Part shown: positions 1 to 64,000 of the stretch, one piece after another
Layout: every line of letters starts with the position of its first letter
Numbering within the stretch: position 1 is the stretch's first letter
DNA from: Pseudomonadota bacterium
Lineage (GTDB): Bacteria > Pseudomonadota > Gammaproteobacteria > Steroidobacterales > Steroidobacteraceae
DNA: 64,000 nt
Assembly: GCA_021779535.1 (NCBI GenBank)
Contig: JAJYAM010000003.1
Span: forward strand, 1-64,000
Direction of reading: 5' to 3'
Notes under the pieces: model-generated
What the model saw: the letters and a program-made list of their open reading frames with translations, nothing else
The model's database searches: none
Told to the model about the DNA's origin: nothing
Translations under genes and position numbers: made by a program

Positions 1-180
1 GGTGATGCGGACAAGTTTCTCGCGAATCAGTTGCGGCCGGAGCTGTTCCGCTCGGCCTGCGACGCGGCGGGTCAACCGTTAGCGCTGCGCATCCAGGCCG
101 GCTACGATCACGGCTACTACTTCATCGGCACGTTCATCGAGGACCACCTGCGGCATCACGCGGCCGCGCTCGCGGCGTAG
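1..180 (+). CDS. fghA: S-formylglutathione hydrolase, C-terminal fragment
   Basis: The window opens inside this gene, so only the last 59 codons, read in frame 1 to TAG at 178-180, are present. The tail reads GDADKFLANQLRPELF, then AGQPLALR, then GYDHGYYFIGTFIEDH, which is the characteristic end of esterase-D-type S-formylglutathione hydrolase. In this family the Asp of GDADKF and the His of GYDH belong to the Ser-Asp-His triad; the nucleophilic Ser lies upstream of the window. The enzyme hydrolyses S-formylglutathione to formate and glutathione in the cytoplasm, the last step of glutathione-dependent formaldehyde oxidation. The Gfa gene at 2078 serves the first step of the same route, which supports the call. 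Confidence 0.88.
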   Translation, partial: GDADKFLANQLRPELFRSACDAAGQPLALRIQAGYDHGYYFIGTFIEDHLRHHAAALAA

Positions 181-200
181 CGGACCGCGCCGCGCGGGAC

Positions 201-968
201 TCATCCGCGCGGCGGGCCGCCGCGTGGATGATCCTCGTTCCGTCGCGGCCCCTGCGGCCCTTCACGGCGCTGCTGCGCCTGCGGGCGCGGTCCGCCGGGC
301 GGCGCACGGTACATCGGCGCCTGGCGCCGTCCTTCGGGCTGCCCGCGACCACCGGGACCGCGCGGTCCGGGTCCCTGGGGCGGGGGCCCGCGATGCGGAC
401 CTGGCTGCCCCCGATAATGGTAATAGCGCTCCTGCAAACGACGCTGGTCGGGCGTCGCCGGGTACCGGCGTCCCCGGAAGTTGCGTTGGTAGGCCGGCAA
501 CGGTGCGCGGGGCACGGCCGCGCCGCGATTCCACCGATCCCAGTCGCGATGCCGTTCGCGCCACGAGTTGCCGAAGTGCTCCCCCCAGCGCGGCGCCCGA
601 TGCGGCGCCCAGCCACGGAAGAACGGCGGCGGCCGGCGGTAGTACGCCACCGGGACCTGCAGCAGGTAATACGGCACGTAATCCGGCGCCGCGAGCATCC
701 ACGGCCCGTCGTACCAGGTGCTGTAGTACCAGTTCCCGTCGGTGAACGCCCAATAGTATCCGTCGTAGAAGAACAGGTTCAGATCGAGATAGGGCGCGTA
801 GTACACCGGATATCCCGGCACCGGCAACAGCCGCGGATACGCCGGCACGTTGATGCCGATCTGAACGCCGGGCAGCGCGACGCCGACGCCGATCTGCACG
901 TCCGCGTTCGCCGGTCGGTGCAATCCGGCGGCCAACAAGATCGCGCACCACACCATCTTCGACTTCAT
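201..968 (-). CDS. Exported Tyr/Pro/Arg-rich protein of unknown function
   Basis: A 255-residue protein. The ATG at 968 is preceded by AAGGAGGC, so I prefer it to in-frame starts further upstream. Residues 1-22 form a signal peptide. Next comes a short hydrophobic part with VQIGVGVALPGVQIG and VPGYPVYYAPYLDL, then an aromatic stretch with repeated YY, WYYSTW and DGPW patterns. The final ~110 residues are basic and rich in Pro, Gly and Arg (GPPPQGPGPRGPGG). Similar Tyr/Trp-rich exported proteins occur in many Burkholderia- and Xanthomonas-like genomes without a known role. The composition suggests an unstructured, cationic periplasmic or surface protein. No enzyme motif is visible. It stands alone on the minus strand beside mscS. 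Confidence 0.7.
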   Translation of the reverse strand: MKSKMVWCAILLAAGLHRPANADVQIGVGVALPGVQIGINVPAYPRLLPVPGYPVYYAPYLDLNLFFYDGYYWAFTDGNWYYSTWYDGPWMLAAPDYVPYYLLQVPVAYYRRPPPFFRGWAPHRAPRWGEHFGNSWRERHRDWDRWNRGAAVPRAPLPAYQRNFRGRRYPATPDQRRLQERYYHYRGQPGPHRGPPPQGPGPRGPGGRGQPEGRRQAPMYRAPPGGPRPQAQQRREGPQGPRRNEDHPRGGPPRG

Positions 969-1138
969 GACTGCCTCCTTCGATGCCCGCAACGCGGGCG
1001 CCGGGGTACATCGCCGGTCGAGCGCACGGACCCATCCTCTCGCGGGGAGGCCCGCGGCCGCCACCCGCGAATGTACCTATTCCGACGGTCTTTCGCGCAG
1101 GAGGGGGCCAGGGGTTGCCGGGCGCGCGGCGCCCCGGC

Positions 1139-1981
1139 TCAATCGATCGGGCCGCCGGACGGGGCATTCGCCGTTCGGCCGGGCATCCGCAATTCGAGCT
1201 GCGGATAACCGATCGCGAGCCCCCGCGCGCGCAGCGCGCTGTCGATCCCGACGTACAGTTCGCCCTCGGCGAGACCGTAGTCCGCGACCGCGACCCACGG
1301 TCTGACGTCGATCCGGAAACCGGACGCGGCGGCCTCGGCGACCTGAATCAGCGCCTTCGGCTCGTCGAGCACGCGCGGATTCGACGCGACCGCCTCGCGG
1401 ACGGTGCGCAACGCGCCGACGAGGTCGACCTCGAACGCGACCGCGACCGACACGCGCGTCTGCCGGATCTTGCCGTAGTTGTGCAGGATCTCGCCGACGA
1501 TCTTGCGATTCGGCACGACGACCCGTGACCGGTCGGTATGCACGAGCGTCGTATTGAAGATCGAGATCTCCTCGACCCGGCCTTCGACGCCGACGACCGC
1601 GATGAAGTCGCCGATCCGGTAAGGCTTCGTGAAGATGATCGTCAAACCCGCGACCGCATTCGACAACACGCCCTGGGTGGCGAGCGCGATCCCGGCGCCG
1701 ATGACGCTGAGCCCGGCGATCAGCGGTAGCAGGTCCACGCCCAGGTTCGCGAGCGCGAGTATCGCGAACCCGCCGATGACCACCAGTCGCACGATCCGCA
1801 GCAACAGCGTGCGGACCGGGGGTTCGAGGTCCAGTCGGGTGAGCCCGCGTTCGCCCGTGCGGCCGATCCACCGGGCGACGAATCCGCCGGCGGCGAGCGT
1901 CAGCACCGCGACCAACGCACGCGGTCCGAAGCGGATCGCCAGGTCGATCAGTGAGCCCTGTGCGTGGACGAGCTTATCCAT
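1139..1981 (-). CDS. MscS-family small-conductance mechanosensitive channel
   Basis: A 280-residue inner-membrane protein that should open under membrane tension to release solutes during hypo-osmotic shock. Helices lie at about residues 18-36, 58-78 and 82-112. The third contains the family signature [18 protein letters not shown] followed by FTKPYRIGD, matching the pore-lining TM3 and start of the cytoplasmic beta domain of MscS. The C-terminal part continues as the soluble cage ([17 protein letters not shown]). The length is close to E. coli MscS (286 residues). The ATG at 1981 follows AGGAGGAACCGC, deciding it over an in-frame ATG-like start 27 codons upstream. It is divergent from gfa, with about 95 bases between the two starts. 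Confidence 0.93.
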
Positions 1982-2077
1982 TGCGGTTCCTCCTGCGTTT
2001 CTGCGAGTATGCGCGGGTTCCCCGTCCGGGGTCCGGACGGGCCTGCGCGCATCGCGAACCAAACGGAGCCTGTGACC

Positions 2078-2650
2078 ATGAGCCTATCGATACATCCATT
2101 GGTCGATCGCGGGGTCAAGCCGGGGTCGCCTGACTTCGCGGGCGGCACGCTCGTATGCAAATGCACGACCCGACCCGTGAAGGTCGCGGTGAAATCCCAG
2201 AGCGCGCACAACCACGCCTGCGGCTGCACCCGGTGCTGGAAGCCGGCCGGCGCGCTGTTCTCCCTGGTCGCGGTCGTGCCCCGCGACAAGCTCAGTGTCG
2301 TCGAAAACGGCGACAAGTTGAAAATCGTCGATCCGGCCGCGACGATCCAGCGGCACGCCTGCAAGGAGTGCGGCGTGCACCTGTTCGGCCGCATCGAGAA
2401 CGCGAAGCACGCGTTCCATGGTCTGGATTTCATCCATACGGAGCTGTCGCCCGAGAGCGGCTGGTCCGCGCCGACGTTCGCCGCGTTCGTCTCCTCGATC
2501 ATCGAGAGCGGCGCCGACCCGAAGAACATGGATGCGGTGCGCGCGCGGCTGCGCGAGCTCGGCTTGCCGCCGTACGATTGCTTGAGCCCGCCGCTGATGG
2601 ATGCGCTCGCGATCCATGCGGCGAAGCTCTCCGGCGTTCTGAAGGCGTGA
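2078..2650 (+). CDS. gfa: Glutathione-dependent formaldehyde-activating enzyme (S-(hydroxymethyl)glutathione synthase)
   Basis: A 190-residue GFA-fold protein that binds glutathione and promotes its condensation with formaldehyde. The zinc-binding cysteines are all in place: C27 and C29, C48/C50/C53 in HACGCTRC, and C95/C98 in HACKECG. The [18 protein letters not shown] stretch is typical of the full-length enzyme rather than of small GFA-domain proteins. The start ATG at 2078 has GGAG about 11 bases upstream. The end of fghA lies 1.9 kb upstream on the same strand, so two steps of the glutathione formaldehyde route are nearly adjacent. The stop overlaps a possible GTG start (2647) of the next gene. 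Some reports question whether Gfa is catalytic or only a glutathione carrier. Confidence 0.92.
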
Positions 2651-2688
2651 AACGCGTGCGGGCCGGGGATCCGACGCGGCGGCGCCGC

Positions 2689-4473
2689 ATGCGATTGACC
2701 GGCCTGCTCGTCGCGCTCGCCGCGACCGGCGTGCTGATCACGGGCGGCGCGCGAGCGGCCGCCGCCACGCCCCCGGCGCACCGCGCGCCCTGGTGGCGGG
2801 GCGCGGTGATCTACGAGATCTACCCGCGGTCCTTCCAGGACTCGAACGGCGACGGCCGTGGCGACCTGCGCGGGATCGAACGGCGCCTCGGATACCTGCA
2901 GTGGCTCGGCGTCGATGCGATCTGGATCGCGCCGATGTACCCGTCGCCGCAGGTCGACTTCGGCTACGACATCTCGAACTACGAGGGCGTCGATCCCCGG
3001 TTCGGGAGCCTGGCCGACATGGAGCGCCTGATCGCCGCGGCGAAGCAGCACCACATCCGGGTCATTCTCGACATGGTGCTGAATCACACGTCCGACCGTC
3101 ATCCGTGGTTCATTGCCGCATCGAGTTCCCGCAGCGACCCCAAGCACGACTGGTACGTGTGGAGCGACGGCAAGCCCGGCCGGGGACCGAACGCCCACGA
3201 CGGTCGCGTGCCGCCGAACAACTGGGTCTCGCTGTTCGGCGGCTCGGCATGGCAGTGGGTGCCGGCGGTCCACCAGTTCTACTACCACGCGTTTTACCGG
3301 CAACAGCCCGACCTCAACTGGCGCAACCCGCAGGTCCGCCGGGCGATGTTCGCGGTGATGCGGTTCTGGCTCGATCGCGGGGTCGCCGGCTTTCGCCTCG
3401 ATGCGGTGCCGCAGCTGTTCGAGGATCCGAAATTGCGCGATGAGCGGCCGCTCGGCGGAGTGAACGCGTTCGGCGATCCGATCCTCGATCAATCACGGAC
3501 CGGCGACCTGCCGGAGGTGCACGTCGTGATGCGCGAGCTGCGCCGTCTGGTCGATTCGTATCCCGGCGACCGGGTGCTGATCGGCGAAACCTACCTGCCG
3601 ACGATCCAGGACCTGGACCGCTGGTACGGCGGCGCGCGGCACGACGAACTGCAATTGCCGATGGACATGCGCCTCGGATTCCACGGCGACCACGATCACC
3701 TCGACGCCGCCGCCTTTCGCCGCCGGATCATGGCGGCGGAGAGCGGCTTGCACGGCTCCGAACCGCTGTTCGTGTTCGACAACCACGACAACGTCCGCTC
3801 GATCGACCGGTACGGCGACGGCCGGCACGATCCGATGATCAACGAGTTGCTCGGGAGCGTGCTGCTCACCACCCGCGCGACCGCGCTGCTCTACTATGGC
3901 GAGGAGATCGGCATGCACACGACGCCGCCGGCGCGGCGCTCGCAAGTGCGGGATCCGATCGGGATCCGCGGGTGGCCCAAGGAAAAAGGTCGCGACGGCG
4001 AACGAACGCCGATGCAGTGGACCCCCGGGCCGCAGGCCGGTTTCAGCACCAACCCGCGGACGTGGCTGCCGGTCCCCGCGAACCACGCGACGATCAACGT
4101 GCAGACCGAGCGCGCCGATCCGGGCTCGCAACTCAACTGGTATCGGCACCTGATCGCGCTACGCCGGGGCGAAAGCGCCCTCCGCGACGGGCGCCTGCGG
4201 ATGCTGGACCCCGGTGATCCGAACGTCCTCGCCTATCTTCGCGGCGACGCCGGCGGCGGGATCGTCATCGCGATGAACTGCAGTGCGGTCGCGCGCACGG
4301 TGTCGCTGCATATCGCGGCCGCCGGTGTCCAGCCGGTTCCCGTCGAGACGCTGCTGACCAACGCGCCCGGCCTGCGCGACGCCCGGTCGCTGCGGAACCT
4401 GACGCTTCCGCCGTACGCGACCTGGATCGCGCGCCTGCGCGGCCGGCCTAGGTCCTCGGCTTCGGCGAACTGA
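2689..4473 (+). CDS. Exported GH13 alpha-glucosidase / oligo-1,6-glucosidase-like enzyme
   Basis: A 594-residue glycoside hydrolase family 13 protein with a cleavable signal peptide (residues 1-26), so it acts in the periplasm or outside. The (beta/alpha)8 motifs are in order: DMVLNHTS at 128-135, GFRLDAV with nucleophile D238, IGETY with acid/base E300, and FDNHDNVR with D367. A C-terminal beta domain follows. The sequence resembles exo-acting alpha-glucosidases and oligo-1,6-glucosidases (INVQTERADPGSQLNWY) more than endo-amylases; trehalose-forming activity cannot be excluded. The start is uncertain: ATG 2689 gives a clean signal peptide but a weak ribosome site, whereas GTG 2647 would overlap the gfa stop as GTGA and add 14 residues. 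The 3' end overlaps the convergent next gene by 26 bases. Confidence 0.88.
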   Translation: MRLTGLLVALAATGVLITGGARAAAATPPAHRAPWWRGAVIYEIYPRSFQDSNGDGRGDLRGIERRLGYLQWLGVDAIWIAPMYPSPQVDFGYDISNYEGVDPRFGSLADMERLIAAAKQHHIRVILDMVLNHTSDRHPWFIAASSSRSDPKHDWYVWSDGKPGRGPNAHDGRVPPNNWVSLFGGSAWQWVPAVHQFYYHAFYRQQPDLNWRNPQVRRAMFAVMRFWLDRGVAGFRLDAVPQLFEDPKLRDERPLGGVNAFGDPILDQSRTGDLPEVHVVMRELRRLVDSYPGDRVLIGETYLPTIQDLDRWYGGARHDELQLPMDMRLGFHGDHDHLDAAAFRRRIMAAESGLHGSEPLFVFDNHDNVRSIDRYGDGRHDPMINELLGSVLLTTRATALLYYGEEIGMHTTPPARRSQVRDPIGIRGWPKEKGRDGERTPMQWTPGPQAGFSTNPRTWLPVPANHATINVQTERADPGSQLNWYRHLIALRRGESALRDGRLRMLDPGDPNVLAYLRGDAGGGIVIAMNCSAVARTVSLHIAAAGVQPVPVETLLTNAPGLRDARSLRNLTLPPYATWIARLRGRPRSSASAN

Positions 4474-5047
4474 GCGGCGCCAGCACGCGGAATCGCAAAT
4501 CGACGCCGCCGACCTGCAGCTGGTGCGGCACGCAGTTCATGTCGTTCACGACGTCGCGCACCGAGAACAGCGGCAGGATCCGCCGTGCGAACTCGTCGAC
4601 CAACTCGCAGTCCCCTTCGCCGAGATCGAGCGCGAGCGGGGAATGCGCCTGCCAGCGGATGGTCTTCCACTGCGCCTCGACCGGCTTCGACTTCGAGTCG
4701 GCGGCCGCCGGCGTACCGTGCTCGAGCGGCACGAGCACGTTGAACGACAGGTGCGCGATCGAGATGCGCTCCGGGTGACCGAACGGCGCGGTGCAGCTCG
4801 CACTGACCTTCGCGTCGGATCGGGCGCCGGCGGCCCGCAGCAGACGACCGAGCACGCTCTCGAAGCCGCTGCAGGTGTAGTGCGTCGTGAACCCCGCGAA
4901 GGTGAAGTTGAGCTGGTGGGTCTTCCAGACCGCCGCGATCGGCTCGGTGGGTGCGGGCCGCGCGGCCGGTGCCGCGGTCGCGACCGACGCGACCGACGCC
5001 GCGATCGCCACGCCGGCGAGCGCCTTGAAACCTGTGACACGCTTCAT
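4448..5047 (-). CDS. Exported protein of unknown function
   Basis: A 199-residue protein with a signal peptide at residues 1-26 (MKRVTGFKALAGVAIAASVA). The mature part starts with a Pro/Ala linker and has paired cysteines (YTCSGFE, SASCTAPFG, GDCELVDEF, DMNCVPHQLQ) that could form disulfides in the periplasm. The repeated use of VWKTHQLNFTFAGF and VGGVDLRFRVLAPL suggests a beta-rich fold. I do not recognise a named family. ATG 5047 is preceded by AAGGAGGTCACG, an excellent ribosome site. The 3' end overlaps that of the GH13 gene, so the two are convergent and share no obvious terminator. Confidence 0.78.
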   Translation of the reverse strand: MKRVTGFKALAGVAIAASVASVATAAPAARPAPTEPIAAVWKTHQLNFTFAGFTTHYTCSGFESVLGRLLRAAGARSDAKVSASCTAPFGHPERISIAHLSFNVLVPLEHGTPAAADSKSKPVEAQWKTIRWQAHSPLALDLGEGDCELVDEFARRILPLFSVRDVVNDMNCVPHQLQVGGVDLRFRVLAPLSSPKPRT

Positions 5048-5150
5048 CGTGACCTCCTTGGTATTGCCGCTTCCCGCGGTGCGGCAGCGCCGCCGGACGT
5101 TCCCTCACCCCATGAGACCGTGGCCGCCCCCCGGCGGTTCCGCGGACGGA

Positions 5151-6689
5151 TCACTCCTCCTCGATCGCGTCCGTGAGCACCGCACGCCGGCGCGCGACGT
5201 AATCACGCATCGCTTCGTCGGCCGCCGGATCGATCCCGGGGTCCTGGTAATCGGCGAGCATTTTCTTCCAGACGCGATTCGCGCGCTGCTCCGCGGTGAG
5301 CGCCCCTTCGAGCGACCACTGCTCGTAGGACGCATAATCGGCGATCGTGGATTGATAGAACGCCGACTCGAAGTTCGCCTGGGTGTGCCCGCAGCCGAGG
5401 AAATGGCTGCCCGGTCCGACCTCCCGAAGCGCGTCCAGCGCCTGTCCGCGATCCGACAGGTCCATCCCCTGCGCCAAGACCTGCATCATCGCGAGTTGAT
5501 CGGCGTCCATCACGAACTTCTCGTAGCCGGCGACCAGCCCCCCCTCCAGCCAGCCGGCGGCATGGGTCACGAGGTTCACACCCGCGAGCAGCGTCGGCAG
5601 CAGCGTGTGCGCGCTCTCATAGGCCGCTTGCGCGTCCGCGATTTTCGACGAGCACAGGGAACCCCCGCTGCGGCACGGCACGCCGAGGCGCCTCGCGAGC
5701 TGCGCGGTCGCGAAGATCATCTGCGTCGCCTCGGGCGTGCCGAACGTCGGCGCGCCGGTGCGCATCGAGATCGCGCCGACGAAGGATCCGAGGATCGCGG
5801 GCGCGCCCGGCCTGACCAGCTGCGTGAGTGCGAGGCCCGCCATCGTCTCGGCGAGGATCTCCGCCATGCAACCCGCGGCGGTGACCGGTCCCATCGCGCC
5901 CGCGAGCACCGCGGGGACGACGATCGTCCCTTGATTGGCGCCCGCGAACTCGCGCAGCGCGCCGAGCATGCGTCCGTCGAACACCAGCGGCGAGTTGGAG
6001 TTGATGTTGCCGAGGACGACCGCATGATCGGCGAGGAACCCGGCACCGAACAGCTGTCGCGCGATCTCGATCGCGTCGCGCGCATGGCTCGGGGTCTCCG
6101 GCGTCGCCTCGCATCCCTGGTCGCTGTGGCGGAAGAACGCGTACTGCACGTCCAGGTGGCGCTTGTTCGGCGGAATCTCCATCGGCTCGCACATGCAGCC
6201 GCCGGAGAAGTGGATCGCGGGAGCGACGTGCGCCAACTTGATGAAATTCGTCAGATCCTCGAGCGTGCCGTAGCGTCGCCCGCGGTCCAGATCGCTGACG
6301 AACGGAGGGCCGCCGACCGGGGAGAACACCGTCGCATCGCCGCCGAAGCGCACGCTGCGCGCCGGATTGCGCGCGTGCAACAGGAACTCGCGCGGCGCGG
6401 TCCGCAGCAGCCGTCGCGCCAGTCCGCGCGGAATGTGCACCCGCTCGCCGCGCACGTCGGCGCCGGCGTCGTGCCACAAGCGCAACGACTCCGGATCGCG
6501 GCGGAACTCGATGCCGATCTCCTCGAGGATCGTGTCGGCGTTGTGCTCGATGATCTCGACGGCCTCGTCGCTCAGGAGTTCGACCGGCGCCAGTCGGCGC
6601 CGGATATAGGGATACTTCGTCGCCGCCGCGTTCGCCCGGGAACGGCGGGCTTCGCGGCCGCGGCGCGTCGATCCGGATGCGGTGTTCAT
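5151..6689 (-). CDS. MttB-family (trimethylamine methyltransferase-like) protein, non-pyrrolysine type
   Basis: A 512-residue member of the MttB superfamily (PF06253). Diagnostic stretches include ELLSDEAVEIIEHNADTILE, GNINSNSPLVFDGRML, GGSLCSSKIADAQAAYES, and LREVGPGSHFLGCGHT near the C-terminus. The reading frame is uninterrupted, so there is no in-frame UAG where the archaeal trimethylamine enzyme carries pyrrolysine. Members of this type that have been studied (MtgB, MtpB, MtcB) demethylate quaternary amines such as glycine betaine and pass the methyl group to a corrinoid protein. No corrinoid protein is encoded nearby. It is the last gene of a minus-strand set with a putative oxygenase and a GST. 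The substrate is unknown. Confidence 0.87.
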   Translation of the reverse strand: MNTASGSTRRGREARRSRANAAATKYPYIRRRLAPVELLSDEAVEIIEHNADTILEEIGIEFRRDPESLRLWHDAGADVRGERVHIPRGLARRLLRTAPREFLLHARNPARSVRFGGDATVFSPVGGPPFVSDLDRGRRYGTLEDLTNFIKLAHVAPAIHFSGGCMCEPMEIPPNKRHLDVQYAFFRHSDQGCEATPETPSHARDAIEIARQLFGAGFLADHAVVLGNINSNSPLVFDGRMLGALREFAGANQGTIVVPAVLAGAMGPVTAAGCMAEILAETMAGLALTQLVRPGAPAILGSFVGAISMRTGAPTFGTPEATQMIFATAQLARRLGVPCRSGGSLCSSKIADAQAAYESAHTLLPTLLAGVNLVTHAAGWLEGGLVAGYEKFVMDADQLAMMQVLAQGMDLSDRGQALDALREVGPGSHFLGCGHTQANFESAFYQSTIADYASYEQWSLEGALTAEQRANRVWKKMLADYQDPGIDPAADEAMRDYVARRRAVLTDAIEEE

Positions 6690-6719
6690 CGAGTCTTCCC
6701 CTTGAATTCGCGACCGGGT

Positions 6720-7337
6720 TCAGAACCAGCCGTAGTTGAAGCTGATGCTGACCCGCTCCGCGCGCACCGGATGCCGCGGGACCTCGTGGCGCAGCCAGCT
6801 TTCGAACAGCACCAGATCCCCCACCCGTGCGGGGACACTCACCCAGATGCGCGCGGCGCGCGGTACCCGGGTGCGCCGCGGCGGCGCCGCCATCATTCGG
6901 TCGAGCCGGGGATCCTCGAACTTGATCCCGGCACACCCCGGCGGGGTCTGCACGTAATAGGTGCCGCTGATCGTCGACAACGGGTGCAGATGCCAGCCGT
7001 GCGCGACCCCGCGCGGCATGATGTTGGCCCAGCAATCGGTCATCTCGAGCGGTCGGCCGGCGACGTCGAGGCGCAATTTCCGCACCAAGGTGGTCACGTG
7101 CGGCGTGATCAGGTCGCGCAGCTGCGCGAAGGTGGGCGACAGCCGGTGCAGCCGGTTCACCGAACCGTACGAGGTGTATCCGCCGGGATAGTGGGAGCGC
7201 GACCACCGCCGTCCTGCCGCGTCGTCGATCCGCAACTGGCGGCACTCACGCAGCAGGTCGGCGTTCAACGCCGCGAGCCCGCGATGGCGCACGCGCGCCC
7301 GATACACGACGGTCGCGAACAAGGACTCGACGGGCAT
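6720..7337 (-). CDS. TIGR02466-type putative 2-oxoglutarate/Fe(II) oxygenase
   Basis: A 205-residue protein with the features of the TIGR02466 family: WANIMPRGVAHGWHLHPLS around residues 103-121, GTYYVQTPPGCAGIKFEDPR at 125-144, GDLVLFESWLRHEVP at 173-187, and the terminal RVSISFNYGW. The histidines near 116-118 and H184, with the Arg of ERVSISFN, look like the iron ligands and 2-oxoglutarate anchor of a double-stranded beta-helix oxygenase; assigning individual ligands is inference. The substrate is unknown. It lies 9 bases downstream of the GST gene and 30 upstream of the MttB-family gene, so the three are probably co-transcribed. ATG 7337 is the first reasonable start. Confidence 0.75.
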   Translation of the reverse strand: MPVESLFATVVYRARVRHRGLAALNADLLRECRQLRIDDAAGRRWSRSHYPGGYTSYGSVNRLHRLSPTFAQLRDLITPHVTTLVRKLRLDVAGRPLEMTDCWANIMPRGVAHGWHLHPLSTISGTYYVQTPPGCAGIKFEDPRLDRMMAAPPRRTRVPRAARIWVSVPARVGDLVLFESWLRHEVPRHPVRAERVSISFNYGWF

Positions 7338-7346
7338 CGGCGCCGT

Positions 7347-7970
7347 CTATCCGGCGTTGTCGGCCATCGCCTTCGCGACCGCCGGCCGCGCGCCGACGAG
7401 CCCCGCGTGCGCGGCGAGCGCGGGAACGCGCCGGTGCAGCTCGGCCGGTTCTCCCGGGTACCACCCGGCCAGCATGTGCAGGTAACCGTCGGCGAGCGAA
7501 TAGTCCGCGCCGAGCACGTAGGGAGCGAGATGCGGGGCGATCAGTTCCAGATCCCGCCGGTAGTCCTCGGTCGCGCGCCGGCGAATCGACTCCGCGCCTT
7601 CGCTGCCGAGCGTCGAGTAACGATCCGAATAATAGGTGCGCAGCGCCGCGTCGTAGAGGTTCGCCGACATGAACACGATCCACTGCAGGAAGCGTGCGTG
7701 CGCCGGCGTACCGGCGGCGGGCGCGACCCCGGCTCGCGGGTGCGCGAGCGACAGATGGATCAGGATCGCCGCCGATTCGAACATCACGCTGCCGTCGGGG
7801 AGTCCGAGCGCCGGAACCCGGCCGGTCGGATTCAGCGCGCGGTACGCGGTCACGTCGGCCTCCTCACGGCCCACCCAGACGCGCTCGTAGGATGCGCCGA
7901 GCTCCTCCAGCGCGATCTGCACCGCGACCGATCCCGAACCCGGCCGCCCATACAGCGTATACCTCGACAT
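7347..7970 (-). CDS. Glutathione S-transferase family protein
   Basis: A 207-residue cytoplasmic GST. The N-terminal thioredoxin-like domain begins MSRYTLYGRPGSGSVAVQIA, where the Ser/Tyr pair would contact the glutathione thiol. It continues through NPTGRVPALGLPDGSVMFES, the cis-Pro and Glu-Ser glutathione-binding signature. The all-helical C-terminal domain spans about 85-205 and has the N-capping box region LGADYSLADGYLHML. The start ATG 7970 follows GGGAGGTG. It is the first gene of the GST / oxygenase / MttB-like set; this arrangement suggests that the GST acts on a product or toxic intermediate of the same pathway, but nothing in the sequence fixes its substrate. Confidence 0.88.
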   Translation of the reverse strand: MSRYTLYGRPGSGSVAVQIALEELGASYERVWVGREEADVTAYRALNPTGRVPALGLPDGSVMFESAAILIHLSLAHPRAGVAPAAGTPAHARFLQWIVFMSANLYDAALRTYYSDRYSTLGSEGAESIRRRATEDYRRDLELIAPHLAPYVLGADYSLADGYLHMLAGWYPGEPAELHRRVPALAAHAGLVGARPAVAKAMADNAG

Positions 7971-8038
7971 GATCGCTCACCTCCCGCTTGGCGCCCGACG
8001 ATCATAGCGCAGGTTCGCCCGGCCGCCGCCGGCCGCGG

Positions 8039-9730
8039 TCACACCAACGACGGCGCCGGCGTCGTGCGCACGACGATCGTCCCCGCGATCTTGTCGTGCC
8101 ACGCCTGCTTGTCCCGGTCGATCGCGATCCAGATGAATCCGAGCCCGACGACCGCGAGCGACAAGAAGCACGCGAGTGCCCGCACGATCGCGGTCGGCCA
8201 ATCGAGCGCCCGGCCGTCCGCGCGCACGACCCGCTGGTGAAGGATGATCCCGCCGACCGTCGAGCCCCGCAGTTTCCACATCACCGCGCCATACGCCGCG
8301 AGCAACAGCAGGTCGACGTGCCCGCGATCCGTGACCAGCAGGCTCGCGACGATCCCGACCAGGATCGCGTCGATCAGCAGCGCCGCGATCCGGATCCAGA
8401 ATCCGGCCCGCGGGGAACCGTCGACCGGCGCCCGCGCGGCGGACTCGGCGGCCGCAGACCCTGGCGCGACCGCGGCCGTCGCGGGCTCCGCGGCGGGCGC
8501 CGCGAGGCCGGCGTCCGCGTTCGCCGTGGGATGGGTCGCGGCGGCCGCCGCGCTCGCGGCCGATCCGCCCGGCGGCGCGCCGACCGCCGCCTGCCGTTCG
8601 CGAAACACCAGGATCAGCGTATAGGCGACCGCGCCGAGGCCGAGCAAGTTGAGCGCCTGGTGCACGGCGAACCCCAACCCCGGCACGAGGTAGACCCCGG
8701 TGACGATCAGGCCGCCGAGGAGCACGGTGACCGCCGGTTGCGAGAACACGCCGGTGCTGCGACGGCCGGTCACGAGACGCCCGATCCAAACGAGCGCGAC
8801 CGCCTTCCCGAACAGCTGGATGCACAGCAACGAGATCGCGACGAACGGAATCGCGAAGACGCCGATGACCGTGATCAACAGCAGCATCACCAGCGCCGGC
8901 ATCGCGAGCAACGCGAGCAGCGCGGCGACGACGGTGCGTCCCGGTCGCGATTCGAGCGTCGTCACACAGCGGGTGATCCCGTCGCGGAAACCGACCGCGA
9001 GCAGCCAGTAGAGGACGAGGAACCCGCCGGCGACCCACCAGGCCCACGCGAGACCGGGTGCGAGTGCGAGCGGCCGGCCGTACAGCAGGCAATGCTCGAT
9101 CCAGGGGCGCAACCACTGGAAGTTCGCGAGCGCGCCGATCTGCACGTCTTGGACCTGCCCGTGCACGACCGCGCCGGGAGCACGCGTGACCGTGCCGCCG
9201 ACCGCGACCACGTCGCCGCCGACGTCGGCGTGCGGGCCGAGCCGAACCGAACCGAACACCGCGACCACATCGCCGCTGACCTTGGCGTCGACGCGGGTAT
9301 CGCCGAACACCGCGACCGCGTCCCCGTCGATGTCACCGGTCGCGGCCGTATCGCCGAACAGCGACACCACCGCATTCGATCGTCCGGCGGCCGTCGAGGA
9401 CCCGAAGACCGACACCACGGCGTTCGCATCGTGACCGGCGCCGAGTTGCGAATCGTGTCCGATGCTGACGATTCCGCCGGGGTGTCGCCCCGGGCCGGCG
9501 GTCACGTCCAGCTTCCCGGCGCTCAGGTCCAGCGTCGCGGTCAGCGACGCCGACGCGCTCGACGCGGGGTCGGCCGGTACCGGCGCCGGCGCCGCGGAGG
9601 CGCTCCGGACCACGCCGACCGGGCTCGCAGCCGCGGGTTGCGCGGCCGCGGACGCCGGTTGCGCAGCGCACGCCGAGGCGAGCCACAGGAGCGAAAGTCC
9701 CAGAATTCGTGACTTCATTGCAGCGTTCAT
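8039..9730 (-). CDS. Membrane protein fusing a bactofilin-like polymer-forming region to an RDD domain
   Basis: A 563-residue protein. After a signal-peptide-like N-terminus (residues 1-28) comes an Ala-rich linker, then a block at about 95-195 of short repeats built on the pattern G-D-x-V-A-V-F-G (NAVVSVFGSS, NAVVSLFGDT, GDAVAVFGDT, GDVVAVFGSV, GDVVAVGGTV). This resembles the right-handed beta-helix of polymer-forming/bactofilin-like proteins. Several membrane helices follow at about 215-385, then an Ala/Pro linker (400-450), and finally an RDD domain with three helices beginning GFWIRIAALLIDAILVG and ending DKQAWHDKIAGTIVV. ATG 9730 has AAGGAA about 10 bases upstream. It lies just downstream of the sigma/membrane partner pair, so the sigma factor may control it. 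Function unknown. Confidence 0.72.
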   Translation of the reverse strand: MNAAMKSRILGLSLLWLASACAAQPASAAAQPAAASPVGVVRSASAAPAPVPADPASSASASLTATLDLSAGKLDVTAGPGRHPGGIVSIGHDSQLGAGHDANAVVSVFGSSTAAGRSNAVVSLFGDTAATGDIDGDAVAVFGDTRVDAKVSGDVVAVFGSVRLGPHADVGGDVVAVGGTVTRAPGAVVHGQVQDVQIGALANFQWLRPWIEHCLLYGRPLALAPGLAWAWWVAGGFLVLYWLLAVGFRDGITRCVTTLESRPGRTVVAALLALLAMPALVMLLLITVIGVFAIPFVAISLLCIQLFGKAVALVWIGRLVTGRRSTGVFSQPAVTVLLGGLIVTGVYLVPGLGFAVHQALNLLGLGAVAYTLILVFRERQAAVGAPPGGSAASAAAAATHPTANADAGLAAPAAEPATAAVAPGSAAAESAARAPVDGSPRAGFWIRIAALLIDAILVGIVASLLVTDRGHVDLLLLAAYGAVMWKLRGSTVGGIILHQRVVRADGRALDWPTAIVRALACFLSLAVVGLGFIWIAIDRDKQAWHDKIAGTIVVRTTPAPSLV

Positions 9731-9753
9731 GGCGATTCCGATTCCTTCCAGTC

Positions 9754-10221
9754 TCAGGACTCGAGGTACAGGGTTCGGTAAGCGGTCGCGCCGAGCCCGA
9801 GCAACGCGACATAGGCGAGCGCGGTGACGACCGCGCCGCCTTGTAACCAATGCGGCGCCAGGCCACCGCCGACCAGTCGCAGCGACGCGTCCGCGGCGAG
9901 CACCGCGCGCAACAGCTCGCGCACCGCGAACAGCGGCGCGGCGACCCGGTGCAGCGCCAGCGCCGCGTCGGCGGCGAGCCAGCCCGCGACGCGCCAGGCC
10001 CCGAGCGTGGACCCGGCGCAGACGGCGATCAGGCCGGCACGCGGCAGGAGCGGCCACTCGCCGTACGCACGCCGCCACCACGGCCGCGCGGCCCGCCGTC
10101 GCAGCTCGGCGAGCACGCGTTGCTCGAACCCTTCGGGTGCGGATCGCGGCGGCAATGCGCGCAAGCACCGATCGACCCGCGCGGCGACCTGATCGATTCG
10201 GGTTTCTTCGGATCGTCTCAT
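9754..10221 (-). CDS. Small membrane protein, putative anti-sigma factor
   Basis: A 155-residue protein whose ATG overlaps the stop of the ECF sigma gene (ATGA at 10218-10221), the usual arrangement of a sigma factor and its antagonist. The N-terminal ~55 residues are soluble and charged (VAARVDRCLRALPPRSAPEG, then FEQRVLAELRRRAARPWWRR), followed by hydrophobic segments at about 63-85 and 125-148. It has no HxxxCxxC zinc anti-sigma motif, so it is not a ZAS-type factor. GGAGGA sits 7-12 bases before the start. The anti-sigma role rests on position and topology, not on a recognised domain. Confidence 0.6.
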   Translation of the reverse strand: MRRSEETRIDQVAARVDRCLRALPPRSAPEGFEQRVLAELRRRAARPWWRRAYGEWPLLPRAGLIAVCAGSTLGAWRVAGWLAADAALALHRVAAPLFAVRELLRAVLAADASLRLVGGGLAPHWLQGGAVVTALAYVALLGLGATAYRTLYLES

Positions 10222-10868
10222 CCTGCGTCCTCCAGGCTGTCCCGGTCCACACCGAGTTGCCGCAGCAAAGGCAGCATCGCGAGCCGTGCGCGACGGATGT
10301 CGGTCTTCACCTTGGCGAGCGAGCAGCTGAGCCGGGCGGCGATCTCGTCGTAGGACAGATCGTCGAAGTGAAAGAGCACGAGTGGTATTCGCTGATGCGC
10401 GGGCAGGCGTCGCAGCGCCTCTTCGACGGACGCGCGGCACTCGTCGGCGAGCACGTCCCCGATCGGCGTCTCGACGGCCGGCGGATCCGGCGGCGCCTGG
10501 CCAGGGTCCTCGCGGTCGGTGCCCCAGTCGCCGAAGAACCGCCAGCGCCGGCGGTATCGGTTCCAATGATTGATCGCAAGGTTCGTCGCGACGGTCTTCA
10601 ACCAGCCGCCGGCGGCCGCGTTTCCGCGCAGCTCCTGGAACCGTTCGTAGGCCTTCACGAACGTTTCCTGGGCGATGTCCTCGGCCTGCGCGTCGTTCGC
10701 GGTCAAGCGCACGGCGGCCGAGAAGACCTTGTCTTGATGCGCGCGCATGAACGCCGTGAACTCCGTCGGATCGACCTTGGCTTCCGTTTGGGTACGCACT
10801 ATCGTGGTATCTCCCGTCAGCCGCATAACACCGCCGGCACCGAAAAGTTGCAGCGCCACCGGTGACAT
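10218..10868 (-). CDS. ECF-type RNA polymerase sigma-70 family factor
   Basis: A 216-residue sigma factor with only regions 2 and 4. Region 2 includes FTAFMRAHQDKVFSAAVRLT and DAQAEDIAQETFVKAYERF; the -10-reading part is GWLKTVATNLAINHWNRYRR. Region 4 has LPAHQRIPLVLFHFDDLSYD and an HTH ending AKVKTDIRRARLAM. The protein would direct core polymerase to a small regulon, probably including its own operon and the RDD fusion gene downstream. ATG 10868 is used here with AGGG five bases upstream; ATG 10826, 14 codons later, is also possible and would leave a longer leader before the divergent gene at 10921. Confidence 0.9.
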   Translation of the reverse strand: MSPVALQLFGAGGVMRLTGDTTIVRTQTEAKVDPTEFTAFMRAHQDKVFSAAVRLTANDAQAEDIAQETFVKAYERFQELRGNAAAGGWLKTVATNLAINHWNRYRRRWRFFGDWGTDREDPGQAPPDPPAVETPIGDVLADECRASVEEALRRLPAHQRIPLVLFHFDDLSYDEIAARLSCSLAKVKTDIRRARLAMLPLLRQLGVDRDSLEDAG

Positions 10869-10920
10869 CCCCGCCCTGGAGCGCTCATGCTACCCTTGGC
10901 GCAGCGCAGTATCCCTGGGA

Positions 10921-11724
10921 ATGGTGAATTCCGTGTATACGCAACCGTCGGCACCTCGGACCATCGGCGGCGTTCTGGACGACGCGATCAACCTGTACCG
11001 TGAATGCATCCCGCGGTCCTGGCCCCTCGCGCTCGCGCCCGAGGTCGCCCTCGCGCTGACCAATATCCATCTCGAATCGAAGCTGCCCGCGTACGACCGG
11101 CACGACCCCGCCGCGATCCTGTCGATGCTGCGTTCCAGCGACTTCGTGATCTCGATGCTGCTCTATTTCGTCATGCTGTTGATATTCAACCTGGCGCTGA
11201 CCGATCACATGCATCGGATCGCCACCGGCCGGCCGGGCTCCACCGGCCGCTCGCTCGGCGTCGGCGTGCGCCTGCTGCCGCGCGCAGCCGGCGCGTCGCT
11301 GGTGATCGCGCTCGCGACCGCGGTCGGCACCCTGCTGCTGATCGTTCCGGGCATCTATCTCGCCGGCGCGCTGATGCTCACGTTCGTCGCGATGATCGTC
11401 GCCGATCTCGGCGCCCTGCAATCGATCGGGGAAAGTTACCGCCTGATCAAGGGACACTGGTGGCGGTCGGCGACGATCTATACGGTCGCCACGATGATCG
11501 CCCTCGCGTTCTACCTGATCCTCGGCCTGCTCGCCGGGCTCGCCGCGACCCGCGGTCCCGGCGCCGGCGCGCTCGTGGTCGGGCTGCACCGCCTCGCATC
11601 GGTGGTCATCGGTACCCTGATGACGATGTGGTTCCCCGCCGTGCTGCTGTCGATCTATTACGACCTGAGCTTGCGCCGGGCGGAATCCCCGGGCGGCTTG
11701 GCCGGCGATGCGGCCGCGGGCTGA
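10921..11724 (+). CDS. Polytopic membrane protein of unknown function
   Basis: A 267-residue protein beginning with PRTIGGVLDDAINLYRECIP, an amphipathic lead-in seen in YciC/DUF-type integral membrane proteins. Five or six hydrophobic segments follow at about residues 83-103, 125-150, 153-175, 190-220 and 228-250. The stretch IVPGIYLAGALMLTFVAMIV and the loop GESYRLIKGHWWRSATIYTV are typical of these glycerophosphodiesterase-membrane-domain-like proteins, which have no known reaction. ATG 10921 is the first ATG in frame and has GGGA immediately upstream. It is divergent from the ECF sigma gene with about 52 bases between starts, so its promoter and that of the sigma gene overlap. The last 67 bases overlap the convergent RDD gene. 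Confidence 0.75.
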   Translation: MVNSVYTQPSAPRTIGGVLDDAINLYRECIPRSWPLALAPEVALALTNIHLESKLPAYDRHDPAAILSMLRSSDFVISMLLYFVMLLIFNLALTDHMHRIATGRPGSTGRSLGVGVRLLPRAAGASLVIALATAVGTLLLIVPGIYLAGALMLTFVAMIVADLGALQSIGESYRLIKGHWWRSATIYTVATMIALAFYLILGLLAGLAATRGPGAGALVVGLHRLASVVIGTLMTMWFPAVLLSIYYDLSLRRAESPGGLAGDAAAG

Positions 11725-12200
11725 ACTTCCGGCCCGACCGCACGCGTGACCAGTCGAGTCCCCGCGAGGAGGTCGCCGAGCCGGACGCGATCGGCTGTGA
11801 CGATGCTCGCCACGAGTCCGACCGCGTAGCCGAACGGCAAACTGTCGATCAGCCGCAACGCGTTGCGGATCAGGATCGCGCGAGCGCCCGGCGCCCGACC
11901 GTCCCGTCCGACGACCTGCACCCCGGCGTACCGCTTGCCCGGGGTCTGTCCGCGCATCGCGAGCTCGACCACCGGGTGATACAGCAGGTAGACCGCGAGC
12001 GGCGGCCCGAACAGGGTCCAGAACGCGGCCGACCGCGGGCTCCAGTCCGGGCGGCGCACGAGGAGCGCGGCGAGTATCCACGCGAGCGCCGCGAGCAGAC
12101 GGATGTGCCAATCGATCAGGAATGCGTAACTGCGGCTCCCGGGGCCGGCCACCGGCGCATCCGGCGCGGCCGGACGCCCGACCGGCGATCGCCGGGTCAC
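11658..12200 (-). CDS. RDD family membrane protein
   Basis: A 180-residue RDD-domain protein of the inner membrane. It has the opening RSYAFLIDWHIRLLAALAWI with the characteristic charged residues inside the first helix, a second helix around residues 62-80, the loop RGQTPGKRYAGVQVVGRDG with the conserved G-x-x-P-G-K motif, and a third hydrophobic segment at about 120-135. The C-terminal LGDLLAGTRLVTRAV is also typical. The start is GTG 12200, overlapping the stop of the preceding gene as GTGA, so translation is coupled. RDD proteins have been linked to ion transport, but the role here is unknown. The 3' end overlaps the convergent membrane-protein gene. Confidence 0.82.
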   Translation of the reverse strand: MTRRSPVGRPAAPDAPVAGPGSRSYAFLIDWHIRLLAALAWILAALLVRRPDWSPRSAAFWTLFGPPLAVYLLYHPVVELAMRGQTPGKRYAGVQVVGRDGRAPGARAILIRNALRLIDSLPFGYAVGLVASIVTADRVRLGDLLAGTRLVTRAVGPEVQPAAASPAKPPGDSARRKLRS

Positions 12201-12646
12201 CGCGATTCTCCGGGACCCCGCAGTCGATCGTCGATCTCGCCGATCGTCGCCGCAAGCGAATTCACGCCGTCGCGCAGCTCGGTCCGCACGCGCTCCTCGT
12301 GCTCGGTCAGGCGCGCGTCCAGCCGCGCCAGCTCATCCCGCAGCAGCTCCCTGACCTCGGCCACGCGCGAGCCCTCGGCGCGATCGGCGAGCGATCGCTG
12401 GGTTTGCAGCTCCTTGGCGTGACGACGCGCGTCGAGCAGTATCACGCCCTGCGTGAGGATCAGGTACGCACCGAACGCCGCAACCAGCACGACGATCAAC
12501 GCGAGCATCACCAGGCCGATCGGCGCCTCGAAGCTCGTCAGCAGCAGCGTGAATTTCGCGGTCGCGGTGACCGCCGACCAGTTGATCGCGAGGAACGACG
12601 CGACCAACCCCAACACGACCAGGAGGATCAGGTTCCGGACTCGCAT
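12197..12646 (-). CDS. LapA-like small membrane protein with coiled-coil tail
   Basis: A 149-residue protein with two N-terminal helices (about residues 5-22 and 42-64) arranged as in LapA/DUF1049 proteins: an N-I-x-x-V-x-like element (AINWSAVTATAKFTLLLTSF), then APIGLVMLALIVVLVAAFGA. The remaining ~80 residues are highly charged and heptad-like (KELQTQRSLADRAEGSRVAE through GVNSLAATIGEIDDRL), predicting a cytoplasmic coiled coil. LapA proteins take part in regulating lipopolysaccharide assembly in enterobacteria; whether that applies here is uncertain because the similarity is limited to the membrane part. ATG 12646 follows GGGGAGGGG. Its stop overlaps the RDD gene start. Confidence 0.65.
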   Translation of the reverse strand: MRVRNLILLVVLGLVASFLAINWSAVTATAKFTLLLTSFEAPIGLVMLALIVVLVAAFGAYLILTQGVILLDARRHAKELQTQRSLADRAEGSRVAEVRELLRDELARLDARLTEHEERVRTELRDGVNSLAATIGEIDDRLRGPGESR

Positions 12647-12737
12647 GCTCGCCCCTCCCCGCAGCGACCGCGGCGGTCGCGCGCCAGAGTGTACCCGAAG
12701 CGGCCGCGCCGGCCGGAGAGGCGGTGTCGCCGGTCCG

Positions 12738-15700
12738 TCAATACTCGATTTGATAGGCCAAGCCGATGCTGCTGCCGGGATCGTTCTCGGGCGTCGTGCC
12801 CGGCAGGATCGCCGCGCCGGTCCCGAACCGCGTCTGTAGTTTCAAATGCCGGGTCAGATCCACGTTGACCTGGAGCTGACTCGATCCGCTCGTCGTCTGC
12901 CTGGCCTCGACGTAGACCCGGGAGGTGAGGTAGCGCCCGGCGGCAATCGTCGCGCCGGAGCGCGCGCCGCCGGCGGCGCCCGCAGGGGCGGCCGTGGGCG
13001 CGGAGCCGATCGTGAGCCGATCGAGGCCGAGCGCGCGTTTCAACCACGACAACGGATTCAGGCTCTCGCCGCCCACACCCGACAGCGTCGCGAGCGCAGC
13101 GCCGACCTGCGCCGCCTGCAGCGCCGAAATCTGCGCCGGATGGGTTCCACCGAACAACAGGTTGCTGAGGATCTGATCGGGAGGCATCGGCGGAACGCTG
13201 GTGAGCTCGAATCGTGGAGCGTCGGCGAGACCGGTGATCCGAAGCGTCGTCTGAACGCCGCCGCTCGACGTCTGTGCGACGAAATCGAGCGAGGGGTCGA
13301 TGCGGTGACGCAGGCCGCTGCCGGTGAACCCGACTCGGCCGCTCGTGAAGGACAGCTTGGTTCCGGCGAGATCGAAGCGGCCGCGCTGCAGGTCGAAGCC
13401 ACCGGTCGCGACGGGGGCATCGACGGTTCCGCCGAGCTGAATGTCCCCGCCGAGCTCGGCGTCGAGGCCGCGGCCGCGAACCAGCACTTGCCGCGGCGCG
13501 TCCACGTTCAAATCGAGCGCGACCACGGTCGTCCCGACCGCCGCCGGCGGCCGCTCCCCGGGACGGCGCACCGCGAGCACGGCGACGTCCGGCGGTAACG
13601 CGTTCGGGATCCCGATCAGCGCGCGGCGGACCTGGATCCGGCCGGCGACTTCGAGCCGCTCCCGCACCGTGCCGGTCACCCGCACGTCCGCATCCACGTC
13701 CGCGGTGATCAGATTGCTCGCGATGGGCCTCGCGTGCTTCGCGATGATCCGCAGGTCGACCGGGACCCCGGGGCGCAGCACGCCGATCCGGCCGGTCATC
13801 GACACCGTGCCGGGCGGCATCGATCCGGTGAACTTCTCGATCGACAGCGCATCGCCGGCGCCGACCAGCGTCGCGTCCACGTTCTCCAGGTTCACGCCGC
13901 GCACGTAGTCGCGCAGGTGCGCCCCCTTCAATTCGATGCGGCCGGCGAGGAGCGGCGCGCGCAGAGTCCCGGTGATCCCGGCCGCGACCCGCATCGACCC
14001 CGCCAGATAGATGCCGCGCGCCTCGAGCGTCGGCGCCGCCAGACCGAGGTCCATCGCGCCGTCGATCGAGAGGTCGAGCCGACCCTCGGCGCTCAGCGGT
14101 ACGCGCCCCGTGACGGTCAGCGCCGCCTTCCGGCCCGCCGCGATGCGGCCGTCGACCTGCGCCGAATCGCCGTCGATTCGCGCCGCACCGCGGAAGTCGA
14201 CCGCCGGCAAACCCAGCGCGTCTTCATCGGCGGCGCGCATCCCGTGCGCATCCCAGCGGACCTCGCCGAGCGGTGCGGTGAGTCGGCCGTGCAAATCCGC
14301 CCGGGCGTCGATCGTCCCGCGGGCGAGGAAGCCCGGCAGGATCCAGTCGACGAGCGCCGGTGTATCGCCGGCGAGTTCGGCTTTCACCGCGAGCGTCGGC
14401 GCGAGGCGTCCGGACAGCTGGAATTGCGCGTGACCGAGCGCGAGGTCGAGCGCATCGACCGAGACTCCCGCGACGTAGGCGAGCCGCGCGGGCTTGCGCA
14501 GCTGCGCGGTCTCGCCGCGGTACCGCAGCGTGCCGGTGTCGATCCGCAGGGTTCGACCGATCGGGTCCCAGGTCCCGGCGGCGATCAGATGCAACGCCGC
14601 GCCCGCAACCTGCGGCAGGCGCGCATCGACGTCGACCCCGAGCGCACGCGGCGGGCCGGTCGCGCGGATCTCGGCGTCTCCTTCGATCCCTGCGTAGCGC
14701 GCCTGCTCGAGCGTGGCGCTGAGCTGCGCACGCGGGTGACCATCGGCGGACGTCAGGCGGCCCGAGGCGACGAGCCTGCCGGCGAGCGGGCGCCCCGCGA
14801 ATGCCGCGAAGTCGCCGAGGTCGGCGACGCCGAGTTGCGCTCGTCCCGCGCTGATCGCGCCGGTTCGGTCGAACGTGAATTGCCCGGCGAGGCGGGTGCT
14901 CTTCCACTCGGCGCGGCGAATCACGACCTCGGTCGTTCCGGCGATGCCGCGCCGCCACGCCGCGGTCGCATCGAGTGGCGCGGCATCGAGCCGTCCGGCG
15001 AGGCGCAACTCGCCGCCGCCACCGGCAGCGAGATCCGCGCGCAGCCGCGCATCGAGCGCACCCGGAATCGACCCCTGCACCGTGAAGCGGGAGGCGAATC
15101 GCGCGTCCGCGACGAGCCGGGACCAGGGCCCGGCGATCCGTCCGCTGCCCGTGAGCGTGCCCGCGAGCCCAGCCTGGAAATCGACCAGGGGCGGCCCGGC
15201 GAGCCGCCATTGCGCCCGCAGCGACTCGATCCACGCCGCCACCCCGACATCCGCCGCGTCGCCTGGCCGCGCCCGGCGACGCACCGCATCGCCGGTCGCG
15301 CTCAACGCCCAATCGCGGCCCGTGACCTGGAGCCGGGAGACGGCGATCGCGGAATCCCCGACATTTCCCTGGACCCCGATGCGCACTCGATCGCCGAGCG
15401 CCGCGAGTCCGAGCCACCGGTTGGACAGTGCGCTCGCCCGGCCATCGATCGTGAATCCGACCCCGGCGGTACCGGGCCGTAGGTGCACCTGGACGTCCGT
15501 TCGACCTCGCCAGGCCTGTCCGGCGAGCGCCGCGAACGGCTCGATCTGCGGGATTTCGACGTCGCCATCGACCTGCCAGGGAGTGCTCAACCCGAGCGTC
15601 GCCCGCACCGCGAGCAGCGGATGGGTCACCCGGATCTGCAATCGCCGCGCCGGCGTCGGCAGGAGCCCCACGTCGAACGTGACCGGCGACGCGGCGAACA

Positions 15701-16727
15701 GATCCGGCCGCGGTCCGCCGACGCGCAAGCCCTCGATCGATCCACGCAGGCTCAACCGGCCGCCGGTGCCGGTGAGCGTCGCCCGCGCCGCGCCGAACGA
15801 CACCCTGCGGCCGACCCGCAGTCCTTCCACGTCGAACGAGCCGGTCGCGGCCGCATCGTCGAGGCCACCGTGCCAGGTCCCGGTCGCGGCGATCCGCTGC
15901 CACGCGAGATCGGGCCGCGGATTCATCGCGGCCGCGTCGATCGCGTAGGTGATCTGCGCGGATCCTGCGGCCCAATCGACCGTGCCGCGGGCGCGCGCAT
16001 GCAGGGTTCCGGCGTCGACCCGCAAGCGCATCTGCGCGGCCGCGCGCGGGCCTTCCAGCCGCAACTCGGCCGAACCACCGCCGAGATTCGGCAGCCCGAG
16101 CAGGGCTTCGAGCGGTCCGCCCGCGGGCTCCTCGACCGAGATCCGCGCACTGGCCTGCGCCCGATCGACGACCAGCCCGGCGCGGTACCGACCCGGCGCG
16201 TCGATGCGAATCGCGTCGACCTGCGTGCGCCAGCGATGCGCCGAACGCATCCGGAACGACCCCCGCACCGCGAGCGTCGCGGGCCGGCCCACCAAGGCCG
16301 GCTCCAGCACGAGACCTCGGACCGACGCCCGCTGGAGGACGACGCGAGGCATCGGCAGGATCCGCCGCCGCGAGGTCGAACCGAGCGGTCGCCGGACGAG
16401 GTCGAGGTGCCTCACGCGCAGGTCGTCGACTCGGACTTCATATCGCAGCAGCGCGACCGGATCCCAGTCGACCGCGACCGCGTTCGCGGTCAGCCACACG
16501 CCGGCACGGTCCCGCAATCGCAACCGGGTCGCGGTCAAGTGCGCCGGGAACTCGCCGCCGAGGCCCGAGATCTCGACCTGGCCGCGGGTCAACGCGCGCG
16601 TCGCGGCTTCGAGCGCACGCCGTCCCCGTGGCGTATTGCCGGCGAGCGCGAGCGCCGCCACGAGCACGGCCGCGAGCGCGACGAACGCGCCCAGCGAGAC
16701 GATCGCGATTCGCAGTCCGACACGCAT
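12738..16727 (-). CDS. tamB: Translocation and assembly module subunit TamB
   Basis: A 1329-residue inner-membrane-anchored protein spanning the periplasm. The single N-terminal helix (residues 4-28) anchors it. The bulk is a very long repetitive beta structure of the AsmA/TamB type, forming a hydrophobic groove thought to carry phospholipid between membranes or help outer-membrane protein assembly. The C-terminal DUF490 domain is clear: GGDIQLGGTVDAPVATGGFD, QRGRFDLAGTKLSFTSGRVG, SVPPMPPDQILSNLLFG and the final LGTSIGLAY-like strand (SSIGLAYQIEY). The length matches the family (about 1260 in E. coli). Its ATG shares one base with the tamA stop (TGATG), so tamA and tamB are tightly coupled. 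Confidence 0.94.
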   Translation of the reverse strand: MRVGLRIAIVSLGAFVALAAVLVAALALAGNTPRGRRALEAATRALTRGQVEISGLGGEFPAHLTATRLRLRDRAGVWLTANAVAVDWDPVALLRYEVRVDDLRVRHLDLVRRPLGSTSRRRILPMPRVVLQRASVRGLVLEPALVGRPATLAVRGSFRMRSAHRWRTQVDAIRIDAPGRYRAGLVVDRAQASARISVEEPAGGPLEALLGLPNLGGGSAELRLEGPRAAAQMRLRVDAGTLHARARGTVDWAAGSAQITYAIDAAAMNPRPDLAWQRIAATGTWHGGLDDAAATGSFDVEGLRVGRRVSFGAARATLTGTGGRLSLRGSIEGLRVGGPRPDLFAASPVTFDVGLLPTPARRLQIRVTHPLLAVRATLGLSTPWQVDGDVEIPQIEPFAALAGQAWRGRTDVQVHLRPGTAGVGFTIDGRASALSNRWLGLAALGDRVRIGVQGNVGDSAIAVSRLQVTGRDWALSATGDAVRRRARPGDAADVGVAAWIESLRAQWRLAGPPLVDFQAGLAGTLTGSGRIAGPWSRLVADARFASRFTVQGSIPGALDARLRADLAAGGGGELRLAGRLDAAPLDATAAWRRGIAGTTEVVIRRAEWKSTRLAGQFTFDRTGAISAGRAQLGVADLGDFAAFAGRPLAGRLVASGRLTSADGHPRAQLSATLEQARYAGIEGDAEIRATGPPRALGVDVDARLPQVAGAALHLIAAGTWDPIGRTLRIDTGTLRYRGETAQLRKPARLAYVAGVSVDALDLALGHAQFQLSGRLAPTLAVKAELAGDTPALVDWILPGFLARGTIDARADLHGRLTAPLGEVRWDAHGMRAADEDALGLPAVDFRGAARIDGDSAQVDGRIAAGRKAALTVTGRVPLSAEGRLDLSIDGAMDLGLAAPTLEARGIYLAGSMRVAAGITGTLRAPLLAGRIELKGAHLRDYVRGVNLENVDATLVGAGDALSIEKFTGSMPPGTVSMTGRIGVLRPGVPVDLRIIAKHARPIASNLITADVDADVRVTGTVRERLEVAGRIQVRRALIGIPNALPPDVAVLAVRRPGERPPAAVGTTVVALDLNVDAPRQVLVRGRGLDAELGGDIQLGGTVDAPVATGGFDLQRGRFDLAGTKLSFTSGRVGFTGSGLRHRIDPSLDFVAQTSSGGVQTTLRITGLADAPRFELTSVPPMPPDQILSNLLFGGTHPAQISALQAAQVGAALATLSGVGGESLNPLSWLKRALGLDRLTIGSAPTAAPAGAAGGARSGATIAAGRYLTSRVYVEARQTTSGSSQLQVNVDLTRHLKLQTRFGTGAAILPGTTPENDPGSSIGLAYQIEY

Positions 16728-18586
16728 CAGAAGGCCTGGCCCAGTCCGACGTAGATCTCGTACGGGTCGTCGCTCGGACTATACCGCTTCGCGGGCAGCG
16801 CGAAGTCGATCCGGATCGGTCCGATCGGCGTGTAATAGCGAAGGCCCGCGCCGATGCCGACGCGCAGCACGTTCGGAAGCGGTTTCAAGCTCGCGCTGAC
16901 CTGCCCGGCGTCGGCGAACACGGCCGCACCCCAGTTCTTGCCGAATCGCTGCCGGAACTCCAGGGACCCGGCGATGATCGCGGTCCCGCCGATCGGCGTC
17001 GTCGTGTGCGGGAACACCGGCCCGACGCCTTGATAGCGAAAGCCGCGGATCGTGCTGCTGCCGCCACCGTAGAAGCGCTGGTCCGGCGGCAAACTGAACT
17101 CCCCGGCGCCCTTCGCGAGACCCGCGAGCGCGCGCACCGCGAGCACGCTGCGCCCCGGCGCAGTCCAGCCGAATCGGTGCAGGTCGAGGTAGCCGGCGAG
17201 CTTCAGCTGCGTGATCACGAACGTCGCGCTCGGCGAACCGATCGATCGCGTCGGCGTCACCGTGAGCGAATCGCGCATGCCCCGGAGCGGGTCCTGGAGC
17301 GGTGATCCGAGGTTCGTCGAATCGTATTCGAACCCGACCGGCAGCTCGATCAACGTGTACCGGCGCCGCAATACCGATCCGGGCGGCTGGATGATGAGTT
17401 CGTTCGCGGCGGTGACGCCGACGTTCGCGGTCCAAACGCTCGAGAGCCTGCGGACCAGGGTTGCGCCGGTCGTCAGCGCGGTCTGATCGTAGGCGACCAG
17501 CGATTGCTTGACCGCGTTGACCGCGAATTGCACCGATTGCTCGCGGTCGCCGAACTCCGGCTTCACGAGCTTCGCCGACACGTCGTAGCCGAGTCCCGTG
17601 GTCGCACTGCCCCCGAAGTTCGTCACCGAGGACGACACGCTGAACCGCTCCGCCTGCCCGAAGACGTTCCGGTCCGTCCAGGTCACGCCGCCGCTGCCAC
17701 CGAGATCACTGGAATAGGCCGCGTTGATCGACACGGCATGGCGTGGCCGCTCGCGCACGACGAACGTGATCGGCACGCCGCCGGCCGCGTCCGGCGTCTT
17801 GCCGACGTGCACGCTCACCGTCGAGAACACGCCGACGTCGATCAGTTCGGTGCGTGCGCGCTCGATGGCCGCCGGCGAGTACGGCTCGCCCCGCCGCAAC
17901 GGCAGGCGGCGCAGCACATAGCGCTCGTGGACGCGCTTCAATCCCTCGATCGCTATCGCGCCGATCCGCACCCGCGGCCCGGTGACGACCGGGAACGAGA
18001 CGTCGAGCACGTGCCGGGTGTCGTCCAGCGTCGCGACCGGCGGATCGACCCGGGCGAACGCATAGCCTCGATCCTCGAGCGCAGTCCGCACCCGCGCCCC
18101 GCCGGCGAGCACGGCGGCGGCGACCGCGGGCTCGCCCGGCCGCAGCCCGAGGACCGCGCGGGCGAACGGCGGGACCTCGCCGTCGATGGAAATTCGCCCG
18201 AGGCGATACCGCGGTCCGAGCGCGAACCCGACGGCGACGCTCGCATCATGGCCTTTCGGGAGCTGCGCCAGGTTTTCCGGGAGCCGTGGATCGGCGAGCG
18301 GCCGCCCGTCGATCGTGATCGTGACCGACGCCTGGTAATACCCGAAGCTGTCGAGCACCGTCTTCAGGCGGTCGACGTCGGTGCGCGCGCGGACGATCAG
18401 CCCGAACGGACCGACCGGCGCCGTCCCGCGCAGCGTCTGCAACTCCGCGGTCGCCGCGAGCGCGGCGTCGAGGCCGCCGTTGCCCGTCGCTGCGATCGAC
18501 ACACGGTACGCCAGCGTTCCCGCGGCGAGCGCGACGTGCACGCCGGTCAGGATCAGCGCGACCGCGATGATGCCCGCGCGGAGCAT
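16727..18586 (-). CDS. tamA: Outer-membrane assembly factor TamA (BamA/Omp85 family)
   Basis: A 619-residue Omp85 protein. It has a signal peptide (residues 1-22), three POTRA domains at about 28-260 (including YRVSIAATGNGGLDAAL and GRISIDGEVPPFARAVLG), and a C-terminal 16-stranded barrel. The barrel contains the family signature FYGGGSSTIRGFRYQGVGP near residue 500 and FGKNWGAAVFADAGQV, and ends in a final strand closing with aromatic F (YVGLGQAF). It would sit in the outer membrane and pair with TamB. The start chosen is ATG 18586; GTG 18610 overlaps the previous stop as GTGA and would add eight residues, so either may be used. Order on the minus strand is methyltransferase, tamA, tamB. Confidence 0.93.
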   Translation of the reverse strand: MLRAGIIAVALILTGVHVALAAGTLAYRVSIAATGNGGLDAALAATAELQTLRGTAPVGPFGLIVRARTDVDRLKTVLDSFGYYQASVTITIDGRPLADPRLPENLAQLPKGHDASVAVGFALGPRYRLGRISIDGEVPPFARAVLGLRPGEPAVAAAVLAGGARVRTALEDRGYAFARVDPPVATLDDTRHVLDVSFPVVTGPRVRIGAIAIEGLKRVHERYVLRRLPLRRGEPYSPAAIERARTELIDVGVFSTVSVHVGKTPDAAGGVPITFVVRERPRHAVSINAAYSSDLGGSGGVTWTDRNVFGQAERFSVSSSVTNFGGSATTGLGYDVSAKLVKPEFGDREQSVQFAVNAVKQSLVAYDQTALTTGATLVRRLSSVWTANVGVTAANELIIQPPGSVLRRRYTLIELPVGFEYDSTNLGSPLQDPLRGMRDSLTVTPTRSIGSPSATFVITQLKLAGYLDLHRFGWTAPGRSVLAVRALAGLAKGAGEFSLPPDQRFYGGGSSTIRGFRYQGVGPVFPHTTTPIGGTAIIAGSLEFRQRFGKNWGAAVFADAGQVSASLKPLPNVLRVGIGAGLRYYTPIGPIRIDFALPAKRYSPSDDPYEIYVGLGQAF

Positions 18587-18606
18587 CGATCGTGGGGCGC
18601 CGTCCG

Positions 18607-19875
18607 TCACGGCAGGATTTGCGGACGGGGGATCGGGACCGCGAAGCGCCCGCCCCATTCGCGGATGTAGGCCATCTGATCGACGATCTCCTCGCGCCAG
18701 TTCCACGGCAGGATCAGCACGACGTCCGGCCTCGTCTCGCGGATCCGCTCGGGCGCGTGGATCGGAATGCGGGTTCCCGGCGTGAACCGGCCCTGCTTGT
18801 AGGGATTGCGGTCGACCGTGTAATCGAGGAAGTCGGTACGGATGCCGCAATAATTGAGCAGCGTGTTGCCCTTGCCGGGCGCACCGTAACCGACGATCGT
18901 CTTGCCTCGCCGCTTCAGGTCGATCAGGAACTCCAGGATGTCGCGCTTCGTCGCCTTGACCCGCTCGTCGAACCGGCGGTAGGTCGCCAGATCCTCGAGC
19001 CCGAGCTGCCGCTCCTGCGCGCGCATCCGCGCGACCCGCTCCGTCGGCGGCTTCGTCTGATCGTCGGCGTGCCGCCCGTGGATGCGAATCGATCCGCCGT
19101 GCGTCGGCAGCTCCTCGACGTCGAACAGCGTGAGCCCATGCGCCGCGAACACGCGAGCGGCGGTCGAGAACGAGAAGTAGCTGAAATGCTCGTGGTAGAT
19201 CGTGTCGAACTGATTCTCCTCGATCAGCCGCTGCAGGTGCGGGAACTCCATCGTCAACACGGCGCCCGGCTTCATCAGCTGCTTCAGGCCGGCGACGAAA
19301 TCGTTCAGGTCCGGCACGTGCGCGAGCACGTTGTTGCCGATCACGAGATCCGCCTGACCGAACTCGCGGACGATCCGCGCGGCGTTCGCGCGGGAATGGA
19401 AGGACACGTCGGACCGGACCCCGGCCTCGACCGCCGCTCGAGCGACGTTCGCCGCCGGCTCGATCCCGAGCACCGGTACGCCGGCCGCGGCGAAGTGGCG
19501 CAGCAGGTAGCCGTCGTTGCTCGCGATCTCGACCACCAGGCTGCCGGCGCCGAGCCGCAGGCGTTCGCGCATCCGCTCGGCGTAGCGGGCGGCATGCGCG
19601 ATCCAGGCATCCGAGAACGACGAGAAGTACGCGTACTCGCTGAAGATCTCCGCGGGCGCGACGAATTCGTCGAGTTGCACGAGCAGGCACGCGTGGCAGA
19701 CGCGCGCGTGCAGCGGATAGAACGGCTCCATCGCGTGGAGCCGGCCCGCCTCGAGGAAGCTCTGGACCAGCGGCGACGTTCCGAGATCCGCGAACGTCGA
19801 CGCGTCGCCCCCGCCGCAGAAACGGCATTTGAACCCCGCGGCCTTCCGCACCGCCTCCGCCGTCGCCATCGTCAT
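18607..19875 (-). CDS. Class I SAM-dependent C-methyltransferase (NDP-sugar type) with zinc-binding N-terminus
   Basis: A 422-residue protein with the three-part architecture of sugar C-methyltransferases such as TylC3 and NovU. The N-terminal zinc domain has C17-x2-C20 and C60-x2-C63. A Rossmann methyltransferase core at about 100-210 carries VVEIASNDGYLL and LVIGNNVLAHVPDLNDFVAG. The C-terminal domain shows YHEHFSYFS and GYGAPGKGNTLLNYCGI. Known relatives methylate C-3 of NDP-4-keto-6-deoxysugars; the substrate here is not shown by the sequence, and no deoxysugar genes are in the window. It lies directly upstream of tamA with a possible 4-base overlap, so it may belong to the tam transcription unit. 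GAGCGAGGCGG precedes ATG 19875. Confidence 0.87.
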   Translation of the reverse strand: MTMATAEAVRKAAGFKCRFCGGGDASTFADLGTSPLVQSFLEAGRLHAMEPFYPLHARVCHACLLVQLDEFVAPAEIFSEYAYFSSFSDAWIAHAARYAERMRERLRLGAGSLVVEIASNDGYLLRHFAAAGVPVLGIEPAANVARAAVEAGVRSDVSFHSRANAARIVREFGQADLVIGNNVLAHVPDLNDFVAGLKQLMKPGAVLTMEFPHLQRLIEENQFDTIYHEHFSYFSFSTAARVFAAHGLTLFDVEELPTHGGSIRIHGRHADDQTKPPTERVARMRAQERQLGLEDLATYRRFDERVKATKRDILEFLIDLKRRGKTIVGYGAPGKGNTLLNYCGIRTDFLDYTVDRNPYKQGRFTPGTRIPIHAPERIRETRPDVVLILPWNWREEIVDQMAYIREWGGRFAVPIPRPQILP

Positions 19876-19983
19876 CGCTGCCGCCTCGCTCGAGCGCCGA
19901 TTCCCGCCCGCACAGTATAAAGGCAGCGAGCGTCCGCCCGGAGGGGCCCGGCGCCGCGGTCGCGCACGCGGCGCGACGGGCGC

Positions 19984-22005
19984 TCAGCGCTCGATCAGGA
20001 CGCGATCGCGGGCGACGGGCCGGTCGACGCCGAGACCGAGGTCGCGCGCGACCGCATGCGCCGAGTACACGGCGGCGGCGATGATCGACGGCTGGCGGCA
20101 ATCGCCGATGCGCACCACCCGGGAGTCCGGCGCGGCGCCGCCGGGTCCGGCGAGTGCGGCGTGCAGCGCATCGTCCGGCTCCCGCGACGTGACGAGCACC
20201 AGCGCATCGGCGCCCCACGCCGCGCCGCGGCCGGTGAACACGCACTCGGCCCGCAGCGTCGCGCCGTCGAACCCGACGACCGCCGTGCTGACCAGGATCT
20301 CGATGCCCGCCTCGAGCATTCCGCGTTGCGTGCGCCGCTGCTCGGCCGTGTGGCTGCTCCATTCGCCGGCTCGACCGGCGGTCGTCACGTAGCGCACGTG
20401 CGCGCCGGCGCCGGCGAGCGCGAGCGCGATCACCGGGCCGAGGTAATAGTGATCGTCGTCGAAGACGACGACGCGGCCCTGGGGCCGGAGGCCGTCCATC
20501 ACGTCGTCCGGCGTATACACGCGCTCCGGTCCGAGCGCGATCGGGCGCGCGTGCCAGCGACCGGTCCCGTCGCGCCGCCAGCGCGCGCCGGTCGCGATCA
20601 GCACGTGATCGACGGCGAATTCGCGGATCGTCGCCGCGTCGATTGCGCTGCCGTAGTAGGTCGCGACGTTCGCCATCCGGGCGATCTGGCCGACCCGGTA
20701 GTCGCGCACCCGCGCCCAGGCTCCAAGCCCCGGCAGACGACTCTCGCGGCTGACGCGTCCGCCGGGCAACGGCTCCCGGTCGGCGAGCGACACGTCGAAA
20801 CCGCGGCGCCCGAGCACGTGCGCGGCTTCGAGCCCCGCCGCGCCGGCACCGACGATCAGCACCGAGCCGCGCCCGTCCGGAACGCGTTCGGGGTGCCAGC
20901 CGCGGCGCCACTCCTCGCCGATCGTCGGGTTCTGGGTGCAGCGGATCGCCGCGCCGCGCGCATCGTGCGCATAACACACGTTGCAGCCGATGCACTCGCG
21001 AATCTCGTCGATCCGGCCGTCGCGGATCTTGCGCGGCAGGAACGGATCGGCGATCGAGGGGCGCGCCGCGCCGACGAGATCGACGACGCCGCTGCGAACC
21101 TGGCGCAGCATCGCATCCGGCGAGGTGAAGCGCCCGACGCTCACGACGGGCCGGCCGGTGAGCCCCCGTGCGGCGCGCACGCGGCTCTCGAGCGCGCCTT
21201 CCTCGACGAAGCGCGACGACCCCATTTCCTCCTCGTAGTCGCCGATCACGAGGTCCCACAGATCCGCGAGCGGACCGAGCGAGGCGAGCAGCTCGTGCGC
21301 CTCCTCGCCGGTCAAGTGCTCGTCGCCGTGGCCGTCGGCGGAGAATCGCGCCGCCACCGCGCAGCGGTCGCCGACCGCGTCGCGGGTCTCCTCGAGCAGC
21401 TCACGGAACAAGCGCGCCCGGTTCGCGAGCGGCCCGCCATATTCGTCCCGCCGGTCGTTCAGGCTTCGGGACAGGAACTCCGCGAGCAGGTAGCCGTGGG
21501 TCGGGTACACGTACACGATGTCGAAGCCCGCCTCGCGCGCGCGGCGCGCGGCGGCCCGGTGCCATTCCTTCAGGCGGCGAATGTCGGCGCGATCCATGCG
21601 TTGCGACTGGATCGGGTCCTCCCGCGACGGCATCGAGCGCACGCCGAGCGAGGCCGCGCGCGTCGCCAGGTTCGCGACGTAGCTGCCGCCGTGCCACAAC
21701 TCGATCCCGGCGAGCGCGCCGTGCCGGTGGACGCCTGCGGCGATCCTGGCCAGGTTGGCAACGTCGCCGTCGTCCCAGATGGAAGCGAACGGGTAGGGAT
21801 GATCGTCCGAGCTCGGATGGATCGAGCAATATTCGGTGCAGACGACGCCCCAGCCGCCTTCGGCCTTCACCTCGCGCAGCGCCGCCAGGGTGTGCGGCAA
21901 GGCATGCCCCATGCCGGTGCAGTGCGGGACCTGGTAGAAGCGGTTCGGCGCGGTGACCGGCCCGATCCGCAGGGGTTCGAACAGCGGCGCAAATCGAGCG
22001 TCCAT
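19984..22005 (-). CDS. Trimethylamine/dimethylamine dehydrogenase-like iron-sulfur flavoprotein
   Basis: A 673-residue member of the Old-Yellow-Enzyme-plus-reductase family, closest in motifs to trimethylamine and dimethylamine dehydrogenases. The N-terminal barrel has NRFYQVPHCTGMG, with C29 at the position of the 6-S-cysteinyl-FMN cysteine, CTEYCSIHPSSDD (Y59), ELWHGG (W104), and VYVYPTH (Y167, H170). A 4Fe-4S site follows (C338, C341, C344, C356 in RECIGCNVC and RCTQNP), then EEWRRGWHPER and an ADP-binding region with VLIVGAGAAGLEAA. Characterised relatives oxidatively remove a methyl group as formaldehyde. Two Trp of the substrate cage described for trimethylamine dehydrogenase seem replaced (Y257, H347 region), so the substrate may differ. 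ATG 22005 follows GAGGA; TTG 22011 is less likely. Confidence 0.86.
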   Translation of the reverse strand: MDARFAPLFEPLRIGPVTAPNRFYQVPHCTGMGHALPHTLAALREVKAEGGWGVVCTEYCSIHPSSDDHPYPFASIWDDGDVANLARIAAGVHRHGALAGIELWHGGSYVANLATRAASLGVRSMPSREDPIQSQRMDRADIRRLKEWHRAAARRAREAGFDIVYVYPTHGYLLAEFLSRSLNDRRDEYGGPLANRARLFRELLEETRDAVGDRCAVAARFSADGHGDEHLTGEEAHELLASLGPLADLWDLVIGDYEEEMGSSRFVEEGALESRVRAARGLTGRPVVSVGRFTSPDAMLRQVRSGVVDLVGAARPSIADPFLPRKIRDGRIDEIRECIGCNVCYAHDARGAAIRCTQNPTIGEEWRRGWHPERVPDGRGSVLIVGAGAAGLEAAHVLGRRGFDVSLADREPLPGGRVSRESRLPGLGAWARVRDYRVGQIARMANVATYYGSAIDAATIREFAVDHVLIATGARWRRDGTGRWHARPIALGPERVYTPDDVMDGLRPQGRVVVFDDDHYYLGPVIALALAGAGAHVRYVTTAGRAGEWSSHTAEQRRTQRGMLEAGIEILVSTAVVGFDGATLRAECVFTGRGAAWGADALVLVTSREPDDALHAALAGPGGAAPDSRVVRIGDCRQPSIIAAAVYSAHAVARDLGLGVDRPVARDRVLIER

Positions 22006-22085
22006 CGGCAATGTGTCCTCGGGTGCCGAGCGGCGCCTGCTCCCGACCGCCGGCGCTTCGGTCGACGGACCGGAATGGCGTCCTG

Positions 22086-22105
22086 AATTATATGATCATA
22101 TAATT
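22086..22105. promoter_or_regulatory. 20-bp perfect palindrome, probable operator between divergent genes
   Basis: AATTATATGATCATATAATT reads identically on both strands and lies in an AT-only patch within otherwise very GC-rich DNA. It sits between the divergently transcribed TMADH-like gene (start 22005, minus) and the MttB-like gene (start 22144, plus). A perfect inverted repeat of this length in a divergent promoter is best explained as the binding site of a dimeric repressor or activator. No regulator gene is adjacent, so the protein is unknown. Confidence 0.72.
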
Positions 22106-22125
22106 TAATATATTTTCATATAACT
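22106..22125. promoter_or_regulatory. Second, imperfect copy of the palindromic operator
   Basis: The right arm (TCATATAACT, 22116-22125) matches the right arm of the upstream palindrome at nine of ten bases; the left arm (TAATATATTT, 22106-22115) matches at about six of ten. The half-site TCATATAA is repeated exactly 20 bases apart (22096 and 22116), about two helical turns, so two dimers could bind on the same face of the DNA. The MttB-like start codon is 18 bases beyond it, so occupancy would probably block transcription or translation initiation of that gene. Confidence 0.55.
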
Positions 22126-22143
22126 TGCCTGAGGAGCGCACCC

Positions 22144-23655
22144 TTGGCGCACCGTCCGACGTTGCATCGGCGAGCCGCGTCGGCCGCCGCGGCCGCGACC
22201 GCCGATCGGGGCCTGCATCGCGGCCCGACCCCGCCGTACGAGCCGTTCGACGCGGCCACGGTCGATCGCCTGATCGACGCCGCCGTCAGCTTGCTGCGCG
22301 ACTCGGGCTGCCTGTTCGAGCCGGACACCGAGGCGAGCCAGATCCTGCGTTCGGCGGGCTGCGACGTGAGCGTCGACGGGGTCGTACGCTTCGACCCCGG
22401 GCTCGTGCGAGCCGCGCTCGGCACGGTGGGCCGGCGCGCGCGCCTGTGGAACCGCGACGCCGATGCCTGGCTCGATCTCGACGCCGCGCACACCTGGTTC
22501 ATCCCCGGGATGACCTGCATCAAGGTCTGCGACGCGGCCGACGCCGCGCCCCGCGACAGCACCGCGGACGACCTCGCGGCCGTGACCCGGCTCGCGGATG
22601 CGTTGCCGAACATCGACGCGGTCTGCGTGGCCTGCAAGGACGTGCCGCGATCCGACGCCGATGGCGAGATCAACGAATTCGCGGTGATGGTCCAGAACAC
22701 CACCAAGCCGCTCGAATATCTGTGCGAGCACGCCGCCTCGCTCGGGGTGGCGATCGACCTCGCCGCGGCCGTGCGCGGCTCGCGCGAGGCGCTCGCCGAG
22801 CGCCCGTATTTCCTGCAGATCGTCACGCCGCTGCCGCTCGGGTACTGGCGGACCCACGGCGACCAGATCATCCTCGCGGCCCGATCCGGCGTACCCGTGA
22901 GCGTCGGCACCTTGCCGATCGGCGGCGCCTCGACGCCGATCACCGTGTCCGGCGCGATCGTGAACAGCCTGGCCACCGATTTTGCCGGCATGGTGCTCGG
23001 CCAGCTCGTGCGCCCGGGTGCGTTCGTGATCGGCAGCTCCGACGTGAGCTTCATGGAACCCGCGACCGGCGGGATCGGTCACTTCAGCCACGCGACGCTC
23101 GCGGACCTCGCGATGCATCAGATCCGGCGCCGCCTCGGGATTCCCTCGTTCACCGGCTACGCGGGCCAGGCCTCGGCGCCGACCTTCAATCAGGACGCGG
23201 TCTGGGAGATCGGCGCGAGCCTGATGCAGGTGTTCTTCAGCCGGCCCGCGACCCTCGACTACCTCGGCTCGCTCGACGAGGGCATCACTTATTCGCTGCA
23301 CGCCCTGTGCCTGTGCGACGAACTCGCCGGGCTGCTGCGCAGCCTGTGGCGCGGCATCCCCGTCGATGCCGAATCGATCGCGCTCGACGTGATGCGCGCG
23401 GTCGGGCCGCGCGGCAACTATCTCGCGCTCGATCACACCGCGTCGCATTGCCGGGACGAGGTCTGGCCGGCGCGCTACCTCGGCGCGATGCTGCCGACCC
23501 GCAGCAACGGCCGGCCGCTGCTCGATCTGCTGGCGCGGATCGATCTCGACCTGCGGCGCATCCAAGCCACCCACGCACCGCCGCCGCTGTCCCCGCAGAC
23601 CCGGTCGCGACTCGGCGAAATCCAGGCCCGCGCGGCGGCCGCGCGCATCGCCTAG
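22144..23655 (+). CDS. Second MttB-family (trimethylamine methyltransferase-like) protein, non-pyrrolysine type
   Basis: A 503-residue MttB-superfamily protein, clearly a distant paralogue of the one at 5151. Markers are TVDRLIDAAVSLLRDSGCLF near the N-terminus, SGVPVSVGTLPIGGASTPIT and PSFTGYAGQASAPTFNQDA in the centre, LDEGITYSLHALCLCDEL, and LDVMRAVGPRGNYLALDHTA. The frame contains no internal UAG. The start is TTG 22144, preceded by GAGGAG with eight bases of spacing; no ATG fits. It is divergent from the TMADH-like gene across the palindromic operator, which suggests shared control and a role in methylated-amine breakdown. The corrinoid partner expected from studied relatives is not in this window. 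Its stop overlaps the convergent DUF2817 gene by four bases. Confidence 0.86.
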   Translation: MAHRPTLHRRAASAAAAATADRGLHRGPTPPYEPFDAATVDRLIDAAVSLLRDSGCLFEPDTEASQILRSAGCDVSVDGVVRFDPGLVRAALGTVGRRARLWNRDADAWLDLDAAHTWFIPGMTCIKVCDAADAAPRDSTADDLAAVTRLADALPNIDAVCVACKDVPRSDADGEINEFAVMVQNTTKPLEYLCEHAASLGVAIDLAAAVRGSREALAERPYFLQIVTPLPLGYWRTHGDQIILAARSGVPVSVGTLPIGGASTPITVSGAIVNSLATDFAGMVLGQLVRPGAFVIGSSDVSFMEPATGGIGHFSHATLADLAMHQIRRRLGIPSFTGYAGQASAPTFNQDAVWEIGASLMQVFFSRPATLDYLGSLDEGITYSLHALCLCDELAGLLRSLWRGIPVDAESIALDVMRAVGPRGNYLALDHTASHCRDEVWPARYLGAMLPTRSNGRPLLDLLARIDLDLRRIQATHAPPPLSPQTRSRLGEIQARAAAARIA

Positions 23656-24737
23656 GCGCGCGACAACCCGGCGATGGCCTCTCGCGTCGCGAGCAACGAC
23701 TGACCGGCCACCATGCCCTTCCAGTCGTCCCGGTCGTCGTAGAACGCCGCGCGCACGCGTGCCTTGAGCGCGCGCCCGGACTCGCTCGCCGGGTCGCCGC
23801 GGGCGTGCAGCCAGGCATCCGCGCGAACCGCGTACAGGGTCTCCTCGAGCGGGACGGTGCCGAATTCCAGCGCGACGCCGGTGACCTGCGCCCGCGGCAG
23901 CACGCCGGCGGCCGCGCCGAGTCCGTCGCCGACGATCGGCGCCGACGTCGACGTCGCATCGAACGGACACGTGATCGCCGCGCCGTACCAGTCGGCCGCG
24001 CGCCGGTAGGCGTCGCTTCCGGGCATCGCGGTGACGATCCGCTCGCCGTAACCGCGCGGTCCGAGCCCGGTATGGAAATCCAGGATCGCGACGTGCGCGG
24101 CACGGCCCAGATAGGTCTCGAAGATCGCGGTCTGGGTGCGCCGGGACCACGTCGCCGCGTCGCCCCCGTAGAAAATACCGTCGCGGTCGCGGTACTGGCC
24201 GGCGGAGATCGCGCGCTGCAGCGCCGGCTTCCCGGCACGCGCCGCAAACGCCTGCAGCACCGCCGCGCTCGCCGCGAGCGAGGTGTCGGTCCATTCCGCC
24301 GGACACAGCGCGATCCGCAGCGCCTCGTAGTCGGCGTTTTCCGGCGGCGGCTTCGAGAAATCGATCCAATTGCGGTTCAAATCGACGTTCTCGTGCGTCA
24401 CGCGCCGCAACCAGGCGAACCCATAGGGGTTGATCGCGTGGATCAGCAGTGCGCCGAAGCCTCGCGGCAACCGTGCGGCTTCGCCGCGATTCAGCCAATC
24501 GATCTGCGCACCCGATCCGCAGAATCCCTCGACGCCGTGCGTCGCGCCGATCATCACGAGCACCCGCTCGGCATCCCGCGGCCCGAACCACGCGACGTCG
24601 GTGGACAGATCGCCGCCGTCCGGGCCGCGTTCCGGGTGGTTCGCCCGATCGAGGACCCCGCCCGCCCGCGCCGCCGCCGCGCGAAATTTGGCGCGCGCCT
24701 CGCGATAATCGGCACTGAAGCTATCGGTCGCGTTCAC
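23652..24737 (-). CDS. DUF2817 family M14-like zinc carboxypeptidase
   Basis: A 361-residue protein of the DUF2817 family, a branch of the M14 metallopeptidase fold. The zinc-binding pair appears in GATHGVEGFCGSG (H67, E70); further motifs are INPYGFAWLRRVTHENVDLN, with conserved Asn/Asp/Arg around the specificity pocket, and the third ligand candidate in ILDFHTGLGPRGYGE. The glutamate of VALEFGTVPLEE is a candidate general base. No signal peptide is visible, so it is probably cytoplasmic. The substrate is unknown; relatives resemble aspartoacylase/succinylglutamate desuccinylase enzymes. GTG 24737 is chosen because GGAGGGG lies seven bases upstream. It is convergent with the MttB-like gene. 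Confidence 0.83.
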   Translation of the reverse strand: MNATDSFSADYREARAKFRAAAARAGGVLDRANHPERGPDGGDLSTDVAWFGPRDAERVLVMIGATHGVEGFCGSGAQIDWLNRGEAARLPRGFGALLIHAINPYGFAWLRRVTHENVDLNRNWIDFSKPPPENADYEALRIALCPAEWTDTSLAASAAVLQAFAARAGKPALQRAISAGQYRDRDGIFYGGDAATWSRRTQTAIFETYLGRAAHVAILDFHTGLGPRGYGERIVTAMPGSDAYRRAADWYGAAITCPFDATSTSAPIVGDGLGAAAGVLPRAQVTGVALEFGTVPLEETLYAVRADAWLHARGDPASESGRALKARVRAAFYDDRDDWKGMVAGQSLLATREAIAGLSRA

Positions 24738-24917
24738 GCCAGGGCCCCTCCGATCGTCACGACGATCCGTCGGCGGCCGGTGGCCGCTCCTCGCCCGTAT
24801 TGTATGCTTCGCCGCGAAAGCGGCCTCCAAAAAAGACCGGCGAGCCGCCGCACCAATTCGCCGCGGGGTGGTCCAACGAGCCGTGCGGCACGCACGACGG
24901 GCGAAAGGACGAATTCG

Positions 24918-27590
24918 ATGGCAACACGCTTTGCAAGGATCGGGATCGCCGTCGCGGCGACGCTGCTCGCGGCCGGCGCATTCGCGGCGACCCCGTCGCC
25001 GGACGGGCGCGACGTCACGCGCGCGACGCTCGCGAACGGCCTGCGGGTGGTCGTCGTGCGCGATCCGCTCGCGCCGGTCGCGACCACCGAGGTCAATTAC
25101 CTCGTCGGCTCGGACGAGGCGCCGGCCGATTTTCCGGGAACGGCCCACGCGGTCGAACACATGATGTTCCGCGGCAGCCCGGGGCTCTCGAAGGACCAGC
25201 TGGCGGCGATCGCCGCGAACATGGGCGGCGCCTTCAACGCGGACACGACCCAGAGCGTGACGCAGTACTACTTCCTCGCGCCGGCCCAGGATCTCGACGT
25301 CGCGCTGCGCGTCGAGGCGGCGCGCATGAGCGGTCTCGACGCCGCGCCCGCGGAATGGGCGAAGGAGCGTGGCGCGATCGAACAAGAGGTGTCGCACGAT
25401 CTGTCGAATCCCAGTTACAAATTCTACGAGGCGCTGCAGGCGCGCTTGTTCGCGGGCACGCCCTACGCGCACACGCCGCTCGGGACGCGGCCCTCGTTCG
25501 AGCGGACGACTGCGGCGCGGCTGAAGCGGTTCTACGGCCGCTGGTATGCGCCGAACAATGCGATCCTGGTGATCACCGGCGACGTGGACCCGGCCGCGGT
25601 GCTCGCCAGCGTCAAGGCCGATTTCGGACCGATTCCGCGCAAGCCCCTGCCGCCGCGCCCGCGGTTCGAGTTCCACACCGCCACGGCCGAGACGATGCGG
25701 CTGCCGACGGACAGCCCGTACGGCTCGGTCTACCTCGCCTGGCGGATGCCGGGCCTGCGTTCCGCCGATTATGCGACCGCGCTGGTGATGAGCGCGGCGC
25801 TCGACTCGAAGCGCGCACCGCTCTACGGGATGGGGATGGACGGTACCGCGCTGTACGGCGGGTTCTTCGATCAGGCGATGCCTCGCGCCGGCGTCGGCAT
25901 GGCGGTCGGGATCTTCGCGCGCGGCGCCGATCCCGCCCCGGTGCTCTCTCGGATGCGCGCGATCCTGGCGAACGCGGCCGATGGCGGGATCGATCCCGCG
26001 CTCGTCGCGGCGGCCAAGCGCAAGGCGATCGCGAGCTTGGACTTCCAGAGGAACTCGATCGACGGCTTGGCGAATGCGTGGTCCGATGCGCTCGCATTCC
26101 AGCATCTCGGCTCGCCGGACGAGATCCGGGCGGCGATCGCGGCGGTCACGCCCCAGGCGGTGAACGCGCTCGCGAAGGCGACCTTCGCCCCGGCGCACGA
26201 GATCGCCGCGATCCTGACGCCGCAGAGCTCCGGCAAGCCGGTCACGGGCAAGGGATTCGGCGGCGCCGAGACCTTCTCATCGACCCCGGGAGGATCCGTC
26301 CGGCTCCCCGCGTGGGCGGCGCGTTCGTTCGCGCGGCTCGCGGTACCCCGCTCGACGCTCGCGCCGGTGGCGTACACGCTGCCGAACGGGCTGAAGCTGA
26401 TCGTGCAACCCGAGGCGATCAGCCACACGGTCGAGGTGTACGGCCAGGTGAAGACCAACGAGGATCTCGAAGCGCCGACGGGCGAGGAAGGGGTCGCCGG
26501 CGTGCTCGACGGCCTGTTCGCCTACGGCACCCCGAGCCTCGATCGCCTGGCATTCCAGCGCGCGCTGGATCGCATCAGTGCCACGGCGAGCCTGGGTTCG
26601 AGTTTCTCGCTCGCGGTACCGTCCACGCATTTCGCCGCCGGCATCGGCTTGCTCGCGGACGGCGAACTGCATCCGGCGTTGCCGCCGAAGGCGTTCGGGA
26701 TCGTGCGCGCGCAAGAGGCGGGCTTCGTCGCCGGACAGCTGCGTTCGCCGGGGTTCCTGCTGGAACTCGGCCTCGGCAAGGCGTTGCTGCCCCCGGCCGA
26801 TCCGCAACTGCGCCACGCGACGCCGGCGAATCTCGCGAAGCTCACGCGCGCCGAGGTCGCGCGATATTACGCGCGCACGTTCCGCCCGGACATGACGACG
26901 ATCGTGATCGTCGGCGACATCCGGCCGGCGGACGCGAAGCGCGTCGTCGCCGCGGCCTTCGGCGGTTGGACCGCGCACGGTCCGAAACCGCGGGTCGACT
27001 ACGGACCGGTACCGCCGAACCGACCGGGGCGATTGGTCGTGCCCGACCGCAGCGCGAGCCAGGACGGCGTGCGGATGAGCGAGATGATCCCGGTGACCCG
27101 CGACGATCCGGCGCGTTTCGCGCTGAATCTCGGGAACGAGATCCTCGGCGGGGGCTTCTACGCGTCCCGCCTGTACCGGGACCTGCGTGACCGGACGGGG
27201 CTCGTCTACACGGTCGGCACGAATTTCGATTACGGCAAGCACCGCAGCACCTACACCGTGTCGTTCGGCGCCGATCCGGACAAGGTCGCCGCGGCCCGGG
27301 CGATCGTCGTGCGGGACCTGGCCGGGATGCAGAGCGCCCCGGTCACGGCGGCGGAACTCGACCGCGCGAAGGGCATCCTGCTGCGGCAGATTCCGCTCGG
27401 GGAATCGAGCTTCGGCGCGATCGGCCGGGAGCTGCTGCAATTGTCGATCGAAGGCAAGCCGCTCGACGCGATGACGATCGCCGCGCGACGCTACCTCGCG
27501 CTGACCGCCGGCGAGGTGCGGGCGGCGTTCGCGCACGCCGTGCGTCCGCGAGGCTTCGTGACCGCGGTCAAGGGACCTGCGCCGAACTGA
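24918..27590 (+). CDS. Exported M16 family zinc metallopeptidase (two-domain, pitrilysin-like)
   Basis: An 890-residue exported peptidase with a signal peptide (residues 1-23). The inverted zinc motif HxxEH is present as H77-A-V-E80-H81. The third ligand E157 lies exactly 76 residues on, as required in M16 enzymes, so the first half is catalytic. The second half (about 450-890) repeats the fold without the zinc motif and has the R/Y pair region GGGFYASRLYRDLRDRTGLV that helps bind substrate. Both halves together form the clamshell that degrades small unfolded peptides, probably in the periplasm. AAGGAC precedes ATG 24918 by eight bases. The 3' end overlaps the convergent ArsC-like gene by 23 bases. 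Confidence 0.92.
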   Translation: MATRFARIGIAVAATLLAAGAFAATPSPDGRDVTRATLANGLRVVVVRDPLAPVATTEVNYLVGSDEAPADFPGTAHAVEHMMFRGSPGLSKDQLAAIAANMGGAFNADTTQSVTQYYFLAPAQDLDVALRVEAARMSGLDAAPAEWAKERGAIEQEVSHDLSNPSYKFYEALQARLFAGTPYAHTPLGTRPSFERTTAARLKRFYGRWYAPNNAILVITGDVDPAAVLASVKADFGPIPRKPLPPRPRFEFHTATAETMRLPTDSPYGSVYLAWRMPGLRSADYATALVMSAALDSKRAPLYGMGMDGTALYGGFFDQAMPRAGVGMAVGIFARGADPAPVLSRMRAILANAADGGIDPALVAAAKRKAIASLDFQRNSIDGLANAWSDALAFQHLGSPDEIRAAIAAVTPQAVNALAKATFAPAHEIAAILTPQSSGKPVTGKGFGGAETFSSTPGGSVRLPAWAARSFARLAVPRSTLAPVAYTLPNGLKLIVQPEAISHTVEVYGQVKTNEDLEAPTGEEGVAGVLDGLFAYGTPSLDRLAFQRALDRISATASLGSSFSLAVPSTHFAAGIGLLADGELHPALPPKAFGIVRAQEAGFVAGQLRSPGFLLELGLGKALLPPADPQLRHATPANLAKLTRAEVARYYARTFRPDMTTIVIVGDIRPADAKRVVAAAFGGWTAHGPKPRVDYGPVPPNRPGRLVVPDRSASQDGVRMSEMIPVTRDDPARFALNLGNEILGGGFYASRLYRDLRDRTGLVYTVGTNFDYGKHRSTYTVSFGADPDKVAAARAIVVRDLAGMQSAPVTAAELDRAKGILLRQIPLGESSFGAIGRELLQLSIEGKPLDAMTIAARRYLALTAGEVRAAFAHAVRPRGFVTAVKGPAPN

Positions 27591-27942
27591 TCGCGAAGAG
27601 CTTTTGGTAGCCCGCCGCGCTGAAGCCGACCGTGACGGCGCCGTCCTCGCGCACCAGCACCGGCCGGCGGATCAGCGCGGGATGCTCCAGGAGCAGGAGC
27701 AGCCATTCGGGATCGCTCGCGGGATTCTTGCGCTGGGGCAGCAGCGTGCGCCACGTCGTGCCGCTCTTGTTCACGAGCCGCTCCCATCCGCCGAGCCGCT
27801 TCGCCCAGTCGCGCAAGGTCTCCCCCGGGACCGGCTCCGCGCGGTAGTCGACGAAGGCGTGCGCGATCCCGGCCCGCTCGAGCCAGCGCCGCGCCTTGCG
27901 GCAGGTATCGCAGTGGGGTAGACCGAATATGCGCACACCCAT
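27568..27942 (-). CDS. ArsC/Spx-family thioredoxin-fold protein (YffB-like)
   Basis: A 124-residue cytoplasmic protein of the ArsC family. The N-terminus GLPHCDTCRKARRWLERAG carries a CxxC pair (C11, C14), and residues 30-75 (FVDYRAEPVPGETLRDWAKR, WERLVNKSGTTWRTL) follow the YffB-type pattern rather than that of true arsenate reductases, which have HxC-x5-R. The stretch HPALIRRPVLVREDG is the conserved cis-Pro region. A redox or glutathione-linked role is likely; arsenate reduction is not supported, and no other ars genes are present. ATG 27942 is preceded by AAGGAGAG. Confidence 0.85.
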   Translation of the reverse strand: MGVRIFGLPHCDTCRKARRWLERAGIAHAFVDYRAEPVPGETLRDWAKRLGGWERLVNKSGTTWRTLLPQRKNPASDPEWLLLLLEHPALIRRPVLVREDGAVTVGFSAAGYQKLFAISSAQVP

Positions 27943-27997
27943 CCCGAACTCTCCTTCGGTTTCGTCCGTCGCGCCCGTGTCGCGCGGGCCGACAGCT

Positions 27998-28003
27998 TAC
28001 AAT
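27998..28003 (+). promoter_or_regulatory. Candidate -10 box for the TerC-family gene
   Basis: TACAAT matches the sigma-70 -10 consensus at five of six positions and stands out in GC-rich DNA, 81 bases upstream of ATG 28084. No convincing -35 hexamer is seen at 16-18 bases, so this is a tentative assignment based on the -10 alone. Confidence 0.4.
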
Positions 28004-28083
28004 GCGGCGAACGGCGCCCGCGAGCCGGCGGGCGATCCGCCCCGGCGGTGCCCGCCGACCGCCGGAACCACCTCGGGAGCGCG

Positions 28084-28680
28084 ATGGACGCGAGCGCCAC
28101 GATCGATCCGCTAGCGACTTTGCTCCAGGTCTTGCTGATCGACCTGGCGCTGACCGCCGACAACGCGGTCGTGGTCGGCCTCGCGGTGTCGGGCCTGCCG
28201 AAACCGCGCCGCCGGTCCGCGATCGCGGCCGGCGTGCTCGGCGCGACCCTGCTGCGCATCGGACTGAGCGTGATCGCACTGCGCTTGCTCGCGGTCATCG
28301 GCCTCGTGCTCGCGGGCGGGCTGCTGCTGCTGTGGGTCGCGTGGAAGATGTACCGCGAGCTTCGCCGCCGGCCGCATCGGGACTCGGATCGCGAGCCACC
28401 GAAGTCCCTGGGCCAGGCGGTCGCGCAGATCGTGGTCGCGGATCTCTCGATGAGTTTCGACAACGTGCTCGCGGTCGCCGGTGCGGCCGCCGGGCACGTC
28501 GGGATCCTGGTCGCCGGGCTGGTCGTCTCGATCGTGCTGATGGGCGTCGCGGCGAACGCGATCGCGGCGCTGCTCGAGCGGCGGCGGTGGCTCGCCTGGG
28601 CCGGTCTCGCGATGGTGCTCTACGTCGCGCTGCGGATGATCTGGCGCGGTGGCCTCCAGGTGCTGGCGCACGCGCACTGA
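28084..28680 (+). CDS. TerC family integral membrane protein (YjbE-like)
   Basis: A 198-residue membrane protein with the two TerC repeats. The first carries LLIDLALTADNAVVVGLAVS and the second VADLSMSFDNVLAVAGAAAG; each has the paired Asp-Asn in mid-membrane that is thought to bind metal. Hydrophobic segments lie at about 10-32, 40-62, 65-85, 113-135, 138-160 and 168-187. TerC/Alx/YjbE proteins are linked to manganese export and metal loading of exported enzymes. GGGAGCG precedes ATG 28084. The gene is alone on the plus strand, with separate promoter-like sequences before it and before the next gene. Confidence 0.86.
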   Translation: MDASATIDPLATLLQVLLIDLALTADNAVVVGLAVSGLPKPRRRSAIAAGVLGATLLRIGLSVIALRLLAVIGLVLAGGLLLLWVAWKMYRELRRRPHRDSDREPPKSLGQAVAQIVVADLSMSFDNVLAVAGAAAGHVGILVAGLVVSIVLMGVAANAIAALLERRRWLAWAGLAMVLYVALRMIWRGGLQVLAHAH

Positions 28681-28708
28681 GCGCCGGGGGTCGTCCGCCC
28701 CGCCCGGG

Positions 28709-28737
28709 TTGGTCACGCGCGCGAGGACGGTTAATAT
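28709..28737 (+). promoter_or_regulatory. Sigma-70-like promoter before the VPS10-like gene
   Basis: TTGGTC (28709-28714) and TAATAT (28732-28737) are separated by 17 bases, the optimal spacing. The -10 is a near-consensus AT island in GC-rich DNA, and the ATG of the VPS10-like gene lies 41 bases downstream with GGAGG between. The -35 matches only the first three consensus bases. Confidence 0.5.
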
Positions 28738-28777
28738 TGGCGCTTTCGCGCATCCGATGCGCCCGGAGGTTGTCACG

Positions 28778-31700
28778 ATGAAAATCACGTCCCGCTCGCT
28801 TCGATCGGCGGCCGTCGCGATGGCCTGGTGCGCCGGTGCCGCGTTCGGCGCGGTCACGGTCGTGCGCAGCGCATCCGCCGAGCCGAAGGATGTTTTCGCG
28901 CACTTGAAATTCCGCAACCTCGGCCCCGCGATCGCGGGGGGCCGCGTGACCGCGGTCGCCGGGATACCCGGCAACCCGCGGGTCTATTACGTCGGCGCGG
29001 CCGGTGGCGGCGTGTTCAAGACGACCGACGGCGGCTTGTCCTGGCAGGCGATCTTCGAGCACGAAGCGACCAGTTCGATCGGCGCGATCGCGGTCGCGCC
29101 GTCGAATCCGAACCTCGTGTGGGTCGGCACCGGCGAGGCCAACATCCGCAACGACGTGATCCCGGGCGCGGGCCTCTACCGGTCGACCGACGCCGGCAAG
29201 TCCTGGAAGCGCATGGGTCTCGCGGACGTCGGGCAGATCGCCCGCATAGCGATCGATCCGCACGATCCTCGCCACGTGGTGGTCGCTGCGCTCGGACACG
29301 AATGGGGACCGAATCCGGACCGCGGCGTCTACGAGACGACCGACGGCGGCAAGACCTGGCGCAAGAGCCTGTTCGTCGACGATCACACCGGTGCAATCGA
29401 CGTGGCGATGCAGCCCGGCAACGGCGAGGTCGTGTTCGCGGCGACCTGGCAGGCGTATCGCCGGCCTTGGATGCTGCACGACGGAGGTCCCGGTTCCGGC
29501 ATCTGGCGCTCGACGGACGGCGGCGCGACCTGGAAGCGGTTGACGAAGGGTTTGCCGGCATCGCCGATCGGCCGGATCGGGCTCGCGATCGCGCCGAGCG
29601 ATCCGCAGCGGGTCTACGCGGTCCTCGAGGCGAAGACCGGCAAGGGCGCGTTGTTCGTATCGGACGACCTCGGCGACCACTGGCACGAAGTCACCGACAA
29701 TCACGCGCTGAACGTGCGCGGGTTCTATTTCACGACGCTCGAGGTCGCGCCGGACGACGCCGATCGGGTGTACTTCCTCGGCTTCCAGCTCTTGGAATCG
29801 GACGACGGCGGCAGGACCGTGCGCGTGATCGATCAGAACGTGCACGTCGACCACCACGCGATGTGGATCGATCCGCAGAACCCGGAGCGCATGATCCAGG
29901 GCAATGACGGCGGCGCGTACCTGTCGCTCGACGGCGGCAAGACCTGGCGATTCCTCGACGGGATGCCGATCGAGCAGGCCTACATGGTTTCGGCCGACAG
30001 CCGCACGCCGTACGACCTGTGCGCGGGCCTGCAGGACAACAGCGGCTGGTGCGGGCCGTCCTCGTCGCTCGCGGACGACGTCGTCTCCGGGAACGACTGG
30101 TTCACGGTCGTCGGCGGCGACGGCGAGTACGTGGTGCCGGCGCCATCGAATCCGGACGTGATCTACGCCGACGCCGAAGACGGCGAGATCGTGCGCTTCG
30201 ACCGCAGGACCAAGCAGACGCTGTTCATCATGCCGTACCTGCACGGTCCCGGGTACATCGACGACCTGCCGCCGTCGCAGCAGAAGGTCCGTTTCAACTG
30301 GACGCCGCCGATCGCGGTCGATCCGAAGGCCGAGAACACCGTGTACATCGGCGGCAACGTGCTGCTGCAGTCCACGGACGGCGGGCTGCACTGGCGCGCG
30401 ATCAGTCCCGACTTGACCCGCAACGACAAGTCGAAGCAGCAGTTGTCCGGCGGACCGATCCATTACGACTTGTCGGGTGCCGAAACCTACGACACGATCC
30501 TGTCGGTGCAGATCGCGCCGAGCGATCCGCAGGTGCTCTGGGTGGGCAGCGACGACGGGGTCGTCTCGCTCACGCGCGACGGCGGGAAACACTGGAAAAC
30601 GGTGACGCCGCCGGGTGCGCCGGCGTGGGCTCGCGTGTACCAGATCGACGTGTCGCCGACCGATCCCGGGACCGCGTTCCTCGCGTTCGACGCCCACGAG
30701 TTGAACGACGACAAGCCGTACGTCTACGCGACGACGGATTACGGCCACCACTGGCGGCGCATCGGTGCCGGCTTGCCGGCGAATGCGTCGGTGCTCGTCG
30801 TCCGTTCGGATCCGGACGATCCGCACGTGCTCGCGGCCGGCACGATGACCGGACTGTGGATCTCCCGCGACGACGGCGGCCACTGGACCCGGCTGAAGTC
30901 GAACCTGCCGACGATGCCGGTCTTCGATCTGAAGTTCGTGCGCGGCGATCTCGTGCTCGCGAGCCACGGCCGCGGCTTGTGGGTGCTCGATCATTTCGCG
31001 GCGGTCGCGGAGCTCGATCCCGCCGCCCTCGCGCCGCATCTCGCGGTCTACACGCCGAGCGCCGGGGTCGAATTCCAGCGCTGGCAACGCGGTGAGGGCG
31101 CGGAACCCGCGTTCGTGACGCCGAACGCGCCGGATGGCGTCATGATCGACTACAGCCTGCCGAAGAAGCTCGAGGCGGATGCGCAACAAAAGGCGTTGCA
31201 TCAGACGCCGGTCAGGATCCGTGTTCGCGACGCGAAGGGCCGCCTGATCGCAACCCGCTACGGCGCCGCGCGCAGCGGCTTGAATCGCTTCGTCTGGGAC
31301 ATGCGCTACGACGGGCCGACCCCGATCGATTTCGAGAAACCCTCGGTCGAGGGCAAGCAGCCGGCGTGGGAACGAGGTCCGCGCGGGCCGCAGGTGCTGC
31401 CCGGCGTCTACACGATTCGGGTGACCGCGGCCGGGCGGACCGAGTCGGTGCCGGCGCGCGTCGAGGCGGACCCGAATCAGCCGCCGGCCTTGCAGGCGCA
31501 GACCGAGTCGCTGCAGCTTGCGCTCGTGACCCGCGCGCAAGCCGATGCGATGAACCGGATGCTGAACCGGATCAGCGCGATGCAGGCGCAACTCGGCGCG
31601 TATCAGCATTCCGTCGCGAAGGAGTCCGCGAGCATCGACGCCTCGCTCCAGGCGCGCGCGAAGGCGCAGGCCGCGCTGGTCGCGCAGGCGCGGGCGCTGA

Positions 31701-32032
31701 CCGCGAAGCTCGGCAAGCTCAAGGACTCGATGTACGACCCCAAGGTCCAGCACACGGTCCCCGAGGACGATCTGCACCAGCTGACCGACCTGCACGGCGC
31801 GGTGGACCGCAACGCGGAGGTGTTCGCGGATCTCGGCACGCAAGCGCCGACCGCGCCGCTGCGGGAGATCGAGAAGGAGGTCGCGGCCGCGTTGAACGCG
31901 AAGCTCGCGGCCTACGACGCGCTGCTCGCGGGCGACGTCGCCGCCTATGATCAGGCGGCGTACGCCGCGGGCGCGCCGACGCTCGCGGCCGGGAAGCCGA
32001 TCGAGGTCTCGGCGCCGCCGCCGATCGAATGA
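28778..32032 (+). CDS. Large exported VPS10/sortilin-like beta-propeller (BNR repeat) protein
   Basis: A 1084-residue protein with a signal peptide (residues 1-34). Many Asp-box-type repeats follow between about 60 and 720 (TTDGGLSWQAI, STDAGKSWKRM, TTDGGKTWRKS, STDGGATWKRL, SRDDGGHWTRL), predicting one or two large beta-propellers. Towards the C-terminus is a FlgD-like Ig-type segment (GLNRFVWDMRYDGPT, VLPGVYTIRVTAAG). The last ~170 residues are helical and charged, with coiled-coil character. Such proteins are often annotated as glycosyl hydrolases or sortilin-like proteins, but no catalytic residues can be assigned. GGAGG precedes ATG 28778. Its stop overlaps the start of the serine hydrolase (ATGA), so the two products are probably made together. 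Confidence 0.83.
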   Translation: MKITSRSLRSAAVAMAWCAGAAFGAVTVVRSASAEPKDVFAHLKFRNLGPAIAGGRVTAVAGIPGNPRVYYVGAAGGGVFKTTDGGLSWQAIFEHEATSSIGAIAVAPSNPNLVWVGTGEANIRNDVIPGAGLYRSTDAGKSWKRMGLADVGQIARIAIDPHDPRHVVVAALGHEWGPNPDRGVYETTDGGKTWRKSLFVDDHTGAIDVAMQPGNGEVVFAATWQAYRRPWMLHDGGPGSGIWRSTDGGATWKRLTKGLPASPIGRIGLAIAPSDPQRVYAVLEAKTGKGALFVSDDLGDHWHEVTDNHALNVRGFYFTTLEVAPDDADRVYFLGFQLLESDDGGRTVRVIDQNVHVDHHAMWIDPQNPERMIQGNDGGAYLSLDGGKTWRFLDGMPIEQAYMVSADSRTPYDLCAGLQDNSGWCGPSSSLADDVVSGNDWFTVVGGDGEYVVPAPSNPDVIYADAEDGEIVRFDRRTKQTLFIMPYLHGPGYIDDLPPSQQKVRFNWTPPIAVDPKAENTVYIGGNVLLQSTDGGLHWRAISPDLTRNDKSKQQLSGGPIHYDLSGAETYDTILSVQIAPSDPQVLWVGSDDGVVSLTRDGGKHWKTVTPPGAPAWARVYQIDVSPTDPGTAFLAFDAHELNDDKPYVYATTDYGHHWRRIGAGLPANASVLVVRSDPDDPHVLAAGTMTGLWISRDDGGHWTRLKSNLPTMPVFDLKFVRGDLVLASHGRGLWVLDHFAAVAELDPAALAPHLAVYTPSAGVEFQRWQRGEGAEPAFVTPNAPDGVMIDYSLPKKLEADAQQKALHQTPVRIRVRDAKGRLIATRYGAARSGLNRFVWDMRYDGPTPIDFEKPSVEGKQPAWERGPRGPQVLPGVYTIRVTAAGRTESVPARVEADPNQPPALQAQTESLQLALVTRAQADAMNRMLNRISAMQAQLGAYQHSVAKESASIDASLQARAKAQAALVAQARALTAKLGKLKDSMYDPKVQHTVPEDDLHQLTDLHGAVDRNAEVFADLGTQAPTAPLREIEKEVAAALNAKLAAYDALLAGDVAAYDQAAYAAGAPTLAAGKPIEVSAPPPIE

Positions 32033-33330
32033 GCTCGGGGCTGGGAACGCGGGGCGTGACGCAGGGTACTTCGAGCTTCGACGGCGTCGAGTACCCGGAC
32101 GCCGGGGCATCCGACCCGATCCGGCTCGGCTGGATGCGCGGCGCCCCGCCGCCGCCCGAGCGGCGCATCCGCTTCGAGGACGACCGGTTCCTCGAGTTTC
32201 CGCAGCTGCGCTGGAGCTTGTCGCACCTGCGCGAGCTCGTGCCGACGGCCCGCGTCTGGCGCGGCGATCACGCGAACGTCCGGTGGCCGGCCCCGGACCC
32301 GTCGACCGAAGCGTCGATCGACGCGCTCGGGTTCGTCGATCTCGACGGACGGCGCCGCGTGTGGCGGGACGCGCTCGCGGACACGTACACCGACGGAATC
32401 CTGGTGCTGCACCGGGGCGTACCGGTCTACGAGCGTTACTTCGGCGCCCTCGACGCGCATCGGCCGCATGCGTGCTTTTCGATCACGAAGTCCTACGCCG
32501 CGACCGTCGCCGCGACCTTGATCCACGAAGGAGCGCTCGACGAGACCAGGACGGTGCCTTACTACCTGCCGGAAATGGCGGATTCGGGATATCGGGAAGC
32601 GACCCTGCGGCACTTGCTCGACATGCAGGTCGGCGTCGCCTATTCGGAGGAATACCAGGACCCGAAGGCCGAGATCTGGGCCTACGCGCGCGCGGGCGGA
32701 CTGCGGCCGCGCCGCGCGGGCGATCACGGTCCGACGAATTATTACGACTTCCTGGTCACGCTGCGCCGGCAGGGCGAGCATGGCCGCGCCTTCGAGTACA
32801 AGACGGTGAACACCGAGGTGCTCGGCTGGATCATGAAGCGCGTGACCGGGTTCGGGCTCGCGGATACGCTGTCGCGCAGGATCTGGTCACGGCTCTGCTG
32901 CGAGGAGGACGCGTACCTCGGCGTCGACTCGATCGGCGTCGAGATGAGCGGCGGCGGGCTGAACGCCTGCCTGCGCGACGTCGCGCGGTTCGGCGAGATG
33001 ATGCGTCGGGAAGGCGATTGGGACGGCACCGAGATCGTCCCGGCCGCCGTGGTCGCCGACATTCGTGCGGGCTCCGACCCGTCGAAGTTCTCCGCCACCG
33101 AATACCCGCTGCTGCCGGGCTACTCGTATCGGAGCATGTGGTGGATCGCGCACGACGCGCTCGGCACGTTCGAGGCGCGCGGGATCCACGGACAGCGCCT
33201 GTACGTCGCGCCGGGCGCGGAACTGGTGATCGCCCGTTTCGCATCGCATCCGGTCGCGACCAGCGCGGCGAACGATCCCGTCACGCTGCCCGCGTTCCGC
33301 GCGCTCGCCCGGGAGCTCGCCGGGGCGTGA
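32029..33330 (+). CDS. Beta-lactamase-fold serine hydrolase (NylB/class C-like)
   Basis: A 433-residue hydrolase of the penicillin-binding-protein/beta-lactamase superfamily. The S-x-x-K motif is S151-I-T-K154 in CFSITKSYAATV, and a Tyr/Asn region appears as YKTVNTEVLGWIMKR at about 261. The layout, with YYLPEMADSGYREATLRHLL and LDMQVGVAYSEEYQDP, resembles 6-aminohexanoate-dimer hydrolases and other class C-like esterases/amidases. No signal peptide is evident, in contrast to the exported upstream partner. The ATG overlaps the previous stop as ATGA, indicating coupling. The substrate is unknown; a beta-lactamase role is unlikely given the cytoplasmic N-terminus. Confidence 0.85.
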   Translation: MSSGLGTRGVTQGTSSFDGVEYPDAGASDPIRLGWMRGAPPPPERRIRFEDDRFLEFPQLRWSLSHLRELVPTARVWRGDHANVRWPAPDPSTEASIDALGFVDLDGRRRVWRDALADTYTDGILVLHRGVPVYERYFGALDAHRPHACFSITKSYAATVAATLIHEGALDETRTVPYYLPEMADSGYREATLRHLLDMQVGVAYSEEYQDPKAEIWAYARAGGLRPRRAGDHGPTNYYDFLVTLRRQGEHGRAFEYKTVNTEVLGWIMKRVTGFGLADTLSRRIWSRLCCEEDAYLGVDSIGVEMSGGGLNACLRDVARFGEMMRREGDWDGTEIVPAAVVADIRAGSDPSKFSATEYPLLPGYSYRSMWWIAHDALGTFEARGIHGQRLYVAPGAELVIARFASHPVATSAANDPVTLPAFRALARELAGA

Positions 33331-33356
33331 GCGCGCGCCGGCCCGCCGATCCCGGT

Positions 33357-33623
33357 TCACCGCAACTGGCTGTCCTTGCTGCCGCGGCGGTTGTAACCGC
33401 TGGACTGCGCCTCGTCGCGGTCACGCTCCGCCTGGCAGGCGACGCAGAGCCGCACGCCGGGGATCGCGACACGCCGCGCCTCGGGAATCTCGCCGCCGCA
33501 GGACTCGCAATGGCTGAGCGACGGCCCGGTCGGCAGACGGCTGCGCGCGCGCTGTACACCGTCCTTCACGGTCGCGTCGATCTGTTCGTTGACGGCATTG
33601 TCGCCCGCCCACCCGGTGGCCAT
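33357..33623 (-). CDS. ybiI: YbiI-like small DksA/TraR C4-type zinc-finger protein
   Basis: An 88-residue protein, the same length as E. coli YbiI and with the same organisation. The N-terminus MATGWAGDNAVNEQID is followed by a single zinc finger C39-x2-C42-x17-C60-x2-C63 (HCESCGGEIPEARR, PGVRLCVACQ) and the invariant tail SGYNRRGSKDSQLR. It lacks the long coiled coil of full-size DksA, so binding in the polymerase secondary channel is uncertain. ATG 33623 is chosen because GGGAGGG lies about 11 bases upstream; longer in-frame starts would add an unconserved N-terminus. It is divergent from the MFS gene. Confidence 0.9.
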   Translation of the reverse strand: MATGWAGDNAVNEQIDATVKDGVQRARSRLPTGPSLSHCESCGGEIPEARRVAIPGVRLCVACQAERDRDEAQSSGYNRRGSKDSQLR

Positions 33624-33808
33624 CGGCTGAATCCCTCCCATCCGTTGCGCAATTATCCGCTCGCGAGACCGAGTGTTGGCCCGAAACCGCGACGATTCAA
33701 GTATCATCGTGGCCGTTGCCCGGACGCAACCGCGCGGGGAACTTCGAGCGGCGCCCCCGGCCTAAGTGCGCAATCGCGAAACACCGCGCAATTCCAGAGC
33801 CAATCACC

Positions 33809-35158
33809 ATGACCCGACCGGAATACCGCGCCGCGTTCTCGCTCGCGGCCGTGTTTTCGTTGCGGCTGCTGGGCTTGTTCATGATCTACCCGGTGTTCGC
33901 CGCGTACGCGCGCGGACTCGCCGGCGCGACGCCGTACACGATCGGTCTCGCACTCGGGATCTATGGCCTGAGCCAGGGCCTGCTGCAGATTCCGTTCGGC
34001 ATGTTGTCCGACCGGGTCGGCCGCAAGCCGATGATCGTGATCGGGCTGCTGATGTTCGCGGCCGGCAGCGCGATCGCCGCGCGAGCGACGACGATCGACG
34101 GCGTCATGCTCGGCCGGGTGCTGCAGGGTGCGGGCGCGGTCGGCGCCGTGATCCTCGCGCTGGTCGCGGACCTCACCCGCGAGGAGAGCCGCACGAAGGC
34201 GATGGCGATGGTCGGGATCACGATCGGCTTCTCGTTCATGCTCGCGCTGGTGACCGGTCCGGTCGTCGCCGGCATCGCCGGCGTCCCCGGCATCTTCTGG
34301 CTGATGGTCGCGCTCGCGCTGCTCGGCATCGTCGTGGTGCTGTTCGTCGTCCCGGCGCCCCAGGACTCGCACGTGCACCGCGATGCCGAGACGGTGCCCG
34401 GGATGCTGCTGTCGGTGCTGCGCAATCGCGAGCTGCTGCGCTTCGATTTCGGGATCTTCGCGCTGCACGCGATCCTCACCGCGAGTTTTCTGGTGATCCC
34501 CGGCCTGCTGCACGCGCAGCTGCGGGTCGACAGCCGCGATCAATGGATCGTGTACCTGCCCGTGCTGCTCGTGTCGGTCGCGGTGATGATCCCGGCGATC
34601 GTGGTCGCCGAGAAGCGGCGGCGGATGAAGGAGGTGTTCGTCGGCGCGGTCGCCGCGATCGCGGTGAGCCAACTGCTGCTGCTGCGCGCCGGACACAGCG
34701 TCGCGACGCTCCTGGCCGCGGTCACGCTGTTCTTCGCGGCCTTCAACGTCCTCGAGGCGAGCCTGCCGTCCCTGATCACCAAGACGGCCCCCCCGGCCGC
34801 GAAAGGCACCGCGACCGGGATCTACTCGAGTTTGCAATTCCTCGGGATATTCTTCGGCGGCGTCGCCGGCGGCTGGATCCACCAGGTCGCCCACGCGAAC
34901 GGCGTGTTCGCCGGCTCCGCGGCGATCGCGATCGGTTGGCTGCTGGTCGCCGCGACGATGCGGCGACCGAGTCACCTCACGATGCGGATCCTGCGGATCC
35001 CGGGCACGGGCGCGATCGACGAACGCAGCCTCGGCGAGCGTTTCCGGACGGTTGCGGGCGTCGCCGACGTCGCCGTCGTCGCGTCCGAGCGCGTTGCGTA
35101 CCTCAAGGTCGACGCCCGCGTCTTCGACGCGAAGCGCGCGCAGACGATCGCCGGCTAG
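33809..35158 (+). CDS. MFS transporter with C-terminal YAM domain (YajR-like)
   Basis: A 449-residue major facilitator with 12 predicted helices over residues 8-390. The MFS signature between helices 2 and 3 is clear (GMLSDRVGRKPMIVIG), and the helix-4 region LGRVLQGAGAVGAVI fits drug-efflux families. After helix 12 there is a soluble segment of about 60 residues (LRIPGTGAIDERSLGERF, DVAVVASERVAYLKVDARVF) that matches the ferredoxin-like YAM domain of E. coli YajR, whose total length (454) is almost the same. The substrate is unknown; drug or metabolite export by proton antiport is likely. A TATCAT box at 33702-33707 may be its -10 element. Confidence 0.88.
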   Translation: MTRPEYRAAFSLAAVFSLRLLGLFMIYPVFAAYARGLAGATPYTIGLALGIYGLSQGLLQIPFGMLSDRVGRKPMIVIGLLMFAAGSAIAARATTIDGVMLGRVLQGAGAVGAVILALVADLTREESRTKAMAMVGITIGFSFMLALVTGPVVAGIAGVPGIFWLMVALALLGIVVVLFVVPAPQDSHVHRDAETVPGMLLSVLRNRELLRFDFGIFALHAILTASFLVIPGLLHAQLRVDSRDQWIVYLPVLLVSVAVMIPAIVVAEKRRRMKEVFVGAVAAIAVSQLLLLRAGHSVATLLAAVTLFFAAFNVLEASLPSLITKTAPPAAKGTATGIYSSLQFLGIFFGGVAGGWIHQVAHANGVFAGSAAIAIGWLLVAATMRRPSHLTMRILRIPGTGAIDERSLGERFRTVAGVADVAVVASERVAYLKVDARVFDAKRAQTIAG

Positions 35159-35189
35159 CGACGCCGGAGCCGCCCGGAATCCGGCGCGT

Positions 35190-35594
35190 TCACAGCGCGT
35201 TGAACAAGCTGCCGACGAGGTCGCTCGCGAGGCCGAACCCGGCGCCCATGCCGAGCCCCGACATCACGTTGCCCATGAATCCGCCTCCGCCGCTCGCCGC
35301 ATAGGGCTGGGCGCTCCAGCCGCGCGGCTGCATCGTCGCCTGCGGCATCGACGCCACGTGGCTCTCGAGCGCGTGGATGTATTGGGCCATCTGCTCGATC
35401 AGCGCGGTCGTCGTCTGGTTCTGCTTTTGCACCGCGAGCGCGGCCTCGCGCAGATCGAGCACCAGTTCCCGCGCGAGGGTCGGATCCGTGATCTTGCTCT
35501 GCAACTTGTCGGCCAGCCCCTTGACCCCCTGCGCGACCTGATCCGCCTGAGTCTGTAGCTGGATCGCCTGGTTCTCGGCTGTCTGATAATCCAT
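35190..35594 (-). CDS. Small helical protein with glycine-rich hydrophobic tail, unknown function
   Basis: A 134-residue protein. Residues 1-80 are helical and Gln-rich with heptad character (ENQAIQLQTQADQVAQGVKG, REAALAVQKQNQTTTALIEQ), predicting a coiled coil. A short Met/Pro/Gln linker leads to a C-terminal segment rich in Gly, Met and Phe (GGGGFMGNVMSGLGMGAGFG) that could insert in or lie against a membrane. No signal peptide is visible. I do not recognise a named family. AGGAG lies 11 bases before ATG 35594. It is convergent with the YajR-like gene, 31 bases apart. Confidence 0.6.
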   Translation of the reverse strand: MDYQTAENQAIQLQTQADQVAQGVKGLADKLQSKITDPTLARELVLDLREAALAVQKQNQTTTALIEQMAQYIHALESHVASMPQATMQPRGWSAQPYAASGGGGFMGNVMSGLGMGAGFGLASDLVGSLFNAL

Positions 35595-35740
35595 GGTGCC
35601 GTGCTCTCCTGAGGTGGTGTTTCGAGACCCTGCCGACGGGTCCGGATGCTGCGATTCGATCGCACCGAGACGGGATGGTTCCGCGATCCGGCGGCGGGGA
35701 CCGCGCGCCGGACCGTCGAATCATCGATGCCATGCGCCCG

Positions 35741-37765
35741 TCACCAGATCGGCACGCGCTGGTTCGGCGGCAGGTACATCTTGTCGCCGGGCTTCACGTC
35801 GAACGCCCGGTAGAACCCGGCCTGGTTGCGCAGCGGCGCCGTGCCGCGCACGTACGGCGGCGAGTGCGGATCGGTCTTCAGCCACAGGATCTGCTGCGCG
35901 CGGCGCACCTTGCCCCGCCACATCTGCACGAAACCGTAATACAAGCGCTGATCGCCGGTCATCCCGTCGATCACCGGCGCCGGACGGCCATGCAGCGCGA
36001 GATGGTAGGCCTGGTACGCGATCGCCAGGCCGGAATTGTCCGCGATGTTCTCCCCGAGCGTGAGCTTGCCGTTCACGTGGAACCCCGGCACGGGCTCGTA
36101 ACGGGAATACTGGGCGACCAGCGCCCGCGTCTTCGCGGCGAACTTGGCGTGGTCCGCCGGCGTCATCCAGTCGTGCAGATTGCCGTTCGCGTCGAACTGA
36201 CTGCCTTCGTCGTCGAAGCCGTGGCTGATCTCGTGGCCGATCACCGCGCCGATCGCGCCGTAGTTGGCGGCTTCGTCGGCGTTCACGTCGAAGAACGGCG
36301 GCTGCAGGATCGCCGCCGGGAACACGACCTCGTTCATCGTCGGATCGTAGTACGCATTGACCGTCTGCGGGCTCATGTCCCATTCGGTGCGGTCGATCGG
36401 CTTGCCGAGCTTCGAGCGCTCGCGCCGGAACTCGAACTCGGTCGCGCGGACGACGTTGCCGTACAGGTCGTCGCGACGGATCGAGAGCGCGCCGTAGTCG
36501 CGCCACTTGTCCGGATAGCCGATCTTGATCGCGAGCTTGTCGAGCTTCGCGAACGCGCCGACGCGCGACGGCGGGCTCATCCAGTCGAGCTTGGCGATGT
36601 CGGCCCGATAGGCTTCGATCAGGTGATGCACCAGCGCGAGCATCCGCGCCTTGTTGCGCGGCGGAAAATACCGGGCGACGTACAGTTTCCCGAGCGCCTC
36701 GCCCATCGCGACGTCGATGAGCGAGAGGCCGCGCTGCCAGCGGGGCCGGTTCACCTCGGTGCCCTTCAGCACCGTGCCCTCGAACGCGAACCGCCGTCGG
36801 ACGAACGTCTGCGAAAGGTAGGGCGCGGCCGACGACAGCACCCGCCAGCGGAAGTACGCCTTCCACACCGGGAGCGGCGTGGTCTCGATCAGCCGGCCGA
36901 GCCCGGTGAAGTAGCTCGGCTGGCTCACGATCACGTAGTCCACCTTGCCCGCGAGGCCGGTGTCCCGGAGGTACTCGGGCCAATCGTAGCCGCCCATCAG
37001 GCGCGGCAGATCGGCGAGGCTCGTCTTGTTGTAGGTCTTCACCGGATCGCGGTTCGCGACCGGCGACCACTGGAGCTTCGCGAGCGCCGTTTCCAGCTGC
37101 ATGATCTCGGCGGCGCTGCGCGCCGGGTGAGCGAGGCCCGCGAGGCGGAACATCGCCTGCACGTAGCGCAGGTAGGCCGCGCGCGTCGCGACCAGCTTCG
37201 GCGCCCGGCTGAGGTAGTAGTCGCGGTTCGGCAGGCCGAGGCCGCCCTGCGCGAGGTACACCGCGTAGCGGGTGGAAGCGCGCGAGTCCTGTGCGATCCC
37301 GGCGTCGAAGGGCGCATCCGCGACCGATTCGTTGTAATGCGCGATCAACGCGGCGATGCCGCGCTTGTCGGTGAGCGCATCGATCCGCCGCAGCTCGCCC
37401 TCGATCGGCGACACCCCGAGCGCATCGACGCGCGCGACGTCCATGTAGCTTGCATAGAGGTCGGCGACCTTGCGCGCCTCGGGATCCCGGGCGCCGCCCG
37501 CGAGCAATCCGGCGACGATCGTCTTCAACTGCTTCTGGGTCTCGTCGTTCACCAGGGTGAACATCGAATACGCGGACTTGTCGGCCGGGATCCGGAAGTC
37601 CTCGAGCCACTTGCCGTTCAAGTGCCGATAGATGTCGTCCTGGGGCCGCACGTTCGGCAGCACGTAGCGCAGGTCGATGCCGGACGACGGCATCGACGCC
37701 GCGTGCGCACCGGGTGTCGAGAACAGGCACGCCGCGCTCGCGGCAAGGATCGTTCTTCTCAGCAT
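35741..37765 (-). CDS. Exported M13 (neprilysin/PepO-like) zinc metallopeptidase
   Basis: A 674-residue peptidase with a signal peptide (residues 1-23). The zinc site is H511-E512-I-S-H515 in GHEISHGFDDEG, with the third ligand E572 in GENIADNSG and the usual NAYYDPTMNEVVFPAAI stretch before it. The C-terminal RGTAPLRNQAGFYRAFDV is the conserved substrate-binding and structural end of M13 enzymes. It should cleave oligopeptides in the periplasm. ATG 37765 is preferred because GGAGG lies six bases upstream; an in-frame ATG five codons earlier has no ribosome site. It starts 11 bases after the histidine-kinase stop on the same strand, so it probably belongs to that operon. Confidence 0.92.
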   Translation of the reverse strand: MLRRTILAASAACLFSTPGAHAASMPSSGIDLRYVLPNVRPQDDIYRHLNGKWLEDFRIPADKSAYSMFTLVNDETQKQLKTIVAGLLAGGARDPEARKVADLYASYMDVARVDALGVSPIEGELRRIDALTDKRGIAALIAHYNESVADAPFDAGIAQDSRASTRYAVYLAQGGLGLPNRDYYLSRAPKLVATRAAYLRYVQAMFRLAGLAHPARSAAEIMQLETALAKLQWSPVANRDPVKTYNKTSLADLPRLMGGYDWPEYLRDTGLAGKVDYVIVSQPSYFTGLGRLIETTPLPVWKAYFRWRVLSSAAPYLSQTFVRRRFAFEGTVLKGTEVNRPRWQRGLSLIDVAMGEALGKLYVARYFPPRNKARMLALVHHLIEAYRADIAKLDWMSPPSRVGAFAKLDKLAIKIGYPDKWRDYGALSIRRDDLYGNVVRATEFEFRRERSKLGKPIDRTEWDMSPQTVNAYYDPTMNEVVFPAAILQPPFFDVNADEAANYGAIGAVIGHEISHGFDDEGSQFDANGNLHDWMTPADHAKFAAKTRALVAQYSRYEPVPGFHVNGKLTLGENIADNSGLAIAYQAYHLALHGRPAPVIDGMTGDQRLYYGFVQMWRGKVRRAQQILWLKTDPHSPPYVRGTAPLRNQAGFYRAFDVKPGDKMYLPPNQRVPIW

Positions 37766-37776
37766 CGCAACCTCCA

Positions 37777-39153
37777 TCAAACGGCGAATTTCAACGACAC
37801 CCGCAGACCGGGATCGGCGTCCGCGAGCACGAGCCGGGCTCCGTGCAGCTTCGTGACCGCCGCGACCAACGACAGCCCGAGTCCCGACCCCGGCACTTTA
37901 CGCGCCTCGTCGAGCCGTACGCGACGCCCTAACACGAGTTCGCGCTTGTCGGCCGGAATCCCGGGCCCGTCGTCCTCGACCGTGATCTCGGACCCGGTCG
38001 CGTCGTTGCGCAGGAACACCCGCACGTGCCCGCCGGCCGGCGTGAACTTGATCGCGTTGTCGAGCAGGTTCGCGAGCGCCTGCGCGAGCAGCTGCCGGCT
38101 GCCCTGGATGTGGACTCCGGCGGCCACCTCGCTGCGCAGCTCGATGCCGCGCTCTTCCGTGACCGGCGCGTACAGCTCGACGATGCTCGCGACCAGCGCC
38201 GACAGGTCGACCGCCTCGCGGGCGACGGTGCCGGTCTCCGCGAGCGCGATCCGCAGCAGCGCATCCAGGGTGCTGCGCATCCGGTCCACCTCGGCGGTGA
38301 CCCGTTCGAGCACGCGCCGTTCGGGGGAATCCTTGCCGAGACCCGCGAGCGCCGCCTCCGCGGTCGATTGCAGCCGGTTCAAGGGCGTGCGCAGATCGTG
38401 CGCGGCGCTGTCGAGGACCGTGCGCATGCCGAGCGTGAGCTGCTCGATCTTGTCGAGCATCCCGTTGATCTCCCTGGCCAGCGTGTTCAGCTCGTCCTCG
38501 GCGTCGCGGACCGGGAGACGGCGCGACAGGTCGCCGCGCATGATCTGGGTCGCGACCGCGGAGATCGCCCCGGCATGCGCGAGGATCCGTCGCCCCATCC
38601 AGATGCCGCCGCCGATGCCGATCAGCATCGTCGAGACGACCGCGGCGACGAGTCCGCGCATCATCAGGTTCTTCACGTCCTGGCGTTCTTGCACGTCGTG
38701 GCCGACCAGCATCCGGTATCCCCCCGGCAACGGGAACCGCTGCGCGCGGACCTCGTGGACCCGGGTTTGATCGCCATACGGCACGATCGCCTTGAATTGG
38801 ATCCACTTGCCCTCGCCCGGCGGGATCGTCGGCCACGCCGGCAGGTTCCCGGCGACCGGACGCATCCGCGGATCGACCATCAGGTACACCGCGCCCCGCA
38901 CGTCCTGGGTGTGCGAGCGCTGCTCGACCAGGTCGATGAAATCGCTGCGCGAGAGCACGAGGTACTGCTCGCGCAAGCCCTGCACCTCCGCCTCGATCAG
39001 GTTGTCGGTGCTGCCGTCGATGACCCGCGACACCGCGAAATAGACGCCGCTGAGGAGTGCGACGGTGCCGAGCGCGAACGCGATCGAGTACACGATCGCG
39101 ATCCGGAACGGCGAGCTGGTGAGGACCCCCAGGAAGCCCTGTTCCTGGTCCAC
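37777..39153 (-). CDS. Membrane sensor histidine kinase (HAMP, HisKA, HATPase)
   Basis: A 458-residue kinase with TM1 at about 16-40 and TM2 at 167-188 flanking a periplasmic sensor of some 125 residues (DNLIEAEVQGLREQYLVLSR through PLPGGYRMLV). A HAMP linker follows (RRILAHAGAISAVATQIM), then the H box SAAHDLRTPLNRL with H252, and an ATP-binding domain with N box (ALANLLDNAIKF), G1 (VEDDGPGIP) and G2 (GSGLGLSLVAAV). The start is GTG 39153, sharing one base with the response-regulator stop (TAGTG). It should phosphorylate the upstream-encoded regulator. The signal is unknown. Confidence 0.93.
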   Translation of the reverse strand: MDQEQGFLGVLTSSPFRIAIVYSIAFALGTVALLSGVYFAVSRVIDGSTDNLIEAEVQGLREQYLVLSRSDFIDLVEQRSHTQDVRGAVYLMVDPRMRPVAGNLPAWPTIPPGEGKWIQFKAIVPYGDQTRVHEVRAQRFPLPGGYRMLVGHDVQERQDVKNLMMRGLVAAVVSTMLIGIGGGIWMGRRILAHAGAISAVATQIMRGDLSRRLPVRDAEDELNTLAREINGMLDKIEQLTLGMRTVLDSAAHDLRTPLNRLQSTAEAALAGLGKDSPERRVLERVTAEVDRMRSTLDALLRIALAETGTVAREAVDLSALVASIVELYAPVTEERGIELRSEVAAGVHIQGSRQLLAQALANLLDNAIKFTPAGGHVRVFLRNDATGSEITVEDDGPGIPADKRELVLGRRVRLDEARKVPGSGLGLSLVAAVTKLHGARLVLADADPGLRVSLKFAV

Positions 39154-39836
39154 TAGTCTTCTTCGCTGAGGCTGTATCCGGCGCCGCGAACCGTATGCAG
39201 CAGGGGTTTGTCGAAATCCTTGTCGATCGCCTGCCGCAAGCGGCTGATATGCACGTCGATCACGTTCGTCTGCGGGTCGAAGTGGTAGTCCCAGACCCCC
39301 TCGAGCAGCATCGTGCGGGTGACCACCTGGCCGCTGTGGCGCATCAGGAACTCGAGCAGCTGGAACTCCCGCGCGGTCAGCTCGATCTTCTTGCCGCCGC
39401 GCGTGACCCGCCGCGTCATCCGGTCGAGTTCCAGATCCGCGAGCTTCAGCTTGGTCGCGGCCTCGCCGCTGCCGAGTTCGGCGCGGCGCGCGAGCGCGTC
39501 GATCCGGGCCAGCAGCTCGGACACGTGGTACGGCTTGGTGAGGTAATCGTCGCCGCCGGCGCGCAGACCCGTGATGCGGTCGTCGACGTCGCCGAGCGCG
39601 CTCAGGATCAGCACCGGGAACTTGCGTCCGGTCGCCCGCAGGGACTGCACCAATGCGAGTCCGTCGAGCTTCGGCAGCATCCGATCGACGATCACGAGAT
39701 CCAGCGCGATCGACGATGCGAGGTGCAATCCCTCGAGTCCGTCCGCCGCGACGTCGACCGTATGGCCGACCTCGCGCAGGGCCTTCGCGAGATAGTCCCT
39801 CGCGACCTGGTCATCCTCGACGATCAATATGTGCAT
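39153..39836 (-). CDS. OmpR/PhoB-family response regulator
   Basis: A 227-residue two-domain regulator. The receiver domain has the acidic pair D8/D9, phospho-acceptor D51 in VIVDRMLPKLDG, S79, and K101 in DYLTKPYHVSELLARI. The C-terminal winged helix has FQLLEFLMRHSGQVVTR and VIDVHISRLRQAIDK. It is first in the regulator / kinase / M13 peptidase set, which suggests control of envelope or peptide-degrading functions and autoregulation. ATG 39836 has a weak GAAAG ribosome site. About 230 bases separate it from the divergent polyene-type cluster; this interval should contain promoters for both, but I see no clear -35/-10 pair in it. Confidence 0.94.
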   Translation of the reverse strand: MHILIVEDDQVARDYLAKALREVGHTVDVAADGLEGLHLASSIALDLVIVDRMLPKLDGLALVQSLRATGRKFPVLILSALGDVDDRITGLRAGGDDYLTKPYHVSELLARIDALARRAELGSGEAATKLKLADLELDRMTRRVTRGGKKIELTAREFQLLEFLMRHSGQVVTRTMLLEGVWDYHFDPQTNVIDVHISRLRQAIDKDFDKPLLHTVRGAGYSLSEED

Positions 39837-40064
39837 GCTTGAACCGCTTTCGGGAATCGCGGCGACCGCGGTCGCCGCCGCGCGACGCCTGGAGCCGTCC
39901 GTCGGTCCCATATAAGATGGGAAATCTATGACGTCGCAGAGGATGCCGCAAGCCGTACGCGCCGGGAGCGGGACCCGGAGGTCGCGCGGCGGGCGCGCGT
40001 CGCCGCCGGCCGGCGGCCGGATCCCGGCGCCGCGCGGGTGACCGTCCGTCGCCGCGGGCAACTC

Positions 40065-40829
40065 ATGGCGAATCCGCTGCGGGCCGCTTACGAAGCACTG
40101 ATCTACGCCGCGACGCTCGCATTCCTCGCGATCTTGTCGTTCACCTGGTCGACCTGCGCCTGGCTGCTGTGGCCCGTGCTCCCGGAGAGGATCGGGACCG
40201 TGATCGGCCGGCGCGCGATCATGACCGGCTTCCGGTTCTACGCGTGGCTGTTGTCGATCGCCGGTGCCTACCGCTTCGATCTCGGCGATTTGAGCGGGTT
40301 GCGGGACGCGCCGCCGATGATCCTCGCGCCGAACCACCCGACGCTGCTCGACGCGCCGGTGATCCTCGGCCGGTTCCCGAATCTCGCGTGCGTGATGAAG
40401 GCGAGCGTCGGCCGCAATCCGCTGTTCGGCGGGGGCGCCCGCCTCGCCCGCTACGTGAGCAACGACTCGCCGCGGCAGATGATCCGCGAGTCGGTCGAGG
40501 CCCTGCGCCGCGGCGGCCACTTGCTGCTGTTCCCCGAAGGCACGCGCACCGCGCGGCCGCCGATCGACGCGCTGGGCGGCGGCATCGGCGCGATCGCGAA
40601 ACGCGCCGGCGTGCCGATCCAAACGCTGCTGATCGAAACGGATTCACCGTTCCTCGGCAAGCGCTGGCGGCCGTCGCACCCGCCGCGCCTGCCGATCCAT
40701 TACCGGGCCCGGCTCGGCCGGCGATTCGCGCCGTGCAGCGACCCGGCCCGCCTGGTCGCCGACCTCGAGGCGTACTTCCGCGCCACGCTCGGCGACGCGG
40801 CGGCTGCGGCGCCGGCGGAACGGCACTGA
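40065..40829 (+). CDS. 1-acyl-sn-glycerol-3-phosphate acyltransferase-like (PlsC family)
   Basis: A 254-residue acyltransferase and first gene of the polyene-type cluster. The HX4D catalytic motif is in APNHPTLLDAPVIL, and the acyl-acceptor motif FPEGTRTARPP lies about 70 residues on. N-terminal hydrophobic segments (residues 8-36 and 50-65) place it at the inner membrane. In aryl polyene clusters PlsC-like enzymes are thought to attach the polyene acyl chain to a lipid anchor. The start could be ATG 40065 or GTG 40038; neither has a strong ribosome site. The glycosyltransferase gene starts three bases after its stop. Confidence 0.85.
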   Translation: MANPLRAAYEALIYAATLAFLAILSFTWSTCAWLLWPVLPERIGTVIGRRAIMTGFRFYAWLLSIAGAYRFDLGDLSGLRDAPPMILAPNHPTLLDAPVILGRFPNLACVMKASVGRNPLFGGGARLARYVSNDSPRQMIRESVEALRRGGHLLLFPEGTRTARPPIDALGGGIGAIAKRAGVPIQTLLIETDSPFLGKRWRPSHPPRLPIHYRARLGRRFAPCSDPARLVADLEAYFRATLGDAAAAAPAERH

Positions 40830-40832
40830 GCG

Positions 40833-41606
40833 ATGCCGGCGCGCTCCACGACCCATCTCGTGCTGATCCCGAGCTACGACCCCGGGATCCGGGTCTACGA
40901 GACCGTCCGGGCGGCGCGAGCGGCCTGGGACCCCGTCTGGGTCGTCGTCGACGGCAGCACGGACGGCAGCGCTGAGCGGCTCTCGGCGATCGCGGCCGGG
41001 GATCCCGGGCTGCGGGTGTTCGTATTGCCGCGAAACGCCGGCAAGGGCGCGGCGATCCTGCACGGCCTGCGCGCGGCGCACGCGCAAGGCTTCACGCACG
41101 CGCTCACGATGGACTCGGACGGCCAGCATCCGGCGGATCGCATTCCGGCGTTCATGGCGGTCTCCGCCGCGAGACCCGGCGCGATGGTGCTCGGGCGGCC
41201 CATATTCGATGCGAGCGCGCCGGCGCTGCGGGTTCGCGGGCGGCGGATCAGCAACGTGCTCACGAACCTCGAGACCTTGTGGAGCGGCATCGACGACTCG
41301 CTGTTCGGGTTCCGCGTGTACCCGGTCGCGCCGCTCCTCGGGATCATGCGCGCGCGCCGCTCGATGCGCCGGTTCGACTTCGACGCCGAGGCGGCGGTGC
41401 GCCTGCGCTGGCGGGGCGTCGAGGCGATCGGCCTGGACGCCGCGGTGCGCTATTTTTCGGCGGCCGACGGTGGCGTTTCGCACTTTCGCTACTGGCGCGA
41501 CAACGTGCGCCTGACCGCGATGCACCTGCGCCTGCTCGGCGGCTTTCTGCTGCGCCTGCCGTGGCTCGCCGCGCGACGGGTGCGACGGCGTCGCGAACCA
41601 TTATAA
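40833..41606 (+). CDS. Family 2 glycosyltransferase of the polyene-type cluster
   Basis: A 257-residue GT-A fold enzyme. The opening LVLIPSYDPGIRVYETVRA and WVVVDGSTDGSAERLSA form the nucleotide-sugar site, and LTMDSDGQHPADRIPAFM holds the D-x-D metal-binding motif. The acceptor part contains FRVYPVAPLLGIMRARRSMR and FDFDAEAAVRLRWRG, as in dolichol-phosphate-mannose-synthase-like GT2 proteins. There is no C-terminal membrane region. It may glycosylate the polyene lipid or its carrier, as proposed for xanthomonadin-type clusters. It is tightly spaced with the PlsC-like gene; a 40-base gap containing TATAAT separates it from the ACP gene. Confidence 0.87.
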   Translation: MPARSTTHLVLIPSYDPGIRVYETVRAARAAWDPVWVVVDGSTDGSAERLSAIAAGDPGLRVFVLPRNAGKGAAILHGLRAAHAQGFTHALTMDSDGQHPADRIPAFMAVSAARPGAMVLGRPIFDASAPALRVRGRRISNVLTNLETLWSGIDDSLFGFRVYPVAPLLGIMRARRSMRRFDFDAEAAVRLRWRGVEAIGLDAAVRYFSAADGGVSHFRYWRDNVRLTAMHLRLLGGFLLRLPWLAARRVRRRREPL

Positions 41607-41607
41607 T
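41602..41607 (+). promoter_or_regulatory. Consensus -10 box (TATAAT) before the ACP gene
   Basis: A perfect TATAAT spans the stop codon of the glycosyltransferase gene, 39 bases upstream of the ACP start, at the widest gap in the cluster. No good -35 lies 16-18 bases upstream. It may be an internal promoter separating PlsC-GT from the acyl-chain-building genes. Confidence 0.4.
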
Positions 41608-41646
41608 GACGGTCGTTTCCGGCATCTCGAGGCAACCGATCCCTCC

Positions 41647-41949
41647 ATGGCTGACCATGCGCCGCAGCTGCGCGAACCGACTCCATGCGCCGACGCCGCC
41701 TTGCAGCGCGAAATCGCCGCGCTGTTCGTCGAGTCGCTGAACCTGGACGTGACCGCCGACCAGATCGACCCGGACGCGCCTTTGTACGGCGAGGGTCTCG
41801 GCCTCGACTCGATCGACGTGCTCGAGATGGCGCTGGTCCTGTCGAAGAAATACGGGGTCCAGCTGCGCGCGAACGACGCCGAGGATCAACGCCTGTTTCG
41901 GTCGCTGCGCAGCCTCGCGGACTTCGTCGCGGCGCGGAGGGCGAAATGA
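41647..41949 (+). CDS. Acyl carrier protein of the polyene-type cluster
   Basis: A 100-residue ACP. Helix II starts with GLGLDSIDVLEMAL, where S55 is the site of 4'-phosphopantetheine attachment. The rest follows the four-helix ACP pattern (REIAALFVESLNLDVTADQI, KKYGVQLRANDAEDQRLF). It would carry the growing polyene chain between ketosynthase, reductase and dehydratase. Standard aryl polyene clusters have two ACPs; only this one is present here. Its TGA overlaps the ATG of a 25-codon reading frame. Confidence 0.92.
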   Translation: MADHAPQLREPTPCADAALQREIAALFVESLNLDVTADQIDPDAPLYGEGLGLDSIDVLEMALVLSKKYGVQLRANDAEDQRLFRSLRSLADFVAARRAK

Positions 41950-42023
41950 GGGTCGCCCGCGGCGGTCGCCGGGCCGCGATCGCCCGCTCGGGCTCGTCGA
42001 AGGTCGATCGCCCGCGCGAGTGA
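41946..42023 (+). CDS. Possible 25-residue basic micropeptide coupled to ACP and ligase genes
   Basis: ATG 41946 overlaps the ACP stop (ATGA), and the TGA at 42021-42023 overlaps the GTG start of the ligase (GTGA), exactly the junction type used at most other gene borders in this cluster. The product begins MRVARGGRRAA and ends SSKVDRPRE, with seven Arg and one Lys, no hydrophobic helix and no recognised domain. It may be a genuine peptide, or a short frame whose only job is to carry ribosomes across the 70-base gap. Codon use is like its neighbours. It is too short to judge by composition. Confidence 0.35.
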   Translation: MRVARGGRRAAIARSGSSKVDRPRE

Positions 42024-43366
42024 CGCCGGCGATGGCGACCGTCGCGCTGTTCACCCACCCCTCGCCGACCTCGATCCTCGCGTGGCGCGGCGGTCGGCCG
42101 ATCACCGCGCTCGAGTTCCTGCAGGACGTCCACGGGCTCGCGCGGCGTCTGTCCCCGGCGACGCACTGGTTGAACGCCTGCGAGGACCGCTATCGATTCG
42201 CGGTCGCGCTCGCGGCCGGTATCGTCGCCGGGAAGATCGCAGTGCTGCCGTCGACGCGCACCCCGCAAACGATCCGCGATCTGCTCGAGTGGGCGCCGGA
42301 CACCGTCTGCCTGACCGACGATCCGGACTGCCCGATCGATCTGCCGAAGGTCGTCGTCCGGGACGAGGACCGCGACCACGCGGCCGGCTGGCGGGTGCCG
42401 CAGGTCGACGCGGCGCGGGCGTTCGCGACCGTGTTCACCTCGGGTTCCACCGGAGCGCCGACGCCGCATCCGAAGACCTGGGGGCGCGTGACGGACTGCG
42501 TCCGCGCGGGCGCCGGCCGCTTGCGAATCGCGGACGGACGCGGCCACGCGCTCGTCGGCACCGTTCCGCCGCAGCACATGTACGGGTTCGAATCGACCGT
42601 TCTCCTCGCCCTGCAGAGCGGCAACGCACTCGTCGCCGAGCGCCCGTTCTATCCGGCGGACGTCGTCGCGGTGCTCGAGGCCTGCCCGCGGCCGCGGGCG
42701 CTGGTCTCGACCCCGGTCCATCTGCGCGCGCTGCTCGCGGCGGACGTCGCCGCACCCGTGCTCGATCGGGTCATCTGCGCGACGGCCCCGCTCGATCGCA
42801 GCCTCGCGCAGCGGATCGAGGAGCGCTTCCGCTGCGAGCTGCACGAGATCTACGGCTCGACGGAAACCGGCCAGATCGCGATCCGGCGCACCGCCGCGAC
42901 CGAGCGCTTCACGCTGCTGCCCGGGGTGGGCTTGAGCTTCGAGGCCGACCGCGCCTATGCCGACGGCGGCCACCTGGAGCGACGCACACCGCTGTACGAC
43001 GTGATCGAGCCGCTGCCGGACGGCGAATTCCGGTTGCACGGCCGCACCCAGGACCTCGTCGAGATCGCCGGCAAACGCAGCTCGTTCGCTTATCTGAACC
43101 ATCAATTGAACTCGATCCCCGGCGTGATCGACGGGGCCTTTTTCGAACCCGCGCACGGTGCCCACGCCGAGACCGGCATATCGCGGCTCGCCGCCGTGGT
43201 CGTCGCGCCGACGCTCGATCCGGCGAGCTTGCTCGACCGGCTGCGCGATCGGATCGATCCGGCTTTCCTGCCGCGACCCTTGCTGTTCGTCGACCGCCTG
43301 CCCCGCAACGCGACCGGCAAGCTCCCGCGCGAGGCCATCGCCACGCTCGTGGCGGACCTGCGATGA
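42020..43366 (+). CDS. AMP-dependent acyl/aryl-ACP ligase (ApeH-like)
   Basis: A 448-residue adenylate-forming enzyme. The P-loop motif FTSGSTGAPTPHPKTW lies at 139-154, the A5 region EIYGSTETGQIAIRR at about 285, and the hinge FRLHGRTQDLVEIAGKRSSF near 345. The adenylation lysine is in NATGKLPREA near residue 437. It is shorter than CoA ligases and matches ApeH/XanA2-type enzymes that load an aromatic starter such as 4-hydroxy- or 3-hydroxybenzoate-type acids onto ACP. Start GTG 42020 overlaps the preceding TGA; ATG 42032 is the alternative. The stop overlaps the next ATG. Confidence 0.86.
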   Translation: MTPAMATVALFTHPSPTSILAWRGGRPITALEFLQDVHGLARRLSPATHWLNACEDRYRFAVALAAGIVAGKIAVLPSTRTPQTIRDLLEWAPDTVCLTDDPDCPIDLPKVVVRDEDRDHAAGWRVPQVDAARAFATVFTSGSTGAPTPHPKTWGRVTDCVRAGAGRLRIADGRGHALVGTVPPQHMYGFESTVLLALQSGNALVAERPFYPADVVAVLEACPRPRALVSTPVHLRALLAADVAAPVLDRVICATAPLDRSLAQRIEERFRCELHEIYGSTETGQIAIRRTAATERFTLLPGVGLSFEADRAYADGGHLERRTPLYDVIEPLPDGEFRLHGRTQDLVEIAGKRSSFAYLNHQLNSIPGVIDGAFFEPAHGAHAETGISRLAAVVVAPTLDPASLLDRLRDRIDPAFLPRPLLFVDRLPRNATGKLPREAIATLVADLR

Positions 43367-43704
43367 GCGGCGTCGACACCGGGGCGCCGCGCCGGCCGCC
43401 GATCGATCTCGGCATCGCGGCGGACCATCCGGCCTACGCGGGCCACTTTCCGGGAGACCCGGTGCTGCCGGGCGTCGTGCTGCTCGACGCCGCGCTGCAA
43501 CGGCTCGCCGACGAGGGCCGGATCGACGCCGGGGACTGCGAGATCCTCTGGTTCAAGTTCACGGCGCCGGTTCGTCCACGGGACCGCGTCGTGCTCGAGG
43601 CCGACGAGGACGCCTCGGGCACGCTGCGCCTGCGGATCCGCTGCGGCACCCGGACCGTCGCCACCGGCGCGGTCCGCTCGCGCCCGCGCGCCGGCGCGGG
43701 TTGA
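43363..43704 (+). CDS. 3-hydroxyacyl-ACP dehydratase, FabZ-like hotdog protein (ApeI-like)
   Basis: A 113-residue single hotdog-fold protein. Residues 22-40 read DHPAYAGHFPGDPVLPGVVL, the FabZ/FabA-type active-site signature with catalytic His, followed by the central helix LLDAALQRLADEG. The strands continue FKFTAPVRPRDRVVLEADED. It is smaller than housekeeping FabZ (about 145-150) and fits the short ApeI-type dehydratases of aryl polyene clusters. It removes water from 3-hydroxyacyl-ACP to form the conjugated double bonds. Its ATG overlaps the ligase stop. Confidence 0.87.
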   Translation: MSGVDTGAPRRPPIDLGIAADHPAYAGHFPGDPVLPGVVLLDAALQRLADEGRIDAGDCEILWFKFTAPVRPRDRVVLEADEDASGTLRLRIRCGTRTVATGAVRSRPRAGAG

Positions 43705-43712
43705 GCGACCCG

Positions 43713-44648
43713 ATGCCCGCGCGGCCTCCCGGAAACCTGCGACGCGAGGAGTGGCTCGGCGTCCACGAGCGCGGCAGCCCCGCGCTGCTGCGGCTGATGG
43801 CCGCGTCCAGCTTGCGCCTCGGGCGGCGCGCGAGCCGCGCGGTCCTGCACGCGGTCACGGCGTACTATTTCGCGGTCGCGCCGCGCGCACGACGCGCCTC
43901 GCGCGGCTACCTGCGCCGCGCGCTCGGCCGCGAGCCGCGGCTCCACGAGCGCTATCGGCACTTCCTGCATTTTGCGACGACGATCCACGACCGCGTGTTC
44001 CTCGCGGGCGATCGCGAGGACTCGCTCGCGCTCTCGATCGAAGGCGAGGCGCTGATGCGCGCCCAACAGGCGAGCGGTCGCGGCGCGATCCTGCTCGGTG
44101 CCCACTTCGGAAGCTTCGCGATCGTCGGCGCGGTCGGCCGGCGGATCGACGGCGCGCACATCGCAATGGCGATGTACGAAGACAATGCGCGCAAACTGCG
44201 CCGCCTGTTCGAGGCGATCGGCGCGCAGTCGGCGCCGCCGATCGTGCCGCTCGGGCAGGTCGACTCGATGCTGCGGATCGCGGAGCGGCTCGACCGCGGC
44301 GAGTTCGTCGGGATCCTCGGTGACCGCAGTCTCGGTGGCGACGCCCGCCGTCCGGTCCGGTTGCTCGGCGAACGGGTGCTGCTGCCGACCGGACCGATGC
44401 GGATCGCCGCGATGCTCGGCTGCCCGGTGATCTTCATGGCGGGCCTGTACCGCGGCGCGAATCGCTATCACGTCGTGTTCGAGCCGCTCGCCGACTTCGC
44501 CGGGCTCCACGGCGCCGACCGCCGCGCCGCGGTCGACGCGGCCATCGAGCGCTACGCGGCGCTGCTCGACGCGCACTGCCGTCGCGACCCTTACAACTGG
44601 TTCAATTTCTACGAGTTCTGGGACCTCGCCGATCCGGAGGCGCGGTGA
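43713..44648 (+). CDS. LpxL/HtrB-like acyltransferase of the cluster
   Basis: A 311-residue protein of the lysophospholipid/lipid A acyltransferase family. The region LLGAHFGSFAIVGAV aligns with the HX4(D/E) motif, but the acidic residue is replaced by Ala (H-F-G-S-F-A). Later motifs are conserved: GEFVGILGDRSLGGD, LPTGPMRIAAMLGCPVIFMA and PYNWFNFYEFWD near the C-terminus. There is only a weak N-terminal membrane segment around residues 35-55. In standard clusters a related domain is fused to the glycosyltransferase; here they are separate genes. Start ATG 43713, or TTG 43701, which would overlap the previous stop as TTGA. Confidence 0.82.
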   Translation: MPARPPGNLRREEWLGVHERGSPALLRLMAASSLRLGRRASRAVLHAVTAYYFAVAPRARRASRGYLRRALGREPRLHERYRHFLHFATTIHDRVFLAGDREDSLALSIEGEALMRAQQASGRGAILLGAHFGSFAIVGAVGRRIDGAHIAMAMYEDNARKLRRLFEAIGAQSAPPIVPLGQVDSMLRIAERLDRGEFVGILGDRSLGGDARRPVRLLGERVLLPTGPMRIAAMLGCPVIFMAGLYRGANRYHVVFEPLADFAGLHGADRRAAVDAAIERYAALLDAHCRRDPYNWFNFYEFWDLADPEAR

Positions 44649-45268
44649 GGCCGTCGCCGGCGGGCGCGGTCGCTGCGTTCGCACTGAGCGTGACCGTGGC
44701 CGTGGCCGCGACCACGTCGACCGGCGCGACGACAGCCCGCGCGACGCCCACCGGACCGTCGGCCGACGGCATCGCCGCCGTGATGCGCTTGCTCGGCGCG
44801 CAGGCGCATCGCCGGACCGCGTTTCGCGAACGGCAGGATCTCGCGGTCCTCGATCGACCGCTGATCTCGACCGGCGAATTGATCTACGACGCGCCGGGAC
44901 GGCTCGAGGAGCGGTTGATCACGCCTCACCGGGAAGTCCTCGTCGCGCAAGGCGACCGGCTCTCGGTCGAGCGCGGCGGCCGGCGGCGGGTGCTCGAGTT
45001 GGCACACGCGAACGGACTCGCCGCGTTGATCGGCAGCTTGCGCGCGACGCTCGCCGGCGACGACGCCGCCCTGCAACGCGACTTCCGGGTCGACTTTCGC
45101 GGCGGCGTCGCGCGTTGGACGCTGCGCCTGACGCCGCGATCCGCCGCGCTCGCGCGACACGTCGCCGCGATCCGGATCGACGGCGCGCGCGGCGAGTTGC
45201 GCCGCGTCGTGATCCGCGCGGCGAACGGCGATTCCTCGGTGATGCGCCTCGCGGACCCGGCGCGATGA
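44645..45268 (+). CDS. LolA-like outer-membrane lipoprotein carrier-related protein
   Basis: A 207-residue exported protein with an Ala/Thr-rich signal peptide (about residues 1-33). The mature part has the LolA pattern: GIAAVMRLLGAQAHRRTAF, then STGELIYDAPGRLEERLITP, VLVAQGDRLSV, and a C-terminal RGELRRVVIRAANGDSSVMRL. LolA-like proteins are constant members of aryl polyene clusters and are thought to carry the lipid-linked polyene across the periplasm. The start is GTG 44645, overlapping the previous stop (GTGA), and its own stop overlaps the MMPL start (ATGA). Confidence 0.83.
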   Translation: MRPSPAGAVAAFALSVTVAVAATTSTGATTARATPTGPSADGIAAVMRLLGAQAHRRTAFRERQDLAVLDRPLISTGELIYDAPGRLEERLITPHREVLVAQGDRLSVERGGRRRVLELAHANGLAALIGSLRATLAGDDAALQRDFRVDFRGGVARWTLRLTPRSAALARHVAAIRIDGARGELRRVVIRAANGDSSVMRLADPAR

Positions 45269-47625
45269 GCCTGCGCGACCGGGCGGTGCTCGCGGTGTGG
45301 CTCGCGGTACTCGCCGCGGCGGCGACGGTCGCGCTGCGCGCCCACTACGTCGCCGATCTGTCCGCATTGCTGCCGGCGCGGCCGGCGCCCGGGCAACGCC
45401 TGCTCGGCACGCTGTTGCGCTCGGGGCCGGCCGCGAAGACGATCCTGGCCGCGATCGACGGCGGCGACGCCGCCGATCGCGCTCGCGCCGCGCGGGCGCT
45501 GGCCGCGCGCGCGCTCGCGTCCCGGGAATTCGCGACGGTCGACGATGGCGATCGCGCGGGCTTCGTGCGCGCACAGCGCTTCGTGTTCGAGCACCGCTAT
45601 GCGCTGAGCGGGGCGGCGGCGGCGCACCTGGCCACGGCGCCGGCCTTGCATCGCGCGATCGGCCGCACGATCGAGGATCTCGCGACGCCGGCGGGACCGT
45701 GGCTCGCACCGCTCCTGCCGCACGACCCGACCGGCGAGACCGCCCAGGTCGCGCAGCGCTGGAGCCAGGGCGGACGCCCGGCGCAGTGCGACGGCGTGTG
45801 GTGTTCGCGGTCCGGCCGGCGCGCGCTGCTGGTGCTGCGGACCCGGGCGAGCGGATCGGACACCGACGGGCAGGCGCGCGCGATCGCGGCGGTTCGCAGC
45901 GCGTTTCGCGCGATCGCCGGCGCGGACGGCGGCCTGCGGCTGCGCCTGAGCGGACCGCCGGTGTTCGCGGTCGAGGCACGCGCGCGGATCGAGCGCAGCG
46001 CCGTGCGCCTCTCGAGCATCGCCGGGGCGTGCGTGATCGCACTGCTGTATCTGGTGTACCGGTCGGCCGCCGCGGTGCTGCTCGGTCTGTTGCCGGTCGC
46101 GACCGCGGCGACGATCGGCGTCGCCGCGGTCGCCGGGGTGTTCGGGGAAGTCCAGGGCATGACGCTCGGGTTCGGGGTCACGCTGATCGGCGAGGCGGTC
46201 GACTACGCGATCTACTTCTTCCTGCAATCGGACCACGCGCCCGAGGCGTGGCGGCAACGCTATTGGCCGACCGTCCGGCTCGGCGCGTTGACTTCGATCT
46301 GCGGCTTCGCCGCATTGCTGTGGTCCGGGTTCCCGGGGCTCGAGCAGCTCGGCGTGTATTGCCTGTGCGGCCTCGCGGCCGCGGCGGCGACCACCCGCTA
46401 CGTGCTGCCGCGCCTCGCGCCGGGCGCGCTCGAGGTCCGGTCGGTCGCGCCGCTCGGCGCGGCCCTGCGCCGCGCGCTCCCGGCGCCGCGGCTCGGCGTC
46501 GCGATCCTCGGCGCGCTCGCGCTCGCCTCGCTGGCGGTGCTGGTGTTCGCGCATGGCGGCGGGTGGAGTCACGACCTGGCCTCGCTGAGCCCGGTGCCGG
46601 CCGCCGAGCGCCGGTTCGACGGCGCGCTGCGCGCCGATCTCGGCGCGGCCGACGTGCGCGACGTCGTCGTCACGCAGGGTCCGGATCGCGACGCGGCGTT
46701 GCAGGCCGCCGAGCGGACCGCGCGATCGCTCGAGCGGCTGACCGCGGATCGCGTGATCGGCGGCTTCGACGACCCTGCCGCGATCCTGCCGAGCCGCGCA
46801 ACCCAGCGTGCGCGGCGGCTCGCGTTGCCCGCCGCACGGACGCTCCGCGCGCGCCTGCGCCGCGCGCTCGCCGGCTTGCCGGTGCGCGACACGACCCTGG
46901 CGCCGTTCCTCGCCGACGTCGCTGCGGCGCGGCGGGCGGCGCCGCTGACCCGCCGGGACCTCGACGGCACGCCCCTCGCGGCCGGCTTCGACGCACTGAT
47001 GCTCCGCCGTCACGATCGCTGGCTGGCGCTGTTGCCGCTGCGCGCGCCGCTCGTCGACGGCCGTCCGGGACCGATCGACGGCCAGCGCGTCCGCGCGGCC
47101 TTGGCGGGCCACGCGCAGCTGATCGACCTCGAGGCCGGCGCGAATCGCTTGTACGCGGTCTACCTGCGCAATGCGCTGCGCGCGTCGGCGGTCGGCGTGT
47201 TGGTGATCGCGGGCCTGCTCGCCGCGACGCTGCGCTCGGCCCGGCGGACGCTGCGCGTGCTCGCACCGCTTGCCGTCGCGGTGGGCGTGGTCGCGGCGGC
47301 GTTGACGCTCGCCGGGATCCCGTTGACGATCCTGCACCTGGTCGGGATGCTGCTGATCGTCGCGATCGGGTCGAACTACGCGCTGTTCTTCGTCCGACAC
47401 GCCGCCGACGACGGCGGCTCGATGACGGGTTCGCTCGCGGTCGCGAACGCGGCGACCGTGATCGGTTTCGGGCTGCTCGCGACCGCGCCGGTGCCCGTGC
47501 TGCACGATCTCGGTGTCACGGTCGCCCCGGGCGCACTGCTCGCGTTCCTGTGCTCGGCGATGCTCGCGCCGAAGCCGCGCGCGGCCGGCGACGGGGCGTT
47601 TCTCGACGCCGGGGTCGGACGGTGA
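45265..47625 (+). CDS. MMPL/RND-type exporter of the polyene-type cluster
   Basis: A 786-residue inner-membrane protein with two repeats, each a single helix (residues 7-25 and about 410-430), a large periplasmic domain and a bundle of five or six helices. The helix bundles include VRLSSIAGACVIALLYLVYR and GVTLIGEAVDYAIYFF in the first half, and LTILHLVGMLLIVAIGSNYA in the second; the Asp/Tyr (VDY) and Asn/Tyr (SNY) of the central helices mark the MMPL proton-relay region. It would move the polyene lipid out of the inner membrane and hand it to the LolA-like protein. ATGA and GTGA overlaps join it to both neighbours. Confidence 0.88.
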   Translation: MSLRDRAVLAVWLAVLAAAATVALRAHYVADLSALLPARPAPGQRLLGTLLRSGPAAKTILAAIDGGDAADRARAARALAARALASREFATVDDGDRAGFVRAQRFVFEHRYALSGAAAAHLATAPALHRAIGRTIEDLATPAGPWLAPLLPHDPTGETAQVAQRWSQGGRPAQCDGVWCSRSGRRALLVLRTRASGSDTDGQARAIAAVRSAFRAIAGADGGLRLRLSGPPVFAVEARARIERSAVRLSSIAGACVIALLYLVYRSAAAVLLGLLPVATAATIGVAAVAGVFGEVQGMTLGFGVTLIGEAVDYAIYFFLQSDHAPEAWRQRYWPTVRLGALTSICGFAALLWSGFPGLEQLGVYCLCGLAAAAATTRYVLPRLAPGALEVRSVAPLGAALRRALPAPRLGVAILGALALASLAVLVFAHGGGWSHDLASLSPVPAAERRFDGALRADLGAADVRDVVVTQGPDRDAALQAAERTARSLERLTADRVIGGFDDPAAILPSRATQRARRLALPAARTLRARLRRALAGLPVRDTTLAPFLADVAAARRAAPLTRRDLDGTPLAAGFDALMLRRHDRWLALLPLRAPLVDGRPGPIDGQRVRAALAGHAQLIDLEAGANRLYAVYLRNALRASAVGVLVIAGLLAATLRSARRTLRVLAPLAVAVGVVAAALTLAGIPLTILHLVGMLLIVAIGSNYALFFVRHAADDGGSMTGSLAVANAATVIGFGLLATAPVPVLHDLGVTVAPGALLAFLCSAMLAPKPRAAGDGAFLDAGVGR

Positions 47626-48473
47626 ACGAGGATCGCCCGACGCGGCGCCGTTGGATCCCGTCGCCGGCGATCCGCGCGTCGATGGGGCTGCACTTCGCGG
47701 CGGGCGCGATGCTGATCGCGCGGCCGGCCACCTGGCCGCTCGCGCTCGGCGTCACCGCCGCCAATCACTCGGTGCTCGCGGGGGCCGGACTGTGGCCGAG
47801 GAGCCGCCTGCTCGGACCGAACTGGACCCGACTGCCCGCGGCCGCGGCCGCGCTCGGCCAGGTCGCGGTCACGATCGACGACGGGCCCGACCCCGAGGTG
47901 ACCCCGGCGATGCTCGACGCGCTGGCCCGCTGCGGCGTCACGGCGACCTTCTTCTGCATCGGTGCACGGGTCGACCGCCATCCGGAACTCGTCCGCCGCA
48001 TCGTGGACGCCGGCCATGCGGTCGAGAATCACAGCGACACCCACCGGCACGTGTTTTCACTGCTCGGTCCGGCGGCGTTGGGTCGCGAGGTGGCGCGCGC
48101 GCAGGCACGGATCGCCGCGATCAGCGGCATCCTGCCGGAATTTTTCCGGGCACCGGCGGGGTTGCGCAATCCGCTGCTCGAACCCGTGCTCGCCCGTCAC
48201 GGTCTGCGACTCGCGAGTTGGTCGCGCCGCGGCTTCGACACCGTGAGCCGGGATCCCGACCGCGTGCTCGAGCGACTGACGCGCGGGCTGCGGGGCGGTG
48301 AGATCCTGCTGCTGCACGACGGCCACTCCGGGCGCATGGCGAACGGCGCGCCGATCGGCCCGGTGGTGCTGCCGCGGTTGCTCGACGCCCTGCGACGCCG
48401 CGCGCTGGTGCCGGTCACGTTGCGCGCGGCGCTCGAGCAGGAGCGCCGTCGGGCGCTCGACGTTCCGGGATAG
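47622..48473 (+). CDS. NodB-type polysaccharide deacetylase embedded in the cluster
   Basis: A 283-residue protein. After a hydrophobic N-terminal part (residues 18-60) the NodB domain begins with VAVTIDDGPDPEVTPAMLDA, holding the catalytic base and metal Asp, and continues with TATFFCIGARVDRHPELV and ENHSDTHRH, which supplies the HxxxH metal ligands. ASWSRRGFDT, GGEILLLHDGHSG and a C-terminal His complete the site. These enzymes remove N- or O-acetyl groups from sugars. The gene is locked in place by a GTGA overlap with the MMPL gene, so it is an integral member of this cluster; it may modify the sugar added by the GT2. Confidence 0.86.
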   Translation: MNEDRPTRRRWIPSPAIRASMGLHFAAGAMLIARPATWPLALGVTAANHSVLAGAGLWPRSRLLGPNWTRLPAAAAALGQVAVTIDDGPDPEVTPAMLDALARCGVTATFFCIGARVDRHPELVRRIVDAGHAVENHSDTHRHVFSLLGPAALGREVARAQARIAAISGILPEFFRAPAGLRNPLLEPVLARHGLRLASWSRRGFDTVSRDPDRVLERLTRGLRGGEILLLHDGHSGRMANGAPIGPVVLPRLLDALRRRALVPVTLRAALEQERRRALDVPG

Positions 48474-48476
48474 AAT
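48471..48476 (+). promoter_or_regulatory. Candidate -10 box placing a start site at the ketosynthase ATG
   Basis: TAGAAT overlaps the deacetylase stop codon and matches the -10 consensus at five of six bases. The ketosynthase ATG (48483) begins seven bases after it, where transcription would start, so a leaderless mRNA is possible. No clear -35 is seen. Confidence 0.33.
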
Positions 48477-48482
48477 CCGGCG

Positions 48483-49691
48483 ATGGACCGGATCCCGTGC
48501 GCCCCGCTCGTGCTCACGTCGTTCACCGCGACCAGCGGCGTCGGCGTCGGCAACACCGCGACGCTCGCTTCGCTGCGATCGCGGCGCGGCGGACTGCGGC
48601 CCTGCGACTTCGACGGCGTCGACGTGCCGACGTGGATCGGCGCGGTCGATGGGGCCGACACGCAGCCGTTGCCGCCCGAGTGGCGCCGCTACGATTGCCG
48701 CAACAATCGGCTCGCGGAACTCGCGCTGGGTCAGGACGGATTGCTCGAGCGGGTGCGCGCGGCGGCCGGCCGGTACGGACCACGGCGCGTCGGCGTGTTC
48801 CTCGGGACGAGCACCTCGGGAATCCTCGAGACGGAGCGGGCCTATCGCCGCCGCGATCCGGTCGACGGGCCGCTGCCGGCCGATTTCGACTATCGCGGCA
48901 CGCACAACGCGTTCTCGACCGTCGATTACCTGCGCCGGCGTTGCGGGCTCGCGGGACCGGCGGCGACCGTCTGCGCCGCGTGCGCGTCGAGCGCGAAGGC
49001 GTTCGCGGTCGCGCGGCGGATGATCGCGGCGGACGTGATCGACGCCGCGCTCGTCGGCGGCGTCGACTCCCTGTGCCTGACGACCCTGTACGGATTTCAT
49101 TCGTTGCAATTGCTCGCCCCCGGCCCGTGCCGGCCGTTCGACGCCGCGCGCGACGGCTTGTCCGTCGGCGAAGCCGCGGCGTTCGCGCTGCTCGAGCGCG
49201 TGCCGCCGAGCCTCGATCCCGACGCGGTGCTGCTGCTCGGTTCCGGTGAGTCGAGCGACGCCCACCACATGTCGACACCGCACCCGGACGGGCTCGGCGC
49301 ACGGATCGCGATCGAGCGGGCGCTCGACGACGCGCAGCTCGACGCCCGCGCCGTCGACTACGTGAACCTCCATGGCACCGGCACCCCGAACAACGACCGC
49401 GCGGAGAGTCTTGCCGTGCTCGCGACCTGCGGAGCCGGTGTTCCGTGCAGCTCGACCAAAGGCGCGACCGGGCATACGCTCGGCGCGGCCGGAGCGCTGG
49501 AAGCCGTGCTGAGCTCGCTGTGCCTGGGTGCGGGCCTGCTGCCCGCCGGCCTCGGCACGACGCGGGTCGATACCGCCCTCGGCGTGAATTACCTGACCGA
49601 CAACCGTGCGGCGCCGCTGCGACGGATCCTCAGCCACTCGTTCGGATTCGGCGGTGCGAACTGCTGCCTCGTGCTCGGGACGGCCGGATGA
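48483..49691 (+). CDS. Beta-ketoacyl-ACP synthase of the polyene-type cluster
   Basis: A 402-residue KAS I/II-type condensing enzyme with an intact Cys-His-His site: C167 in ATVCAACASSAKAF, H297 in NLHGTGTPNND, and K326/H331 in TKGATGHTLGAAG. The terminal SHSFGFGGANCCLVL is the conserved glycine-rich loop. It would elongate the ACP-bound chain with malonyl-ACP and is the only complete ketosynthase in the cluster, where classic aryl polyene clusters have two. Nine bases separate it from the deacetylase gene, and there is almost no ribosome site before ATG 48483. The stop overlaps the next start. Confidence 0.9.
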   Translation: MDRIPCAPLVLTSFTATSGVGVGNTATLASLRSRRGGLRPCDFDGVDVPTWIGAVDGADTQPLPPEWRRYDCRNNRLAELALGQDGLLERVRAAAGRYGPRRVGVFLGTSTSGILETERAYRRRDPVDGPLPADFDYRGTHNAFSTVDYLRRRCGLAGPAATVCAACASSAKAFAVARRMIAADVIDAALVGGVDSLCLTTLYGFHSLQLLAPGPCRPFDAARDGLSVGEAAAFALLERVPPSLDPDAVLLLGSGESSDAHHMSTPHPDGLGARIAIERALDDAQLDARAVDYVNLHGTGTPNNDRAESLAVLATCGAGVPCSSTKGATGHTLGAAGALEAVLSSLCLGAGLLPAGLGTTRVDTALGVNYLTDNRAAPLRRILSHSFGFGGANCCLVLGTAG

Positions 49692-50485
49692 ACCTCGGCG
49701 CCTACGTGGACGGCATCGGCGTGCTCGGACCCGGCTTGCCGGACTGGCGTGCGGCCGCGCGGATCTTGCGCGACGCCGGCGGCTATCGGCCGGCCGTGAG
49801 CGAATTGCCGGCGCCATCGATCCTCCCGGTCGCGGAACGGCGGCGCACCGGACGCGTCGTCCGGCTCGCGCTCGCGGTCGCGGTCGAGGCGGTTCGCGGC
49901 GCCGCGCTCGATCCGGCGCACCTGCCGAGCGTGTTCACCTCGTCCGGCGGCGATGGCGCGAATTGCCACGAGATCTGCACCACGCTCGCCGGACCGCAGC
50001 GCGAGCTGTCGCCGACCCGTTTCACGAACTCCGTGCACAATCTCGTCGCCGGTTACTGGAGCATCGCGGTGGGCGCGATGCGCCCGTCGCAGACCCTGTG
50101 CGCGTACGACGCGAGCTTCGCGGCCGGCCTGCTCGAGGCGCTCGTCGGCATCGCGGTCGAGCCCGAACCGGTGCTCCTGGTCGCGTACGACGCACCGTAT
50201 CCGCAACCGCTGCACGCGACGCGGCCGATCACGGCGGAATTCGGCGTCGCGCTGGTGCTCACCCCCGAACGGGGCGCCCGCAGCGTCGCGCGAATCGAGG
50301 CGACGGTCGCGGCGGACGCGGCCCAGGCTCTCGGCGATGCGCAGCTCGAGGCGCTGCGCCGGGGCGTGCCGGCCGCGCGGAGCCTCCCGCTGCTCGCGGC
50401 GCTCGCGGGCGGGTTGCCGCAGGTGACGCAGCTGGAATACCTCGATGCGACCGCGCTGCGCGTGCAGGTGGACCCGTGCGGCTAG
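49688..50485 (+). CDS. Ketosynthase-like chain length factor (ApeC-like, no active-site Cys)
   Basis: A 265-residue protein with a ketosynthase N-terminal-type domain (VDGIGVLGPGLPDWRAAARI, VFTSSGGDGANCHEICTTL, SVHNLVAGYWSIAVGAMRPS). Where a catalytic Cys would be expected it reads CAYDASFAAGLLEAL, and the C-terminal His motifs are absent, so it should not condense by itself. In aryl polyene systems ApeC forms a heterodimer with the ketosynthase and limits chain length. Its ATG overlaps the ketosynthase stop, supporting equal expression of the two. Ten bases of its 3' end overlap the next gene. Confidence 0.83.
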   Translation: MNLGAYVDGIGVLGPGLPDWRAAARILRDAGGYRPAVSELPAPSILPVAERRRTGRVVRLALAVAVEAVRGAALDPAHLPSVFTSSGGDGANCHEICTTLAGPQRELSPTRFTNSVHNLVAGYWSIAVGAMRPSQTLCAYDASFAAGLLEALVGIAVEPEPVLLVAYDAPYPQPLHATRPITAEFGVALVLTPERGARSVARIEATVAADAAQALGDAQLEALRRGVPAARSLPLLAALAGGLPQVTQLEYLDATALRVQVDPCG

Positions 50486-50940
50486 ATCGCGAGGCCATCG
50501 CCAGCCGCGTGCCGCATTCAGGCGGGATGTGCCTGCTCGACGAAGTCCTGGACTGGAACGCACAGCGCATTCGATGTCGCAGCGACAGCCATCGGCGCGC
50601 CGGGAACCCGCTGCGCGCCGCCGGGCGGCTCGGCGCCGCGTGCGCGGTCGAGTATGCGGCGCAAGCGGCGGCGCTGCACGGCGCGCTGCTGTGCGAGGCG
50701 GGAGGGTCGGCCCGGTTGCCGCTCGCGCCGGGACGGCTCGCGAGCGTCCGCGACCTGCGGCTGCGGATCGCGCGGCTCGACGACGTCCCGCACCGCCTGT
50801 GGTGCGAGGTGGTGCTGGTCGCGAGCGACGCGAGCCTCCGCCAGTACGCGTTCGAGGTCGGCGACGGGCACGCTTCGGTGCCGTGGGTCGCGGGCCGGTT
50901 GGCGATCGTGACCGCGCCGGCGGGGGAGGCGGCCGGATGA
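50476..50940 (+). CDS. Second hotdog dehydratase (ApeP-like)
   Basis: A 154-residue hotdog-fold protein. The N-terminal IASRVPHSGGMCLLDEVLDW is the hallmark of the ApeP/FabZ-like 3-hydroxylacyl-ACP dehydratase group, with His in PHSGGM. The central helix GAACAVEYAAQAAALHGALL carries the acidic residue, and the later strands read VRDLRLRIARLDDVPHRL. It is thought to work together with the ApeI-like subunit (43363). GTG 50476 is chosen: AGGTGG lies just upstream, and the frame overlaps the preceding gene by ten bases. Its stop overlaps the ketoreductase ATG. Confidence 0.83.
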   Translation: MRLDREAIASRVPHSGGMCLLDEVLDWNAQRIRCRSDSHRRAGNPLRAAGRLGAACAVEYAAQAAALHGALLCEAGGSARLPLAPGRLASVRDLRLRIARLDDVPHRLWCEVVLVASDASLRQYAFEVGDGHASVPWVAGRLAIVTAPAGEAAG

Positions 50941-51668
50941 GCGAAACCATGCGCCGCGCGTTGGTCACCGGCGGGAGCGGCGCGATCGGCGCGGCGATCT
51001 GCCGGCGCCTCGCGGCCGCGGGCCGGGAAGTGTGGGTGCACGCACACCGCAACCTCGCCGCCGCGGAATCGGTCGTCGCCGCGATCCGGGCCGACGGCGG
51101 CCGGGCGCACGCGATCGCCTTCGACGTGACCGATGCCGCCGCGAGCCGCGCGGCGCTCGCGCCGCTGGTCGAAGACCGACCCGTGCAGATCCTGGTCAAC
51201 AACGCCGGGCTCCACGACGACGCGCCGTTCGCCGGGATGAGCACCGAGCAGTGGCACCGGGTGATCGACGTCTCCCTGAACGGATTCCATCACGTGACCC
51301 AGCCCGTGCTGTTGCCGATGATCCGCAGCCGCTGGGGCCGCATCGTGAACGTGACCTCGATCGCGGGGCTGCTCGGCAATCGGGGTCAGGTGAACTACGC
51401 GGCCGCGAAGGGCGCGCTGCACGCGGCGACCAAGGCGCTGTGTCTCGAGGTCGCGAGCCGCGGAGTCACCGTGAACGCGGTCGCGCCGGGCGTGATCGCG
51501 ACGCCGATGAGCGCCGCGGCGTTCGACGATGAGCGCATCGCGGCACTCGTGCCGATGCAGCGCGCGGGGCGAACGGACGAGGTCGCGAGCTTGGTCGGCT
51601 ACCTGGCGTCCGACGAAGCGTCGTACGTGACCGGCCAGGTGATCGCGGTCGGCGGCGGGCTCGGCTGA
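50937..51668 (+). CDS. 3-ketoacyl-ACP reductase, FabG-like (ApeQ-like)
   Basis: A 243-residue short-chain dehydrogenase. The NADPH-binding glycine motif is TGGSGAIG (11-18), followed by NNAG (88-91). The catalytic Ser, Tyr and Lys are S141, Y154 and K158 in [20 protein letters not shown]. The C-terminus ([20 protein letters not shown]) is typical of FabG. It reduces the 3-keto group after each condensation. It is the last gene of the cluster, coupled to the dehydratase by ATGA. The next gene, rimO, appears to have its own promoter. Confidence 0.92.
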
Positions 51669-51723
51669 ATCGCGCCTGGGGCTCGCCGTGCAGGCCGGTG
51701 TCGGCGGCGGGCGCGATTTGCAT

Positions 51724-51729
51724 TACAAT
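51724..51729 (+). promoter_or_regulatory. Candidate -10 box for rimO
   Basis: TACAAT (five of six consensus bases) lies 55 bases after the ketoreductase stop and 38 before the preferred rimO GTG. It overlaps an in-frame ATG (51728), which argues against that ATG as the start. No strong -35 is seen. Confidence 0.42.
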
Positions 51730-51766
51730 GCGCTCCCCGTTCGGCCATCGTTCCCGCCCCTCCCCC

Positions 51767-53131
51767 GTGAAAGCCCCGTCCCGCAAGACCCCGAAAGTCG
51801 GGTTCGTGAGCCTCGGCTGCCCGAAGGCACTCGTCGATTCGGAGCGGATCCTGACCCGGCTGCGCGCGGAAGGCTACGAGGTCGCCTCGACCTACCGTGC
51901 CGCGGACCTGGTCGTCGTGAACACCTGCGGCTTCATCGACGCCGCGGTCGAGGAGTCGCTCGACGCGATCGGCGAAGCGCTCGCCGAGAACGGCAAGGTG
52001 ATCGTGACCGGCTGTCTCGGTGCGCGGCCCGAGCGCATCCTCGAACGCCACCCCGGGGTGCTCAAGGTCACCGGGCCGCAGCGTTACGAGGAGGTCGTCG
52101 CGACGGTGCACGAGCACCTGCCACCGCAACACGAGCCGTTCCTCGACCTGATCCCCGCGCAGGGCGTGCGCCTGACGCCGCGCCACTACGCTTATTTGAA
52201 GGTCTCCGAGGGCTGCAACAACCGCTGCAGCTTCTGCATCATCCCGGCGATGCGCGGCCGTCTCGCGAGCCGCCCGCTCGCGGACGTGTTGCAGGAGGCC
52301 GAGGCGCTCGCGCGCGCCGGCGTCAAGGAGATCCTGGTGATCTCCCAGGATACCAGCGCGTACGGGGTGGACCTGAAGTACCCGCCGGCGACCTGGCGCG
52401 GACGGGCGTGGCGCACGCGCTTTCACGACCTTGCCGCGGCGCTCGGCGAGCTCGGCGTCTGGATCCGGCTGCACTACGTGTACCCGTATCCGCACGTCGA
52501 CGGGGTGATCGAGCTGATGGCCGAGGGCCGCGTGTTGCCCTATCTCGACGTCCCGTTCCAGCACGCGAGCGCGCGCGTCCTGAAGCGGATGCGCCGACCC
52601 GCCGCGGCCGAGAACACCCTCGAGCGCATCGCCGCGTGGCGCACGGCGGTTCCCGACCTCGCGATCCGCAGCACCTTCATCGTCGGCTTCCCGGGCGAGA
52701 CCGAGCGCGACTTCGAGGAGCTGCTCGACTGGGCGCGTGCCGCGCAACTCGACCGGGTCGGCTGCTTCGAGTACTCGGCGGTCGAGGGCGCCGCGGCGAA
52801 CGATCTCGGCCAGCCGTCGGTACCCGCCGAGGTCAAGGCCGAGCGCCGCCGCCGGTTCATGGAGGCGAGCGCCGCGATCAGCGCCGCGCGGCTCGCACGC
52901 CGGCGCGGGCGACGCCTGCAAGTCCTGGTCGATCGGATCGAGGGCGACGTCGCGATCGCGCGGTCGAGCGCCGATGCGCCGGAAATCGACGGCGTCGTGC
53001 GGATCGCGGCCGGCGGCCGGCTCGCGATCGGCTCGTTCGTCGATGTCGAGGTCACCGGCACCGACGCGTACGACCTCGACGCACGCATCATCACCCCGCC
53101 GGACCGGGTCCGGCCTACGTCCGGAGAGTAA
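51767..53131 (+). CDS. rimO: Ribosomal protein S12 methylthiotransferase RimO
   Basis: A 454-residue radical-SAM methylthiotransferase that modifies Asp-89 of ribosomal protein S12. The N-terminal UPF0004 domain has three cluster cysteines (C18 in [15 protein letters not shown]54 in [14 protein letters not shown]83 in TGCLGARPE). The radical-SAM domain has C150-x3-C154-x2-C157 in [16 protein letters not shown]-terminal TRAM domain contains [19 protein letters not shown]. Motifs such as [20 protein letters not shown] follow RimO rather than MiaB. GTG 51767 gives the usual RimO N-terminus but has no Shine-Dalgarno sequence; ATG 51728 would add 13 residues and overlaps a -10-like box. Confidence 0.94.
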
Positions 53132-53135
53132 ACCC

Positions 53136-53618
53136 ATGGAAGTCAACGCCGATCGTGTCGTCACGATTCACTACACGCTGCGCAACGACGCGAACGAGGT
53201 CCTCGACAGCTCCTCGGGCGGCGAGCCGCTCGCGTACATCCAGGGCCACGGCAACATCGTCTCAGGACTGGAAAGGGCGCTCGAGGGTCGGCGGAGCGGC
53301 GACCGCTTCTCGGTGACGGTACCGCCGGCGGAAGGCTACGGCGTGCGCGATCCGGCGCTGGTGCAGCGCCTGCCGCGGCGAGCGCTGCAAGGGGCCGGCG
53401 AGATCCAGCGCGGCATGCAGTTCCAGGCGCGCGATCAGAACGGCGTGCGCGTGTTCACCGTGACCGGGGTCGCGGGCGACATGGTCACTCTCGACGGCAA
53501 TCACCCGCTCGCCGACCAGAACCTGAATTTCGAGATCGAGGTCGTCGACGTGCGCGAAGCGACCGCCGAGGAGCTCGAGCACGGTCACGTGCACGGCGCG
53601 GGCGGACATCACCACTAG
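53136..53618 (+). CDS. SlyD-type FKBP peptidyl-prolyl isomerase
   Basis: A 160-residue FKBP. The opening DRVVTIHYTLRNDANEVLDS and AYIQGHGNIVSGLERALEG match the SlyD half-domain of the FKBP fold. An insert-in-flap domain lies at about 70-125 (AEGYGVRDPALVQRLPRR, GMQFQARDQNG, GNHPLADQNLNFEIEVVDVR), giving chaperone activity. The tail is His-rich (HGHVHGAGGHHH) and could bind nickel or other metals, although it is much shorter than the E. coli SlyD tail. GGAGAGTAAACCC precedes ATG 53136, four bases after the rimO stop, so it may be co-transcribed with rimO. Confidence 0.92.
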   Translation: MEVNADRVVTIHYTLRNDANEVLDSSSGGEPLAYIQGHGNIVSGLERALEGRRSGDRFSVTVPPAEGYGVRDPALVQRLPRRALQGAGEIQRGMQFQARDQNGVRVFTVTGVAGDMVTLDGNHPLADQNLNFEIEVVDVREATAEELEHGHVHGAGGHHH

Positions 53619-53632
53619 CCGGGGGCCCCGGC
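53618..53632 (+). terminator. Possible stem-loop after the SlyD-like gene
   Basis: GCCGGGGGCCCCGGC starts at the last base of the stop codon and is self-complementary. It lacks the T-tract of a standard intrinsic terminator, so it may only be a GC-rich palindrome or mRNA end stabiliser. Confidence 0.3.
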
Positions 53633-53718
53633 ATCCGGATGGCGGTGCCGGACGTCGCCTGAATTCGACATAAGCGGGCTCGGTCGCGCGGCGCCTTTCC
53701 GGCCCGCGCTCCCCGGTG

Positions 53719-53724
53719 CATAAT
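53719..53724 (+). promoter_or_regulatory. Candidate -10 box for the PilZ/UvrA/GT39 set
   Basis: CATAAT (five of six consensus bases) lies 37 bases before the PilZ ATG (53762). It overlaps an in-frame ATG (53723), which is therefore unlikely to be the translation start. The 143-base gap before PilZ otherwise shows only the GC-rich stem-loop at its left end. Confidence 0.42.
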
Positions 53725-53761
53725 GATCACGCTTCCCGGATCTCGCGAAGAGGCGCCACGC

Positions 53762-54023
53762 ATGGAACGTCGTTTGCACACCCGTCACCGCGCGCGTACG
53801 ACCGTATACGTCGTGATGCCGGGCCGTAAGGGCCGGATCTGCAGGGCGCAGAACCTGAGCGCGAGCGGCGTGTTCGTCGAGACCCGCAACCTCGGCTTGC
53901 GCAAGGGGCAACACGTCGAACTCGCGTTCGCGATCAACCTGGGGCTCGTGACCAAGATCCACCGGCGCACCGCGGTCGTCGCGCACGTGACGCACGGCGG
54001 CACCGGGCTGATGATGGAACAGT

Positions 54024-54037
<14 letters not shown>
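53762..54037 (+). CDS. Short PilZ-domain protein, putative c-di-GMP receptor
   Basis: A 91-residue protein consisting only of a PilZ-like domain. The Arg-rich N-terminal switch is RRLHTRHRARTTVYVVM and the second motif AQNLSASGVFVETRNLGL, corresponding to RxxxR and (D/N)xSxxG. Both c-di-GMP-binding elements therefore look present. The last part (FAINLGLVTKIHRRTAVVAH) completes the barrel. The start ATG 53762 has AGAGG about nine bases upstream. The last 14 bases overlap the start of the long UvrA gene, so PilZ and UvrA are likely translated from one message, an unusual pairing. Confidence 0.85.
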
Positions 54038-59475
<5,438 letters not shown>

Positions 59476-59483
<8 letters not shown>

Positions 59484-61248
59484 CAACGCCAAATCGCTGG
59501 TCGCCGGATTGTTCCTCGCGGTGCTCGCCGCGTGGTGCGTCGGCCTGTTCGCGCGCGCGTACTGGACCCCGGACGAGCCGCGCGAAGCCGATCTGGCGTG
59601 GCGCATGAGCTGGCAGGCGCAGAAGTCCGTGCCGCTGCTCGCGGGGACCCCGTTCTGCGAGAAGCCGCCGCTCACCTACTGGCTCGCGGGCGCCGCGATG
59701 CGCGCGTTCGGTCGATCGGCCTGGGCCGCGCGCCTGCCGAACCTGCTGTACGCGCTGATCACCGCGCTCGCGACCTACCTGCTCGCGCGGCGCGCCGCGG
59801 GGCCGCTCGCGGCCGCGGCGAGCGCCGCCGCGGTGTCGACCTTTCTGCTCGCGTACCAGGTCGCGATCTGGCTCGCGACCGACGCGCCGTTGCTCGCGGC
59901 CGTCGCCGTCGCGCTGCTCGGCGCATACCAAGGATTCTATGCCCGCCGCACCGCCGAGCGGCTGCGCGGCTACACGCTGATGCACGTCGCGGTCGCGGTC
60001 GGCTTTCTCGCGAAGAGCGGCGCGGCCTGGATGGTTCCGGCGCTCGCGCTCGCGACGCTGATCGTGTGGGAGCGACGCTGGCGGGAACTGGGGCGGTGGG
60101 AACTGTACGTCGGCCTGATCGCGCAGGTCGCGGTGATCGGCCTGTGGGTGGACGCGGTCTACCGCGGCCACGACGGACCGGCGCACCTGCGGGTCTTCTT
60201 CTGGGACAACCTGGTCGGCCGATTCACGAAGGTGGCCGCCCCGACGGGCTTGCAGTACACGACCGGACACCGGAACTACCTCGGCAAGTACCTCGTCGAG
60301 CTGCCGCTGTACCTGTGGCCGTGGCCGCTGCTGGTCGCGGCCGCGGTGCGGCGCGCCTGGCGGGAACGCGCGGCGCGCCCCGAGGCGCTGCGCGCGGTGC
60401 GATTCGCGCTCGCGTGCCTCGTGCCGACCCTCGCGTTGCTGTCGGTCGCCGCGACCGCCCGCGACATCTACTTCGCGCCGGCGCTGCCGGGCGCCGCGCT
60501 GCTGCTCGGCTGGTGGGTGCGAACCGCCTCCGCGGCGCCGGATCGGTGGGATCGGGGCGCGGTGCGCGCAACGGCGGCGATGCTGATGCTCGCGAGCGCG
60601 GCGGCGGCCGCCGCCGCCGCGCTGGTCGGTTACGAGGCGTGGCCGGCGCTGCCGTCGCGGCTCGCGTACGTCGTGATTTGCGGTGCCGGCGTGGTGGCCG
60701 CGGCCGCGCTCGCGCGGCGCGGCTACGCGCTCGCCGGCGCCCGGCTGCCGGCTGCGCTCGCGGCCCTGCTCGTCGCGTACTGCGCGCTGTGCGTGCTGCC
60801 CGCGACGCAGATCTATCCGCAGGTCGACCGTTGGCACGACCTGCGGTCGGTCGGCCGGGCGCTGCGCGCCGATCTCGACGGCGCGCCGCTCGCGCTGATC
60901 GGCGCCGACGAGACCACCCGGGCCTGGGTCGATCTGTACACGACCGTGCACGTGGCGCGCGTCGCGGCGCCGCTCGGCGCGCGGCGGCTGGAGCGGCTGC
61001 GGGCGGCCGCGCTCGCGGATCCGCGGGAGCGCTTCCTCGTGCAACTCGGCGGCCGGGTTTGGCCGCCACGCATCGTCGCGCTCGCGCGCGCGTTCGGGAT
61101 CCATCCGCACGGCCACGGGAACGGTGTCCCCGCGTGGGTCGGTCCCGCGGACCTCGTCGTCGAAAAGATCTATGCGTTGCCGTTCGGGAGACGCTACGCG
61201 TTGCTGCGGCCGGCCGCGGCGACGCGCTCGAACAGCGCTTCGTACTGA
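59476..61248 (+). CDS. ArnT-like GT39-family polyprenyl-linked glycosyltransferase
   Basis: A 590-residue polytopic membrane protein of the ArnT/PMT superfamily. The first periplasmic loop carries the catalytic acidic pair in WTPDEPREADLAWRM, followed by GTPFCEKPPLTYWLAGAAMR, both hallmarks of ArnT. About ten to twelve helices follow up to residue 460, then a soluble C-terminal part. It would transfer a sugar such as an aminoarabinose-type residue from a polyprenyl carrier to lipid A or another acceptor in the periplasm; no Arn pathway genes are nearby to identify the sugar. GTG 59476 overlaps the UvrA stop by eight bases. Its 3' end overlaps glgA, which is convergent, by 55 bases. Confidence 0.86.
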
Positions 61249-62669
61249 AGGATCTGGCGCCCCCAGGAGAAGTCCTCCGCCATCGCATTGCGCATCAGTC
61301 GCCGCCAGGCGGTCGGGTCGCGGTACCAGTCGAGCGTCGTGTCGAGCGCCCACGCAACCGCCGTGGCGTCGTAGTCATTGAACACGCAGCCGGTGCCGGC
61401 GCCGGTCGCCGGATCGAAAGGGGTCACGGTGTCGGCCAGGCCGCCGGTGCGATGGACGATCGGGATCGTGCCGTAACGCAGGCTGTACATCTGGTTCAAG
61501 CCGCACGGCTCGTAGCGCGACGGCATCAGGAACGCGTCGCTCCCGGCCTCGATCGCGTGCGCCCGGGCTTCGTCGTAGCCGTGGTGGAACGCGAAGCGTC
61601 CTGGGAAACGGCGGCCCATCGCGTCGAAGAACTCGGCGTAACGCGCATCGCCGGCGCCGAGCACCACGAACGCGCACTCGCCGCGCTCGAGGAAACCCGG
61701 CAGCGCCTCGATCAGCAAATCGATCCCCTTCTGCTCCGTGAGCCGTCCGACCATGCCGATCAGCGGCACGCCGGATTCGATCGCGAGCTCCGCGAGCTCG
61801 ATCAGCGCGCGTTTGTTCGCGGCCTTGCCGTCGAGGTGCGCCGGATCGAAATGCGCGCGCAGGTACGGATCGACGCGCGGATCCCATTCGGTGTAGTCGA
61901 CGCCGTTCAGAATGCCGACGACCTCGTCCGGCCGCGCTCGCAGCGCATCCTGCAACCCCGCACCGAGCGGCGCCGAGCGGATCTCGCGCGCATAGGTCGG
62001 GCTCACGGTCGTGACCGCGTCGGCGTGGCGGATCCCCGTCTTCAGCGCGTTGACGAAGCCGCGCGCGAGATCCGCCGGGTCGAGCAGCGCCTCGTTCGCG
62101 CCGAGGGCGAGGTCGCCGAGCGCGGTGGACGGCATGTAGCCCTGATAACCGATGTTGTGGATCGTCAACACGGTCCGCGAGCCGGCGAAGATCCGGTCCC
62201 AGCCGTAGACCGTTCGCAGCAGCAGCGGCAACAACGCCGCGTGCCAGTCGTTGCAGTGGAACACGTCCGGCGCGAAACCGAGTCGCTGGCAGGATTCGAT
62301 CACCGCGCGCGTGTACAGCAGGAATCGCCGATACTCATCGGCGTCCTCGGTGTAGTAGGAGCGTCGATCGAACATCGCCGGGCAGTCGATGAAGTACGCC
62401 GGGACGTCGGTGCCCGGCAGCGCCGCGGTGCGCAGCGAGAACTCGTAACGGATGCCGCCGAGCGACACCGGCACCTGCGCGGCCTCGGGCACCTCGGCGA
62501 ACCTCCAGCCCGCGCCCCGAACCGCGCGATAGAGCGGCAGGAACGGCCGCACGTCGTGGCCTCGCCGCGCGAATTCCCGGGCCAACGCGCCGGCGACGTC
62601 CGCGAGACCGCCGGTCTTCGCGAACGGCACCATCTCGGCGGACAACAGGCAAATCTTCAGCGGCGGCAC
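61194..62669 (-). CDS. glgA: Glycogen synthase (ADP-glucose, GT5)
   Basis: A 491-residue GT-B enzyme that extends alpha-1,4-glucan chains from ADP-glucose. The N-terminal domain begins LKICLLSAEMVPFAKTGGLA with the KTGGL ADP-glucose motif, followed by FHCNDWHAALLPLLL. The C-terminal domain has GMVGRLTEQKGIDLLIEALP and the catalytic loop FLMPSRYEPCGLNQMYSLRY, ending in the TGGLADTV motif. The length is normal (about 480). Start GTG 62669: an extended -10 box lies only a few bases upstream, so the message may be leaderless. It is divergent from glgC, giving a two-gene glycogen locus. Confidence 0.94.
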   Translation of the reverse strand: MPPLKICLLSAEMVPFAKTGGLADVAGALAREFARRGHDVRPFLPLYRAVRGAGWRFAEVPEAAQVPVSLGGIRYEFSLRTAALPGTDVPAYFIDCPAMFDRRSYYTEDADEYRRFLLYTRAVIESCQRLGFAPDVFHCNDWHAALLPLLLRTVYGWDRIFAGSRTVLTIHNIGYQGYMPSTALGDLALGANEALLDPADLARGFVNALKTGIRHADAVTTVSPTYAREIRSAPLGAGLQDALRARPDEVVGILNGVDYTEWDPRVDPYLRAHFDPAHLDGKAANKRALIELAELAIESGVPLIGMVGRLTEQKGIDLLIEALPGFLERGECAFVVLGAGDARYAEFFDAMGRRFPGRFAFHHGYDEARAHAIEAGSDAFLMPSRYEPCGLNQMYSLRYGTIPIVHRTGGLADTVTPFDPATGAGTGCVFNDYDATAVAWALDTTLDWYRDPTAWRRLMRNAMAEDFSWGRQILQYEALFERVAAAGRSNA

Positions 62670-62675
62670 ACCGCG

Positions 62676-62684
62676 AGTGTAACA
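62676..62684 (-). promoter_or_regulatory. Extended -10 promoter element of glgA
   Basis: Read on the minus strand the sequence is TG-T-TACACT, an extended -10 (TGn followed by a hexamer matching four of six consensus bases). The GTG start of glgA begins five bases after the hexamer, where transcription would start, and no Shine-Dalgarno sequence is present, so leaderless translation is possible. Confidence 0.42.
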
Positions 62685-62788
62685 AACGACGACCGGCGAA
62701 ACCTGATGCGCGCCCGGGACGACTGTGGCAGTCTCTCGGGATCGGGAAGGAGCAAGGGGTCCGCTCCGCAGAGCGCGAGGCAGCCACG

Positions 62789-64000
62789 ATGGCACACGAG
62801 CATTCCGCCCGGAACAACACCGGTCGATACGTGAGTCGACTGACGAGCGGCACGCTCGCGGTCGTGATGGCCGGTGGCCGCGGCGAGCGTCTCAAGGGGC
62901 TCACCGAGCATCGCTGCAAGCCCGCGACGCCGTTCGGCGGCAAGTTCCGGATCGTCGACTTCGTGCTGTCGAACTGCGTGAATTCCGGCATCCGTCAGAT
63001 CGCGGTGCTCACGCAATACAAGTCGCAGTCGCTGATCCAGCACGTGCAGCGGGGATGGGGCTATCTTCGCGGCGAGCTCGGCGAATTCATCGAGCTGATT
63101 CCGGCGCAACAACAGATCGGCGAGTGCTGGTACCGCGGCACCGCGGACGCGGTGTACCAGAACCTCGAGTTCATCCGGGGTCACCACCCGACGCACGTGC
63201 TGGTGCTCGCGGGCGACCATATCTACAAGATGGACTACGGTCCGATGATCGCCTATCACGAGCAATGCGAGGCGGCGATCACGGTCGGCGTGGTCGACGT
63301 GCCGGTCGAACGGGCGAGCGAGTTCGGCATCGTCACGACGGACGATACCAATCGGGTCGTGAAGTTCACCGAGAAGCCGCGCGACCCGGACCCGATTCCC
63401 GGCCGCCCGGGACTCGCGCGCGCGTCGATGGGAATCTACGTGATCGGGACCGATCGTCTGGAAAAGATGTTGACCGACGATTCCGCCGATCCGGGCAGCA
63501 GCCACGACTTCGGCAAGAACATCCTTCCGCCGGCGATCGATCGGATGCGGGTATTCGCGTACCCGTTCTACGACGTGGAGACCCGGGCACAGAGCTATTG
63601 GCGCGACGTCGGCAACCTGGACGCGTTCTACGAAGCGAACATGGAACTCATCGCGGTGAACCCCGAGCTGAACGTCTACGATCAGCAATGGCCGATCTGG
63701 ACCTATCAGGCACAACAGCCCCCGGCGAAATTCGTGTTCGACGAGGACGGCCGGCGCGGCATGGCGGTGAATTCGATGACCGCCGGCGGCTGCATCATCT
63801 CCGGCGCGCACATCTCGCGGTCGCTCTTGTCGACGGATGTTCGCGTGGACGAAGGCTCGCGCGTCGAGGATTCCGTGATCCTGCCGTCGGTCTCGATCGG
63901 CCGTCGTTGCGCGATCCGTCGCTGCATCATCGACGAGCACTGCGTGATCCCCGACGGGATGCGGATCGGATTCGACCCGGCGACGGACGCCGAGCGTTTC
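62789..64000 (+). CDS. glgC: Glucose-1-phosphate adenylyltransferase, 3' end cut by window
   Basis: The first 404 codons are present without a stop. The enzyme makes ADP-glucose from glucose-1-phosphate and ATP, the substrate for GlgA. The N-terminal nucleotidyltransferase domain has LAVVMAGGRGERLKGLTEHR, KPATPFGGKFRIVDFVLSNC, WYRGTADAVYQNL and VLAGDHIYKMDYGPM; FTEKPRDPDPIPG and the glucose-phosphate site follow. The C-terminal left-handed helix begins near residue 320 (GGCIISGAHISRSLL, VILPSVSIGRRCAIRRCIID). Compared with E. coli GlgC (431 residues), only about 20 residues should be missing. GAGG lies about ten bases before ATG 62789. It is divergent from glgA with about 120 bases between starts. 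Confidence 0.95.
   Translation, partial: MAHEHSARNNTGRYVSRLTSGTLAVVMAGGRGERLKGLTEHRCKPATPFGGKFRIVDFVLSNCVNSGIRQIAVLTQYKSQSLIQHVQRGWGYLRGELGEFIELIPAQQQIGECWYRGTADAVYQNLEFIRGHHPTHVLVLAGDHIYKMDYGPMIAYHEQCEAAITVGVVDVPVERASEFGIVTTDDTNRVVKFTEKPRDPDPIPGRPGLARASMGIYVIGTDRLEKMLTDDSADPGSSHDFGKNILPPAIDRMRVFAYPFYDVETRAQSYWRDVGNLDAFYEANMELIAVNPELNVYDQQWPIWTYQAQQPPAKFVFDEDGRRGMAVNSMTAGGCIISGAHISRSLLSTDVRVDEGSRVEDSVILPSVSIGRRCAIRRCIIDEHCVIPDGMRIGFDPATDAERF

Follow-up and report, generated by a model that had tools for sequence, protein, structure and literature searches.

The 64,000-nucleotide stretch of DNA analyzed here (the window) carries a tandem palindromic operator in the control region between two divergent genes, encoding an amine-dehydrogenase-like flavoprotein and an MttB-superfamily methyltransferase, and this operator probably serves a quaternary-amine regulon in which the most likely regulator is a TetR-type protein, F7, that would repress both genes until released by a ligand. 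The original prediction, that this palindrome is an operator, holds up on the evidence presented below, and a specific candidate regulator can now be added to it. Operator control by TetR-family proteins is a known kind of regulation; we found no description in open-access papers of the present operator, of a regulon including the MttB/flavoprotein pair, or of a TetR regulator fused to a decayed pathway enzyme. As aerobic quaternary-amine demethylation is an active question, it is useful that a putative operator, its target genes and a candidate regulator with an unusual architecture, in which a TetR domain is followed by a pseudo-enzyme apparently derived from the pathway's own oxygenase, are now defined for direct testing. 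The features of the locus are as follows:

19984 to 22011, minus strand: TMADH/histamine-dehydrogenase-like FMN/4Fe-4S flavoprotein, 675 aa (Pfam Oxidored_FMN and Pyr_redox_2)
22086 to 22105, no strand: operator 1 (putative), perfect 20-bp palindrome with the 16-bp core TTATATGATCATATAA at 22088-22103
22108 to 22123, no strand: operator 2 (putative), imperfect copy ATATATTTTCATATAA, 20 bp downstream of operator 1
22131 to 22136, plus strand: probable RBS GAGGAG of the MttB gene, by direct reading; the GAGGA core is kept in L003, L004 and L016
22144 to 23655, plus strand: MttB-superfamily methyltransferase without pyrrolysine, 503 aa, TTG start (Pfam MTTB, 1e-51)

The perfect palindrome, AATTATATGATCATATAATT, is identical to itself on reverse complementing, and is followed by its imperfect copy exactly as originally described. 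The half-site TCATATAA, which had been said to recur at a distance of 20 bp, occurs only twice on the plus strand of the window, at 22096 and 22116 and thus at exactly this distance, such that the site as a whole takes the form of two tandem copies of TTATATG-NN-CATATAA. The surrounding patch is also as nearly GC-free as had been claimed, with 4 G/C in the 40 bp from 22084 to 22123 compared to 70.8% GC in the window; the next GC-poorest 40-mer elsewhere contains 16 G/C, leaving the palindrome patch as the only GC-poor patch in the window. The palindrome core has one match in the window, with none expected from shuffles, and a genome search found it to be unique in the 2.93-Mb, 127-contig assembly. 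We note, however, that two GC-rich 20-bp palindromes are also present in the window and that first-order Markov shuffles often yield one, so a perfect 20-bp palindrome is not in itself rare, and the significance of this one comes from its base composition and its conservation. Considering that such palindromes are not rare in 64 kb of GC-rich DNA, a chance AT-rich sequence or the remnant of a mobile element might be envisaged; yet shuffles predict no match, many genomes conserve the site at the same functional positions, and no repeat family of the site exists elsewhere in the genome. We give this origin next to no credence, and regard it as refuted by the conservation.

The flanking genes had been called TMADH-like and MttB-like, and both assignments are borne out by Pfam domains and solved relatives. 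Among proteins of known structure, the flavoprotein is closest to histamine dehydrogenase (E = 7e-192) and to trimethylamine dehydrogenase (E = 3e-149), with alignments over 650+ residues to 3k30, 6de6 and 6l6j that cover the full two-domain fold, and Cys31 and Cys340/343/346/358 are invariant in 13 orthologs. This Cys set and fold place the protein, as judged from its sequence, in the TMADH/histamine dehydrogenase family, with flavinylation predicted. The MttB-like protein is a member of the MttB superfamily (PF06253 spans residues 9-490, 1e-51) that scores 203 bits against the pyrrolysine TMA methyltransferase model TIGR02369, under the cut-off of 525, and it is related to the solved structures of TMA methyltransferase (1e-34) and of glycine betaine methyltransferase (4e-24). 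Being pyrrolysine-free and encoded beside an amine-dehydrogenase-like gene, it resembles the corrinoid-dependent demethylation systems of the same superfamily, MtgB, MtcB and MtyB (PMC8604678, PMC12478193), but its gene differs from these in being paired with a TMADH/histamine-dehydrogenase-like flavoprotein and in carrying the present operator.

The divergent flavoprotein/MttB pair is retained in nearly all close Gammaproteobacterial orthologs examined, in surroundings that are otherwise unrelated. The two genes stand in tandem in some Rhodobacteraceae, and in Leisingera, Ruegeria and Shimia they flank ABC-transporter genes at a distance of ~5.5 kb from each other. The Leisingera MttB gene stands divergent to a gene for a Rieske oxygenase, which is a homologue (38% identity) of F2, the Rieske oxygenase of the core cluster introduced below; this independently suggests that F2 belongs to one pathway with MttB and the flavoprotein. 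A second MttB/flavoprotein pair, in tandem, was also seen in G058 (L054:15315-19133), where a weaker AT-rich site precedes either gene (matrix scores of 17.6 and 15.6).

Conservation in orthologous intergenic regions is one of the points on which the original prediction stands or falls, and on this point it stands. Two YTATATR-NN-CATATAR dyads are common to the regions upstream of orthologous MttB genes, their tandem layout being found in 10 further intergenic regions beyond the window. In G110 and the genus of the window (L059-L062, L087, L090) the two dyads are 20-21 bp apart, and lineage g18 and related genomes (L075, L077, L091, L121) space them by 31 bp. Outside the window, the perfect palindrome proper survives in L003/L059 alone, which are one and the same genome, and the conserved part is the dyad form. 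The spacings of the dyads amount to two or three helical turns, as would be expected for cooperative binding to one face of the DNA. Upstream regions of orthologs from other lineages lack the AT operator at this gene pair, and the Alphaproteobacterial orthologs carry other palindromes, TTTGAGCGCTCAAA and TTGACTGAACAGTCAA, which indicates that the operator is lineage-specific.

As separate observations on these upstream regions, TTTGAGCGCTCAAA lies upstream of MttB in Leisingera, Ruegeria and Shimia (L084-L088, L105, L111, L115, L118), often together with a second copy, TTTGAGCGATCACTCAAA, and other Alphaproteobacterial orthologs (L076, L092, L095, L117, L119, L120, L122) have a BetI-like TTGACTGAACAGTCAATCAA motif near the MttB start. 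Gammaproteobacterial orthologs that are without the AT operator (L066, L068 and L072, which form lineage g9, and L067, L070 and L071) share a repeated CGTAGTTTSC or GTTTGTGCAA upstream.

The suggestion that the genome and its relatives be searched for similar sites proved fruitful, in that the same site is present at other quaternary-amine genes in about 25 genomes. Using a single-site pattern over 158 related genomes (genome-wide counts are from pattern searches), we found recurrent and often paired sites, numbering 0-4 per genome in the family and lying mostly 20-150 bp upstream of start codons. All 25 readable loci of the class-III aminotransferase F3 have a site upstream of this gene, with no more than 3 mismatches and ~35-105 bp away, and most of them have a second site closer to the usually divergent gene for F2, which is betaine/carnitine-monooxygenase-like. 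This main target of the predicted regulon is a member of the GbcA/CntA superfamily of Rieske oxygenases (glycine betaine and carnitine monooxygenases). Around these promoters lies a core cluster encoding the GbcA/CntA-like F2, the class-III aminotransferase, two FAD oxidoreductases, a GCV_T-type protein, an aldehyde dehydrogenase and a Pot-like ABC transporter, which is adjoined in some genomes by a carnitine 3-dehydrogenase scoring above its NCBIfam cut-off. Further sites occur between genes for a TonB-dependent receptor and a TPR-sulfotransferase (L228 and L233, with L217 similar). The assembly of the window genome, G000, does not include the Rieske|aminotransferase promoter, and a weaker site is found in it upstream of a TonB-receptor-like gene (G000:C29:5859), the product of which shares only ~28% identity with the receptor encoded in the other genomes. 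In lineage g18, we also observed a TPR-sulfotransferase gene adjoining the flavoprotein gene (L091:1532-3700, the same gene as L054:13017-15185); a related one is a predicted regulon target beside the TonB receptor in L228/L233.

To connect the window site with these promoters, we rely on a matrix, TTATATGNNCATATAA, that was built from 46 F2|F3 sites at 25 loci, with no MttB sites included; it was symmetrised, both arms being visible in single sites as well. Applied to the 64-kb window, it matches best at 22088-22103, with 46.1 bits, and second best at 22108-22123, with 27.7 bits; the next-best matches (15 bits or less) overlap the two operators, and nothing non-overlapping comes near. Similarly, when seven ortholog loci were scored as 504 segments of 270 bp, a score of 18 was exceeded only in five MttB|flavoprotein intergenic regions. 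Sequence comparison thus places the window site and the F2|F3 sites in one quaternary-amine (betaine/carnitine-type) regulon. A flavoprotein/MttB pair that is uncharacterised, and whose conservation extends from Gammaproteobacteria to Rhodobacteraceae, is thereby connected to this regulon, which narrows the search for the substrate of the pair.

An AT-rich island at such a place could also be a conserved promoter core, made of tandem TATAAT-like elements read in both directions, rather than the operator of a repressor, a reading to which its location between two divergent genes, the distance of most sites from start codons and the perfect -10 hexamer included in CATATAAT all lend themselves. 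However, what is conserved is a 16-bp dyad with both arms maintained around a free 2-bp center, repeated at helical-turn distances and largely confined to one functional regulon, and neither a consensus sigma-70 promoter nor a -35 partner was found at the window site. In addition, an ordinary promoter core would be expected at many unrelated genes, which the counts of 0-4 sites per genome argue against, and we therefore consider this explanation highly improbable compared to that of an operator.

The best candidate for the protein binding this operator is F7, the sole regulator in the core cluster. It comprises ~500-560 aa, with TetR_N, a BetI-type TetR_C_6 domain and then a Rieske/ring-hydroxylase-like half, and, as judged by frame length, is encoded without interruption in 26 of the 31 genomes; little beyond the TetR half is present in G016, G001, G024 and G048. 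The regulator gene had been predicted not to be adjacent to its operator, and the F7 gene of the window genome is indeed on another contig (G000:C96), where 439 residues are readable at 76% identity before the contig end cuts the gene. In Pfam searches with L219, L231 and the G000 copy, L215, TetR_N scores 21-23.5 bits, just below the cut-off of 24, and TetR_C_6 scores 48-55 bits, well above the cut-off of 27. F7 is thereby predicted to combine a TetR_N HTH with a BetI-type C-terminal domain and is encoded in the regulated cluster, as is expected of the regulator in a TetR/BetI-type pair, while the counterpart expected at the target promoters, a palindromic operator, is putatively provided by the site that the matrix describes over 25 loci. 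No clear site, and hence no autoregulation, was seen in the regions next to F7.

F7 and the sites occur together. In 96 family genomes, both are present in 25, F7 only in 6, the site only in 7 and neither in 58 (odds ratio 35, uncorrected for phylogeny), and several genomes that carry F7 but have no close site (G003, G007, G076, G090) have variants with 2-3 mismatches at the predicted place. G006 (96% complete) has an intact operator, with F7 and its cluster not in the assembly, and in G022 F7 is missing, with the cluster running off a contig end. The MAG L103 encodes a stand-alone TetR, the closest to the TetR of F7 (34%) among those compared, ~550 bp upstream of, and divergent to, its MttB gene, and two sites lie 21 bp apart in the MttB upstream region, scoring 29 with the F2|F3 matrix.

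It is also conceivable that the sites are the operator of another regulator: F11/F12, a stand-alone BetI-type TetR by the carnitine 3-dehydrogenase gene; a TetR-aldehyde dehydrogenase fusion (G000:C40); a TetR encoded divergently from MttB paralogues; or a protein outside the TetR family. F11/F12 likewise co-occurs with the sites (odds ratio ~33 in 70 genomes) and is found near the MttB locus in lineage g18, and the MttB-paralogue TetR is present in both G006 and G022, which are without F7. Set against this, F11/F12 is absent from G000 (99% complete), G006 and G022, is a fragment in G013 and goes undetected in G048, all of which bear sites, and we rejected it as the cognate regulator. The TetR-aldehyde dehydrogenase fusion is present without sites in G004 and G020 and undetected in the site-bearing G016, G053 and G069, and its loci and those of the MttB-paralogue TetR carry other palindromes (TGAATGAACGTTCATTCA, TTAAACGTACGTTCAA) that reach only 9-13 bits, such that both were rejected on their distribution and their different palindrome. 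Overall, we consider a regulator other than F7 unlikely. Two isolated leads were also set aside, namely an AsnC/Lrp-family-like gene by a tandem match in G084, a single case from a raw sequence reading, and a tandem pattern match in the AT-rich genome G188, which we judged to be chance.

Returning to F7 as the candidate repressor, its TetR half is strongly conserved and its Rieske half is not, with mean identities among nine sequences of 75% and 37%, respectively. In the Rieske half, C-x4-H stands in place of the C-x-H of F2, with the first Rieske His position lost, and the DNYLESYHVPIGH iron site (the 2-His-1-carboxylate segment) is lacking, whereas F2 keeps both motifs. The C-terminal half thus departs from the C-x-H ... 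C-x2-H pattern and iron site that mark an active Rieske oxygenase, making such activity unlikely, and is only distantly in the same superfamily as GbcA and CntA, as a copy without the catalytic ligands. Among the open-access papers listed by literature searches, none was relevant to a TetR-Rieske fusion. As to its regulator half, F7 is similar to BetI, the TetR-family choline/betaine repressor (TIGR03384, PF13977), in pairing TetR_N with a BetI-type TetR_C_6, in scoring best against BetI, and in its predicted targeting of betaine-type catabolic genes. It reaches 68.1 bits against a cut-off of 201, however, and is thus BetI-like rather than BetI proper, with a different predicted operator and a fusion to a Rieske-like domain.

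The arrangement of the operator recalls that of known tandem-site TetR-family operators (for instance, QacR-type paired dimers), in which palindromic half-sites with a short spacer are bound by two dimers phased by helical turns. The window operator is similar to these in half-site layout and helical phasing, but its sequence, regulon and regulator architecture are new within the searches made. We propose that F7 dimers would bind one per dyad, cooperatively and on the same helix face, and that by covering the AT-rich core with its TATAAT-like hexamers they would repress both divergent genes. A substrate-like quaternary amine (betaine, carnitine or similar) would then release F7, and may be sensed by the TetR core, the pseudo-oxygenase domain, or both. 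It is quite possible, if just short of probable, that F7 acts as a one-component sensor, a TetR repressor whose C-terminal domain, sensory or redox in function, was recruited from a catalytically dead paralogue of the Rieske oxygenase of the pathway, with the window tandem operator as its binding site. If so, a pathway enzyme would have given rise to its own regulator.

Finally, we note two further arrangements of BetI-type regulators. The fusion on G000:C40 (L234:7851-9941, minus strand) joins a BetI-type TetR to a full aldehyde dehydrogenase in 696 aa (Pfam TetR_N, TetR_C_6 and Aldedh) and is a second regulator-enzyme fusion in this genome, with long frames resembling it in many relatives. 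MttB paralogues with an adjoining divergent BetI-type TetR are found in several genomes (L207, L208 and L204; G006, G022 and G110), and these TetR loci carry the TGAATGAACGTTCATTCA palindrome.
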